Below are positions 1 through 38,804 of a stretch of 38,804 nucleotides of DNA, in pieces. The stretch covers positions 1 through 38,804 of the IMG/VR virus record IMGVR_UViG_3300044641_000655, one strand, 5' to 3'. How positions within the stretch are numbered: the first letter of the stretch is position 1; each line of letters starts with the position of its first letter. The position numbers and the translations under genes are program-made. The notes beneath the pieces were generated by a model. It ran no database searches. It was not told the origin of the DNA and was given only the letters and a program-made list of their open reading frames with translations. Source of the DNA: a virus.

Positions 1-470
1 TAACTGGTTCTGCTGCTGCAAATGTTACCTTTAGTTCTATACCAGGCACATATACTGATTTGCTTTTAGTTACAAATTGTAAAAATACCACTGGCGCAAC
101 TTATGGTTTATTGCTTCAATACAATAACGATACAGCCGCAAACTACAGTACTACCCTGTTATGGGGAACTGGCTCTGCTGCTTCAAGTTTTAGATATACA
201 ACTCAGTACAATGCTGTATTCGCAGGATGGGCTGGAAGCACAAACTTTTCTCCATACATTATTAACATTCAAGACTATGCTAATGCGACTACCTATAAAA
301 CAACTTTAAGTCGCTCATCTGATGCTGGAGATAGAGTTGGCGCAATGGCAAGTCTTTGGAGAGCAACTGCTGCTGCAATTACCTCAATCAAAATTTCATT
401 TGAGCCAACGGCCAACATAGCAGTAGGCTCAACATTCAAACTCTACGGAATCCAGGCAGGTAACGCATAA
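1..470 (+). CDS. Tail-surface / receptor-binding-like protein, 5'-truncated (paralogue 1)
   Basis: The reading frame is open from base 3, so the start codon lies outside the window; an internal ATG at 60 is not the start. The visible protein begins within the family core FSSIPGTYTDL and ends with AITSIKISF and GSTFKLYGI. These blocks recur in the genes at 470, 37501, 38110 and 38623. Two ends with a variable middle suggest a small beta-rich virion surface domain; a role in host binding is inferred from the position beside tail fibres. The stop overlaps the next ATG (TAATG). Codons are AT-richer than in the 740-residue tail gene downstream. Confidence 0.75.
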   Translation, partial: TGSAAANVTFSSIPGTYTDLLLVTNCKNTTGATYGLLLQYNNDTAANYSTTLLWGTGSAASSFRYTTQYNAVFAGWAGSTNFSPYIINIQDYANATTYKTTLSRSSDAGDRVGAMASLWRATAAAITSIKISFEPTANIAVGSTFKLYGIQAGNA

Positions 471-973
471 TGCCATTACAACTATACAAGATAGCATCAA
501 ATGATTTAACTACTACTGCCTCAAGCGTTACTTTTTCATCTATTCCTCAAGGATATACTGACTTAAAAGTTGTTGTTTCTAATCGCACAAATAGCGGTGG
601 TGTAAACATTATGGGTATTACATTTAATGGCGTAACTACTGGATATTCATTTAGAAATCTTGAGGGTAATGGGTCAGCCGCAGCCTCTGGGGGTGGAACT
701 TCAACTGGAGGATGGGCTGGTTTAGTACAGCCACCTTCATATACTGCAAACACATTTTCATCAAATGAAATCTACATTCCAAATTATACTTCCTCAAATA
801 ATAAATCTTGGTCTGTTGATTCAACAACGGAAAATAATGCAACAGCAAGTTATATGGAGTTAATTGCTGGTTCGTGGTCTAACACCGCAGCAATTACGTC
901 TATTGCTATAACTGATTTAGGTGGCAATTCTTTCGTATCAGGTTCAACATTCACTCTCTACGGCATACTATAA
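470..973 (+). CDS. Tail-surface / receptor-binding-like protein (paralogue 2)
   Basis: 167 residues, the same family as its neighbour: TFSSIPQGYTDL near residue 23, AITSIAI near 143 and GSTFTLYGIL at the C-terminus. The middle (about residues 40-135) does not resemble the other copies and is Gly/Ser/Asn-rich. The start overlaps the preceding stop, so translation is probably coupled. No known enzyme motif is visible. The call as an accessory tail or adhesin protein rests on paralogy and on its place between the tail fibre and the tail and lysis genes; the exact role is unknown. Confidence 0.75.
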   Translation: MPLQLYKIASNDLTTTASSVTFSSIPQGYTDLKVVVSNRTNSGGVNIMGITFNGVTTGYSFRNLEGNGSAAASGGGTSTGGWAGLVQPPSYTANTFSSNEIYIPNYTSSNNKSWSVDSTTENNATASYMELIAGSWSNTAAITSIAITDLGGNSFVSGSTFTLYGIL

Positions 974-988
974 AGAAAAGGAAATACA

Positions 989-1222
989 ATGACAACACCA
1001 ACAGCAATCGAAGTTAACTGCGCTACGGGCGAAGTTACAGAACGCGAACTGACAGCAGAAGAAATCGCACAGCGTGAGGCAGATGCAGCAGCATATGCAG
1101 AGCAGAAGGCAGCAGAAGAAGCAGCAGCAGAAGCACTCGCTGCACTCAAGGCATCTGCTCGTGCAAAACTGGTAGCAGGTACACCTCTTACCGAAGAAGA
1201 AGCAGCAACACTCGTTCTCTAA
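989..1222 (+). CDS. Small acidic Ala/Glu-rich protein downstream of tail-surface genes
   Basis: 77 residues, with AAGGAAA-like sequence ahead of the ATG (AAAAGGAAATACAATG). The N-terminus holds a T-G-E-V-T-E-R-E-L-T block, followed by a long Ala/Glu-rich helix (residues 25-60) likely to form a coiled coil. Small proteins with this layout commonly follow phage tail-fibre genes, where some act as assembly helpers; that function is inferred. It lies between the receptor-like paralogues and the 740-residue tail protein. Confidence 0.7.
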   Translation: MTTPTAIEVNCATGEVTERELTAEEIAQREADAAAYAEQKAAEEAAAEALAALKASARAKLVAGTPLTEEEAATLVL

Positions 1223-1253
1223 TTTTATTTCTTTCTAGTAGTGGAGGTATGCC

Positions 1254-3476
1254 TTGGCTGGCAGAGATATTACCGAAGGTCGTGCCGAACGCTCGATTGC
1301 AGTTGACGTAGGTGTAGTTTCATCTACTGCTATCTGGCAGAACACCGATATGTCTTACGACGTAGCACTTGGTGGACTCCCATTTATCTATGCAATCAAT
1401 GACTCACGCCCTTATGTGCGTCAGACTGCACCGTTCCGTAAGGACCAGTTCGACAATGGCGCAGAGCCAGGAGAGCAGTCACTTACTGGTTGGTGGATTC
1501 GTAGCCAGATGTCATTCCACTCTGGCTCAGGTATCAAGTTCTTTGACCCTGCAACCACAGATGAGAATGGGCACTATCGCTTTGCTGATAGCAAGGGCAT
1601 AGATGTCTGGACTAAAGGACAGGCTACTCTGCTCAAGTCTTGCACATCTACTCACACGGTTACTGGTGCTCTTGCATCTAATGGTGTGACACAGCAACAC
1701 TTACGCTCAATCAAGTGGACTGCAAACAGCAACAACTATAAAGGTGTATTGCTTTACGATGAGTACGATGTAGATAAAGTTTTTCCTGCCATTACTGTTT
1801 CTATTAGCAATAAAGCATTGACCTCTAACGTAGCAACCCTGACTACATCTGCAGTACACGGCCTATCTGTTGGTATGCAGATTACCATTACTGATGTAGA
1901 TGCCACCTTTAATGGTGAGTATCGGATTACTGGTGTACCTACAACCACTACATTTACATATGCTAAGACTGCCAGCAACGTGGCCTCTACTGCTGTGTCT
2001 CCAGTAGGAACTGGCGTCGCTTCGATTATTCACTTTGTTGACTATAATTCAGGTACGGATTTGCCAGTCTATGCTATCTGTGACGATGGAACATTTGCCT
2101 ACTGGATTACCAACACAGCAACCAAGAAGACTGTATATAAAAAAGCATTAACGGCTACATCTGCCGACGCAGATACAAAGATGTTTGATGAGGTTGGCGC
2201 TATAAGCAACGCTGCAATGGAGTATGTCAAAGACCGCATTGTAATGTGCGCTGATAATAAAGTGTACGAGTTCTCTACATCAGCAACTGCTATGCCAACA
2301 GCAATATACACACACCCAACAAGTACCCACGTCTATACATCGGTTGCTGCATCAGGTCCTGCTATCTATATTGCTGGATACAATGGCATTCAATCAACAA
2401 TTCAGAAGTTTACTCTCTCTACTGCTGGCGTAATGCCAACCCTTACTTCAGCAATTGTTGCAGCCGAACTCCCAGTTGGTGAGATTGTCCATAAGATTTA
2501 TTATTACCTAGGCTATATGATAATTGGTACAAATCGCGGCATCCGCGTTGCCGCTATATCTGGCCAAGATGGTTCAATTAACTACGGTCCACTAATTGTA
2601 GAAACATCTCAGCCTTGCTTTGACTTTGCTGCTCGTGACCACTATGTATGGTGTGCCACTGGTGTAGCAGGTGAGCCTGGAGTCATTCGTATTGACTTAT
2701 CAAATGAATTAGAAACCCTACGTTTTGCTTACGCTAACGACATATATCAAGATGGCGTTGCTGGATACAAGACAACTGCTTGTGCTTTCATTGGCAACGA
2801 TGACCCTGGCGTAACCGACAGACTCGTATTTTGCACAGCCAACAATGGCTCAGCAGATGGAACAATTTACATTGAAGACTCTGCAACTCTTCGCACTACA
2901 GGTTACATCACTACAGGCAACATCCGCTACGGAACCCTTGAACCTAAGAACTTCAAGCGTCTCCTTGGACGTGGTGACTTTACCTATGGCTCAATGACAC
3001 TTGAGACTGTAGATAAGAACAACGTTGAGTATGACCACATCTCATACGATGCAAGCATCAACCCTATTGAAGTAGGTACATCTAACCCTGCTACTGCCCA
3101 AGAGTATGTAGCATTTAAGTTTATTCTTTATCGTGATGGTACAACCAATAGCCTTGGCCCAGTATTCAAGGGCTATCAGGCTAAGGCAACCATTGCTACT
3201 CCACGTCAACGTGTCATTCAATTCCCAGTCTACTGCTATGACCTAGAGACAGACCGATACAACGTAGTCACAGGCTACGAAGGAAGAGCGATGGATAGAA
3301 TCCAATTGCTTGAAGACATTGAGGAATCTGGAGACGTAGTAACTTGGCAAGACCTCACCACTGGTGAGTCACGTCAGGCAGTAATTGAACAAGTATCATT
3401 CACTCGCGGTACCCCACCAGACAAAGGATTCTCTGGCTTCGGCGGTATTGTTCAGATAACGATTAGGACTGTGTAA
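1254..3476 (+). CDS. Large tail structural protein
   Basis: 740 residues. The start is TTG at 1254, chosen because GGAGG at 1243-1247 lies 6 nt upstream and the nearby ATG at 1249 is out of frame. The sequence is rich in beta-strand patterns. Around residues 180-255 there is an insert (LTSNVATLTTSAVHGLSVG and following) of a type common as an Ig-like or surface domain in virion proteins. The central part reads like repeated propeller-type strands; the C-terminus resembles tail-hub proteins. No catalytic motif was seen. It lies between the adhesin array and the lysis cassette, so a role in the tail tip or tail tube of a short-tailed virion is likely; the exact class is uncertain. Confidence 0.7.
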   Translation: MAGRDITEGRAERSIAVDVGVVSSTAIWQNTDMSYDVALGGLPFIYAINDSRPYVRQTAPFRKDQFDNGAEPGEQSLTGWWIRSQMSFHSGSGIKFFDPATTDENGHYRFADSKGIDVWTKGQATLLKSCTSTHTVTGALASNGVTQQHLRSIKWTANSNNYKGVLLYDEYDVDKVFPAITVSISNKALTSNVATLTTSAVHGLSVGMQITITDVDATFNGEYRITGVPTTTTFTYAKTASNVASTAVSPVGTGVASIIHFVDYNSGTDLPVYAICDDGTFAYWITNTATKKTVYKKALTATSADADTKMFDEVGAISNAAMEYVKDRIVMCADNKVYEFSTSATAMPTAIYTHPTSTHVYTSVAASGPAIYIAGYNGIQSTIQKFTLSTAGVMPTLTSAIVAAELPVGEIVHKIYYYLGYMIIGTNRGIRVAAISGQDGSINYGPLIVETSQPCFDFAARDHYVWCATGVAGEPGVIRIDLSNELETLRFAYANDIYQDGVAGYKTTACAFIGNDDPGVTDRLVFCTANNGSADGTIYIEDSATLRTTGYITTGNIRYGTLEPKNFKRLLGRGDFTYGSMTLETVDKNNVEYDHISYDASINPIEVGTSNPATAQEYVAFKFILYRDGTTNSLGPVFKGYQAKATIATPRQRVIQFPVYCYDLETDRYNVVTGYEGRAMDRIQLLEDIEESGDVVTWQDLTTGESRQAVIEQVSFTRGTPPDKGFSGFGGIVQITIRTV

Positions 3477-3679
3477 TGGCTGCATCAGAATGGGCAGCCT
3501 TTGGTGTTGCCATAATGACAATAACAGTTGGGTTTGCTGGCTTTGTGAAGTGGCTTGTTAAGCACTATCTATCAGAGTTAAAACCAAATGGGGGCGGTTC
3601 CGTGAAAGACCAAGTGAACCGATTGGAACAACGAGTTGACCAAATCTATCTCCTACTCTGTGAGAAGGAAAGCAAGTAA
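3476..3679 (+). CDS. Small membrane protein with one TM and a coiled coil (holin-like or XhlA-like)
   Basis: 67 residues. Residues 6-26 (WAAFGVAIMTITVGFAGFVKW) form one hydrophobic segment. After a Gly-rich turn, residues 42-66 form an amphipathic helix (VNRLEQRVDQIYLLL) suited to coiled-coil pairing. A TM followed by a coiled coil recalls haemolysin XhlA-type phage proteins that work with holins. The start overlaps the upstream stop (TAATG) and the 3' end overlaps the next gene. Four further genes of the lysis region follow directly. Confidence 0.6.
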   Translation: MAASEWAAFGVAIMTITVGFAGFVKWLVKHYLSELKPNGGGSVKDQVNRLEQRVDQIYLLLCEKESK

Positions 3680-4982
3680 GTTCGGCGTATTATTTATTCT
3701 AATTGGAACTACATTCTTGTTCTACCCTCAAGCATATGCAGCAGTTGTTTATGCTGATGTAACGTGTGCTAATCAAGAGAGCACACAGCAGACATACCAG
3801 ATTGGATGGGATAACTCTAACCAATTCTTTGAGGGTAGAGGTTACATTCCTAGATTATTTTGTGAGGGCGGATATGCACCACCAGGATTCAATGTTTACG
3901 TTAGTGATAATCTTTCTGATAGTGCTACTGGTTACTTCAATGGCGTAGTTCCTACCCCTGTTGTAAGTCCCAATCCTGAGACGCAGACCGTTCAGTCGGA
4001 AACTGTGACTGCTCAAGAGACTTCGACTGTGACCGACTCAGCAACTGTTGAGTCTGAAACTTCAACTCCTGTCGTGCCTCAACCAAGTCCCTCTCCGAGT
4101 CCTTCAACAGAAGATTCTCAGACCGCAGTTGTTGCACCTGATGAGACAGTAACTGCAACTGATTCTGCAACCGTTGAGACACAGACTCCAGTTTCCGATA
4201 CTTCAACACCTGTGCTACCAGCAGAAACATCAACGGTAGATACCCAAACAGTAGAATCAATTCCAACACCTGTGGTTACTCCTTTACCTGAGCCAACGCC
4301 AGTAGTACAACCAGAGCCAGTAGTGGTACCCCCACCAACGCCAAGGCCAGAACCATTACCTGAACCTACCCCAGACCCAGTACCAGAGCCTGAGCCAGAG
4401 CCTGTGGTGGAAGAAGTTGAGGAACCTGTACTTGAAACTCCTGAAGTAGACGAGCCAGTTATAGAAGAACCAGTTGTTGAGGAACCTATTACTGAGGAAC
4501 CTGTGATTGAAGAGCCTGTTGTTGAAGAGCCTGAAGTCACGGAGCCTGAGGTCGTTGATGAACCAGAGCCACTTGAGCCTGAGGACATACCTCTTGAGGT
4601 AGAGCCTACGCCAGAACCTGTTCAACCTGAACCTCCTATATCTACACCTGAGCCTATTGTACCAGAAGTGGTACAACTCACCCAGGATACAGACCTTAGC
4701 GTGTTACCACCTGATACTCCAGTGGAACTGGAGAACGGTGTAGTTCTTACAGCAGAGGTAGTCATCGCACTTCAATTGTTGGAGAACCCAGCAGAACTTT
4801 TAGCAGAGATATTCACCGACCCTGGACAAGTCTTGTTAGCCCTGGGAAGTATCGGTAGCGATATGTCTCCTGAGGTACGCGAGCAATCAGAGAAGGTAAT
4901 CATCTCTGCAGTAATTGCAGGAAACATAGCCACTCAAGCAGCAGCATCTGCTGCCCTCGCAGCATACAGGAGAAACATATGA
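3660..4982 (+). CDS. Secreted Pro/Glu/Thr-rich repeat protein
   Basis: About 440 residues from GTG 3660; TTG 3636, with a weak GGAA upstream, would add 8 residues. The N-terminus is a Sec signal peptide: a basic RRK, a hydrophobic core (VLFILIGTTFLF) and an AYA-A cleavage site near residue 27. A short compact region with two Cys follows, then a Ser/Thr/Pro region (about 90-205), a long Pro-Glu repeat (EEPVVEEP-type, about 205-340) and a helical Ala/Leu-rich C-terminal domain of about 100 residues. Such Pro/Glu tracts are often wall-spanning in Gram-positives. It lies inside the lysis region, overlapping neighbours on both sides. It could help cross or loosen the wall, or be an exported exclusion factor; the role is unknown. 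Confidence 0.7.
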   Translation: MRRKASKFGVLFILIGTTFLFYPQAYAAVVYADVTCANQESTQQTYQIGWDNSNQFFEGRGYIPRLFCEGGYAPPGFNVYVSDNLSDSATGYFNGVVPTPVVSPNPETQTVQSETVTAQETSTVTDSATVESETSTPVVPQPSPSPSPSTEDSQTAVVAPDETVTATDSATVETQTPVSDTSTPVLPAETSTVDTQTVESIPTPVVTPLPEPTPVVQPEPVVVPPPTPRPEPLPEPTPDPVPEPEPEPVVEEVEEPVLETPEVDEPVIEEPVVEEPITEEPVIEEPVVEEPEVTEPEVVDEPEPLEPEDIPLEVEPTPEPVQPEPPISTPEPIVPEVVQLTQDTDLSVLPPDTPVELENGVVLTAEVVIALQLLENPAELLAEIFTDPGQVLLALGSIGSDMSPEVREQSEKVIISAVIAGNIATQAAASAALAAYRRNI

Positions 4983-5149
4983 AGAAGTTCATCTCAGATA
5001 TTGCCAATCAACTATGGACACTCTTAGGAATGTTCGTGGCCTGGGTGGTATTGGAAGGTTCGGCTAAGACAGTGGTGGGCTACGCAATCATTGCAACCCT
5101 TGCAGTCTGGTCTATCACACTCAACATCCGAAATATGAAGGACGAATAA
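4979..5149 (+). CDS. Small two-TM holin-like membrane protein
   Basis: 56 residues, ATG at 4979 overlapping the preceding stop (ATGA) and stopping with TAATG into the next gene. AGGAG lies at 4968-4972, six bases before the ATG. Two hydrophobic stretches (about residues 12-26, LWTLLGMFVAWVVL, and 32-50, VVGYAIIATLAVWSITL) are separated by a short polar turn (EGSAK) and flanked by basic or acidic ends, the layout of a class II holin. The neighbour is another small hydrophobic protein and the endolysin follows, which supports a lysis role; whether it is holin or antiholin cannot be told. Confidence 0.65.
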   Translation: MKKFISDIANQLWTLLGMFVAWVVLEGSAKTVVGYAIIATLAVWSITLNIRNMKDE

Positions 5150-5391
5150 TGGACACACTCAAGAACGTAATGATGCGAATTTTCGCAGTCATTGCAGCAG
5201 AAGCACTAGGAGTTATCGGTGCTGGTTCCCTCGTTGGAATTGAAGTATGGCAAGCAGCAACACTGGCTGGCGCACTTGGTGCAGCACGTGTACTTGAAGC
5301 CCTTGCTCGCTTCTACCTAGCAGATGGAAGCCTGACATCAGAAGAAATCAACGCAGCCTTTGCCAAGGTTGACAAGAAAGCGAGTGAGTAA
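5149..5391 (+). CDS. Holin-like small membrane protein
   Basis: 80 residues. A hydrophobic Ala/Gly-rich region spans residues 7-52 (IFAVIAAEALGVIGAGSLVGI, then ATLAGALGAARVLEAL) and could make two membrane helices; the charged tail (SEEINAAFAKVDKK) would be cytoplasmic. It sits directly upstream of the endolysin with no gap, the usual holin place. It competes for the holin call with the genes at 4979 and 5910. Confidence 0.65.
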   Translation: MDTLKNVMMRIFAVIAAEALGVIGAGSLVGIEVWQAATLAGALGAARVLEALARFYLADGSLTSEEINAAFAKVDKKASE

Positions 5392-5901
5392 ATGGGACAA
5401 AGACTAGACTTCATCAAGGTAGCCGAAGGCGAACTAGGTGTAATTGAAGGTCCGAAGGACAATGAAACAAAGTACGGCGCATTTACAAAAGCAAACTTCC
5501 TACCTTGGTGCGGTTCTTTTGTTAACTGGTGTGCTAATGAAGTGGGCTTGAAGATTCCTAACTGTGTATCTACAGTGGCAGGAGCCACAGCCTTTATGAA
5601 GAAGAACCAATGGGAGAAGGCAGAGGAAGCAATTCCTCTACCAGGCGACGTAGTGTTCTTTGACTTTCCGAACGATGGCGTTGACCGCATCTCTCACGTA
5701 GGGATTGTAGTCAAGGACAACGGAGACGGAACAGTTACCTGTATCGAAGGCAACACTGCCCCAGATAAGAAGGGTGACCAGCGCAACGGAGGCCAAGTCT
5801 GCCTCAAGGTGCGTGCCTACAAGAAGAAGAACGGTTCCAAACTACGCAGGTCACAGGCTGTGACAGTCGTGGGATTTGGTAAGCCAGTCTTCAAGTCATA
5901 A
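5392..5901 (+). CDS. Endolysin, CHAP / NlpC-P60-type cysteine peptidase or amidase
   Basis: 169 residues, a single catalytic domain. The CHAP hallmarks are in order: PWCGSFVNWC with nucleophile Cys40, PLPGDVVFFDF at about 83-92, SHVGIV with His102, and CIEGN at 117-121 supplying the third polar residue. This fold cuts peptide bonds or the amide bond of peptidoglycan. No separate wall-binding domain is seen; the basic C-terminal part (KVRAYKKKNGSKLRRS) may help binding. No signal peptide is present, so release should depend on a holin, consistent with the small membrane proteins on both sides. Confidence 0.88.
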   Translation: MGQRLDFIKVAEGELGVIEGPKDNETKYGAFTKANFLPWCGSFVNWCANEVGLKIPNCVSTVAGATAFMKKNQWEKAEEAIPLPGDVVFFDFPNDGVDRISHVGIVVKDNGDGTVTCIEGNTAPDKKGDQRNGGQVCLKVRAYKKKNGSKLRRSQAVTVVGFGKPVFKS

Positions 5902-5909
5902 GGAGAAAA

Positions 5910-6104
5910 ATGAATACAACCAAACTCGTTGCTATGGCAACTACCTACGCACGTGCAGCAGTCCCATCAGTGGTGGCTCTGTACGCAGCAGGAGTAACAG
6001 ACCCAAAGACACTGGCATATGCTTTCGCATCAGCGTTCATTGCCCCACTCTGGAAGGCACTAGACCCTAAGGCCAAGGAATTTGGCATTGGAAGCAAGAA
6101 GTAA
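5910..6104 (+). CDS. Small hydrophobic protein after endolysin (holin-like)
   Basis: 64 residues with a good ribosome site (AAGGAG) ahead of the ATG. Residues 5-50 are hydrophobic and Ala-rich, with a polar break at GVTDPKT, compatible with two helices; the C-terminus is basic (KAKEFGIGSKK). It is the last gene before the terminator at 6147. Small proteins of this kind next to endolysins are often holins, but membrane insertion is less clear than for the 4979 gene. Confidence 0.6.
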   Translation: MNTTKLVAMATTYARAAVPSVVALYAAGVTDPKTLAYAFASAFIAPLWKALDPKAKEFGIGSKK

Positions 6105-6146
6105 ACACCCTCAAATAGGGCTTTAACAGCCCCGTAGAGACACGAA

Positions 6147-6189
6147 GACCCTCACCTCTAGGTACTTACCTAGGAGTGGGGGTCTTTTT
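6147..6189 (+). terminator. Rho-independent terminator of the tail/lysis operon
   Basis: An 18-bp stem runs from GACCC at 6147 to GGGTC ending at 6184, with one C-A mismatch and two G-T pairs, a very short loop (CT), then TTTTT at 6185-6189. The T-tract points to plus-strand termination. The minus-strand methyltransferase stops at 6191 on the other side, and the stem could serve it too, with a much poorer T-tract. Confidence 0.85.
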
Positions 6190-6190
6190 C

Positions 6191-6766
6191 TCATTTCTTC
6201 TGCACCCAAACCTGATAGTCCTGGCTCAGTAAGACGTACTCACCCTGCTTCTCTTCAAGAAATCTATCTATCGCAAGTTTAGGACGCAGTTCTGGGTGGA
6301 CATCCTGACCCCAAAGGTAGTCATCAAAGGCAAGAATGCCTTCGGCCTTGAGTAGTGGCCAAGCATTGGTGGCATCACGATAGACAGCCTCTTCCGTATG
6401 GTCACCGTCTATGTAGATGAAGTCGTACTTTTTCTTGAGGCTAGGTAACACGGAGGCTGAATCACCTTTCATAAACCTTACGTTCTCGTACTTTTCCATT
6501 CGCTTGAGGTAAACCCAGTAGACTACATTGAAATCCATATCCTTATGCTCACGCTCATCAGAGCCTTGCCAAGTATCTACATCGGTCAGAGTTGATGACT
6601 GGTCAGTTAGTATGTTGGTAAGTAACCACTCACTAGCATCGCCAGTATATGCTCCCACCTGTAGAAACTTAAGGTTAGGTTCACCCTTGAACTTGGTAAG
6701 ATGATTCTCGAAGTTATACTTCTGGCTATCAAACCAGTTGGGAAATGTCGGCGTGTCGTTTTCCAT
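6191..6766 (-). CDS. Class I SAM-dependent methyltransferase
   Basis: 191 residues. The glycine-rich SAM loop is FLQVGAYTGD at residues 34-43; an acidic strand end follows near 62-64 (DVD), and motif DFIYIDGDH is at 115-123, with EGILAFDDYLWG at 142-153. This pattern matches the Methyltransf_24 group, whose members modify sugars, small molecules or proteins. A DNA methylase is unlikely because no DPPY/NPPY motif is visible. It is the only gene of its transcription unit, convergent with the lysis operon and divergent from the replication block. AGGA lies about 6 nt upstream of the ATG. Possible roles are modifying virion glycans or host metabolites. Confidence 0.75.
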   Translation of the reverse strand: MENDTPTFPNWFDSQKYNFENHLTKFKGEPNLKFLQVGAYTGDASEWLLTNILTDQSSTLTDVDTWQGSDEREHKDMDFNVVYWVYLKRMEKYENVRFMKGDSASVLPSLKKKYDFIYIDGDHTEEAVYRDATNAWPLLKAEGILAFDDYLWGQDVHPELRPKLAIDRFLEEKQGEYVLLSQDYQVWVQKK

Positions 6767-6951
6767 TAGGTATCCTGTCTGTGTATAATTAGTTATATAA
6801 TAACATATAAATAATATATATAGGCGCGAAGCGCCTTATATAATATATATAATTATTATATACTACAATAGATTTAGATAGTACCCTTGTTTTAAGTACC
6901 CTCCTGTCCTTGACAGGGGTACTATCTAACAACTACTAGACGGAGGATGAA
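6767..6951. promoter_or_regulatory. AT-rich divergent control region with nested hairpins
   Basis: The 6780-6865 stretch is almost all A/T, with several TATAAT-like boxes on both strands (TATAAT at 6784, TATACT at 6859-6864). It is broken by a GC hairpin, AGGCGC-GAA-GCGCCT, around 6825. Downstream, a perfect 13-bp inverted repeat (6874-6886 with 6917-6929) encloses a CCTGTC-CTT-GACAGG hairpin (6903-6917). If the 6859 box is used, transcripts to the right would begin almost at the inverted repeat. Just before the first gene, CTACTAGACGGAGG (6933-6946) matches a leader motif also found ahead of several minus-strand genes. Confidence 0.55.
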
Positions 6952-7107
6952 ATGCTCAACCCATTTAAGAAACGAATCAAGACAGAAACTCTTGACTCTT
7001 TGATTGGTATGTTAATTATTGAGATTGATGAAATCTCAGAGTTGATTGAAGAACTTCGCAAAGACTTAGCAGACCTGACTGACTTCGTGGAAGACCACCT
7101 TGATTAA
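6952..7107 (+). CDS. Small acidic helical protein
   Basis: 51 residues; GGAGG at 6942-6946 sits 5 nt before the ATG. The N-terminus is basic (NPFKKRIK); residues 12-50 are heptad-like and acidic (LIIEIDEISELIEELRKDLADL), so a coiled coil is likely. It is the first gene of the early plus-strand block, directly behind the structured leader, and overlaps the nuclease N-terminal ORF by 8 nt. The function is not recognised; a regulator or accessory subunit is possible. Confidence 0.65.
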   Translation: MLNPFKKRIKTETLDSLIGMLIIEIDEISELIEELRKDLADLTDFVEDHLD

Positions 7108-7288
7108 GTTAGATGATTACACATTACCTGAACACATCAGTTACTCAGCATTCACAACCTATCTGACTTGCGGTTATCAGTACTACCTAGGCAGACTACT
7201 GCAGGTACCTGAAGAGCCAAGCATCTGGTCAGCAGGTGGCCGTGCATTCCACTACGCAACGGAGTTGTACGACTATGACAACGAATGA
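7100..7288 (+). CDS. N-terminal part of split Cas4/RecB-like nuclease
   Basis: 62 residues from TTG 7100, supported by GGAAG six bases upstream. The sequence matches the start of the PDDEXK_1 (RecB/Cas4-like) nucleases: HISYSAFTTYLTCGYQYYL at 12-30 with Cys24, and SAGGRAFHYATEL at 44-56 with the conserved His51. It stops at TGA 7286 before the catalytic core, which continues in the ORF starting at 7275 one frame ahead (+1). Cys24 corresponds to the isolated N-terminal ligand of the Cas4-type Fe-S cluster; the other three ligands lie in the second ORF. So the two must form one enzyme by assembly or frameshifting, or the gene is broken. Confidence 0.72.
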   Translation: MIKLDDYTLPEHISYSAFTTYLTCGYQYYLGRLLQVPEEPSIWSAGGRAFHYATELYDYDNE

Positions 7289-7880
7289 ACTATGGGCTAA
7301 GGCTTGGAAGAAAGAAACCGAAGGCTTAGACCTCAACACTGCACGACGTGCAGGACGTTCCACTAAGGACAATCCTAACAAAGAGGATGGCTTCTGGTGG
7401 GATACCAATGGTTCCATTTGGGTAGACAACTACATCAAGTGGCGCAAGAACAATCCTAATTGGAAAATCTGGACAACACCACAAGGTGCACGTGCTATTG
7501 AACTGGAGTTAAACCCAGTCATCGCAGGTATACCAGTGAAGATGTTCATTGACAGAATCTTTGAGGTAGATGGTAAGTTAGTTATCGTTGACTTAAAGAC
7601 ATCACGTACACGCCCAACCTCTGACCTTCAGTTAGGCTTCTACAAAGTAGGAGTCGAACAGATGATTGGAGTAGAAGTCAATCTAGGAAACTACTGGATG
7701 TCTCGTGAGTCGGGGACAGGAGAGATGATTGACCTAAGTAGATATACGCTAGACACACTTGAGTATTTTGTTGATGGCTTTGACAAGGCACGCAAGGCTG
7801 GTATATTTCTACCGAACCTACAATCGTGCAGTTTCTGTGGACTCACAGCACACTGCCAATTCACAAAGGAAAAGAAATGA
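7275..7880 (+). CDS. Catalytic part of split Cas4/RecB-like PD-(D/E)XK nuclease
   Basis: 201 residues from ATG 7275; GGAG at 7261-7264 lies 10 nt upstream, so independent initiation is credible. The nuclease core reads D93 (FIDRIF), then VDLK with D106 and K108, then the RecB-type Q119-x3-Y123. The C-terminus has CSFCGLTAHC (Cys185, 188, 194), three ligands of a likely 4Fe-4S cluster. These enzymes resect DNA ends in replication and recombination. It overlaps the N-terminal ORF by 14 nt and its own stop overlaps the next ATG. No clear +1 slippery codon is present at the junction (GAA TGA). Confidence 0.8.
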   Translation: MTTNELWAKAWKKETEGLDLNTARRAGRSTKDNPNKEDGFWWDTNGSIWVDNYIKWRKNNPNWKIWTTPQGARAIELELNPVIAGIPVKMFIDRIFEVDGKLVIVDLKTSRTRPTSDLQLGFYKVGVEQMIGVEVNLGNYWMSRESGTGEMIDLSRYTLDTLEYFVDGFDKARKAGIFLPNLQSCSFCGLTAHCQFTKEKK

Positions 7881-8278
7881 CAACAGAAAACTGGAAGTTG
7901 CAAGTGTCAGTTAAGTCTCCCAATGGTGACTTGATTAACATTCGTGCTAACACTGCTGATGAACTCAGCGTGATGCTCGAAGGCATTACAGATTATTCAC
8001 ATCAGATTGCTGCTACATCTAAGGCGGTTGCTGCTGCTTACACAGTGCTCCCTTTAGCGACTGGCGGTTCAACTCAAGACACCGCGCCAGTGCAGTCTTA
8101 CGCTCCAACCCAGGCGCAACCTCAATCCGCTACGGTGGCAGGGATGTCTACACCGACTTGCGTACACGGGGCACGCATCTTCCGCCAGGGAGTAAGCAAG
8201 ACGAACGGGAAGCCTTACGCATTCTGGGCTTGTCCGACACCACAGGGGACACCAGACCAATGCAAGCCCGTCAACTAA
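7877..8278 (+). CDS. Zinc-binding hypothetical protein of the replication block
   Basis: 133 residues from ATG 7877, preceded by AAAGGAAA and overlapping the nuclease stop. The N-terminal 60 residues are mixed alpha/beta (SVKSPNGDLINIRANTADEL). A Pro/Gln/Thr linker (65-92) follows, then a C-terminal zinc-ribbon-like block with Cys95, His97, Cys119 and Cys129 (CVHGARIFRQGVSKTNGKPY, then WACP). Proteins of this form occur next to phage nucleases and may bind DNA; no specific function can be assigned. Confidence 0.7.
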   Translation: MTTENWKLQVSVKSPNGDLINIRANTADELSVMLEGITDYSHQIAATSKAVAAAYTVLPLATGGSTQDTAPVQSYAPTQAQPQSATVAGMSTPTCVHGARIFRQGVSKTNGKPYAFWACPTPQGTPDQCKPVN

Positions 8279-8365
8279 TACAGGACGAGATGATATAAGA
8301 ATTGGTGGAGGGGTAACTGACGGGGAAGGTGGTTGCCCCTCTTCCAACTTAAGACAGGAGATGCA

Positions 8366-9148
8366 GTGAGAACTTTAGTAAGAAGCGTAGGACGACAGGA
8401 CATAGGTGGAGAACCACTACCTAGTTGTTTCAAAACATTTGATGCAAACAAAATTATATTTCGTAGAGCAGAAGTATCTATGCTCGCTGGTACACCTGGT
8501 GTAGGTAAGTCAACACTTGCTATTGCACTAGCGTTGAAGATGAAGGTGCCTTGCCTATACATCTCAGCAGATACAAACGCACACACTATGGCTATGCGCC
8601 TAGCCTCTATGATTTCTGGCAAGAACCAGACAGATGTAGAGAGCCTGATGAATAGAGACCCAGGCTGGACGAAGGCTATCTTGCAACGTAGCAATCACAT
8701 CGTATGGTCATTTGAATCTTCACCTACCTTGCAAGATATAGATGAAGAAGTTCAAGCATTCGAAGAACTCTGGGGTTGTCCACCAGTTGCTATCTTCGTA
8801 GATAACCTAATGGATATTGCAACAGATGGTGGCGAAGAGTTCGCATCTATGCGTGCCATTATGAAGGAGTTGAAATACCTTGCTCGTGCAACTAACACTG
8901 CTATTATTATTTTACACCACACTTCTGAGGCTGTTATGGGTAACCCTTGCCAACCTCGTTCTGCCCTCCAAGGTAAGGTGGCACAACTTCCTGCACTTAT
9001 CTGCACTCTGGGTGTTGTCGGTACTTCTATGGCTATCGCTCCTGTAAAGAATAGATACGGGCGTGCCGATGCCAACGCTAACCTGACTTGTTGGCTATCA
9101 TTTAACCCTGAGTATATGTACATCGAAGACATACCAGAGAATGGATAA
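8366..9148 (+). CDS. RecA/DnaB-fold replicative ATPase (helicase-like)
   Basis: 260 residues. GTG 8366 was chosen because AGGAG at 8356-8360 lies 5 nt upstream; a TTG at 8333 would add 11 residues. Walker A is AGTPGVGKST near 41-50 and Walker B AIFVDNL near 142-148, with ILHHTSE near 182-188 as the sensor strand. The size and motifs match the ATPase core of DnaB/RecA-type proteins, without the DnaB N-terminal domain. Its expected role is hexameric DNA unwinding or loading at the phage fork, working with the primase genes downstream. An 87-nt gap upstream contains a weak hairpin (8310-8339) and no gene. Confidence 0.8.
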   Translation: MRTLVRSVGRQDIGGEPLPSCFKTFDANKIIFRRAEVSMLAGTPGVGKSTLAIALALKMKVPCLYISADTNAHTMAMRLASMISGKNQTDVESLMNRDPGWTKAILQRSNHIVWSFESSPTLQDIDEEVQAFEELWGCPPVAIFVDNLMDIATDGGEEFASMRAIMKELKYLARATNTAIIILHHTSEAVMGNPCQPRSALQGKVAQLPALICTLGVVGTSMAIAPVKNRYGRADANANLTCWLSFNPEYMYIEDIPENG

Positions 9149-9151
9149 GAG

Positions 9152-9349
9152 ATGCTAAGAGAAGAAGAAGACGACCTCACACAGGAGATGCGTCAATTAG
9201 TTATGGCTAAGGTAACCGAAGAAGTTACTGCATTTATTATGAAGATTGAAGAAGCCAAGCCACCTGTCACTGATGAGTGGACAGAAGGTGTCAACGTCGG
9301 TATGAACTGGGCTATCCGTATCCTACGTAAGGACAAGAGCGCATACTAG
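9152..9349 (+). CDS. Small acidic hypothetical protein
   Basis: 65 residues, starting 3 nt after the ATPase gene and ending directly before the next ATG. The N-terminal two-thirds is an acidic helix (REEEDDLTQEMRQLVMAK), followed by DEWTEGVNVGMNWAIRILRK, an amphipathic segment. No enzyme motif is visible. Its tight packing in the replication block suggests an accessory factor; the function is unknown. Confidence 0.65.
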   Translation: MLREEEDDLTQEMRQLVMAKVTEEVTAFIMKIEEAKPPVTDEWTEGVNVGMNWAIRILRKDKSAY

Positions 9350-9694
9350 ATGGCATCCCAATCGCGCAAACATCGTGGGTACCGCAGTCAGAAAGTGTTG
9401 GCTGAGTATTTAGCGGTCAATGGATTTCCATACGCTGAGTCCACTGGTGCTGGGCGTAGTGGCTCAGACATTACTGGCACGATAGGTATTGACTGGGAAG
9501 TCAAGGCAAGAACAGGGTTTAATCCTGCTGCTGCCATTGCACAATTAAAGGATAGAGATAAAGGATTGCTAGGTCTTGTAGTACTAAGACTTAATGGTCA
9601 AGGAGAGAAGAGCGTAGACGATTGGGTATGCTTACTTAGGTTGGAGGATGCAGTGAAACTATTGAGAGATGCAGGATATGGTGATAAAAATTGA
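9350..9694 (+). CDS. PD-(D/E)XK endonuclease, Holliday-junction-resolvase-like
   Basis: 114 residues. The N-terminus is basic (SRKHRGYRSQK), suited to DNA contact. The catalytic pattern is D40 (GRSGSDITG) followed by E50-V-K52 (DWEVKAR), with a helix carrying Q65 and K67. The compact size and motif order fit archaeal-Hjc or VRR-Nuc-type nucleases that resolve branched DNA, a common need before phage packaging. It overlaps the CHC2 ORF by 26 nt. Confidence 0.72.
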   Translation: MASQSRKHRGYRSQKVLAEYLAVNGFPYAESTGAGRSGSDITGTIGIDWEVKARTGFNPAAAIAQLKDRDKGLLGLVVLRLNGQGEKSVDDWVCLLRLEDAVKLLRDAGYGDKN

Positions 9695-10058
9695 CAACGA
9701 CTTGCCTAACATCGCAGATGTCCTCACACACTACGGTGCAAACATACGACAAAGGCACGGGCAAGTTAACCTTAAGTGTCCGTTCCATTCAGATACGCAC
9801 CAGTCTGGTTCAGCCAACCTCGACAAGAATATCTTTATATGCTTTGCCTGTGGCGTTCAAGGTAACTCGCTCCAAATTATTGCGTCAAGAGAAGGAGTAA
9901 ACATCCGTGAAGCAAAGCGCATTGCAGAAGGAATTACTGGGGAAAGCAGCGAACAAGTACGCGGAAAGCATCTCTCTGGCTCAAGGCTACCTAGAAAGCA
10001 GGGGAATACCTCTGGAGGTAGCACGTCTGGCATCATTAGGCGTAGTCGCGGAGCCTGA
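9669..10058 (+). CDS. DNA primase N-terminal part: CHC2 zinc finger ORF
   Basis: 129 residues; ATG 9678 is an alternative start. The CHC2 zinc-binding domain is clear: NIADVLTHYG at 14-23, Cys37-Pro-Phe-His40, then Cys58 and Cys61 within ICFACGVQGNSLQII. This domain reads template DNA in DnaG-type primases. After about residue 92 (GESSEQVRGKHLSG) the sequence turns low-complexity and basic, as expected where the frame is no longer the conserved one. The TOPRIM half continues in another frame from 9907, overlapping by 152 nt. A GGGG run at 9939-9942 would allow a P-site glycine tRNA to re-pair after a +1 slip. Confidence 0.8.
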   Translation: MQDMVIKIDNDLPNIADVLTHYGANIRQRHGQVNLKCPFHSDTHQSGSANLDKNIFICFACGVQGNSLQIIASREGVNIREAKRIAEGITGESSEQVRGKHLSGSRLPRKQGNTSGGSTSGIIRRSRGA

Positions 10059-10536
10059 AGTTGGACACGAAGCAATGGTGGGTAGGTTATCCATCCCTTA
10101 CATCACTAAGACTGGTGTTGTTGACTTAAGATTTCGTGCATTAAACCCTGCGGTTGAACCTAAGTATATGGGATTGACTGGAGCAGAGACAAAGATGTAC
10201 AACGTACTAGATGTGGAGCGTGCTGGTGATTACATTGGAGTATGCGAAGGAGAGATTGACACACTTACTCTTTCTTCTGTCATTGGAATTCCCTGCATTG
10301 GAGTCCCTGGTGCGAACAGTTGGAAGAAGCACTACACACGATTGCTGGCCGACTTTGAACGAGTCTTTGTATTCGCAGATGGCGACCAGCCTGGAACGGA
10401 ATTCGCCCGTAGTCTTGCCAGGGAACTACCAGTTACTATCATTCAATTACCAGACGGATTCGATGTTAATTCTATGTACGTGCAAGAAGGTGCTGACTAC
10501 TTCCATCAGAAGATGGATATGAAGAATGGACTTTGA
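9907..10536 (+). CDS. DNA primase C-terminal part: TOPRIM ORF
   Basis: 209 residues from GTG 9907, with a strong AAGGAG at 9892-9897 nine bases upstream, so it can be started independently of the CHC2 ORF. Residues 17-77 match the region that links zinc finger and TOPRIM in phage primases (GYLESRGIPLEVARLASLG, GRLSIPYIT). The TOPRIM core has CEGEIDTL with Glu114 and FADGD with Asp158 and Asp160, the metal-binding acidic residues. It makes RNA primers for phage DNA synthesis. It is in the +1 frame relative to the zinc-finger ORF. Confidence 0.82.
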   Translation: MKQSALQKELLGKAANKYAESISLAQGYLESRGIPLEVARLASLGVVAEPEVGHEAMVGRLSIPYITKTGVVDLRFRALNPAVEPKYMGLTGAETKMYNVLDVERAGDYIGVCEGEIDTLTLSSVIGIPCIGVPGANSWKKHYTRLLADFERVFVFADGDQPGTEFARSLARELPVTIIQLPDGFDVNSMYVQEGADYFHQKMDMKNGL

Positions 10537-10897
10537 CGAACTCGAACCACCTGAGTCTTACTGTCACGAATGCAAGGAACAGTTCGACAACTCGTTCGAC
10601 TTGATAGACCACACATTAGAAGATGATGAAGAGTTCGACCCTTACTACGTACTGCCCAACGGATTCAAACTGTTGCTTGGTTCTTTGTTAAGGTTTATGT
10701 ACCACCATCGTGATGAGCCAGAGAAGATTGCTTTGATTAGCCAGTCAACTTACGTAACTCTATTTGCATCTGAGATGGGTTACGATATGGTAGATGAATT
10801 GGTTGAAGATATGGTAGTGAAGTCAGAGTTGCAGAACTTTGATGAAGAACTAAAGAAACTATTGACAAAGGATGACGATGGAGAAGGCGGAGCGTGA
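10526..10897 (+). CDS. Hypothetical acidic protein with N-terminal zinc-finger-like motif
   Basis: 123 residues, overlapping the primase ORF by 11 nt. Residues 11-29 (SYCHECKEQFDNSFDLIDH) hold Cys13, Cys16 and His29, a C2H2-like start. The rest is acidic and helical (FKLLLGSLLRFMYHHRDEPE; MVDELVEDMV). No known catalytic motif was found. It is likely an accessory replication or regulatory protein. Confidence 0.68.
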   Translation: MDFDELEPPESYCHECKEQFDNSFDLIDHTLEDDEEFDPYYVLPNGFKLLLGSLLRFMYHHRDEPEKIALISQSTYVTLFASEMGYDMVDELVEDMVVKSELQNFDEELKKLLTKDDDGEGGA

Positions 10898-10903
10898 AGA
10901 GAT

Positions 10904-11269
10904 ATGGCAGATTATAACCCATCTGGTAGAGCAAGGATTGAACGTACAGGCATACAACGTGGAGGACCACTACCTCAAAGTAACCCTGTCGATTCCACTT
11001 TTGAGCAGGATGTAAGAGAGACAATGAAAGAACTCGGTGACTTGCTGATAAGTAAGCACCGTGACTATGGCCCGAAGAATATCTCTGACTCCCCAGGTGG
11101 TGCGCTCAATGGGCTACGTGTACGTATGCACGACAAGACGGCACGCATCAACAACTTGATTGACAATGGCACACAGGCACAACACGAACCACTAGAGGAT
11201 TCATTCAAAGACTTAGCGAACTATGGTATAATTGCACTGTTAGTTCTACGAGGAAAGTGGGATAAGTAA
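10904..11269 (+). CDS. DUF1599 / nucleotide-modification-associated (Nmad1-like) protein
   Basis: 121 residues. The C-terminal two-thirds carries the DUF1599 signature: LLISKHRDYGPKNI at about 47-60, GLRVRMHDKTARINNLI at 70-86, and EPLEDSFKDLANYGIIALL at about 95-113. This all-alpha family is linked to nucleotide pools and modified phage nucleotides. The His, Asp and Lys positions typical of a metal-binding helical bundle are present. The N-terminal 35 residues are low complexity. It sits between primase and nuclease genes. Confidence 0.72.
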   Translation: MADYNPSGRARIERTGIQRGGPLPQSNPVDSTFEQDVRETMKELGDLLISKHRDYGPKNISDSPGGALNGLRVRMHDKTARINNLIDNGTQAQHEPLEDSFKDLANYGIIALLVLRGKWDK

Positions 11270-11667
11270 TGGCATCTAAGTCATCATTTGACTTAGACTT
11301 TGGCTATGGTCGCAAAGGCGAACAACTTGTAGATGAGTTGCTTACTGGTAACCTTACTGTTGAAGTCAAGCGTGACCGCAAGTGGTTCAAGACCAACAAC
11401 TTATATATAGAAACTGAATGCTTCTTCCAAAAGGTAGGAGACTGGGCACCCTCTGGGCTAGGTGTAACTGAGGCAGGGTACTGGGCATTTGTGCTACAGG
11501 AATCAACCCTCATCGTACCTACCGATGTGTTGCGCTATGCGGTAAAAGAATTTGGCAGAGAGATTAGTTGCTTCATCCCACCTAATCAAAGTAAAGGCTT
11601 CCTCATAACAGTAGATGACCTAATGACTGCGACGAGAAAATATAAAGATGACGATAGAGTGGAATAG
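11269..11667 (+). CDS. Putative PD-(D/E)XK nuclease-like protein
   Basis: 132 residues, start overlapping the preceding stop. The N-terminus FDLDFGYGRKGEQLVDELL (7-25) gives a conserved Glu18, and LTVEVKRDRKW (29-39) gives E32-V-K34; YIETECF follows with Glu48. This order is typical of compact PD-(D/E)XK enzymes, although the first acidic metal ligand is not certain. It could trim or nick DNA during replication or degrade host DNA. The 3' end overlaps the sigma-like gene by 20 nt. Confidence 0.6.
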   Translation: MASKSSFDLDFGYGRKGEQLVDELLTGNLTVEVKRDRKWFKTNNLYIETECFFQKVGDWAPSGLGVTEAGYWAFVLQESTLIVPTDVLRYAVKEFGREISCFIPPNQSKGFLITVDDLMTATRKYKDDDRVE

Positions 11668-12289
11668 AATCGAACGCTGGCAATACATAGTTGACTCGGT
11701 TGCTGCTGAGTATCACAAGAAGTTTGAGATGGATGCAGATGACATACGACAAGTTCTTTACCAGTGGTTTGTTGAACATCCTGTCAAGTTAGATACGTGG
11801 GAGGCAATCGGTGAGAAGGATGCAAAGAACCTTATCTATCGTAGCCTACGCAATCAAGCACTAGATTACTGCCAACACTGGAAGGCTAAGTCTGGTGGGT
11901 ATGAGACATCCGATTTGTTTTACTACGAGGCTGATATGGTTGAGGCTTTGTTGCCCTCTGTCTTGCGAGGTGAGTTCGGCGTGACTGCTAAGTTGAATCT
12001 CGGTAGGCCAGGCCGTCCCTCTGCACCTAACGAGGGTGGCAACCTGATGGCTATGATGATTGAGATTGACTATGCCTTCTGGAAACTGCCGAAGGATGAT
12101 AGGAAGATACTGTTCCTGCGTCACGCAGAGTCGCTAGACTTTGCAAAGATAGGTGAAGAATTAAATATGGGTAGTGAAGATGCTGTGCGTATGAGACACA
12201 AGCGTGCCATCAAGAAACTTATTCATAAGGTCGGTGGCTTCAAGCCATACAGAGATGATGACCTAGAACCACAGGAAGAAGACAAATAA
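11648..12289 (+). CDS. Sigma-70-like transcription factor
   Basis: 213 residues. The N-terminal helical part (residues 11-80, MDADDIRQVLYQWF and LIYRSLRNQALDYCQ) resembles sigma region 2; the C-terminal part (139-195) resembles region 4, with LPKDDRKILFLRHAESLDFAKI leading into the helix-turn-helix EELNMGSEDAVRMRHKRAI. A Gly/Pro-rich linker (118-132) separates them. The acidic tail is short. It closes the early plus operon just before a terminator. It probably redirects host RNA polymerase to later phage promoters; weak similarity of region 2 leaves some doubt. Confidence 0.65.
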   Translation: MTIEWNRIERWQYIVDSVAAEYHKKFEMDADDIRQVLYQWFVEHPVKLDTWEAIGEKDAKNLIYRSLRNQALDYCQHWKAKSGGYETSDLFYYEADMVEALLPSVLRGEFGVTAKLNLGRPGRPSAPNEGGNLMAMMIEIDYAFWKLPKDDRKILFLRHAESLDFAKIGEELNMGSEDAVRMRHKRAIKKLIHKVGGFKPYRDDDLEPQEEDK

Positions 12290-12293
12290 AAAA

Positions 12294-12316
12294 CCCCCTC
12301 CGAAGAGGGGGCTTCT
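12294..12316. terminator. Bidirectional terminator between convergent operons
   Basis: A perfect 7-bp GC stem, CCCCCTC (12294-12300) and GAGGGGG (12305-12311), with a CGAA loop. On the minus strand the stem is followed by TTTTTTATTT, a good intrinsic terminator for the small-gene operon. On the plus strand CTTCTTACTTC follows, a poorer T-tract for the early plus operon ending at 12289. Confidence 0.85.
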
Positions 12317-12323
12317 TACTTCT

Positions 12324-12404
12324 TTAGCACTTACAGAATTTTTTAGTGCTAAGACTGATGCGAATTACTGAACCACAAGTCTTGCACTTGATTGACTTAC
12401 TCAT
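12324..12404 (-). CDS. 26-residue zinc-ribbon-like miniprotein
   Basis: ATG at 12404 is preceded by AGGAGAAGAAG, and the stop lies just before the terminator. The 26 residues include Cys7, Cys10, Cys24 and Cys26 (CKTC near the start, CKC at the end), a complete set of zinc ligands for a miniature ribbon. It overlaps the end of its upstream neighbour. The tiny size is unusual, but the ribosome site and the cysteine pairs argue that it is real. Confidence 0.6.
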   Translation of the reverse strand: MSKSIKCKTCGSVIRISLSTKKFCKC

Positions 12405-12558
12405 CTTCTTCTCCTGTCTCTTCTGAATTAACTATATTTAGTTTTTGTTGAAGGTCAAGAAGCACTGACCCAAAGGTTGAGTCGTTCTTCTCTTGGTCGG
12501 CCATTACTGTTAATGCCCTGACACATACCTTCAACTGCCATTCTGTTATCTCTATCAT
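12397..12558 (-). CDS. Small helical hypothetical protein
   Basis: 53 residues from ATG 12558 with AGGAG upstream in the leader motif CTAGACAGGAG. Two helices are likely (TEWQLKVCVRALTVMADQE and FGSVLLDLQQKLNIV), followed by an acidic tail. It is the first gene behind a consensus promoter at 12592-12620, so it and the miniprotein below it may be expressed more strongly than the rest of the minus operon. No family was recognised. Confidence 0.65.
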   Translation of the reverse strand: MIEITEWQLKVCVRALTVMADQEKNDSTFGSVLLDLQQKLNIVNSEETGEEDE

Positions 12559-12591
12559 CTTTTTTTCTCCTGTCTAGTAGATGATAAAACT

Positions 12592-12620
12592 ATTATACCA
12601 CAATGGTTTTCATTTGTCAA
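12592..12620 (-). promoter_or_regulatory. Consensus sigma-70 promoter inside minus operon
   Basis: On the minus strand TTGACA (12620-12615) and TATAAT (12597-12592) are separated by exactly 17 nt, a perfect match to the vegetative consensus. It overlaps the last codons of the 12610 gene and would drive the genes at 12397 and 12324. The expected start is near 12585, about 27 nt upstream of the ATG. Confidence 0.85.
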
Positions 12621-12744
12621 GCATCGGTGTGCCGCCGACTAATTCCATCTCACCACTGTCAACCCATAAATGTTCTGGATAATCTTTATCTAACTCTGCA
12701 TTGTGTAGTTCGACTATCTCTTTCCAACTTTGTATTGTATTCAT
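12610..12744 (-). CDS. 44-residue hypothetical protein
   Basis: ATG 12744 with GGGGGAT upstream, 1 nt after the stop of the upstream gene. The protein is acidic (SWKEIVELHNAELDKDYPEH) with a short C-terminal beta-like stretch (MELVGGTP). No motif was recognised. Its 3' end contains the -35 box of an internal promoter. Confidence 0.6.
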   Translation of the reverse strand: MNTIQSWKEIVELHNAELDKDYPEHLWVDSGEMELVGGTPMLDK

Positions 12745-12745
12745 C

Positions 12746-12913
12746 TTATCCCCCTGTGCTATAGAAACCAGTGCCAGTAAACTTTACTGCTGGTGCTGAC
12801 CATACTCTACTCATTGTGCTTTGGCAACAGATAGGTTCGGTGCTGTCACCATATGCCCTCTGCACTTCTTGTGTGCCACCACATAGGTTGCACTTGTATT
12901 CATATGTAGGCAT
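12746..12913 (-). CDS. FmdB-like zinc ribbon protein
   Basis: 55 residues from ATG 12913; GGGGAG is 5 nt upstream (an adjacent ATG at 12916 is too close). The N-terminus MPTYEYKCNLCG and the C-terminus FTGTGFYSTGG are the two hallmarks of FmdB / CxxC-CxxC-SSSS family proteins, and Cys8, Cys11, Cys29 and Cys30 form the zinc site. Family members are putative regulatory proteins. It overlaps its upstream neighbour by ATGA. Confidence 0.8.
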   Translation of the reverse strand: MPTYEYKCNLCGGTQEVQRAYGDSTEPICCQSTMSRVWSAPAVKFTGTGFYSTGG

Positions 12914-13089
12914 CATATCTCCCCGTCAATAGGTGTAGGTGCTGTGCTGATGGAGCCACAGTCCTTGCACTTCTGTGTCAAATCATACCAACCAACTGCT
13001 CTGTCTTCCTCATCCCACATCACAGTTATCTCGAACATCAAGCATCCACAGATACAGGCTAAGGTAGGCTCACCAGTTAGGTCGAACAT
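12913..13089 (-). CDS. Zinc-ribbon-like small protein
   Basis: 58 residues from ATG 13089. It has a Cys-x-Cys-x-Cys cluster at residues 12-16 (CICGC) and Cys41-x2-Cys44 (CKDCG), so one metal ion is likely, with a mixed beta segment between (FEITVMWDEEDRAVGWYDL). The gene order is the same tight stop-start packing as its neighbours. No family was assigned. Confidence 0.65.
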   Translation of the reverse strand: MFDLTGEPTLACICGCLMFEITVMWDEEDRAVGWYDLTQKCKDCGSISTAPTPIDGEI

Positions 13090-13503
13090 CTAATACCAAT
13101 TCCTACGCTGGGAATGTTTCCACGCCCTGCAAGGGGTATCGTATCGGTGTTCGATGTAGCGATAGGCATTAAGTATCTGTACTGCTGGGTCTTTGCTCTT
13201 CTCCTTCAACATCTGGGCTATGCCGAAGGCACTGCTACCCTGCTGGTTCTTGGCCAGATGGTCGAACCGACTCTCTTTGGTGAACAATAGGCGGATACAT
13301 TTACGTTCGTTTGCATCCCAATCCCATCCGTGTTGAGCGAATTTCATAGCCATCATTCTGTTGCGGTGCTTCTCTTCCATCGTAGCCTTGGTTCTTATCC
13401 TCGGCTTGACATCCACGTTGACATCTACTGTCACAGTATGGGTCAATGGTGCAAGGCTTGCCAGTAACACAATACCTATGACTATGAACGCTCTCTTTTT
13501 CAT
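13090..13503 (-). CDS. Membrane-anchored lytic-transglycosylase-like protein
   Basis: 137 residues. A signal-anchor spans about residues 5-20 (AFIVIGIVLLASLAPL). The C-terminal half has an SLT/lysozyme-like pattern: FTKESRFDH with candidate catalytic Glu77, GSSAFGIAQM at 89-98, then AYRYIEHRYDTPCRAW at 113-128. This fold cleaves glycan strands of peptidoglycan. It lies among early regulatory genes, next to whiB and far from the endolysin, so local wall remodelling or exclusion of competing phages is more likely than final lysis. The start overlaps the whiB stop. Confidence 0.68.
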   Translation of the reverse strand: MKKRAFIVIGIVLLASLAPLTHTVTVDVNVDVKPRIRTKATMEEKHRNRMMAMKFAQHGWDWDANERKCIRLLFTKESRFDHLAKNQQGSSAFGIAQMLKEKSKDPAVQILNAYRYIEHRYDTPCRAWKHSQRRNWY

Positions 13504-13844
13504 ACCTTAAGTTTACCAATCTTTCTTCGAACATCACGTCTATGTCGTGTCTCGTGTCGCACTGAGTTATGACTGACAGATAACCCTGCTAACAAGGCAC
13601 GCTCACCAGTGAGCAAGCCACCCCACACTGAGCCAACTCCGCCTACACTGATGACGTTCTCGCTCTCTAGCCCCTGTTGTAGGCACTCTGCTCTGACTGG
13701 ACACTGATGGCAGACTTCTATTGCTTGCACTGTGCGTAGCACGTGCAACTGTTGCTCGTCTACATAGATAGAGTTCTCGTAGTGCCAGAGGTCTGGGTCT
13801 GGATGTCCATTACACGCTGCTTCTTTGTGCCAATCGCGCTTCAT
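13500..13844 (-). CDS. whiB: WhiB-family iron-sulfur transcription regulator
   Basis: 114 residues. The four cluster cysteines are Cys11 (AACNGHPDPDLW), Cys45 and Cys48 (EVCHQCPVR) and Cys54 (CLQQG), followed by the family turn GSVWGGL at 71-77 and a basic tail (RHETRHRRDVRRK) for DNA contact. WhiB proteins bind the main sigma factor and change promoter choice; phage copies such as TM4 WhiB can interfere with host development and superinfection. It is diagnostic for an actinobacterial host. It overlaps genes on both sides. Confidence 0.92.
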   Translation of the reverse strand: MKRDWHKEAACNGHPDPDLWHYENSIYVDEQQLHVLRTVQAIEVCHQCPVRAECLQQGLESENVISVGGVGSVWGGLLTGERALLAGLSVSHNSVRHETRHRRDVRRKIGKLKV

Positions 13845-14041
13845 AGTCGCACGATTTCTACTGCGCCTGCATAATCTATGTCTTCGAAAGATAATTCCTT
13901 GGCTATCTCACGAGAATAAATCCATTCATCCTTCTGTTCGTAGGTCATAGATGACCAGTCACTCGGTAACTCTGTGCCCTCTGGCAAGGTAACGTCGATG
14001 CCCCTTGTGCCATTGAGTGCGTAGATAATTCTAAACTTCAT
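13841..14041 (-). CDS. 66-residue hypothetical protein
   Basis: ATG 14041 was chosen because GGGAGAG lies 5 nt upstream; the longer open frame to 14191 has no such site and overlaps the neighbouring gene. The protein is acidic, with a short beta start (KFRIIYALNGTRGIDVTLP) and helical end (YSREIAKELSFEDI). No known motif. It is coupled to whiB by a shared ATGA. Confidence 0.65.
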   Translation of the reverse strand: MKFRIIYALNGTRGIDVTLPEGTELPSDWSSMTYEQKDEWIYSREIAKELSFEDIDYAGAVEIVRL

Positions 14042-14051
14042 AGTCTCTCCC

Positions 14052-14198
14052 TTAGTCCCATTTGTAAACAACTTCATTGTCTGCCCCACATTCCACGCAA
14101 GTAAACCAGAAGGTATTGTTGCGGTCTTCCCACTCTTTGTTCTCTGCTCCGCAGATGTAATCATTGGCTCCGTATGCTTCACACAATACAACGTGCAT
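14052..14198 (-). CDS. 48-residue cysteine-containing protein
   Basis: ATG 14198, overlapping the upstream stop (TAATG), with AAAGG about 9 nt upstream. Cys6, Cys16, Cys34 and Cys37 (TFWFTCVECGADNEVVY) suggest a zinc ribbon. The upstream extension to 14237 is rejected because it lies over the end of the membrane-protein gene. Confidence 0.62.
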   Translation of the reverse strand: MHVVLCEAYGANDYICGAENKEWEDRNNTFWFTCVECGADNEVVYKWD

Positions 14199-14362
14199 TA
14201 TAGTTTGCCTTTCATACAGTGTTCGATAGTTCCCCAACAGTAACCTTCACCCTCAACCCACCAAATATGGTTGATGATTTCGTATCCACCCTTTAGCACT
14301 AGCCCTATGAGTACGAATACTCCTAGCACTAGGACAATCTCACCACGCTTAGTCAATGTCAT
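14198..14362 (-). CDS. Single-TM small membrane protein
   Basis: 54 residues. After a short basic N-terminus (MTLTKRGE) residues 9-24 (IVLVLGVFVLIGLVLK) form one membrane helix; the outer part includes HIWWVEGEGYCWGTIEHC with two Cys that could form a disulfide if exported. Both ends overlap neighbours by 1-4 nt. No family was recognised. Confidence 0.62.
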   Translation of the reverse strand: MTLTKRGEIVLVLGVFVLIGLVLKGGYEIINHIWWVEGEGYCWGTIEHCMKGKL

Positions 14363-14508
14363 TCTCTTTCATCCCATCCCCAACTTACACTGTGGCCATC
14401 TCTCTCGTATGCTTCAACTGTTGCACCGATAGGGATGGTCAATGGTAGCGTTGCTAGTTTTTCTCCCGTTACTTTGTTAAAGATAACAAACCCTCTTACT
14501 TTACTCAT
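14359..14508 (-). CDS. 49-residue hypothetical protein
   Basis: ATG 14508 with AGGAG upstream (GACAGGAGCATAAG). The sequence is beta-rich (KVRGFVIFNKVTGEKLATLP) with an acidic Trp-containing end. It overlaps the next gene by 4 nt (ATGA). No motif. Confidence 0.6.
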   Translation of the reverse strand: MSKVRGFVIFNKVTGEKLATLPLTIPIGATVEAYERDGHSVSWGWDERE

Positions 14509-14509
14509 C

Positions 14510-14698
14510 TTATGCTCCTGTCATTAGTTTAGTTAGTAGTTCTCTGGCTTTGTCTAGGTTATCTACAACCCACACTTCTCCATCTTTCTCCCGTACTGTC
14601 CATATAATCGTGTCATCTTCGTACTGTCTGGTGACTGAGTACTTCCCCATAATATAGTGCCCTGCTTTAAGCCTAGTCAAGTGCATCTCGGTCACCAT
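14510..14698 (-). CDS. 62-residue hypothetical protein
   Basis: The start is uncertain: ATG 14698 and ATG 14686 are both possible, each with only a weak ribosome site; the open frame reaches 14737 but overlaps the upstream gene more deeply. The protein has a beta core (YIMGKYSVTRQY, IIWTVREKDGEVWVV) and a helical end (LDKARELLTKLM). The function is unknown. Confidence 0.58.
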   Translation of the reverse strand: MVTEMHLTRLKAGHYIMGKYSVTRQYEDDTIIWTVREKDGEVWVVDNLDKARELLTKLMTGA

Positions 14699-14774
14699 AC
14701 CCTTCGTCAATGACTGTGATTCCATAGAGAGATACAAGGATGATGGGTAGTAGTGCTATGTATAAAGCCGTCAT
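14673..14774 (-). CDS. 33-residue membrane miniprotein
   Basis: ATG 14774 overlaps the stop of the Cys-rich gene by ATGA. Residues 2-20 (TALYIALLPIILVSLYGIT) are fully hydrophobic, followed by an acidic tail (DEGYGDRDALD). The size matches a single-pass membrane peptide. It is supported by exact packing between neighbours rather than by homology. Confidence 0.52.
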   Translation of the reverse strand: MTALYIALLPIILVSLYGITVIDEGYGDRDALD

Positions 14775-14878
14775 CGTAGGCATCCACAATTTTCTACTGG
14801 GGTTAGGCAATCTCCACAGAAGACTGTGCAAATTGAGCAACCATCACCTTCACAATCACCACATTGAACCTCGTTCAT
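14771..14878 (-). CDS. 35-residue cysteine-rich metal-binding miniprotein
   Basis: Eight of 35 residues are Cys (6, 9, 14, 17, 21, 24, 31, 33), arranged as CGDC, CSIC, CGDC and CGC. This could bind two metal ions. ATG 14878 overlaps the upstream stop (TAATG). The cysteine pairs and packing support it as a real gene; the role is unknown. Confidence 0.62.
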   Translation of the reverse strand: MNEVQCGDCEGDGCSICTVFCGDCLTPVENCGCLR

Positions 14879-15102
14879 TAGCACTGCCCCCACGTCTGGT
14901 TCTCTAACTCTCCTAAGTCAAAATCATATGCCCAATCTGGGTAAGGTATATCTCTAAAGATAAGTTCGAATCCATCCATAGCGTGCCAAAATAGTGTGGC
15001 GTGATAGGACATCTCCTCGTGTGTGATGAGCAACCGACGAGCAAACCCTGTTGACTTCTCGCTAAGTGCTATCACATCGTAATCTTGCTTGACTTCAATC
15101 AT
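14878..15102 (-). CDS. 74-residue hypothetical protein
   Basis: ATG 15102 with AAGGGGAC upstream, overlapping the upstream stop. The N-terminus is IEVKQDYDVIALSE, then a helical part and an aromatic acidic end (YPDWAYDFDLGELENQ). The longer frame to 15183 lies inside the zinc-ribbon gene and is not used. No family. Confidence 0.62.
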   Translation of the reverse strand: MIEVKQDYDVIALSEKSTGFARRLLITHEEMSYHATLFWHAMDGFELIFRDIPYPDWAYDFDLGELENQTWGQC

Positions 15103-15338
15103 TCTTTGTCCCCTTGTGCTTGCGTGTCTGTCTTGCCTTCTTTGATACACCCTGTGCAGACATACCATCCACCATCTAGCCACTGAAAATCTGCTACGCC
15201 TTCACAATATACGCATTCGTTTTCCTCCTTGTCAGATACATCGGACAGCCAACAATTACTGCACACTGCCTTGTTTATCCGTTCGCAGATGTAAGTCGCA
15301 TCGGCTCCGCATCCATCACACGCCCGTTCTATTTTCAT
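15099..15338 (-). CDS. Multi-zinc-ribbon small protein
   Basis: 79 residues from ATG 15338 with GGGGAAGAAG upstream. Nine Cys appear in CxxC pairs: 7/10, 18, 26/29, 42/45 and 61/64 (CDGC, CSNC, CVYC, CTGC), enough for two zinc sites. It may bind nucleic acid or protein partners. A long open extension upstream to 15632 is the antisense shadow of other minus genes in a different frame and is rejected as a start. Confidence 0.68.
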   Translation of the reverse strand: MKIERACDGCGADATYICERINKAVCSNCWLSDVSDKEENECVYCEGVADFQWLDGGWYVCTGCIKEGKTDTQAQGDKE

Positions 15339-15499
15339 TCTTCTTCCCCTATCTCGTATAGATATCCACCCATCGCTGAACCTAAGTTGGTGTGGATGAT
15401 GATAGCCCCGTGAGAATCTTCTCTTACGTAAGCGTTCGGCATATGCTCGGCCACCCATTCTTTCAATTCGTAGATGGTGTCCACTTCTTGTAGTTGCAT
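15335..15499 (-). CDS. 54-residue hypothetical protein
   Basis: ATG 15499 with GGAGGGGGAGTG upstream. The start and stop overlap neighbours by ATGA on both sides. The protein has an amphipathic helix (EVDTIYELKEWVAEHM) then a beta hairpin (AYVREDSHGAIIIHTNL). No motif was recognised. Confidence 0.6.
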   Translation of the reverse strand: MQLQEVDTIYELKEWVAEHMPNAYVREDSHGAIIIHTNLGSAMGGYLYEIGEEE

Positions 15500-15753
15500 C
15501 ACTCCCCCTCCATTTCGAAATACCCGTCCTCGGAAACCTCGTCGCCGTAATCACTGGCGATGGATGCGAATGCACTTTCAATGCGTGCCTTCTCTTCGTC
15601 TCGTGCTTTGAGTTCTGTTGAGAGCAAGTCAAGAATGGGGTCGGTGTAATCTGTGGTGATTGGTTCGCCCCACTTCTCCCCGTGTGCTTGCACTGCTCGG
15701 AAGATGACGTGCAACTGTGCTTGTGTGAACATAATCGGCTTGTTGCTTCTCAT
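15499..15753 (-). CDS. 84-residue hypothetical helical protein
   Basis: ATG 15753 with GGAGAG upstream. Helices at about 10-30 (QAQLHVIFRAVQAHGEKWGE) and 40-68 (LDLLSTELKARDEEKARIESAF), acidic C-terminus. It overlaps both neighbours. Function unknown. Confidence 0.65.
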   Translation of the reverse strand: MRSNKPIMFTQAQLHVIFRAVQAHGEKWGEPITTDYTDPILDLLSTELKARDEEKARIESAFASIASDYGDEVSEDGYFEMEGE

Positions 15754-16067
15754 TCTGCACTCTCCAATTCTTCTTCTAGTTCTTCGATGGCCTTGTTAAA
15801 GATGTCATTGTAATAAAGGTACAAGTCAAGGCTCATAAGGTTATAGATATGATTCTCGTTATCCTTGTTTATACCTAACTCTGCTGCCCCTCTGTCGTTG
15901 TACTCGCTCGGCATCTCCTGCCATTCTTGTACAATCTGGTTGTAGTACACGGGCAGATACCCGTCTATCCACTCCCCACTGTTATCGCGTATCGTGTCAA
16001 GGTCTGACCCGTTGGAAATCTCTGTTTTGAATTCCTCTTTCATCTGTTCTTTAATCTGATAGTTCAT
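15750..16067 (-). CDS. 105-residue acidic hypothetical protein
   Basis: ATG 16067 with GGAGGGGA upstream, chosen over an earlier ATG at 16103 that lacks a site. The protein is acidic and tyrosine-rich (LPVYYNQIVQEWQEM, LMSLDLYLYYNDIF), ending in Glu repeats. Such acidic small phage proteins sometimes mimic DNA or bind host factors; that is speculation here. Confidence 0.65.
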   Translation of the reverse strand: MNYQIKEQMKEEFKTEISNGSDLDTIRDNSGEWIDGYLPVYYNQIVQEWQEMPSEYNDRGAAELGINKDNENHIYNLMSLDLYLYYNDIFNKAIEELEEELESAE

Positions 16068-16201
16068 TAGTTCCCCTCCGTTGGTAGATTCTTCAACATC
16101 CAAGCGAGAGAGTCAAGTCTCCCCTGCCAGTACTGGTCACCGATATTCTCGCGCATCTTCTCAAATATAAACTCTGCTTCTCTCTCGATTACCTCGCGCA
16201 T
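16067..16201 (-). CDS. 44-residue helical hypothetical protein
   Basis: ATG 16201 overlaps the upstream stop and its stop overlaps the next ATG (TAATG both). One long helix (REVIEREAEFIFEKMRENIG) and a second (LDSLAWMLKNL). No motif. Confidence 0.58.
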   Translation of the reverse strand: MREVIEREAEFIFEKMRENIGDQYWQGRLDSLAWMLKNLPTEGN

Positions 16202-16413
16202 TAGTTGCCATCCTTTACTCTGAAATGAATCGTCTCCACTGTGCCCTTGTATCCGTAGGCTCTGAACTTTGCTAGATATTCCACAGCATCTGTCGCCTTG
16301 GCGAAGAACTCTTCGTTCCTGCCGTCTTGCCAGTTCGTGAACTTCACACGATATCCGCCCACGATGTATGAATTACACTCTGTGCTTGGTGTCTCTTCTA
16401 TAGTCGCGTTCAT
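16201..16413 (-). CDS. 70-residue hypothetical protein
   Basis: ATG 16413 follows GAGGTGGCGTG; the extension to 16446 is rejected because it lies in the neighbouring gene. The fold looks alpha/beta: YRVKFTNWQDGRNEEFFA, AVEYLAKFRAYGYKGTVETI, FRVKDGN. Function unknown. Confidence 0.62.
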   Translation of the reverse strand: MNATIEETPSTECNSYIVGGYRVKFTNWQDGRNEEFFAKATDAVEYLAKFRAYGYKGTVETIHFRVKDGN

Positions 16414-16523
16414 CACGCCACCTCGCAATCGTGGCCATATGCCCATTCATTGGCATCATTGGTGTCTAGTAGGTCGAACACCCGTAGGCATTCGATACAG
16501 CGTGCCTTAGTTGCTATCTTCAT
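16413..16523 (-). CDS. 36-residue zinc-finger-like miniprotein
   Basis: ATG 16523 with GGGAG 9 nt upstream inside the leader motif CTAGACGGGAG. Cys9, Cys12, His31 and Cys33 give a C2HC-type site. First gene behind the structured leader at 16524-16626; its stop overlaps the next ATG. Confidence 0.6.
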   Translation of the reverse strand: MKIATKARCIECLRVFDLLDTNDANEWAYGHDCEVA

Positions 16524-16626
16524 TCTTCTAGTCTCCCGTCTAGTTGGATAGGCTTGTGCCTATCTCGTGCCCTAATCATCTCTCGCTGATGTCGCACTCG
16601 TCAAGTGTTTAGGGCGGTGACTTGCA
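16524..16626 (-). promoter_or_regulatory. Structured leader L1 (103-nt gap in the minus operon)
   Basis: No gene fits here. In transcript (minus-strand) order: a 7-bp inverted repeat GCCCTAA/TTAGGGC (16615-16609 with 16575-16569), the shared box GGGCACGAG (16572-16564), a perfect hairpin GATAGGC-ACAA-GCCTATC (16564-16547) and the ribosome-site motif CTAGACGGGAG (16543-16533). A TTGACG box at 16604-16599 with a GATGAT 18 nt further may be a weak promoter. The same arrangement occurs at 17314-17416. Confidence 0.6.
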
Positions 16627-16791
16627 TCACATCTTAGCCGTGACTTCTCCCAACTCGCAGAAGGAATCTTGGGCGATTGAGTGCCACCTCAATAACTTCT
16701 CCACTCTTTCGGCCAGTGTCGCCATCTCCTCCGCCGTCCAAGTTCCGTCAGCGTCCAAGAGTTCGACTTCTAAGACTATACGGCGACTCAC
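16627..16791 (-). CDS. 54-residue hypothetical protein
   Basis: GTG 16791 with GGAGGTAGGAGA upstream, overlapping the upstream stop (GTGA). A short beta start (RRIVLEVELLDADG) is followed by a helical region (AEEMATLAERVEKLLRWHS). The last gene before leader L1. No family. Confidence 0.58.
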   Translation of the reverse strand: MSRRIVLEVELLDADGTWTAEEMATLAERVEKLLRWHSIAQDSFCELGEVTAKM

Positions 16792-16934
16792 TCTCCTACC
16801 TCCTTAATCTCGCGCTTGACTTTATCGGCTAGGAGGGCAAGCCTATCGCCCCTGTCGCTACCCCACGTTCCCTGTCTATCATTCTCCACAGTGGAGAGAA
16901 TTAGGCGTAACTCTGCTAAGGTGAATGCGCTCAC
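16788..16934 (-). CDS. 48-residue helical hypothetical protein
   Basis: GTG 16934, two bases after the upstream stop, with GGGGG about 10 nt upstream. Two helices (TLAELRLILSTVEND and RLALLADKVKREIKEVG) joined by a Gly/Asp-rich turn. No known motif. Confidence 0.56.
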   Translation of the reverse strand: MSAFTLAELRLILSTVENDRQGTWGSDRGDRLALLADKVKREIKEVGE

Positions 16935-16936
16935 GA

Positions 16937-17149
16937 TTAGAACCCCCACTTCTGGCGATAGTAGATATTATTAGTCGCTGCGCTGGCGCATCGCTTGCCA
17001 CAGAACATCCCTGCAACTTCTGCACTGCACCATTCTTGCAACTCGTGGCGTGAATTGGTAGGGATGCGATACTCGCACCAACTACAAGCGTAGTCTCCTT
17101 GACTGGTCTGCTTGATGATGTCGGCAGGGTGTAGGCGTGTCGCGCTCAT
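16937..17149 (-). CDS. Zinc-binding small protein
   Basis: 70 residues from ATG 17149 with GGGGTGAAG upstream; start and upstream stop overlap (TAATG). Cys22-x2-Cys25 (CSWCEY), Cys41, Cys50 and Cys54 (MFCGKRC) form a likely zinc site. The pattern resembles small phage HNH-like or FYVE-like zinc proteins but lacks an HNH motif. Function unknown. Confidence 0.63.
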   Translation of the reverse strand: MSATRLHPADIIKQTSQGDYACSWCEYRIPTNSRHELQEWCSAEVAGMFCGKRCASAATNNIYYRQKWGF

Positions 17150-17313
17150 TACTTCACCCCACACGCTGCGAGGAATATCTCGCGGTTAAAGCGTGGATTT
17201 GTACTGGCCAGACTGTCGGCGAAATCGTGCGCGATTGTGGCGCGGTCTGTCTCGCTGAGATAGGTCATTCCGCCTACAGTGTCGGCGATGAGTTGGAAAT
17301 CTTTACGTGTCAT
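17149..17313 (-). CDS. 54-residue hypothetical protein
   Basis: ATG 17313 behind AGGAG in the leader motif CTAGAACAGGAG. The sequence (KDFQLIADTVGGM, DRATIAHDFADSLASTNPRF) resembles a small helical protein widespread in actinophage early regions. It is the first gene behind leader L2. Function unknown. Confidence 0.62.
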   Translation of the reverse strand: MTRKDFQLIADTVGGMTYLSETDRATIAHDFADSLASTNPRFNREIFLAACGVK

Positions 17314-17416
17314 AATCTGGTTCTCCTGTTCTAGTCGGCAGGGAGGGTAGTTCCCCCCTACTCGTGCCCCTGTAGGTCGTGAACCTTCGCCGTCGATACG
17401 GGCAGGGGCGGTAATG
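17314..17416 (-). promoter_or_regulatory. Structured leader L2 (103-nt gap in the minus operon)
   Basis: No gene fits here. In transcript order: a 7-bp inverted repeat GCCCCTG/CAGGGGC (17409-17403 with 17372-17366), the shared box GGGCACGAG (17369-17361), a hairpin AGGGGGG-AACTA-CCCTCCCT with one T bulge (17359-17340), then CTAGAACAGGAG (17334-17323) and the next ATG at 17313. The order, spacing and total length match leader L1 although the stem sequences differ. Confidence 0.6.
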
Positions 17417-17572
17417 CTACTTTACAGACCAGACTTTAACGATTAGGCCGTCTATGAATTCTGGTGTCATAAGGGTATCGACCCCTAGGGTCTTATCGCT
17501 AATCTTGTCACGAAGTAATTGTAGTGCATAGTTGATTGCTCCCTTATCGGCGAGGTTCAATTTTGGTTCCAT
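17417..17572 (-). CDS. 51-residue hypothetical protein, first gene of minus operon
   Basis: ATG 17572 with GGAAG 8 nt upstream. Two helices (LADKGAINYALQLLRDKISD and PEFIDGLIVKVWSVK). It is the promoter-proximal gene of the operon started at 17632-17658. Function unknown. Confidence 0.6.
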   Translation of the reverse strand: MEPKLNLADKGAINYALQLLRDKISDKTLGVDTLMTPEFIDGLIVKVWSVK

Positions 17573-17631
17573 GTTCTAGACTTCCGTTCTACTCTGTGCT
17601 TCGGGGTAGTTCCCTTGGCTACAAGAAGAAC

Positions 17632-17658
17632 ATTATACGAGGCGAATACGCGTGTCAA
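17632..17658 (-). promoter_or_regulatory. Main promoter of the minus-strand small-gene operon
   Basis: On the minus strand TTGACA (17658-17653) and TATAAT (17637-17632) are both perfect boxes, but the spacer is 15 nt, shorter than the usual 16-18. The expected start near 17625 gives a leader of about 53 nt containing GGGAACTACCC, a block also present in leader L2, and a GTAGAACGGAAG ribosome-site motif. Confidence 0.75.
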
Positions 17659-17730
17659 CCCTAAAAATGGTCATTCGTGGTCATAGTGCTGTGATGTCCA
17701 TCACACCTTGGGAACCTAGGAAAATCTATT

Positions 17731-17879
17731 TGTCGACAATTAAAGTAGTTGAAATTTCAATCACCTTCCCCGATAAGTTACCAGTGAGTAAGTTACCGAA
17801 GAGTAATATAGCCCCCGTCAATTATGGCAGGGGGATAGTTGAATCTTCAACTAATTTGCATTTAATAAAATTGTCGACA
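17731..17879. repeat. Nested inverted repeats around 17805
   Basis: Outer arms TGTCGACAATT (17731-17741) and AATTGTCGACA (17869-17879) are perfect reverse complements, each containing the palindrome TGTCGACA. Inside are two related palindromes, TTGAAATTTCAA (17749-17760) and AGTTGAATCTTCAACT (17837-17852), then a CCCCC/GGGGG hairpin (17812-17834). The outer and middle elements are almost concentric. Confidence 0.75.
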
Positions 17880-18046
17880 TTTATATTATGTTACTGTCAG
17901 GTAACTTACTGGTAAGTAACTTAGAATCTAAGTCTAGTCTATAAGAATAAAATATCTGTGCTCAGGATATTATGAGGGTAGAGTGATTAAATCCGTCAGG
18001 ATAAGATATATATGTCTCACCCTATAATTTTCTGTTATAAGTTACC
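17774..18046. repeat. TAAGTTACC iterons
   Basis: The 9-mer TAAGTTACC occurs at 17774-17782, 17789-17797 (15 nt apart) and 18038-18046, and inverted as GGTAACTTA at 17900-17908; AGTAACTTA at 17914-17922 is a one-base variant. Four exact copies of a 9-mer in under 300 nt is far above chance and suggests binding sites for an initiator or repressor. Confidence 0.7.
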
Positions 18047-18072
18047 CCCCATATATACTCTGAACAGGACTT

Positions 18073-18242
18073 TTGCCCCAAAGGGCAACTATTCTAAAAA
18101 TATATCCCAAACCGATGTTCGGTTTTGGGGTAATGAACGGGTTATCTTATATAGCAAGAACTAATAAAGTTCTAGCGAACTTCGCTTCGCTAGGGCTTCG
18201 CTCGTTCGATATAATATATAAATATCGAACCTACTTCGTAGG
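18073..18242. repeat. Chain of consecutive hairpins
   Basis: Five stems in 170 nt: TTGCCC-CAAA-GGGCAA (18073-18088); CCCAAACCGA with TCGGTTTTGGG, one bulge (about 18106-18128); CTAGCGAA with TTCGCTAG, 6-nt loop (18172-18193); GTTCGATAT with ATATCGAAC, 9-nt spacer (18204-18230); CCTAC-TTC-GTAGG (18230-18242). The second is followed on the minus strand by a T-rich stretch and could terminate leftward transcription. Confidence 0.7.
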
Positions 18243-18326
18243 AATGCGCCAGAGTTATGCCGTTATTTTGGAGGCGTGATAGGTGTTATATTTACCCTCC
18301 TCCAGAGGGCGACTGGATGGGATGTT

Positions 18327-20195
18327 ATGGGACGCAAAGCAGGAAAGCAGGACCTCTCCAAGATAGAGGCCCAAGAACGGGTACTACTCCAACTGGAGCA
18401 GGGTAACACTATTACTGGTGCTATGGGTACCGTCAATCGTAATGACACAACTTTTAGACAATGGGTGATGCAATCACCTGAGTTCAAGGAACGCTCCGAG
18501 AAAGCCCGACTTGTGGGCAAAGGGGTCAAAGCAGACCTAAAGGAAATAAAGGACATTGCCTTTCCTGACTTCTGCGAGCAGTTCTTAGATACACCCCTCT
18601 TCGAACATCACCTCGACTGGTATGACTTAATCGAGGGTAGGGAGCCTAGGTGGATTCACCCATCTATGACCTACGAGCCAGGTGCCCTTAACCGTATCCT
18701 GATTAACGTACCACCTGAGCACGCCAAGTCTACGGTCATCACGACCAACTATGTCGTCCACAAGATTGTTACCAACCCTAACTCCAGAGTCATCATCGTC
18801 TCTAAGACCCAGGGTATGGCCCGTAAGTTCCTAGGGGCTATCAAGACCAGACTTTCACACCCAGCCTATACCAAGTTACAGGTGGCCTTTGGCCCTAATG
18901 GTGGCTACAAGGCAGATGCAACCCAATGGTCAGCCGATATGATTTACCTAGGCACAGGACGTGACTCTGGTGAGAAGGACCCTACGGTTCAAGCCCTAGG
19001 CTTTGGTTCACAGATTTACGGTGCACGTGCTGACTTGATTATCCTTGATGACGTTGTGATGGGTTCCAACGCTCACGAGTGGGAAAAGCAACTTGAGTGG
19101 ATTCAGAAGGAAGTTATCACTCGTCTGGGTCGTCACGGCAAGTTGGTTATCGTAGGTACCCGAATTGCAGCAGTAGACCTCTACAAAATGATTCGTGACC
19201 CAGGGCAGTGGACGGGTGGCAAATCCCCATTCACTTACTTTGCTCAACCAGCAGTACTAGAGTTTGACGAGAAGCCTGAGAACTGGAAGACGCTCTGGCC
19301 TAAGTCTAATATGCAAGAGAATGAAATTGATGGGGCGGATGAAAATGGACTTTTTCCCAAGTGGGACGGACCTTCTCTCTTTACGCGACGCTCTGAGGTC
19401 GCACCGTCAGTTTGGGCTATGGTCTACCAGCAAGAGGATGTCCAAGAAGATTCCATCTTCTCACCAACCTGCGTTGCAGGAAGTGTCAACGGAATGCGAA
19501 AGCGTGGCCCTCTCAAACCAGGGATTCCTGGCCACCCTAAGCACGCTGAGTCCACGTATACGGTAATCGGACTTGACCCTGCTATGGCAGGTGCTACAGG
19601 TGCGGTGGTTATTACATACAACCGAACCGATGGCAAGATTTATGTTTTAGATGCAGTCAATATGACAGAACCAACCCCAGCCAAGATTCAAGATTTAATT
19701 GAAGAATGGGTGGATAAGTACCGTCCTCAAGAACTGCGTATTGAAATCAACGCTCACCAGAAGGCTTACGCCTTGGATGAGAACTTAAGACAGTTTTTAG
19801 CCCAGTATGGGTGCCAGTTAAACTCACACTTCACTGGCAAGAACAAGTGGGACACATCTTTTGGTGTGGCATCTATGGCAAGCCTATTTGGTAACACCAG
19901 AGATGGACGCTTCCAGGATAACAACCTGATTGAACTACCAAGTAACGAAGGCTCTGAAGGCTTAAAGACTTTGGTACAACAGTTGATTACCTGGAAACCA
20001 GATACACGAAACCCCACAGATACTGTGATGGCTCTATGGTTTGCGGTAATCCGCGTCAGAGAGTTGATGCAACAAAGCACCAGAGTCGGTCAGTACCAAA
20101 CAAACCGATGGGCTACACGAGCACAGATGGCAAGTCGTGGTTCAATCAATTTAGACGAAACGTTTGCCTCACAATGGGCAGACCAATACGGTTAG
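18327..20195 (+). CDS. terL: Terminase large subunit with TerS-like N-terminal extension
   Basis: 622 residues from ATG 18327. A GTG at 18276 would give 639, but GGAGG lies only 1 nt before it; the start is therefore uncertain. Positions below count from the GTG. Residues 31-80 contain a helix-turn-helix-like segment (GNTITGAMGTVNRNDTTFRQ, then SPEFKERSEKAR) of the kind found in small terminases. Walker A is VPPEHAKST (145-153), Walker B LIILDD (254-259), motif III VGTR (293-296). The RNase H-like nuclease has Asp434 (IGLDP), Glu490 (RIEI) and Asp582 (NPTDTV). It cuts and pumps DNA into the prohead through the portal encoded next. Confidence 0.93.
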   Translation: MGRKAGKQDLSKIEAQERVLLQLEQGNTITGAMGTVNRNDTTFRQWVMQSPEFKERSEKARLVGKGVKADLKEIKDIAFPDFCEQFLDTPLFEHHLDWYDLIEGREPRWIHPSMTYEPGALNRILINVPPEHAKSTVITTNYVVHKIVTNPNSRVIIVSKTQGMARKFLGAIKTRLSHPAYTKLQVAFGPNGGYKADATQWSADMIYLGTGRDSGEKDPTVQALGFGSQIYGARADLIILDDVVMGSNAHEWEKQLEWIQKEVITRLGRHGKLVIVGTRIAAVDLYKMIRDPGQWTGGKSPFTYFAQPAVLEFDEKPENWKTLWPKSNMQENEIDGADENGLFPKWDGPSLFTRRSEVAPSVWAMVYQQEDVQEDSIFSPTCVAGSVNGMRKRGPLKPGIPGHPKHAESTYTVIGLDPAMAGATGAVVITYNRTDGKIYVLDAVNMTEPTPAKIQDLIEEWVDKYRPQELRIEINAHQKAYALDENLRQFLAQYGCQLNSHFTGKNKWDTSFGVASMASLFGNTRDGRFQDNNLIELPSNEGSEGLKTLVQQLITWKPDTRNPTDTVMALWFAVIRVRELMQQSTRVGQYQTNRWATRAQMASRGSINLDETFASQWADQYG

Positions 20196-20202
20196 GATAA
20201 CA

Positions 20203-21990
20203 ATGGCACTATCAATGGAACAGGTTGCAGCGCGAGTCCTGTCTATGCGCTATCGCAACAATGAGCGTGATGCTCGCAACCTTGACGTGCTCGCTGTCCG
20301 TAAAGGAAAGATTTCCGAAGTCTACCCAGACTTCTTCCCCGATGGCGTAGATGCAAACGTAGTAGCAAACTTTATTGACATTGTGGCACGTGACCTCTCT
20401 GAGGTTATGGCACCACTGCCAGCAGTCAATTGTTCTGCTGCAAACCAGGTATCAGATAAGGCACGTCAGTTCGCAGATAAGCGTACTCGTATTGCCTCTA
20501 ACTACTTCAATCACTCAGACCTCTCAGTACAAATGTACTCAGGTGCTGACTGGTACCTCACCTACGGTTTCGTCCCATTCATCATTGAATTAGACGAAGA
20601 ATCAAAAATGCCACGTATCCGCGTAGAAAATCCAATTGGGGCTTACCCAGAGTTTGACCGCTACGGACGTTGCGTTGCATTTGCGAAGCGATATGTAATG
20701 ACCCTTGGCGAACTTGTTTCACAATTTCCTGAGTATGAAAGAGAACTTCTTGGTGGCTTCGGCTACAAGCAGGACCTCAACGCTCAGATTGAAATGATTC
20801 GCTATTATGATGCTGACCAGTCAATCATCTTCCTTCCAACAAAGGATAACTTAGTTCTCTCAAAGGCTAACAATCCACTTGGCAAGATGATGATTGTTGT
20901 TGCACGTAAGCCATCTATTGACGGTGAACTTCGTGGACAATTTGATGATGTCCTTGGCATCCAGTTACTACGTAACCGCTTTGCACTCCTTGCTATGGAA
21001 GCAGCAGAGAAATCTGTTCAGTCTCCAATCGTACTTCCTAACGATGTTCAGGAACTACAACTTGGTGGAGACGCTGTTATCCGTACAGCAAACCCAGCAG
21101 GTGTACGCCGTGTGGAACTTAACATTCCAGCAGGAGCGTTCACCGAACAAGAAGTACTCAACCAAGAATTGCGTGTTGGCTCACGCTATCCAGAATCGCG
21201 TACTGGAAACATTGATGCCTCTATCGTCACTGGACAAGGCGTACAGGCACTTATGGGTGCATTTGATACCCAGGTTAAGTCTGCTCAAGCAATCTTTGCT
21301 GCAGCCCTACGCGATGTTATTAGCCTGTGCTTTGAGGTAGACGAAGTAATCTATCCAGAAGAAAAGACCATTCGTGGTGTTGACTCTGGTTCACCTTACG
21401 AAATCACATACCGACCAGGCAAGGACATCAAGGGCGACTACTCAGCAGATGTTCGCTACGGAATGCTCGCTGGTCTTAACCCTGCACAGGGTCTTATCTT
21501 TATGCTACAAGCACTAGGTGGCGGTCTTATCTCCAAGGATATGGCTATGCGTGAACTACCATTCACAGTTAACGTCACACAAGAACTTGAGAAGATTGAA
21601 ATTGAGCAGATGCGTTCTTCGCTTCTTGGTTCACTTACAGCCTTCTCACAGGCTATTCCACAAATGGCAATGCAGGGACAAGATGCCTCAGACGTGGTAC
21701 GTAAAATTGCTGCGGTTATCAAGGCTCGTCAAAAAGGTGTCGCATTAGAAGATGCCATTGAAGCCACATTCGCTCCGCAGCAACAAGTTCCTCCTGCTGG
21801 GGCACCACAAATGGTTGAGCAACCGTCCCCTGCTCCCGAAGGCGTTCCAGCAGGAGGCGCTCTTGCACCAGAAGGTATGCCAGCAGAGATGCCACCAGCA
21901 GAGCAAGCACCAGCGTTGCAAAGTTTATTGTCAAGCCTTTCAGGAGCAGGTACGGCTAACGCCTCTGTTCGTACAATACAGCGTAGATAA
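20203..21990 (+). CDS. Portal protein
   Basis: 595 residues from ATG 20203 (AGGA upstream); an upstream TTG would overlap terL. The gene follows terL, the protein has portal length, and the pattern fits: mixed N-terminal wing (DWYLTYGFVPFIIELDE), a central helical stem region (ILLRNRFALLAMEAAEKS-like) and a low-complexity Pro/Ala/Gln tail (residues 530-585). It forms the 12-subunit ring at the DNA-packaging vertex. Family assignment rests mainly on context and size. Confidence 0.85.
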   Translation: MALSMEQVAARVLSMRYRNNERDARNLDVLAVRKGKISEVYPDFFPDGVDANVVANFIDIVARDLSEVMAPLPAVNCSAANQVSDKARQFADKRTRIASNYFNHSDLSVQMYSGADWYLTYGFVPFIIELDEESKMPRIRVENPIGAYPEFDRYGRCVAFAKRYVMTLGELVSQFPEYERELLGGFGYKQDLNAQIEMIRYYDADQSIIFLPTKDNLVLSKANNPLGKMMIVVARKPSIDGELRGQFDDVLGIQLLRNRFALLAMEAAEKSVQSPIVLPNDVQELQLGGDAVIRTANPAGVRRVELNIPAGAFTEQEVLNQELRVGSRYPESRTGNIDASIVTGQGVQALMGAFDTQVKSAQAIFAAALRDVISLCFEVDEVIYPEEKTIRGVDSGSPYEITYRPGKDIKGDYSADVRYGMLAGLNPAQGLIFMLQALGGGLISKDMAMRELPFTVNVTQELEKIEIEQMRSSLLGSLTAFSQAIPQMAMQGQDASDVVRKIAAVIKARQKGVALEDAIEATFAPQQQVPPAGAPQMVEQPSPAPEGVPAGGALAPEGMPAEMPPAEQAPALQSLLSSLSGAGTANASVRTIQRR

Positions 21991-22004
21991 AAAGGCTGGG
22001 GACA

Positions 22005-22547
22005 ATGACAACGATTATAGGAATACAATACGAAAAAGATTGTGTTCTGGTTGCAGATAGCCAGACTACGGATGACAGTGGAAAGATTTTTACACATCCA
22101 GATATCAAGAAGATTTCAGAACGAGGACAGTTTCTAATTGCTGGCTCAGGTGAGGTTCTACCTTGCGATGTAGCACAACATATTTGGGAACCTCCAGTTC
22201 CTACTAAGCAAGACAAGCAAGACCTTTATCACTTTATGATTGCGAAGGTAATGCCTTCACTCCGCAAGTGCTTATCATCAAATGGTTTTAACTTTGATGA
22301 ACCTAAGACAGAGCAACGCTTTCAGTTTCTGATTGCAGTCTGTGGAGAAATCTTTGACATTGATGATGACCTATCGGTCAGCAGAAATGCAGATGGAGTT
22401 TATGCAACAGGTTCTGGCGCAGCGTATGCAATAGGAGCACTACACGCTGGAGCAGATGCCTACGAAGCAATGGATATAGCAGCAAGGGTTTCTGCTTTTA
22501 CTGCTCCACCTTACATATCAAAAATACAATTCAAGCATACTAAGTAG
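22005..22547 (+). CDS. Proteasome beta / HslV-type Ntn-hydrolase
   Basis: 180 residues, GGGGAC upstream. After Met removal the first residue is Thr (TTIIGIQYEKDCVLVADSQT), as in HslV and proteasome beta subunits. Asp17 (VLVADS) falls at the canonical place, Lys34/Lys35 (DIKKI) near canonical Lys33, then FLIAGSGE resembles the S1-loop GSG. Later GSGAAYAIGALHAG fits the conserved strand-helix turn. Such enzymes are self-activating threonine proteases. It lies directly after portal, where many phages encode the prohead maturation protease, so a capsid-maturation role is attractive; a soluble protein-turnover role is the alternative. Confidence 0.82.
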   Translation: MTTIIGIQYEKDCVLVADSQTTDDSGKIFTHPDIKKISERGQFLIAGSGEVLPCDVAQHIWEPPVPTKQDKQDLYHFMIAKVMPSLRKCLSSNGFNFDEPKTEQRFQFLIAVCGEIFDIDDDLSVSRNADGVYATGSGAAYAIGALHAGADAYEAMDIAARVSAFTAPPYISKIQFKHTK

Positions 22548-22557
22548 GGAGAAATAA

Positions 22558-23004
22558 ATGGCAGAAAACAGAGGCGGAATGCGCCCTACCGCACCGCAGA
22601 ACAACCCTGCTAACATTTCAGCAACTGGTGGCAATGGTCAGTCTGGTACACAACCAGCACGTTACATCTCAGGTATGCCTTATGGTCAAGGACAAGAGTT
22701 AATGCAACAGCAGCAAGCAGAAAAGATGGCTGGTCCAACACCATCAGCACCTTCTGCTCCATCACTTGCAGCACTTACACAGGGTCCAGCAATTACTCCA
22801 CTGAATGCACCAACTCAATTTCCAGATAGACCAATTGGGCAAAATGGTATTATTGATACAGCATCTTTGAATTTACCTCCAGCAGTTCCTGGCGAACTAG
22901 ATGATGCAATCCAAGCACTACAGGCTTTGTACCTACAGAATCCACGCAATGAAGATATTCGTCGCGTCTTTGAAACTATGGAGCGTGAAGGTAGGCTTGG
23001 ATGA
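22558..23004 (+). CDS. Pro/Gln-rich head-assembly protein, function unknown
   Basis: 148 residues, good site AGGGAG upstream. The N-terminal 100 residues are disordered (Gly, Pro, Gln, Ala, Ser); the C-terminal 35 form a helix (ELDDAIQALQALYLQNPRNEDIRR). It overlaps the next gene by 4 nt. The layout resembles scaffold or assembly-chaperone proteins, possibly a substrate of the adjacent Ntn-hydrolase; both are inference. Confidence 0.62.
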   Translation: MAENRGGMRPTAPQNNPANISATGGNGQSGTQPARYISGMPYGQGQELMQQQQAEKMAGPTPSAPSAPSLAALTQGPAITPLNAPTQFPDRPIGQNGIIDTASLNLPPAVPGELDDAIQALQALYLQNPRNEDIRRVFETMEREGRLG

Positions 23005-26000
23005 GTCAACCACCTGGAGTATCTAAGGATAAGAACGGTAACTGGACTCTTACTGGAGTTGAAGAGCGAAACATTACTCAGCAACAGGCCGACTATGAGG
23101 ACTTGGTAAAGTCTACTGGACAAATTCCAACACAGCAGGGTGTTAGCGCACTTAACCTTTTAAAAACAAATCCAGCCCTTTCTGCTGGTATGGTAACTGC
23201 GCTTGCTAAAAACAACGCTCTACCTCAAAGCAAATTGCTTGCTACTCTTGCACAGATTGACGCACAGACAAAAGCCCAGCGTGAACTTGATGCACAAAAA
23301 GAAGCACAGAAAGTATCTACTGAAAAGTTTCAGAAGACACTTCGTGGAAAGATTTGGACTGGCCTTAAGGGTGCAGTCCGCACAGGCTTTATTTATCCAC
23401 AGTCATACTTTGAGGCTATGGGTGGACTTGTTCGTCAAACCTGGTCTGGTGTTGCATCTCTAGGCTCAGAGATTCAAGCCGCTAAAGATGGTAAAGTTGA
23501 CTGGCTTACGGGTAACCCAATCAACAAGAATGACACACGCGAAAGCCTTGGTCTAAAAGATTTAGATGTTACAGATGCTATCAATCCTATGACGCAGTTT
23601 CGTCAAACAACTGGATACCAAGCACTGAAGCAATATGTTGATGAGGGACGCATTGACCTAGGTTCAGGATTCTTTGCAAGCGAAGAAGTTGGTGCAGGAT
23701 TCCTAGCCCGTGAAGAGCAGAAGAAGATTGCTAAAACTACATTCGTTGTAGATGGACAGACATACGAGCGTCCAGTTTCTATCTTTGACCCAATTACTTA
23801 CATCTACACAGGCGGAGATATCCAGTCAGAGAAGGCTCGACTAATCACCACTCTTGGAGATTTAGTTATCTCATTCAAGACTGACCCATTTATGGCTGTA
23901 TCAAAGTCTAAGAAGGCTCGTGATGCTGCTGCTTTAGCAGTACAGACTTCCAAGGGTGCAGAGTCAGCAAAGGCTCTCAAACAACTTACATACCTAGATT
24001 CTGTACTAGAAGAAAATGTTGCAGCAATTCGTGCAGCAGTTGATGATGTTAAGTTTGCAGATAACGCTACTAAGGCTGAGAAGCAAGTAGTAGTTCAGAA
24101 ACTTCTTGACGAGCAACTCAAAGTTGCAGATGAAGCAGATAACCTTGTATATAGCGAGACTGCTATTGCCGATTTTCTTAACAGCCCTAAGGGTATTGCT
24201 ATCTTTGACACTCTTGCTGATATGGACTTCAAGCAGATTTACAGCATCGGCAAAGGCTTAGGCCGTCGTGGTGGATTTACAGTAGAACAATCTAAGGTTC
24301 TTGCAGCAGCAAAGACTAGAGAAGAAGCAATGGCTGCTATCGCACCATATATCGCAGAAGGCTCAGTCGTTGCAAACGTACTTGAAGAAGGAACAAAAGT
24401 TGGTCGCGCCATCAAGGGTGCAGCAACAACCGTTGGTTCTAAGATTGGTCCAGTAACTAGCAAGGTTCTTGCTGGAAAAACCTTTGGTCTAAAGACTGCC
24501 ATCACTGGCAAGGCTGCCTCAGCGTATGCAAAGATGCCTTGGATGGGCAAGATGTATGAAGAGATTAACCGTTCCCTTGGAACAGTAATCGGTAATGGAA
24601 AACTTGTCCACTCTTCTGACGTAGATACTCTTGTCGAGACAGTAATCAACTATGCTCGTGCAGCAAAGGTGTCACCATTAGTCATTGATGACCTAGTAAA
24701 CTCAATCGTCTACGCTGACGATGTTTCTAATGCTGGCTACACAGCCAGTGCCAAACTTTTTGATGAGATTTTACGTGCCAACATTGACAGAACGCGAGTT
24801 GATGAGAAGGCACTTACAGACCTCACCCGTATTTTTGAAAACGGTCGCACAGAGATGGGCACCTACTGGGCACAGGCTCACCTTCGCGGTGCAAAGATTG
24901 ACTATATGCTACTTAATGGCAAAAAATTATCAATCTCTGGCCCACACGTAGACTCAGAATTGCTTAACTCGACAGTTTACTTCCCACCTATCAAGGATAT
25001 TCTCAACGAAATATCTGTTGCTAACCGATTGCTCAAGGCTGGCGTAGTTAAAGACAAGTTGGATTTCATAAGCAACAACGTATGGAAAAAAATTGTCCTA
25101 GTTCGCCCAGCATATGTTGTACGCAACATTGCGGAAGAGCAGATTCGTGTTTTGGCCAGTGGCCATATCTCATTCTTTAACAACCCACTGGCAGCAGTAG
25201 GTATGTGGCTTGGTCGTGAGACATCATCTAACCCAGCCCGTCGTTTGCTTGCTATGTTTGACCCATATAAGCACACACTTGCTGGTGATGGATTCAAACT
25301 TGGCAACACAGCAGATGAATTTGCTATGGAGATTGCAGCACACGATGCTCAATACGAGTATCTCAAGATGCTTCAGGACCGTGCTGTATCATCTTTCGAC
25401 CCTGATGTATCTAAGGTCGAAGCAATACGTGGATATGACCTACGTGCATTTGGACACCCACGTTGGTGGGAGGGTCTTGCTAACGAAATTCGCATCCTTC
25501 GTGAATCTACAGCAGCACGTGCAGTTGCATTTGCAAAACCTGGAGAAGAGCAGAAGGCTATTGATTTCTTGCTACGTGGTAAGGGTAAGGCAGAGTGGGA
25601 TAACTTTGTCAATGCTCAGCCAGTAGCCAACAGAGAGTTTTGGCGTAGCGATGAAGGTGTTCGTACATACCTTTTCACTGGCAAGAATAAGAACGATGAA
25701 AGCGTAGCCCTAGCAACACGTATCTTCCAAGTTGCAGGACGCGAAGGATTTTCTTCAGCAGCCATTCGTCAACTTATTGCTACTGGCAAGTATGAAGGTG
25801 CTGGAGTCAGCATAGTCGTACCAAGTTCTTTCGATACCGCAGCAAACTCTATTAACAATGCTGAAGAAGTAGGTAAAACTGGCAAGTCTCTTAAAGATTC
25901 TAACCAGATATTTGCACAGCAACTTCGTGAAGCATTCGATGGTCAGGGTGACTGGGAAGATATTCTCTACAAGATACCTAAGAAAGATATATCCATCAAG

Positions 26001-27887
26001 GATAAAGGCAATATCTTTGACCGTATTGCTGGCTCATTCTTTAATATCTCAACTAAGTTTGAGAAGCAGACAACTATGGGACCAGAATGGCGACAGTCAT
26101 ACTGGGATGCTATCTATAGCCTATCTCACGCACTAGATGCTGGGGCTGTGTCCAAGTTAGAGGATATGGCAAAGAAGTCTTTGTCTCCACTTAAGAGTTG
26201 GGATGGCAAGCCAATCGGTTCTGCTCACAGAGTATGGGATACTTTCAAGACTGCTAAGGGAACTGGCACAATTACAACAGATGAAGCCCACGCATATGCT
26301 TCTACAGTAGCCAATAAGCGTGTAGCAGAACTCTTCTATGATGCCTCACGTAAGCGTCTTATTGCCCATCAAGTACGCCTTATTGCCCCATTTGCTCAGG
26401 CTTGGGGTAACACAATTGGTGCTTGGAGCAAACTTGCTGCTAATAACCCTAACGAAATATACAAGATTGCTAAGAGTTTGCAGTGGCTAAGTAAGCCAGA
26501 ATCATCAAGCCTTTACACATTGACAGATGCCAAGGATATTTACGACCCAAATCAGGGGTTCTTCTACAATGACCCTGAAACAAATGAGCGTAGATTCTTT
26601 GTACCATTTATGTCAACTGGATTGAACTTCTTGTCTAATGTTACAGGTATGAAGGGTTTATCAACCCAGGGTCCTGTGGCATTCTCAACAACACCACAGT
26701 CCTTTAACTTCGCATTTGCAACAGGAAACATATTACCAGGGTTTGGTATTGGAGTCACACTACCGCTTACGGTGCTAGATAAGTTGGGTGTTAACCCACT
26801 TAATATGCTTCCACCAACAATGAGAGATAAAGTAAATAAGATTCTCTATCCATTCGGTGAGGTTGATACAAGCAGTGGATTCATAGAAGGATTCTTCTTG
26901 ACTCCTAACTACAGAAGATTGCTTGCTCCAATACTAGGTGAGGCAGCATATGGTTCAGCCTTTGCTCCTACCCTCAACTACCTAGCAACAGGTGGAGATT
27001 ACGACCTAGATAACCTTGATGACCAGGCTCGCCTACTCAAGGATGCAGATAGATTTGCAAAGATGTTTACAATGTTTAGAGGATTCTTCGGATTCTTCTC
27101 ACCATTCCCACTCACAATGGAGGCCCTGACACGTAAAGATGATGGAAGCGTTGCGCTTTCTTCAGCACTTTACAAGGACTTCCGTGAGATGGAGGTTGCT
27201 GCAGGTGGAGATAAGAACAAAGCCTATGCAGACTTCCTTGACCTATACGGTCCTAACTACATCTTTGCCATCATTGGATACACAAGCGGTTCAGCGACTA
27301 ACCTATACAGTTACGAACTCCTACGTGATAACCCAGATGTAGCAGATAAGTACCCAGATACCTATGGATATATCTACCCTGGTGGTGGACTATCACAGGA
27401 AATGATGCGCTGGGAGAAGAAGCGTGGTAATCGTACAGTCCTTAAGAAGGATGAGATTATCGAGAAGGTAACACGTATTCGTTACTTTGCTGCTAAAGAT
27501 AGATTGATGGCTCGTTCTGCTGCCGAAGGCTGGAGTAAAGACCAGTACGACGAAGCACTATCTTCACTAGGAGATAGTTATGCAGCACGTGGTTTGTCTA
27601 TCACAACGGATTACTTTAAGGATGCACGTGTTCAGGCACAGATTGATGGCATTCTTAAGGATGAAAGATTCTTAGATTCAGATGCAGTACAAGGTCTACG
27701 TGACTATGTATACCTACGCAAGATTGCGCTAGAGCGTGCAGGTCGTGACCCTAACAGCACACTTGCTGTCAAGGGTGCAGAACCACAACGCATCTGGTTA
27801 GCAGAACAAGCAAAGGGAATCCTTGCTAACAACCCAGAGTTCCAGAAGTTTTTCTATACATTCTTTAAGTCAGAATTGGAGGGCTAA
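23001..27887 (+). CDS. Giant internal / ejection virion protein
   Basis: 1628 residues, the largest gene, about an eighth of the window. It is mostly helical: an N-terminal coiled-coil-rich region (QIDAQTKAQRELDAQKEAQK), then blocks rich in Ala/Lys, a central region with WGNTIGAWSKLA and following, and hydrophobic FGFFSPFPL and GFGIGVTLPL segments near residues 1250-1380. No lytic or polymerase motif was seen. Size, composition and position fit the internal ejection proteins of short-tailed phages, which leave the capsid ahead of DNA and open a channel. An RNA polymerase of N4-type was considered and not supported. Confidence 0.65.
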   Translation: MSQPPGVSKDKNGNWTLTGVEERNITQQQADYEDLVKSTGQIPTQQGVSALNLLKTNPALSAGMVTALAKNNALPQSKLLATLAQIDAQTKAQRELDAQKEAQKVSTEKFQKTLRGKIWTGLKGAVRTGFIYPQSYFEAMGGLVRQTWSGVASLGSEIQAAKDGKVDWLTGNPINKNDTRESLGLKDLDVTDAINPMTQFRQTTGYQALKQYVDEGRIDLGSGFFASEEVGAGFLAREEQKKIAKTTFVVDGQTYERPVSIFDPITYIYTGGDIQSEKARLITTLGDLVISFKTDPFMAVSKSKKARDAAALAVQTSKGAESAKALKQLTYLDSVLEENVAAIRAAVDDVKFADNATKAEKQVVVQKLLDEQLKVADEADNLVYSETAIADFLNSPKGIAIFDTLADMDFKQIYSIGKGLGRRGGFTVEQSKVLAAAKTREEAMAAIAPYIAEGSVVANVLEEGTKVGRAIKGAATTVGSKIGPVTSKVLAGKTFGLKTAITGKAASAYAKMPWMGKMYEEINRSLGTVIGNGKLVHSSDVDTLVETVINYARAAKVSPLVIDDLVNSIVYADDVSNAGYTASAKLFDEILRANIDRTRVDEKALTDLTRIFENGRTEMGTYWAQAHLRGAKIDYMLLNGKKLSISGPHVDSELLNSTVYFPPIKDILNEISVANRLLKAGVVKDKLDFISNNVWKKIVLVRPAYVVRNIAEEQIRVLASGHISFFNNPLAAVGMWLGRETSSNPARRLLAMFDPYKHTLAGDGFKLGNTADEFAMEIAAHDAQYEYLKMLQDRAVSSFDPDVSKVEAIRGYDLRAFGHPRWWEGLANEIRILRESTAARAVAFAKPGEEQKAIDFLLRGKGKAEWDNFVNAQPVANREFWRSDEGVRTYLFTGKNKNDESVALATRIFQVAGREGFSSAAIRQLIATGKYEGAGVSIVVPSSFDTAANSINNAEEVGKTGKSLKDSNQIFAQQLREAFDGQGDWEDILYKIPKKDISIKDKGNIFDRIAGSFFNISTKFEKQTTMGPEWRQSYWDAIYSLSHALDAGAVSKLEDMAKKSLSPLKSWDGKPIGSAHRVWDTFKTAKGTGTITTDEAHAYASTVANKRVAELFYDASRKRLIAHQVRLIAPFAQAWGNTIGAWSKLAANNPNEIYKIAKSLQWLSKPESSSLYTLTDAKDIYDPNQGFFYNDPETNERRFFVPFMSTGLNFLSNVTGMKGLSTQGPVAFSTTPQSFNFAFATGNILPGFGIGVTLPLTVLDKLGVNPLNMLPPTMRDKVNKILYPFGEVDTSSGFIEGFFLTPNYRRLLAPILGEAAYGSAFAPTLNYLATGGDYDLDNLDDQARLLKDADRFAKMFTMFRGFFGFFSPFPLTMEALTRKDDGSVALSSALYKDFREMEVAAGGDKNKAYADFLDLYGPNYIFAIIGYTSGSATNLYSYELLRDNPDVADKYPDTYGYIYPGGGLSQEMMRWEKKRGNRTVLKKDEIIEKVTRIRYFAAKDRLMARSAAEGWSKDQYDEALSSLGDSYAARGLSITTDYFKDARVQAQIDGILKDERFLDSDAVQGLRDYVYLRKIALERAGRDPNSTLAVKGAEPQRIWLAEQAKGILANNPEFQKFFYTFFKSELEG

Positions 27888-27889
27888 CA

Positions 27890-29125
27890 ATGGCAGCAAC
27901 ACCAACACCAAAGCCATCATCAGCACCTAAAGCAGGAAGCCCAAGTGCAGATGCTACTAACGTAAGCCCTTCGGCTCTCGCTGCTGCAGGTACAGCACCA
28001 TTCGGTTCAAGCGGAACAAAGTCTGGTTTAGATGGTCGTCCAGTTGGTTCTCCAATTACGGTTGGTCAAGTACCAGCACAGTATCTTGGTGGAGAATTAC
28101 AACCTGCAGTTCTTATTCAAAAGCAAACTCAGTACACAGATACATCTGCTATGGATACCTTTGCTGGATTATCTAACCAAGACAAGGCAAACCTTCTTGC
28201 GAAACTTGCTCAGATTCCTGGTATCTATAAGCCAGGAACAGAGCCAACAGCGCAAAGCCTTATTGCTATGGGCACTGCAATTGTGCCACGTAAGGAAGAC
28301 ATCGCTGCACTCACCAAGGTAATGACATACTCTGACAAAGTTGGAGAAGATTACGAGTTAAGCGTTAATAAGTTCTACACAAACAAGGGTCTTGCTGCAT
28401 CATTCTTTAGTGTGCCAGGCAAGACTGTAGCGATGACCCCATCTGCTGCTCTCCTATCAGAACTTAACACCCAGTTTATGGACATCTTCAATGCTGCTCC
28501 AGACAAGAAGATTGCTGAAGCATATGCTAAGGAAGTTCAGAAACTTGAGGTTGCCCAGAAGGGTTCAATCAGCGCACAGCAGCGCGAAGACATTCGCCTA
28601 AAGTACATCCAGAATGCAGCAGCCACACGCTATAAGACAGCAATGGCAACTCCAGATACCAAGGATGATGCACTGCTTCAGGAAGGTGCACTAGGTATGG
28701 TTGTCAATCAGATACGCAATACCTACACAAACAATGGTATTCCTGTCAACAACGCAGAGATTTACAAGAAGGCTATTCAAGGTGTTCGTAGTGAACAGGC
28801 TTTGGCTAACATCATTAACGTAACTAAGCAACAGGCTAAGGCCCTATACCCAGCATTCAAGGACTTGATTGACCAGGGCGCAGAAGTATCTGACCTTGTT
28901 GCTCCATACGCCAGCGTCTACTCACAGATTTATGGCAAGCCAACATCTCAACTAAAGCCAGCAGACTTCTACGATGTTGCTTCTGGAGATAAGCCACTGT
29001 CACCTTCTGAATACAAGAAGATTCTTTACGCAAAGCCAGAGTTTAAGGATACTGAAACATACAAGAATACTAAGCAAAGCGCATTAACTGCCCTTGTTAG
29101 AGCATTCGGAATTGGACCTGCATAA
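27890..29125 (+). CDS. Internal virion protein (411 residues)
   Basis: A Pro/Ala/Ser-rich start (TPTPKPSSAPKAGSPS), then helical domains (SNQDKANLLAKLAQIPGIY; KKIAEAYAKEVQKLEVAQKG). The C-terminus is alpha-helical with PSEYKKILYAKPEFKDTETY. It follows the giant protein and precedes a third large helical protein, all packed with start-stop overlaps, suggesting one assembly. No family was recognised. Confidence 0.62.
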   Translation: MAATPTPKPSSAPKAGSPSADATNVSPSALAAAGTAPFGSSGTKSGLDGRPVGSPITVGQVPAQYLGGELQPAVLIQKQTQYTDTSAMDTFAGLSNQDKANLLAKLAQIPGIYKPGTEPTAQSLIAMGTAIVPRKEDIAALTKVMTYSDKVGEDYELSVNKFYTNKGLAASFFSVPGKTVAMTPSAALLSELNTQFMDIFNAAPDKKIAEAYAKEVQKLEVAQKGSISAQQREDIRLKYIQNAAATRYKTAMATPDTKDDALLQEGALGMVVNQIRNTYTNNGIPVNNAEIYKKAIQGVRSEQALANIINVTKQQAKALYPAFKDLIDQGAEVSDLVAPYASVYSQIYGKPTSQLKPADFYDVASGDKPLSPSEYKKILYAKPEFKDTETYKNTKQSALTALVRAFGIGPA

Positions 29126-30468
29126 TGGCAATGACCAAGGCGCAATGGGATAAGACGCAGAGCAAACTGCCACCTGAGGATAGAACCTCATATCAAGATT
29201 ACCTAGCCAGCGCACAGGCTGTAGAAGACACAGCACGTTCAATTGCTGCTACTCCTAGGACTACTGCTAAAGCAGCACCTGCTCCAGCAACAGTTGTGAA
29301 TCCTGTCGCAGCAGCAATCCCAGTTGCAGGTGTAGTTAGCACGCTTGGAGCAAGTGCAGCGCCAACTGCTGAACCAGTAAAACCAATGGTGCCACTAACA
29401 CCACAGCCTATTAACTATGCAACTACAAAGATTTATGACCGTATGGGTAACCTCGTTGAGGTATACACAGAAGGCCCACAGGCAGGTTACAGCGTAGCCG
29501 ATGGCTCACTTGTTATCCAGGGTGAAGCACCTAATACTAACCTTGGAAATATGATGTCTGGCCTCGGTGGTGGAGGAGCAGGTTCAGATAGATTCGCTGG
29601 GCTTACCGCCCTTCTATCATCCTATGGCGTTGATGGTATTGCCAATATGGTTGACAAGGTTATTGCCGATTATCCAGAGTCCGACGGAGATGAAATCCTT
29701 AACCTCCTTCGTTATGACCAACGCTACAACAAGCCATATATGGAACGTTTTGCTGGAAACGCAGCACGTCTCAAGAACAAGATGCCACTGCTTAGTGAGG
29801 ATGCTTACCTAAAGCAGGAACTCGGATACTCAAAGATGTTCGCATCTTATGGATTGAAAAATCTTGACAATCGTGAACAGTACACAAGACTTATTGCAGC
29901 AGACATAGATATTGATGAAGCAACACAGCGTGTATCTATGGCTTATGACAGAGTTCTCAAAGCAGAACCATCAACAATGAATGCGTTCCGTAGATTTTTC
30001 CCTATGCTTTCAAACCAAGATTTAGTATCAGCAATGCTCAATCCAGAAGAGCAGTTGCCAGCCCTTGAGCGCAAGGTGCAGTCAGCAGAGATTGGCGGAG
30101 CAGCGCTGCGACAGAGCCTTGTTGCAGAACTTGCAGATACAAGTTACAAGTCTTCTATGTATTCAAATGTACAGGCTGGAACCATCGGTGCTGGAACAAT
30201 TGAAACTGCTGGAGTAACCCCTGCAACAGCAGTTGCTAAGTATGAAAAGATTGCTACCGACCTTCCAACTATGGAAAAACTTAGTTCCATCTATGGCTCA
30301 ACACTTGACCAGTATGGACAGAGAGAAGCAGAGCAAGCAGAAATCCTTGGCCTTGCATCTGCAAAGCGCAAGAAGACAGCACTTATCGCTCGTGAAGAAG
30401 CGTCATACCAAGGAAGTGCTGGCACAACAAGAGCAAGTTTTGGCAAACCTCGCCAAGGCACAATCTAA
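29125..30468 (+). CDS. Internal virion protein (447 residues)
   Basis: ATG overlaps the preceding stop (TAATG). The first 100 residues are Ala/Pro/Thr-rich; the rest is helical (DEATQRVSMAYDRVLKAEP; LEEQLPALERKV-like), ending in a basic tail (GTTRASFGKPRQG). It is the third member of the suspected ejection set ahead of the scaffold gene. No enzyme motif is visible. Confidence 0.6.
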   Translation: MAMTKAQWDKTQSKLPPEDRTSYQDYLASAQAVEDTARSIAATPRTTAKAAPAPATVVNPVAAAIPVAGVVSTLGASAAPTAEPVKPMVPLTPQPINYATTKIYDRMGNLVEVYTEGPQAGYSVADGSLVIQGEAPNTNLGNMMSGLGGGGAGSDRFAGLTALLSSYGVDGIANMVDKVIADYPESDGDEILNLLRYDQRYNKPYMERFAGNAARLKNKMPLLSEDAYLKQELGYSKMFASYGLKNLDNREQYTRLIAADIDIDEATQRVSMAYDRVLKAEPSTMNAFRRFFPMLSNQDLVSAMLNPEEQLPALERKVQSAEIGGAALRQSLVAELADTSYKSSMYSNVQAGTIGAGTIETAGVTPATAVAKYEKIATDLPTMEKLSSIYGSTLDQYGQREAEQAEILGLASAKRKKTALIAREEASYQGSAGTTRASFGKPRQGTI

Positions 30469-30583
30469 ATAGAATCCTGAACGGACCCATCGGCCCCGTC
30501 AGCGTACTAGACCGATAGCAAGAGCCAGACCAGTTCCCCGATTGGAACCTGAGGCTTGCGAACTAACTAATAGAGAAGGGTGG
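30469..30583 (+). other. Gap before scaffold gene
   Basis: 115 nt with no gene. It has more G/C than its surroundings and small inverted repeats (GTTCC/GGAAC around 30533-30547; ATCGG/CCGAT at about 30490-30517). No clear promoter or T-tract terminator is visible. It may be an mRNA processing or translation-control region ahead of scaffold and capsid. Confidence 0.35.
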
Positions 30584-31075
30584 ATGGTTGCTATGAGCAA
30601 CAACTACTGGGATGACGACGAAGACGACCTAGATACCAATGTACCTGAGTCACAGATGGATGGAAGCGACCTTTTAAAGAAGTTGCGGAAAGCCAAACGT
30701 AATGATGAGAAGCGTATCAAAGAACTCACTGAGCAACTTGAGGGACTAACCAAGTCGCAGCGTGAGCGTACAGTCAAAGAAGTCCTAGACAAGAAAGGTG
30801 TAAATCCTAAGGCACAACGCTTAATCCTTAAAGACCTAGACGAAGTTACCGAAGAGTCAGTTAATAACTGGCTTGAAGATAATGGAGATTTGTTCGGATT
30901 AACTGTGAATGAGGATGCACCTGCAGTAAGTGATATGGACCGCGCTACATTACGTCAGCAGGACGCTATCACGCAAGGTGCAATAACACCTGACAGAGCA
31001 GAGAACCTAGAACAGAGACTTAATTCAGCAGAATCTGCTGATGAAATTCTCTCTATCCTTCGCTCACAATCATAA
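30584..31075 (+). CDS. Scaffold-like acidic protein
   Basis: 163 residues from ATG 30584 (GAAGGGTGG upstream; ATG 30593 is also possible). The N-terminus is highly acidic (DDDEDDLD), followed by charged helices (LLKKLRKAKRNDEKRIKELTEQ) and a helical C-terminus. Highly charged, helical, directly before the major capsid gene: the usual profile of a scaffolding protein that shapes the prohead and is then removed. Confidence 0.7.
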   Translation: MVAMSNNYWDDDEDDLDTNVPESQMDGSDLLKKLRKAKRNDEKRIKELTEQLEGLTKSQRERTVKEVLDKKGVNPKAQRLILKDLDEVTEESVNNWLEDNGDLFGLTVNEDAPAVSDMDRATLRQQDAITQGAITPDRAENLEQRLNSAESADEILSILRSQS

Positions 31076-31111
31076 TCATAGTTTCTAACTACTAAAAAGG
31101 AAATAACCTAA

Positions 31112-32059
31112 ATGGCATATGTATCAACAGCCTCCGATAACCTCGGAGGAACCGCTGGTGGTGCTGGTCTAGTACAAAAGGCTTATGACCGTCTCTTGGA
31201 GTTCGCACTCCGTTCAGAGCCACTCATTCGTTCAGTTGCTGACAAGCGCCCAACAAATCAATCAATCCCAGGTTCAACTGTAGTTCTACAGCGCTACGTT
31301 GACCTTTCAGCAGCAACAACACCACTCACAGAAACAACAGACCCAGATGCAGTAGCAATGTCTACACCAACATCTGTAACTATTACTCTTGCTGAGTATG
31401 GTAACTCTGTTCTTGTTACACGTGCTTTGGAACTCTTCAGCCTTGCTGATGTAGACCCAGCAATTGCTAACATCATTGCATTCAACCTTGCAGATTCAAT
31501 TGACGCTGTTGCTATGACAGAACTTCGTCAGGGCACAAACGTAATCTACTCAGGTTCAACTGCAACATCAACAGCAACAGTTACTGCTGCTGCAACCATT
31601 TCGTCTGCAAACATCCGTCGCGCAGTTGCAAAACTTCGTGCGAATAAGACAACAGCACGCAAGGGTTCACTCTACTGGACTGGTATTCACCCAGAAGTTT
31701 CACACGACCTTCGTGCTGAGACAGGTTCAGCAGGATGGCTTCTCCCTAACCAGTACGGTTCTGCACAGGACCGCATCTGGGCTGGAGAAATCGGCACATA
31801 CGAAGGTGCATACTTCGTTGAGTCTCCACGTTTGTACAATGCTACAGACGGTTCAGGTTCTGCAAAGGTGTACCGCACCATTCTCTGCGGACAGCAAGCA
31901 CTTGCTGAAGCAGTGGCAGAAGAGCCACACGTAGTTATCGGACCAGTCGTTGACCGCTTGATGCGTCATCGTCCAATGGGCTGGTACGGAGTTCTAGGTT
32001 TCAAGCGTTACCGCGAAGAAGCACTATTCCGTATTGAATCAGGTTCATCAATCGCTTAA
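31112..32059 (+). CDS. Major capsid protein, HK97 fold, N4-gp56-like
   Basis: 315 residues, strong AAGGAAAT upstream. Segments typical of the N4-gp56 family are present: LLEFALRSEPLIRSVADKRP near residues 29-48, VITLAEYGNSVLVTRALEL-type strand, ADSIDAVAMTEL, and the C-terminal GVLGFKRYREEALFRIES. It builds the icosahedral shell. No N-terminal delta domain is obvious, so proteolytic maturation, if any, would remove little; this matters for the role of the Ntn-hydrolase. Confidence 0.85.
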   Translation: MAYVSTASDNLGGTAGGAGLVQKAYDRLLEFALRSEPLIRSVADKRPTNQSIPGSTVVLQRYVDLSAATTPLTETTDPDAVAMSTPTSVTITLAEYGNSVLVTRALELFSLADVDPAIANIIAFNLADSIDAVAMTELRQGTNVIYSGSTATSTATVTAAATISSANIRRAVAKLRANKTTARKGSLYWTGIHPEVSHDLRAETGSAGWLLPNQYGSAQDRIWAGEIGTYEGAYFVESPRLYNATDGSGSAKVYRTILCGQQALAEAVAEEPHVVIGPVVDRLMRHRPMGWYGVLGFKRYREEALFRIESGSSIA

Positions 32060-32073
32060 TTGATTGACGGGTG

Positions 32074-32093
32074 GGGCTAGGGAAACCTAGCCT
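32074..32093 (+). other. GNRA-loop hairpin behind the major capsid gene
   Basis: GGCTAGG-GAAA-CCTAGCC (32075-32092), a perfect 7-bp stem with a GAAA tetraloop, 15 nt after the capsid stop. No T-tract follows, so it is not a classical terminator; it could be a 3' mRNA stabiliser or a weak attenuator between capsid and downstream genes. Confidence 0.6.
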
Positions 32094-32119
32094 CATCAGT
32101 AAGTTCATTAAGGAGAACT

Positions 32120-32389
32120 ATGGCAAACTACACATTCAAGACACCATACGTACTTGAAGGTCCATCTGGTGGACATCGCTTGTTTTACTTTGCCAACTTA
32201 CGCAAAGGTATAACTATCGTCAAGTCTGGGGCTACCTATTCACAGATACGTTATGCAGTAGATGAAGACCTTAATGACTATGACGTTGTTTATCGTGGTG
32301 GCTATGAGCACACAGTAGATGATGCAGCAAAGGCAGAGTTAATTGCTGCCAACGTAGGAGTAACAGAAGCAAACTTCACAGCACAGTAG
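32120..32389 (+). CDS. Small head protein (89 residues)
   Basis: AAGGAG upstream. Beta-rich (YTFKTPYVLEGPSGGHRLFY, IRYAVDEDLNDYDVVYRGG) with an acidic helical end. Directly after the capsid gene, the place of head-decoration or head-completion proteins; function not proven. Confidence 0.62.
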   Translation: MANYTFKTPYVLEGPSGGHRLFYFANLRKGITIVKSGATYSQIRYAVDEDLNDYDVVYRGGYEHTVDDAAKAELIAANVGVTEANFTAQ

Positions 32390-32397
32390 GGGACAAA

Positions 32398-32826
32398 ATG
32401 CACAGTCATATTAGCAAGGTTTTGGAATGGGGTTTCAGTGAAACTCACGATTTCGTGGCGACACTGTGGGGCTGTGTGCTCTGTGACCAGACATCGGACA
32501 AACCTTTTCTGGAAGAAGAAGATATAGATATTGACCATACACAATGTGACGAAGATTGCTTCGGGTGCAAGGTCAAAGGCTTGCAGTTAAATGCAGGAGA
32601 TGCAACAAGAGATATACCTGATAAGAAGTGGAACTCTGAATTGGCTTCCTACCGCAAGGCTAGGGAGTCTGGCATACAGCCAGCAGGAACCACACACGCT
32701 CACGTTGAACAGGCTTATCAGGCTTCTGAGACATTGGGTAAAGCGTATGACGCAGACACAATGCCTAAGGCGAAAGACATAAACAAAAACACAGCAGCAG
32801 TACTAAAAGAAATAGGAGCAATCTAA
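32398..32826 (+). CDS. Cysteine-containing virion-associated protein
   Basis: 142 residues, GGGGAC upstream. An N-terminal metal-binding region has CVLCDQT (Cys26, Cys29), His47, Cys50, Cys54 and Cys57 (DEDCFGCKVKGLQL). The C-terminal half is helical and charged. The family is a common but uncharacterised one beside phage capsid genes. Its stop overlaps the next ATG. Confidence 0.62.
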   Translation: MHSHISKVLEWGFSETHDFVATLWGCVLCDQTSDKPFLEEEDIDIDHTQCDEDCFGCKVKGLQLNAGDATRDIPDKKWNSELASYRKARESGIQPAGTTHAHVEQAYQASETLGKAYDADTMPKAKDINKNTAAVLKEIGAI

Positions 32827-32951
32827 TGCCAATGGTAGGAATGAAGAAGTTCTCATACGACAAAAAGGGTAAGATGGCAGCAATGGCTGAGGCCAAGAAG
32901 ACAGGCAAGCCAATGAAGAAGAAGGCTGTAAAGAAGAAAGTCAAGAAGTAA
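32826..32951 (+). CDS. 41-residue Lys-rich miniprotein
   Basis: ATG 32826 overlaps the upstream stop, and its stop overlaps the next ATG. About 40% Lys/Arg (MKKFSYDKKGKM; KPMKKKAVKKKVKK). It could bind DNA or the acidic scaffold inside the head. Short, but packing on both sides supports it. Confidence 0.6.
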   Translation: MPMVGMKKFSYDKKGKMAAMAEAKKTGKPMKKKAVKKKVKK

Positions 32952-33130
32952 TGGCAGCAGCACCTAAGCCAAAGCCTAAGCCAAGCCCATCTACATTCGC
33001 ACAGCGTTCTGCTGCTGCAGAGGCTGAACTTCTTAAACTTGCGAAGGCTGGGTCAATCAAGAATCTCAATAAGACTAGAGATATGATTGCTAAAAAGTAC
33101 GGCATTCGACCAAACGGATTTACAAACTAA
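32951..33130 (+). CDS. 59-residue basic small protein
   Basis: ATG 32951 overlaps the previous stop. A Lys-Pro repeat start (APKPKPKPSPS) is followed by a helix (SAAAEAELLKLAKAG) and a basic end (MIAKKYGIRPNGF). It is part of a row of four basic proteins in the head module. Function unknown. Confidence 0.58.
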   Translation: MAAAPKPKPKPSPSTFAQRSAAAEAELLKLAKAGSIKNLNKTRDMIAKKYGIRPNGFTN

Positions 33131-33139
33131 GGACAAAAA

Positions 33140-33397
33140 ATGACAGACCCTAGACTAAAGCGGATAGGAGTGTCAGGCTTTAACAAGCCTAAGCGCACAC
33201 CGAATCACCCAACGAAAAGCCACGTAGTTGTAGCCAAGGTAGGAGATAAGGTCAAGACTATCCGCTTTGGTCAACAGGGTGTTACTGGCGACAAAAAGCC
33301 AACAGCCCGTCAAGCATCATTCAAAGCACGTCACGCTAGGAACATTGCTAAGGGTAAAATGAGTGCAGCATATTGGGCAGATAAGGTGAAATGGTAA
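33140..33397 (+). CDS. DUF6321-like basic protein
   Basis: 85 residues, AAGGACA upstream. The pattern KTIRFGQQGVTGDKK, then FKARHARNIAKGKMSAAYWADKVKW, resembles a conserved phage domain found near capsid genes, in which basic and aromatic residues are fixed. Possible DNA or capsid contact; biochemical function unknown. Confidence 0.65.
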   Translation: MTDPRLKRIGVSGFNKPKRTPNHPTKSHVVVAKVGDKVKTIRFGQQGVTGDKKPTARQASFKARHARNIAKGKMSAAYWADKVKW

Positions 33398-33546
33398 TGA
33401 AGAAAGCATTCTGGGATAAGAAGAACCCTAAGAAGAAATCAACACCACTGACTCCAGCACAGAAGGCTAAGGCTAAGGCAATGGCTAAGAGGGCTGGACG
33501 GCCTTATCCAAACCTTGTGGATAACGCAAGGGCAAAGAACAAATAA
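33397..33546 (+). CDS. 49-residue Lys-rich miniprotein
   Basis: ATG overlaps the previous stop (TAATG). MKKAFWDKKNPKKK start, Ala/Lys helix (AQKAKAKAMAKRAG) and a short tail. Fourth of the basic row. It may be a DNA-packing or scaffold-binding peptide. Confidence 0.58.
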   Translation: MKKAFWDKKNPKKKSTPLTPAQKAKAKAMAKRAGRPYPNLVDNARAKNK

Positions 33547-33560
33547 GAAAGCAGGGGACA

Positions 33561-34238
33561 ATGCAAGAGACAGTATCAATCGCCTGGTGCGATAACGGTA
33601 TGGTAGATGGCAAGTTTATGCAGGGCGTGACAGATGTAATGCTGAAGTCAGGTATTACTTTCCAGTCCACACTCCGTAGCCAAGGCAACCAGATTGCCAG
33701 ACAACGTGAGACAGTAATTAGATATTGGCACGAGCAGAACAAATCTGACTGGTTACTCTGGGTTGACTCAGATGTAGTTATCAGTCCAGAGACATTCCTC
33801 AAGTTATGGAATGCCAAGGATAAAGAACAGAAGCCTATGGTTACTGGAGTCTACTTCACCACAGACAATCCAGAAGAACCTTTGATGGTTCCAATGCCTA
33901 CGGTCTTTAACTTTGCAGACAATAAAGACGGTGGCTTTGGTCTAACCAGAGTGCACCCACTACCTAAGGACAAGTTGATTCAGGTAGGCGCAGCAGGTAT
34001 GGGGTTCATCCTTATGCACCGCAGCGTGGTTGACAGGATTCTTAAAGAGTTACCAGATGTACAACTCTTTATGGAGATGGGACGAGGAACAAAGTTTATT
34101 GGTGAGGATATCTACTTCTTCGCATTATGCGACAAGGTAGGAATCCCACTCTGGTGTGACACAAGTGCAACTGCTCCACATATGAAGCGGTTCTCTTTTG
34201 ATGAACACTATTACAACGCAATGACCAAAAGGAGATAA
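33561..34238 (+). CDS. GT-A-type glycosyltransferase
   Basis: 225 residues, GGGGAC upstream. The GT-A metal site is DWLLWVDSDVVI with the DSD at 69-71; GAAGMGFILMHRS at 143-155 fits the acceptor loop; GEDIYFF (181-187) gives the family-2 ED catalytic pair, and His207 (APHMK) is a metal ligand. It should transfer a sugar from a nucleotide donor. In a structural gene block a likely target is virion or host surface glycan, but the acceptor is unknown. Confidence 0.75.
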   Translation: MQETVSIAWCDNGMVDGKFMQGVTDVMLKSGITFQSTLRSQGNQIARQRETVIRYWHEQNKSDWLLWVDSDVVISPETFLKLWNAKDKEQKPMVTGVYFTTDNPEEPLMVPMPTVFNFADNKDGGFGLTRVHPLPKDKLIQVGAAGMGFILMHRSVVDRILKELPDVQLFMEMGRGTKFIGEDIYFFALCDKVGIPLWCDTSATAPHMKRFSFDEHYYNAMTKRR

Positions 34239-34240
34239 CA

Positions 34241-34507
34241 ATGGCAGGTACTGCTGGCAGCACACTGTGTGCCGAACTGAATCGTTTAGCCAACGGTGGA
34301 ACCTACCCAGCGATGACAGCATTCCTTGATGAACAAGGTGCTGCCAACAAGTGGGCTGGTACTACAGGTAAAGCAATAATCGGTGCGCTTAACTACAAAG
34401 TTAGCGCGGCTCGTCAGCCATCTGCATTCAAGGACCTCAATGGTGTTTGTAACGAACTGGCTGGAACTACTGGCAAATCTGCGGTTGACGCATTAAGGAC
34501 TATATAG
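34241..34507 (+). CDS. Small virion protein with internal repeat
   Basis: 88 residues. LCAELNRLANGG and VCNELAGTTGKS repeat a C-x-E-L pattern, and AGTTGKA/AGTTGKS occurs twice, hinting at a duplicated small motif. Overlaps the next GTG. A head-tail connector or collar function is possible from position only. Confidence 0.58.
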   Translation: MAGTAGSTLCAELNRLANGGTYPAMTAFLDEQGAANKWAGTTGKAIIGALNYKVSAARQPSAFKDLNGVCNELAGTTGKSAVDALRTI

Positions 34508-35430
34508 TGACAACTACCCTTGCAAATATGATTGACGAGGTTCTCATCAACCTCTCTGGCTACACCTTTCAACAGGATAGAGCCACACACTTAACCGCCC
34601 CTGTTACTACGACAACCTCAACAAGTGCATCTCCACTTATCCTAAGCCTTGGGTCTACTGACTCTGTAGGTAAGGGCACTGTTGAGATTGATGAAGAACT
34701 GCTTTGGGTGGATACCTTTGACCGCGTTGCTAACACAGCAACTGTATCTCCTTATGGTCGTGGTTACCTAGGCACAACTCCTGCTACCCACGCACTAGAT
34801 GCGAAGGTTACTATTGCCCCTACCTTCCCACGCTTTAGCATTAAGCGAGCAATCAACGACACCATTCGCTCCCTTGGAGCAAGCATCTTTGCAGTCAAGA
34901 GCACATCGTTTACATTCAATGCTGCACAGTCAACCTACGGTTTTAATAATCTTGACATCAAGAACATTCTCACAGTTTCTTGGCAAGACATTGGACCATC
35001 AAAGGAATGGCGACCACTACGTCGCTGGGACTTTGACTCAACAGCAGATGCCACAGCCTGGGGTTCTGGCGCACAGACAATCACACTAGGTGAGGCTCCT
35101 ATCTCAGGACGCACAGTTCGCGTGGTCTACGCTGCTGACCCAACAGCATTTACAAATAATACAGATGTCTATACAACAACAACAGGATTGCCTGAGTCAA
35201 CTCGTGATGTAGTAATCCTAGGCGCAGCCTATCGCTTGCTCACATTCCTTGACCCAGCACGTGCCTCACAGGTTAGCCCACAGGCTGACGAGACAGACAG
35301 CAAGCGTCCATACGGTGCATCACAGAGTGCAACCAAGCAACTCTACGCACTTTACACACAACGCCTTAATGAAGAAACACAATCACAGCAACAGAACTAT
35401 CCCCCACGAGTTCACTTCTCACGCCGATAA
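34507..35430 (+). CDS. Head-tail connector or tail protein (307 residues)
   Basis: GTG start overlapping the upstream stop (TAGTG). N-terminal helix (LANMIDEVLINLSGYTF), a beta-domain with DSVGKGTVEIDEELLWVD, and later helices (FSIKRAINDTIRSLGASIF; SQVSPQADE). The domain mix matches adaptor-like proteins between portal and fibre. Assigned by position and composition. Confidence 0.62.
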   Translation: MTTTLANMIDEVLINLSGYTFQQDRATHLTAPVTTTTSTSASPLILSLGSTDSVGKGTVEIDEELLWVDTFDRVANTATVSPYGRGYLGTTPATHALDAKVTIAPTFPRFSIKRAINDTIRSLGASIFAVKSTSFTFNAAQSTYGFNNLDIKNILTVSWQDIGPSKEWRPLRRWDFDSTADATAWGSGAQTITLGEAPISGRTVRVVYAADPTAFTNNTDVYTTTTGLPESTRDVVILGAAYRLLTFLDPARASQVSPQADETDSKRPYGASQSATKQLYALYTQRLNEETQSQQQNYPPRVHFSRR

Positions 35431-35439
35431 GGACCGTCA

Positions 35440-37158
35440 ATGACAACTAGAAAATACTCATCTCGCTCGCAGCAGACAACTCTGACTGCAGCACTTACAT
35501 CGTCTGGTACATCGGCAACGGTTGTGTCAGGAACAGCCATACTTGGTGGAACGACAATCTCTGCTGGTGAAACATTCACAGTAGTTATTGACCCAGATAC
35601 AGCCCTTGAAGAAATTGTAGATGTCACGGCGGTAAGTACTAATACACTTACCATTACTCGTGGCGTAGATGGCTCAACTGGTCAAGCACACTCTGCTGGT
35701 GCAGTAGTTCGCCATATGGCGATTGGTCGTGACTATCGTGAGGCTAACACTCACATCGAAGCAACCACAGGACACGGTGCAACTGGTGCAGTAGTTGGTA
35801 CAACTAACACCCAGACCCTGACCAACAAGACTCTCACCTCTCCAGTAATGACTACTCCAGCACTTGGTACTCCAGCCTCTGGTGTGCTCACAAATGCAAC
35901 TGGACTTCCACTAACAACTGGCGTAACTGGAACTCTTCCAGTAGCCAATGGTGGAACTGGAGTCACAACATCAACTGGTTCAGGTGCTAACGTCCTTGGA
36001 ACTAGCCCAACAATTTCTAGCCCAACCATTACTGGTACTGGAACTATTGCAGGAACCTTTACAGGCAACATTACTGGCAACGTAACTGGTAACCTCACAG
36101 GCAATGTGACAGGCAACGTCACTGGTTCTTCTGGTTCTACCACAGGTAACGCAGCAACAGCCACAGCCCTTGCTACGGGCCGTACAATCAGCCTTGCAGG
36201 AGATGTAAGTGGTACTTCTGCATCATTCGATGGAACTGCTAATGCTTCTATCACAGTAGCCTATGCAGCCAACAGTATCGTCAACGACGACATTAACGCT
36301 TCTGCTGGTATCGCACTGAGCAAACTGGCTACAGACCCATTGGCTCGCGCTAACCACACTGGTACACAGGCTGCCTCAACTATCTCAGACTTTGACACAC
36401 AGGTTCGTACTTCACGTCTTGACCAGATGGCAGCACCTACAGGTTCTGTTTCTGCTAACAGCCAGAAGATTACTAACCTAGGCACACCTACATCTAACAC
36501 AGATGCCTCTACTAAGGCTTATGTGGATACTTCTATCGCTAACCTTATTGACGGTGCTCCATCTACCCTTGACACACTTAATGAGATTGCAGCAGCCTTG
36601 GCTGACAACGCATCATTCTCAGACACAGTGGTACTCAAGTCTGGTAGCACAATGACTGGTGCTTTGGCTATGGGAACCAACAAGATTACAGGTCTTGGTG
36701 ACCCAACTAATGCACAGGATGCAGCAACTAAGAACTATATTGACACAGCATCAATTGCTCCAAGCAACTTGACTGGTCCTATTACCTCTGTCGGTCCTGC
36801 AACATCTGTAGCATCACAGACAGGTACTGGCAGCAAGTTCGTAATGGACAATACTCCAACACTTATTACCCCTGAACTTGGTGTGGCTACTGCTACATCT
36901 ATCAACGGAACAACTATTCCAACCAGCAAGACTCTTGTGGCTACAGACTCAACTCAGTATGTAGTACCTAGCCAGACTGGTAACTCAGGTAAGTATCTGA
37001 CTACAAATGGAACTGTATCTTCTTGGGGTGCAGTTGATGCGCTACCAAGTCAGACAAGCAATGCAGGAAAGTATTTAACCACAGACGGTACAACCGCTTC
37101 GTGGGCAACTGTAACAACCGACCCAACAGCCGACATCTTTATGATGATGGGCGCTTAA
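35440..37158 (+). CDS. Tail fibre protein with triplet repeats
   Basis: 572 residues. N-terminal domain with [18 protein letters not shown] and [19 protein letters not shown], which attaches to the tail; [20 protein letters not shown], then G-N-x-T-G repeats (about residues 205-235) forming beta-helical fibre; several phage-fibre units of the STKAYVD and AATKNYID type (360-440); and a C-terminal [14 protein letters not shown] repeat (two copies). It probably reaches the host surface with the paralogous proteins encoded after it. No catalytic motif. Confidence 0.85.
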
Positions 37159-37180
37159 CCAACTACAAGGAGAAATACAA

Positions 37181-37501
37181 ATGGCAAAGAAAGTACTTGG
37201 GCAAGTAAACCCATCTGCAACAACTGCAACAACGCTATACACAGTACCATCTGCTAAGAGTGCAGTTATCTCATCTCTTACAGTATGCAACCAAGCATCA
37301 ACTTCTGCTACTTTCCGTATTGCAGTTCGTCCTGCTGGTGCTACTCTGGCTGCTGTTCACTATGTAGCCTATGATGTTGCAGTCGGTGCTGCTGATACAA
37401 CCTGTCTTACACTGGGCATTACACTTACTGCTACAGATGTAGTAACTGTGTATGCTTCAACTGCAAACATCTCTTTCCACGCTTACGGCGACGAGTCCTA
37501 A
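37181..37501 (+). CDS. Small beta-rich virion protein (106 residues)
   Basis: AAGGAG upstream. Eight short beta-strands (ATTLYTVPSAKSAVISSLTVC, FRIAVRPAGA, ITLTATDVVTVYAST) suggest a jelly-roll domain of the kind seen as a decoration or fibre-tip unit in many phages. It ends directly at the next ATG. Function inferred from location after the fibre. Confidence 0.65.
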   Translation: MAKKVLGQVNPSATTATTLYTVPSAKSAVISSLTVCNQASTSATFRIAVRPAGATLAAVHYVAYDVAVGAADTTCLTLGITLTATDVVTVYASTANISFHAYGDES

Positions 37502-38100
37502 TGGCAATCACTAGAGCAAGAACCTCTAGTGTTGCACAGGGGCCTACAACTAGAAAAACAATCTCAGGTGGTAATGATATAATCTTGCCTGGAGGTTATG
37601 AGTCTATTGCTACTACTACCGTAGGTTCTGGTGGGCAATCAACTGTTACTTTCAGTTCGATTCAAACATCGTGGACACATCTTCAATTAAGGATTTTTGC
37701 AAAAACAAATAGAGCCTTAAATAGGGATGGTATTTTAATAACCATAAATAGTGATTCTGGAAATAATTACACAGCACACGGACTTTATGGTGATGGAGCA
37801 AACCCTTTTACTGATGCTGGAACGGCTAGAACAAGTAATATTGTCTACCGAGCATCTGGAAATTCTGGTGCTACGGACATATTTGGAACAATGATAATTG
37901 ATTTTTTAAATTATAAGGATACAAATAAATATAAAACTTTACGTTCTCTTGGCGGAGTTGACTTAAATGGTTCAGGAGAAGTAAATTTTTATTCTGGACT
38001 ATGGTTAAATTCAAACGCAATTACCAGTATTAGTTTAGCACCTGCGGTAGGAACTAGTTTTTTACAGCATTCTCAATTTGACCTATACGGAATTAAATAA
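37501..38100 (+). CDS. Tail-surface / receptor-binding-like protein (paralogue 3)
   Basis: 199 residues; ATG shares a base with the previous stop. A 30-residue unique N-terminus precedes the family core: VTFSSIQTSWTHL, DFLNYKDTNKYKTL, AITSISLAP and SQFDLYGI. It is AT-richer than the fibre gene. Same paralogue set as the copies at the left edge. Confidence 0.72.
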   Translation: MAITRARTSSVAQGPTTRKTISGGNDIILPGGYESIATTTVGSGGQSTVTFSSIQTSWTHLQLRIFAKTNRALNRDGILITINSDSGNNYTAHGLYGDGANPFTDAGTARTSNIVYRASGNSGATDIFGTMIIDFLNYKDTNKYKTLRSLGGVDLNGSGEVNFYSGLWLNSNAITSISLAPAVGTSFLQHSQFDLYGIK

Positions 38101-38109
38101 GGAGATAGA

Positions 38110-38622
38110 ATGCCAACACAGACATATACTCCTATAGCAAGCCAAGTGCTTGCATCTGCAACTGGAACTGTTACATTTAGTTCTATTCCTAGCACCTATA
38201 CGGATTTAGTTTTAGTGGCTAATTTTACTGTTGCAACTGCTTCTGGAAATTTAGTAATAACTTTTAACGGTGATACAACAAGCGGTCTTTATTCAAAGAC
38301 ACAACTTGAAGGAACAGGTGCATCTGTTTATTCTGGAAGAACGGCTAATGCAAACAATATTGGACTAGATTCTAATATGGGTAGCGATACAACAAGTCCA
38401 TCTGTTCACATTCTTAATTTAATGAACTATGCAAAAACATCCGTATTTAAAACAGTTTTGCACCGTCAGTCTTCATTCTGGAGTGCTAACCCTGGAACTG
38501 CAGCAAGAGTTGGTTTATGGCGTAATACAAACGCAATTACTTCAATAACACTTAGCAATGGTGGAGTAAACTTTTCAGTCGGCTCTACCTTCACCCTATA
38601 CGGTATTAAGGCTGGTTCATAA
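38110..38622 (+). CDS. Tail-surface / receptor-binding-like protein (paralogue 4)
   Basis: 170 residues, AAGGAG upstream (AAGGAGATAGAATG). Family blocks: VTFSSIPSTYTDLVLV, ILNLMNYAKTSVFKTVLHR, LWRNTNAITSITL and GSTFTLYGIKAG. The middle, with STANNIGLD-type strands, is unlike its relatives. Confidence 0.75.
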   Translation: MPTQTYTPIASQVLASATGTVTFSSIPSTYTDLVLVANFTVATASGNLVITFNGDTTSGLYSKTQLEGTGASVYSGRTANANNIGLDSNMGSDTTSPSVHILNLMNYAKTSVFKTVLHRQSSFWSANPGTAARVGLWRNTNAITSITLSNGGVNFSVGSTFTLYGIKAGS

Positions 38623-38804
38623 ATGGCATTTACATATAGCAAACTAGCAGAGGTAACTGTTGGTTCTGGTGGCGCTGCTGAAATGGATTTTACTTCAATC
38701 CCTGGCAATTACACAGATTTAATAATTAAAATTTGTGGAAGGTCAAGTCGGAGTGGCGCTAACATTGATGAAGTTTATTTAAGATTTAATAGCAATACAG
38801 GAAG
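38623..38804 (+). CDS. Tail-surface / receptor-binding-like protein, 3'-truncated (paralogue 5)
   Basis: Starts at ATG 38623 sharing its first base region with the previous stop (TAAATG) and runs off the window. FTYSKLAEVTVGSGGAAEMD and FTSIPGNYTDLIIKICG match the family N-terminus. Its end is missing; it is not the same gene as the fragment at base 1, because that fragment lacks a matching join. Confidence 0.7.
   Translation, partial: MAFTYSKLAEVTVGSGGAAEMDFTSIPGNYTDLIIKICGRSSRSGANIDEVYLRFNSNTG

Follow-up and report, generated by a model that had tools for sequence, protein, structure and literature searches.

The question raised by this locus is why a phage would carry a proteasome-type Ntn-hydrolase directly behind its portal gene and upstream of its scaffold and capsid genes. 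We use the term window for the whole stretch of DNA that was analysed, IMG/VR record IMGVR_UViG_3300044641_000655, which is 38,804 bases long and contains terminase, portal, scaffold-like, capsid, DnaB-like helicase, primase, sigma factor and WhiB genes. A sequence-only reading had proposed a threonine protease in the slot where phages usually encode a serine-type maturation protease, and had named a host origin or interference with a host proteasome as further possibilities. To our knowledge, phage homologues of the proteasome are known, none of them with a demonstrated function. The features that the argument needs are the following.

11648 to 12289, plus strand: sigma-factor-like gene
13500 to 13844, minus strand: WhiB-like regulator, a marker of actinobacterial hosts (PF02467, 9.3e-12)
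18276 to 20195, plus strand: terminase large subunit (phrog_38, 5.5e-67)
20164 to 21990, plus strand: portal protein, left neighbour of the Ntn gene (phrog_104, 2.9e-30)
22005 to 22547, plus strand: proteasome-type Ntn-hydrolase of group I (HslV/BPH/AAH-like), 180 aa, from PHROG, profile and model
22558 to 23004, plus strand: 148-aa gene (phrog_8200), right neighbour of the Ntn gene and start of the hypervariable island
22716 to 30450: hypervariable island with genes for 1628, 411 and 447 aa
30542 to 31075, plus strand: scaffold-like protein (phrog_7813, weak scaffold matches), common to siblings with and without the Ntn gene
31112 to 32059, plus strand: major capsid protein, 315 aa (phrog_1357, 8.7e-81)

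The open reading frame was present where the sequence-only reading had put it, directly behind the portal gene, and starts with MTTIIG at an ATG that is the first start codon of the frame. Upstream of this ATG the frame is open for only about 6 more codons, leaving no room for a propeptide. It was found that the protein matches PHROG 1040 ('peptidase HslV family', a family label only) with an E-value of 1.2e-26; as a single sequence it scored weakly against Pfam Proteasome (18.6 bits, cut-off 22.4), and a profile of 30 members matched HslV (4.7e-13) and BPH (1.8e-12) in the PDB. An AlphaFold model, for which 26 related sequences served as input, reached a pLDDT of 93.8 and showed the alpha-beta-beta-alpha fold of the proteasome, with the closest overlay on BPH (Z 18.8, rmsd 2.6, 164 residues, 24% identity), followed by HslV (Z 17.8) and by proteasome beta, Anbu and others (Z 16-17). 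Both the profile search and the structure prediction thus place the protein inside the Ntn-hydrolases, as had been proposed from the letters, with HslV and BPH as the closest structures. The model is compact, with helices H1-H4 (H2 at residues 74-92), a final strand at 171-176 and no H5, and the protein has the features of group I, the group of HslV, BPH, AAH and CPH, being compact and lacking both a propeptide (for which HslV is the exception in the group) and a C-terminal S12/H5.

When the protein was aligned residue by residue with HslV and BPH, T2, D18, K36 and G49 fell on their Thr1, Asp17, Lys33 and oxyanion Gly, and among 30 phage homologues with 21-97% identity the first three are invariant and G49 is nearly so. 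This bears out the N-terminal Thr and the Asp17 that had been picked out earlier. As for the Lys that had been placed at 34/35, K35 is the conserved one, which becomes position 36 when the Met is counted. The two GSG motifs also proved to be meaningful: the first contains Gly49 at the oxyanion-hole position, and in the second Gly136 and Gly138 are both invariant. S137 is listed as a further catalytic residue. The median dN/dS of the gene was 0.074, below that of the portal (0.117) and the major capsid protein (0.153), and the gene is under strong purifying selection. The family, profile and fold matches and the low dN/dS put the identification far beyond chance. Sequence and model together indicate a threonine-type hydrolase of the HslV/proteasome fold with an intact active site, which is apparently active.

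Over 91% of its length, the window's portal protein shares 89% identity with its counterparts in OX376640 and OX376641. These are the Planktophila phages LanE43AprE7 and LanE43AprF5 (E7 and F5), for which the isolation host was 'Ca. Planktophila' LanE-43, a member of the order 'Ca. Nanopelagicales' (PMC10202952). Both cultured phages carry the Ntn gene, and genes of the WhiB and sigma-factor kinds have been reported in both. More distant relatives are found among Streptomyces phages (Beephvirinae), with 44% identity in the portal. Judged from these siblings and from its WhiB gene, the phage very probably infects Actinobacteria, in agreement with the sequence-only reading. The capsid protein of E7 is 399 aa long, with an insert of about 80 residues near the C-terminal third, compared to 315 aa in the window (L082:17567-18766).

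Comparison of the window with a sibling contig (L001) revealed 92.5% DNA identity over positions 20191-22715, almost nothing in common beyond this, and similarity again from 30451 onwards, with flanks that are 83-92% identical. This places the Ntn gene on the left margin of a hypervariable island that measures about 7.7 kb. A comparable 8-kb island between E7 and F5 has been described (PMC10202952), and the similarity between these two phages stops just past the start of the gene after the Ntn gene. As the gene borders an island with a 1628-aa gene, the enzyme might process ejection proteins or other internal virion proteins encoded there, or might itself be packaged and injected. There is a precedent in SPN3US, in which a phage protease is known to cleave ejected head proteins (PMC7411985, PMC10052503). 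However, one family of large island proteins, with at least 60% identity, was found together with the Ntn types T0, T1 and T2 and also with none, which argues against a dedicated pair of protease and substrate. Similarly, the window and L001 have Ntn proteins with 97% identity and yet entirely different large proteins. A dedicated pairing of the enzyme with its large neighbour was rejected on the finding of the shared family, and the reading as a whole, with island proteins processed or the enzyme itself injected, seems unlikely.

Another reading, which we regard as improbable, is that the protein uses the same active site as a specific protein ligase or an amidohydrolase, in the manner of connectase, and is not a general peptidase. 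Enzymes of this sort do occur in the Ntn clan and among the proteasome-like proteins (connectase, PMC8665760), whereas the compact model has no evident insertion of the kind that marks connectase, and the nearest solved structures, HslV and BPH, are those of peptidases.

The role in capsid maturation was judged by a comparison of siblings. A prohead protease would act while the head is being assembled and cut scaffold, capsid or portal, in the way of the serine-type enzymes, and the protease fold, the place of the gene behind the portal and upstream of scaffold and capsid genes, and the lack of any other recognised protease among the profiled open reading frames are all in line with this. We examined portal-anchored IMG/VR contigs (best 80 matches per query), and among the matches listed there were 194 distinct portal contexts, including two Streptomyces phages, with the Ntn gene behind the portal in 159 and absent from this place in 35, a ratio that is not a prevalence. 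In none of the 194 listed contexts was the gene found elsewhere on the fetched stretch. Four records of 36.8-40.5 kb that lack it behind the portal gave no match anywhere, and all six control records did match. Six Ntn types together with 'none' required 20 changes when mapped onto the portal tree; presence and absence alone required 5, at least 3 of which are forced by well-supported branches. Portal pairs with 95-96% identity had Ntn proteins that were only 35-36% identical (36% in a pair with 96.3%), and in another pair, 94.7% identical in the portal, the gene was present in one phage and absent in the other. In sibling pairs the recombination break lies within the last 50-120 bases or so of the portal gene.

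The head proteins did not follow these exchanges, and the Ntn gene is not conserved with the capsid genes: its type changes while the capsid stays. The sibling L289 (G206), a record of 36.8 kb without the gene, has a capsid protein with the same ends as that of the window and 92% (91.7%) identity to it. The scaffold proteins of the siblings without the gene are of similar length and 69-75% identical to the window's, with 69% in L289. Two Streptomyces phages, Fabian and Dennebes, whose portal and capsid proteins are homologous to those of the window, have no Ntn match in their whole genomes, and short open reading frames occupy the slot. Nor does the capsid protein carry an additional N-terminal domain, either one specific to the family or one that differs between phages with and without the enzyme. 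As the gene is absent or swapped where the capsid is the same, the capsid can be built without the enzyme, and the prohead-protease role suggested by the sequence-only reading is very unlikely. Loss in siblings may still leave room for a task that is specific to a lineage. In siblings without the gene an open reading frame of 73-86 aa and of no known family stands behind the portal (L093:4886-5143, L147:5217-5444 and similar loci), and the L093-type frame resembles an 84-aa frame that follows the Ntn gene in E7-like phages.

On the host side, no proteasome-family gene was detected in LanE-43 or in seven further host-group genomes, with positive controls. Two proteasome subunit genes in tandem were present in 5 of the 201 genomes of the order Nanopelagicales (G037, G062, G112, G136 and G162; loci L252-L259), and the other 196 had no gene of the family, which suggests that streamlined members of the order have lost the proteasome. 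Neither ARC nor HslU was found above the cut-off in seven host-group genomes including LanE-43, whereas control genomes passed in both searches; the partial matches of 431-446 aa in the HslU search look like ClpX. Likewise, no HslU was recognised among the profiled open reading frames of the window. With no proteasome in the known host there is nothing to block, and there is no canonical unfoldase partner. Blocking or joining the host proteasome through mixed rings or as a decoy, which a proteasome-type subunit in an actinobacterial phage had brought to mind, was thus rejected on these host genomes and, as the active site that a decoy would not need has been kept, is extremely improbable.

With a probability of about 60%, we consider the protein to be a group I threonine protease of the AAH-like kind, which has an accessory role and operates inside infected cells with no unfoldase dedicated to it. 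From its sequence and the rules of Met-aminopeptidase, removal of the initiator Met would expose Thr1 directly, with no propeptide to be cleaved. The subunits would probably form a ring with the active sites enclosed inside it, as in the structural kin BPH and HslV, and late in infection this ring would cut peptides or loosely folded proteins of host or phage without a dedicated unfoldase, as has been proposed for BPH. The gene would behave as an accessory cassette on the island's left flank, under strong purifying selection, repeatedly replaced by distant versions and lost in some phages. For an enzyme that is kept active, swapped and sometimes lost, a role in protein turnover or against variable factors of host or competitors is a better fit than capsid maturation. 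The near-constant place among late head genes in the phages that carry the gene could point to a virion-linked job, and the 73-86 aa frames in the slot of the phages that do not carry it could be functional substitutes. PADLOC gave no defence-system match. We tentatively propose, as a possibility that we hold to be doubtful, that a self-sufficient phage proteasome without unfoldase, in hosts whose own proteasome has been lost, is a late counter-host enzyme, the versions of which are shuffled at a fixed slot to match variable targets in hosts or competitors.

The hosts of this lineage belong to one of the most abundant bacterial orders of freshwater, and since the cultured phages E7 and F5 carry the gene, its role is testable. 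The analysis also removes a prohead-protease label that was plausible but is probably wrong.

To place the protein among its relatives, host-class genomes were searched with profiles, and 35 of the 395 had one chromosomal homologue each. These actinobacterial proteins score about 100 bits with a profile made of slot sequences only, and are probably the AAH of a 2021 survey. The slot-sequence profile gave no match in 121 genomes of the host order, in a run without a positive control, and a degenerate-pattern scan of the genome contigs found no relatives of the Ntn protein. In a tree with some long branches, the freshwater phage proteins formed a well-supported branch of their own, apart from the actinobacterial chromosomal proteins and from those of Psychrobacter, Pantoea and Vibrio phages. 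The host origin that the sequence-only reading had named is thus possible at long range only, as the nearest bacterial kin found are on the chromosomes of other Actinobacteria, with none in the 121 genomes of the host order. Other phages have their homologue outside the head module, by ribonucleotide reductase genes or in early, accessory or nucleotide-metabolism regions, which also speaks against a role in capsid maturation. When the neighbourhoods of the chromosomal homologue in six genomes were compared, no universal partner gene appeared. This homologue (L396-L401) occurs in many actinobacteria with large genomes, and in one genome it is near Spo0M, aldo/keto reductase, TerD and AIM24 genes.

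Compared to known systems, the protein is not PrcB: it scored 12.5 bits against a cut-off of 191.9, has no propeptide, and is flanked by the portal and the 148-aa gene instead of an alpha subunit. With HslV (ClpQ) it shares the fold and the Thr1/Asp17/Lys33 arrangement, yet it stays far below the HslV equivalog cut-off (17.7 against 157.75 bits), and HslU above the cut-off is missing from the hosts. BPH, the beta-proteobacterial proteasome homologue, is the best structural match and apparently works without an unfoldase (PMC8665760), although the hosts differ and the sequence identity is low. PPH, the proteasome homologue of phages and their hosts, is, like the Ntn protein, a phage-borne proteasome-like subunit of group I, one of the two described together with AAH in the 2021 survey (PMC8665760). 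PPH has about 140 residues and no helix H2 (PMC8665760), whereas the Ntn protein is 180 residues long and includes H2 in its model, and identity with PPH was excluded on size and on this helix. AAH shares with the Ntn protein the compact group I build, the lack of a propeptide and the occurrence in phages and Actinobacteria; the nearest bacterial kin are the actinobacterial chromosomal genes, yet the proteins from the phage slot form a separate branch. As the survey found no Actinobacteria-specific phages encoding AAH (PMC8665760), the present findings extend the genes for proteasome homologues to phages of Actinobacteria, and if the assignment holds, the present lineage and DSL-LC01 would be Actinobacteria phages with AAH.
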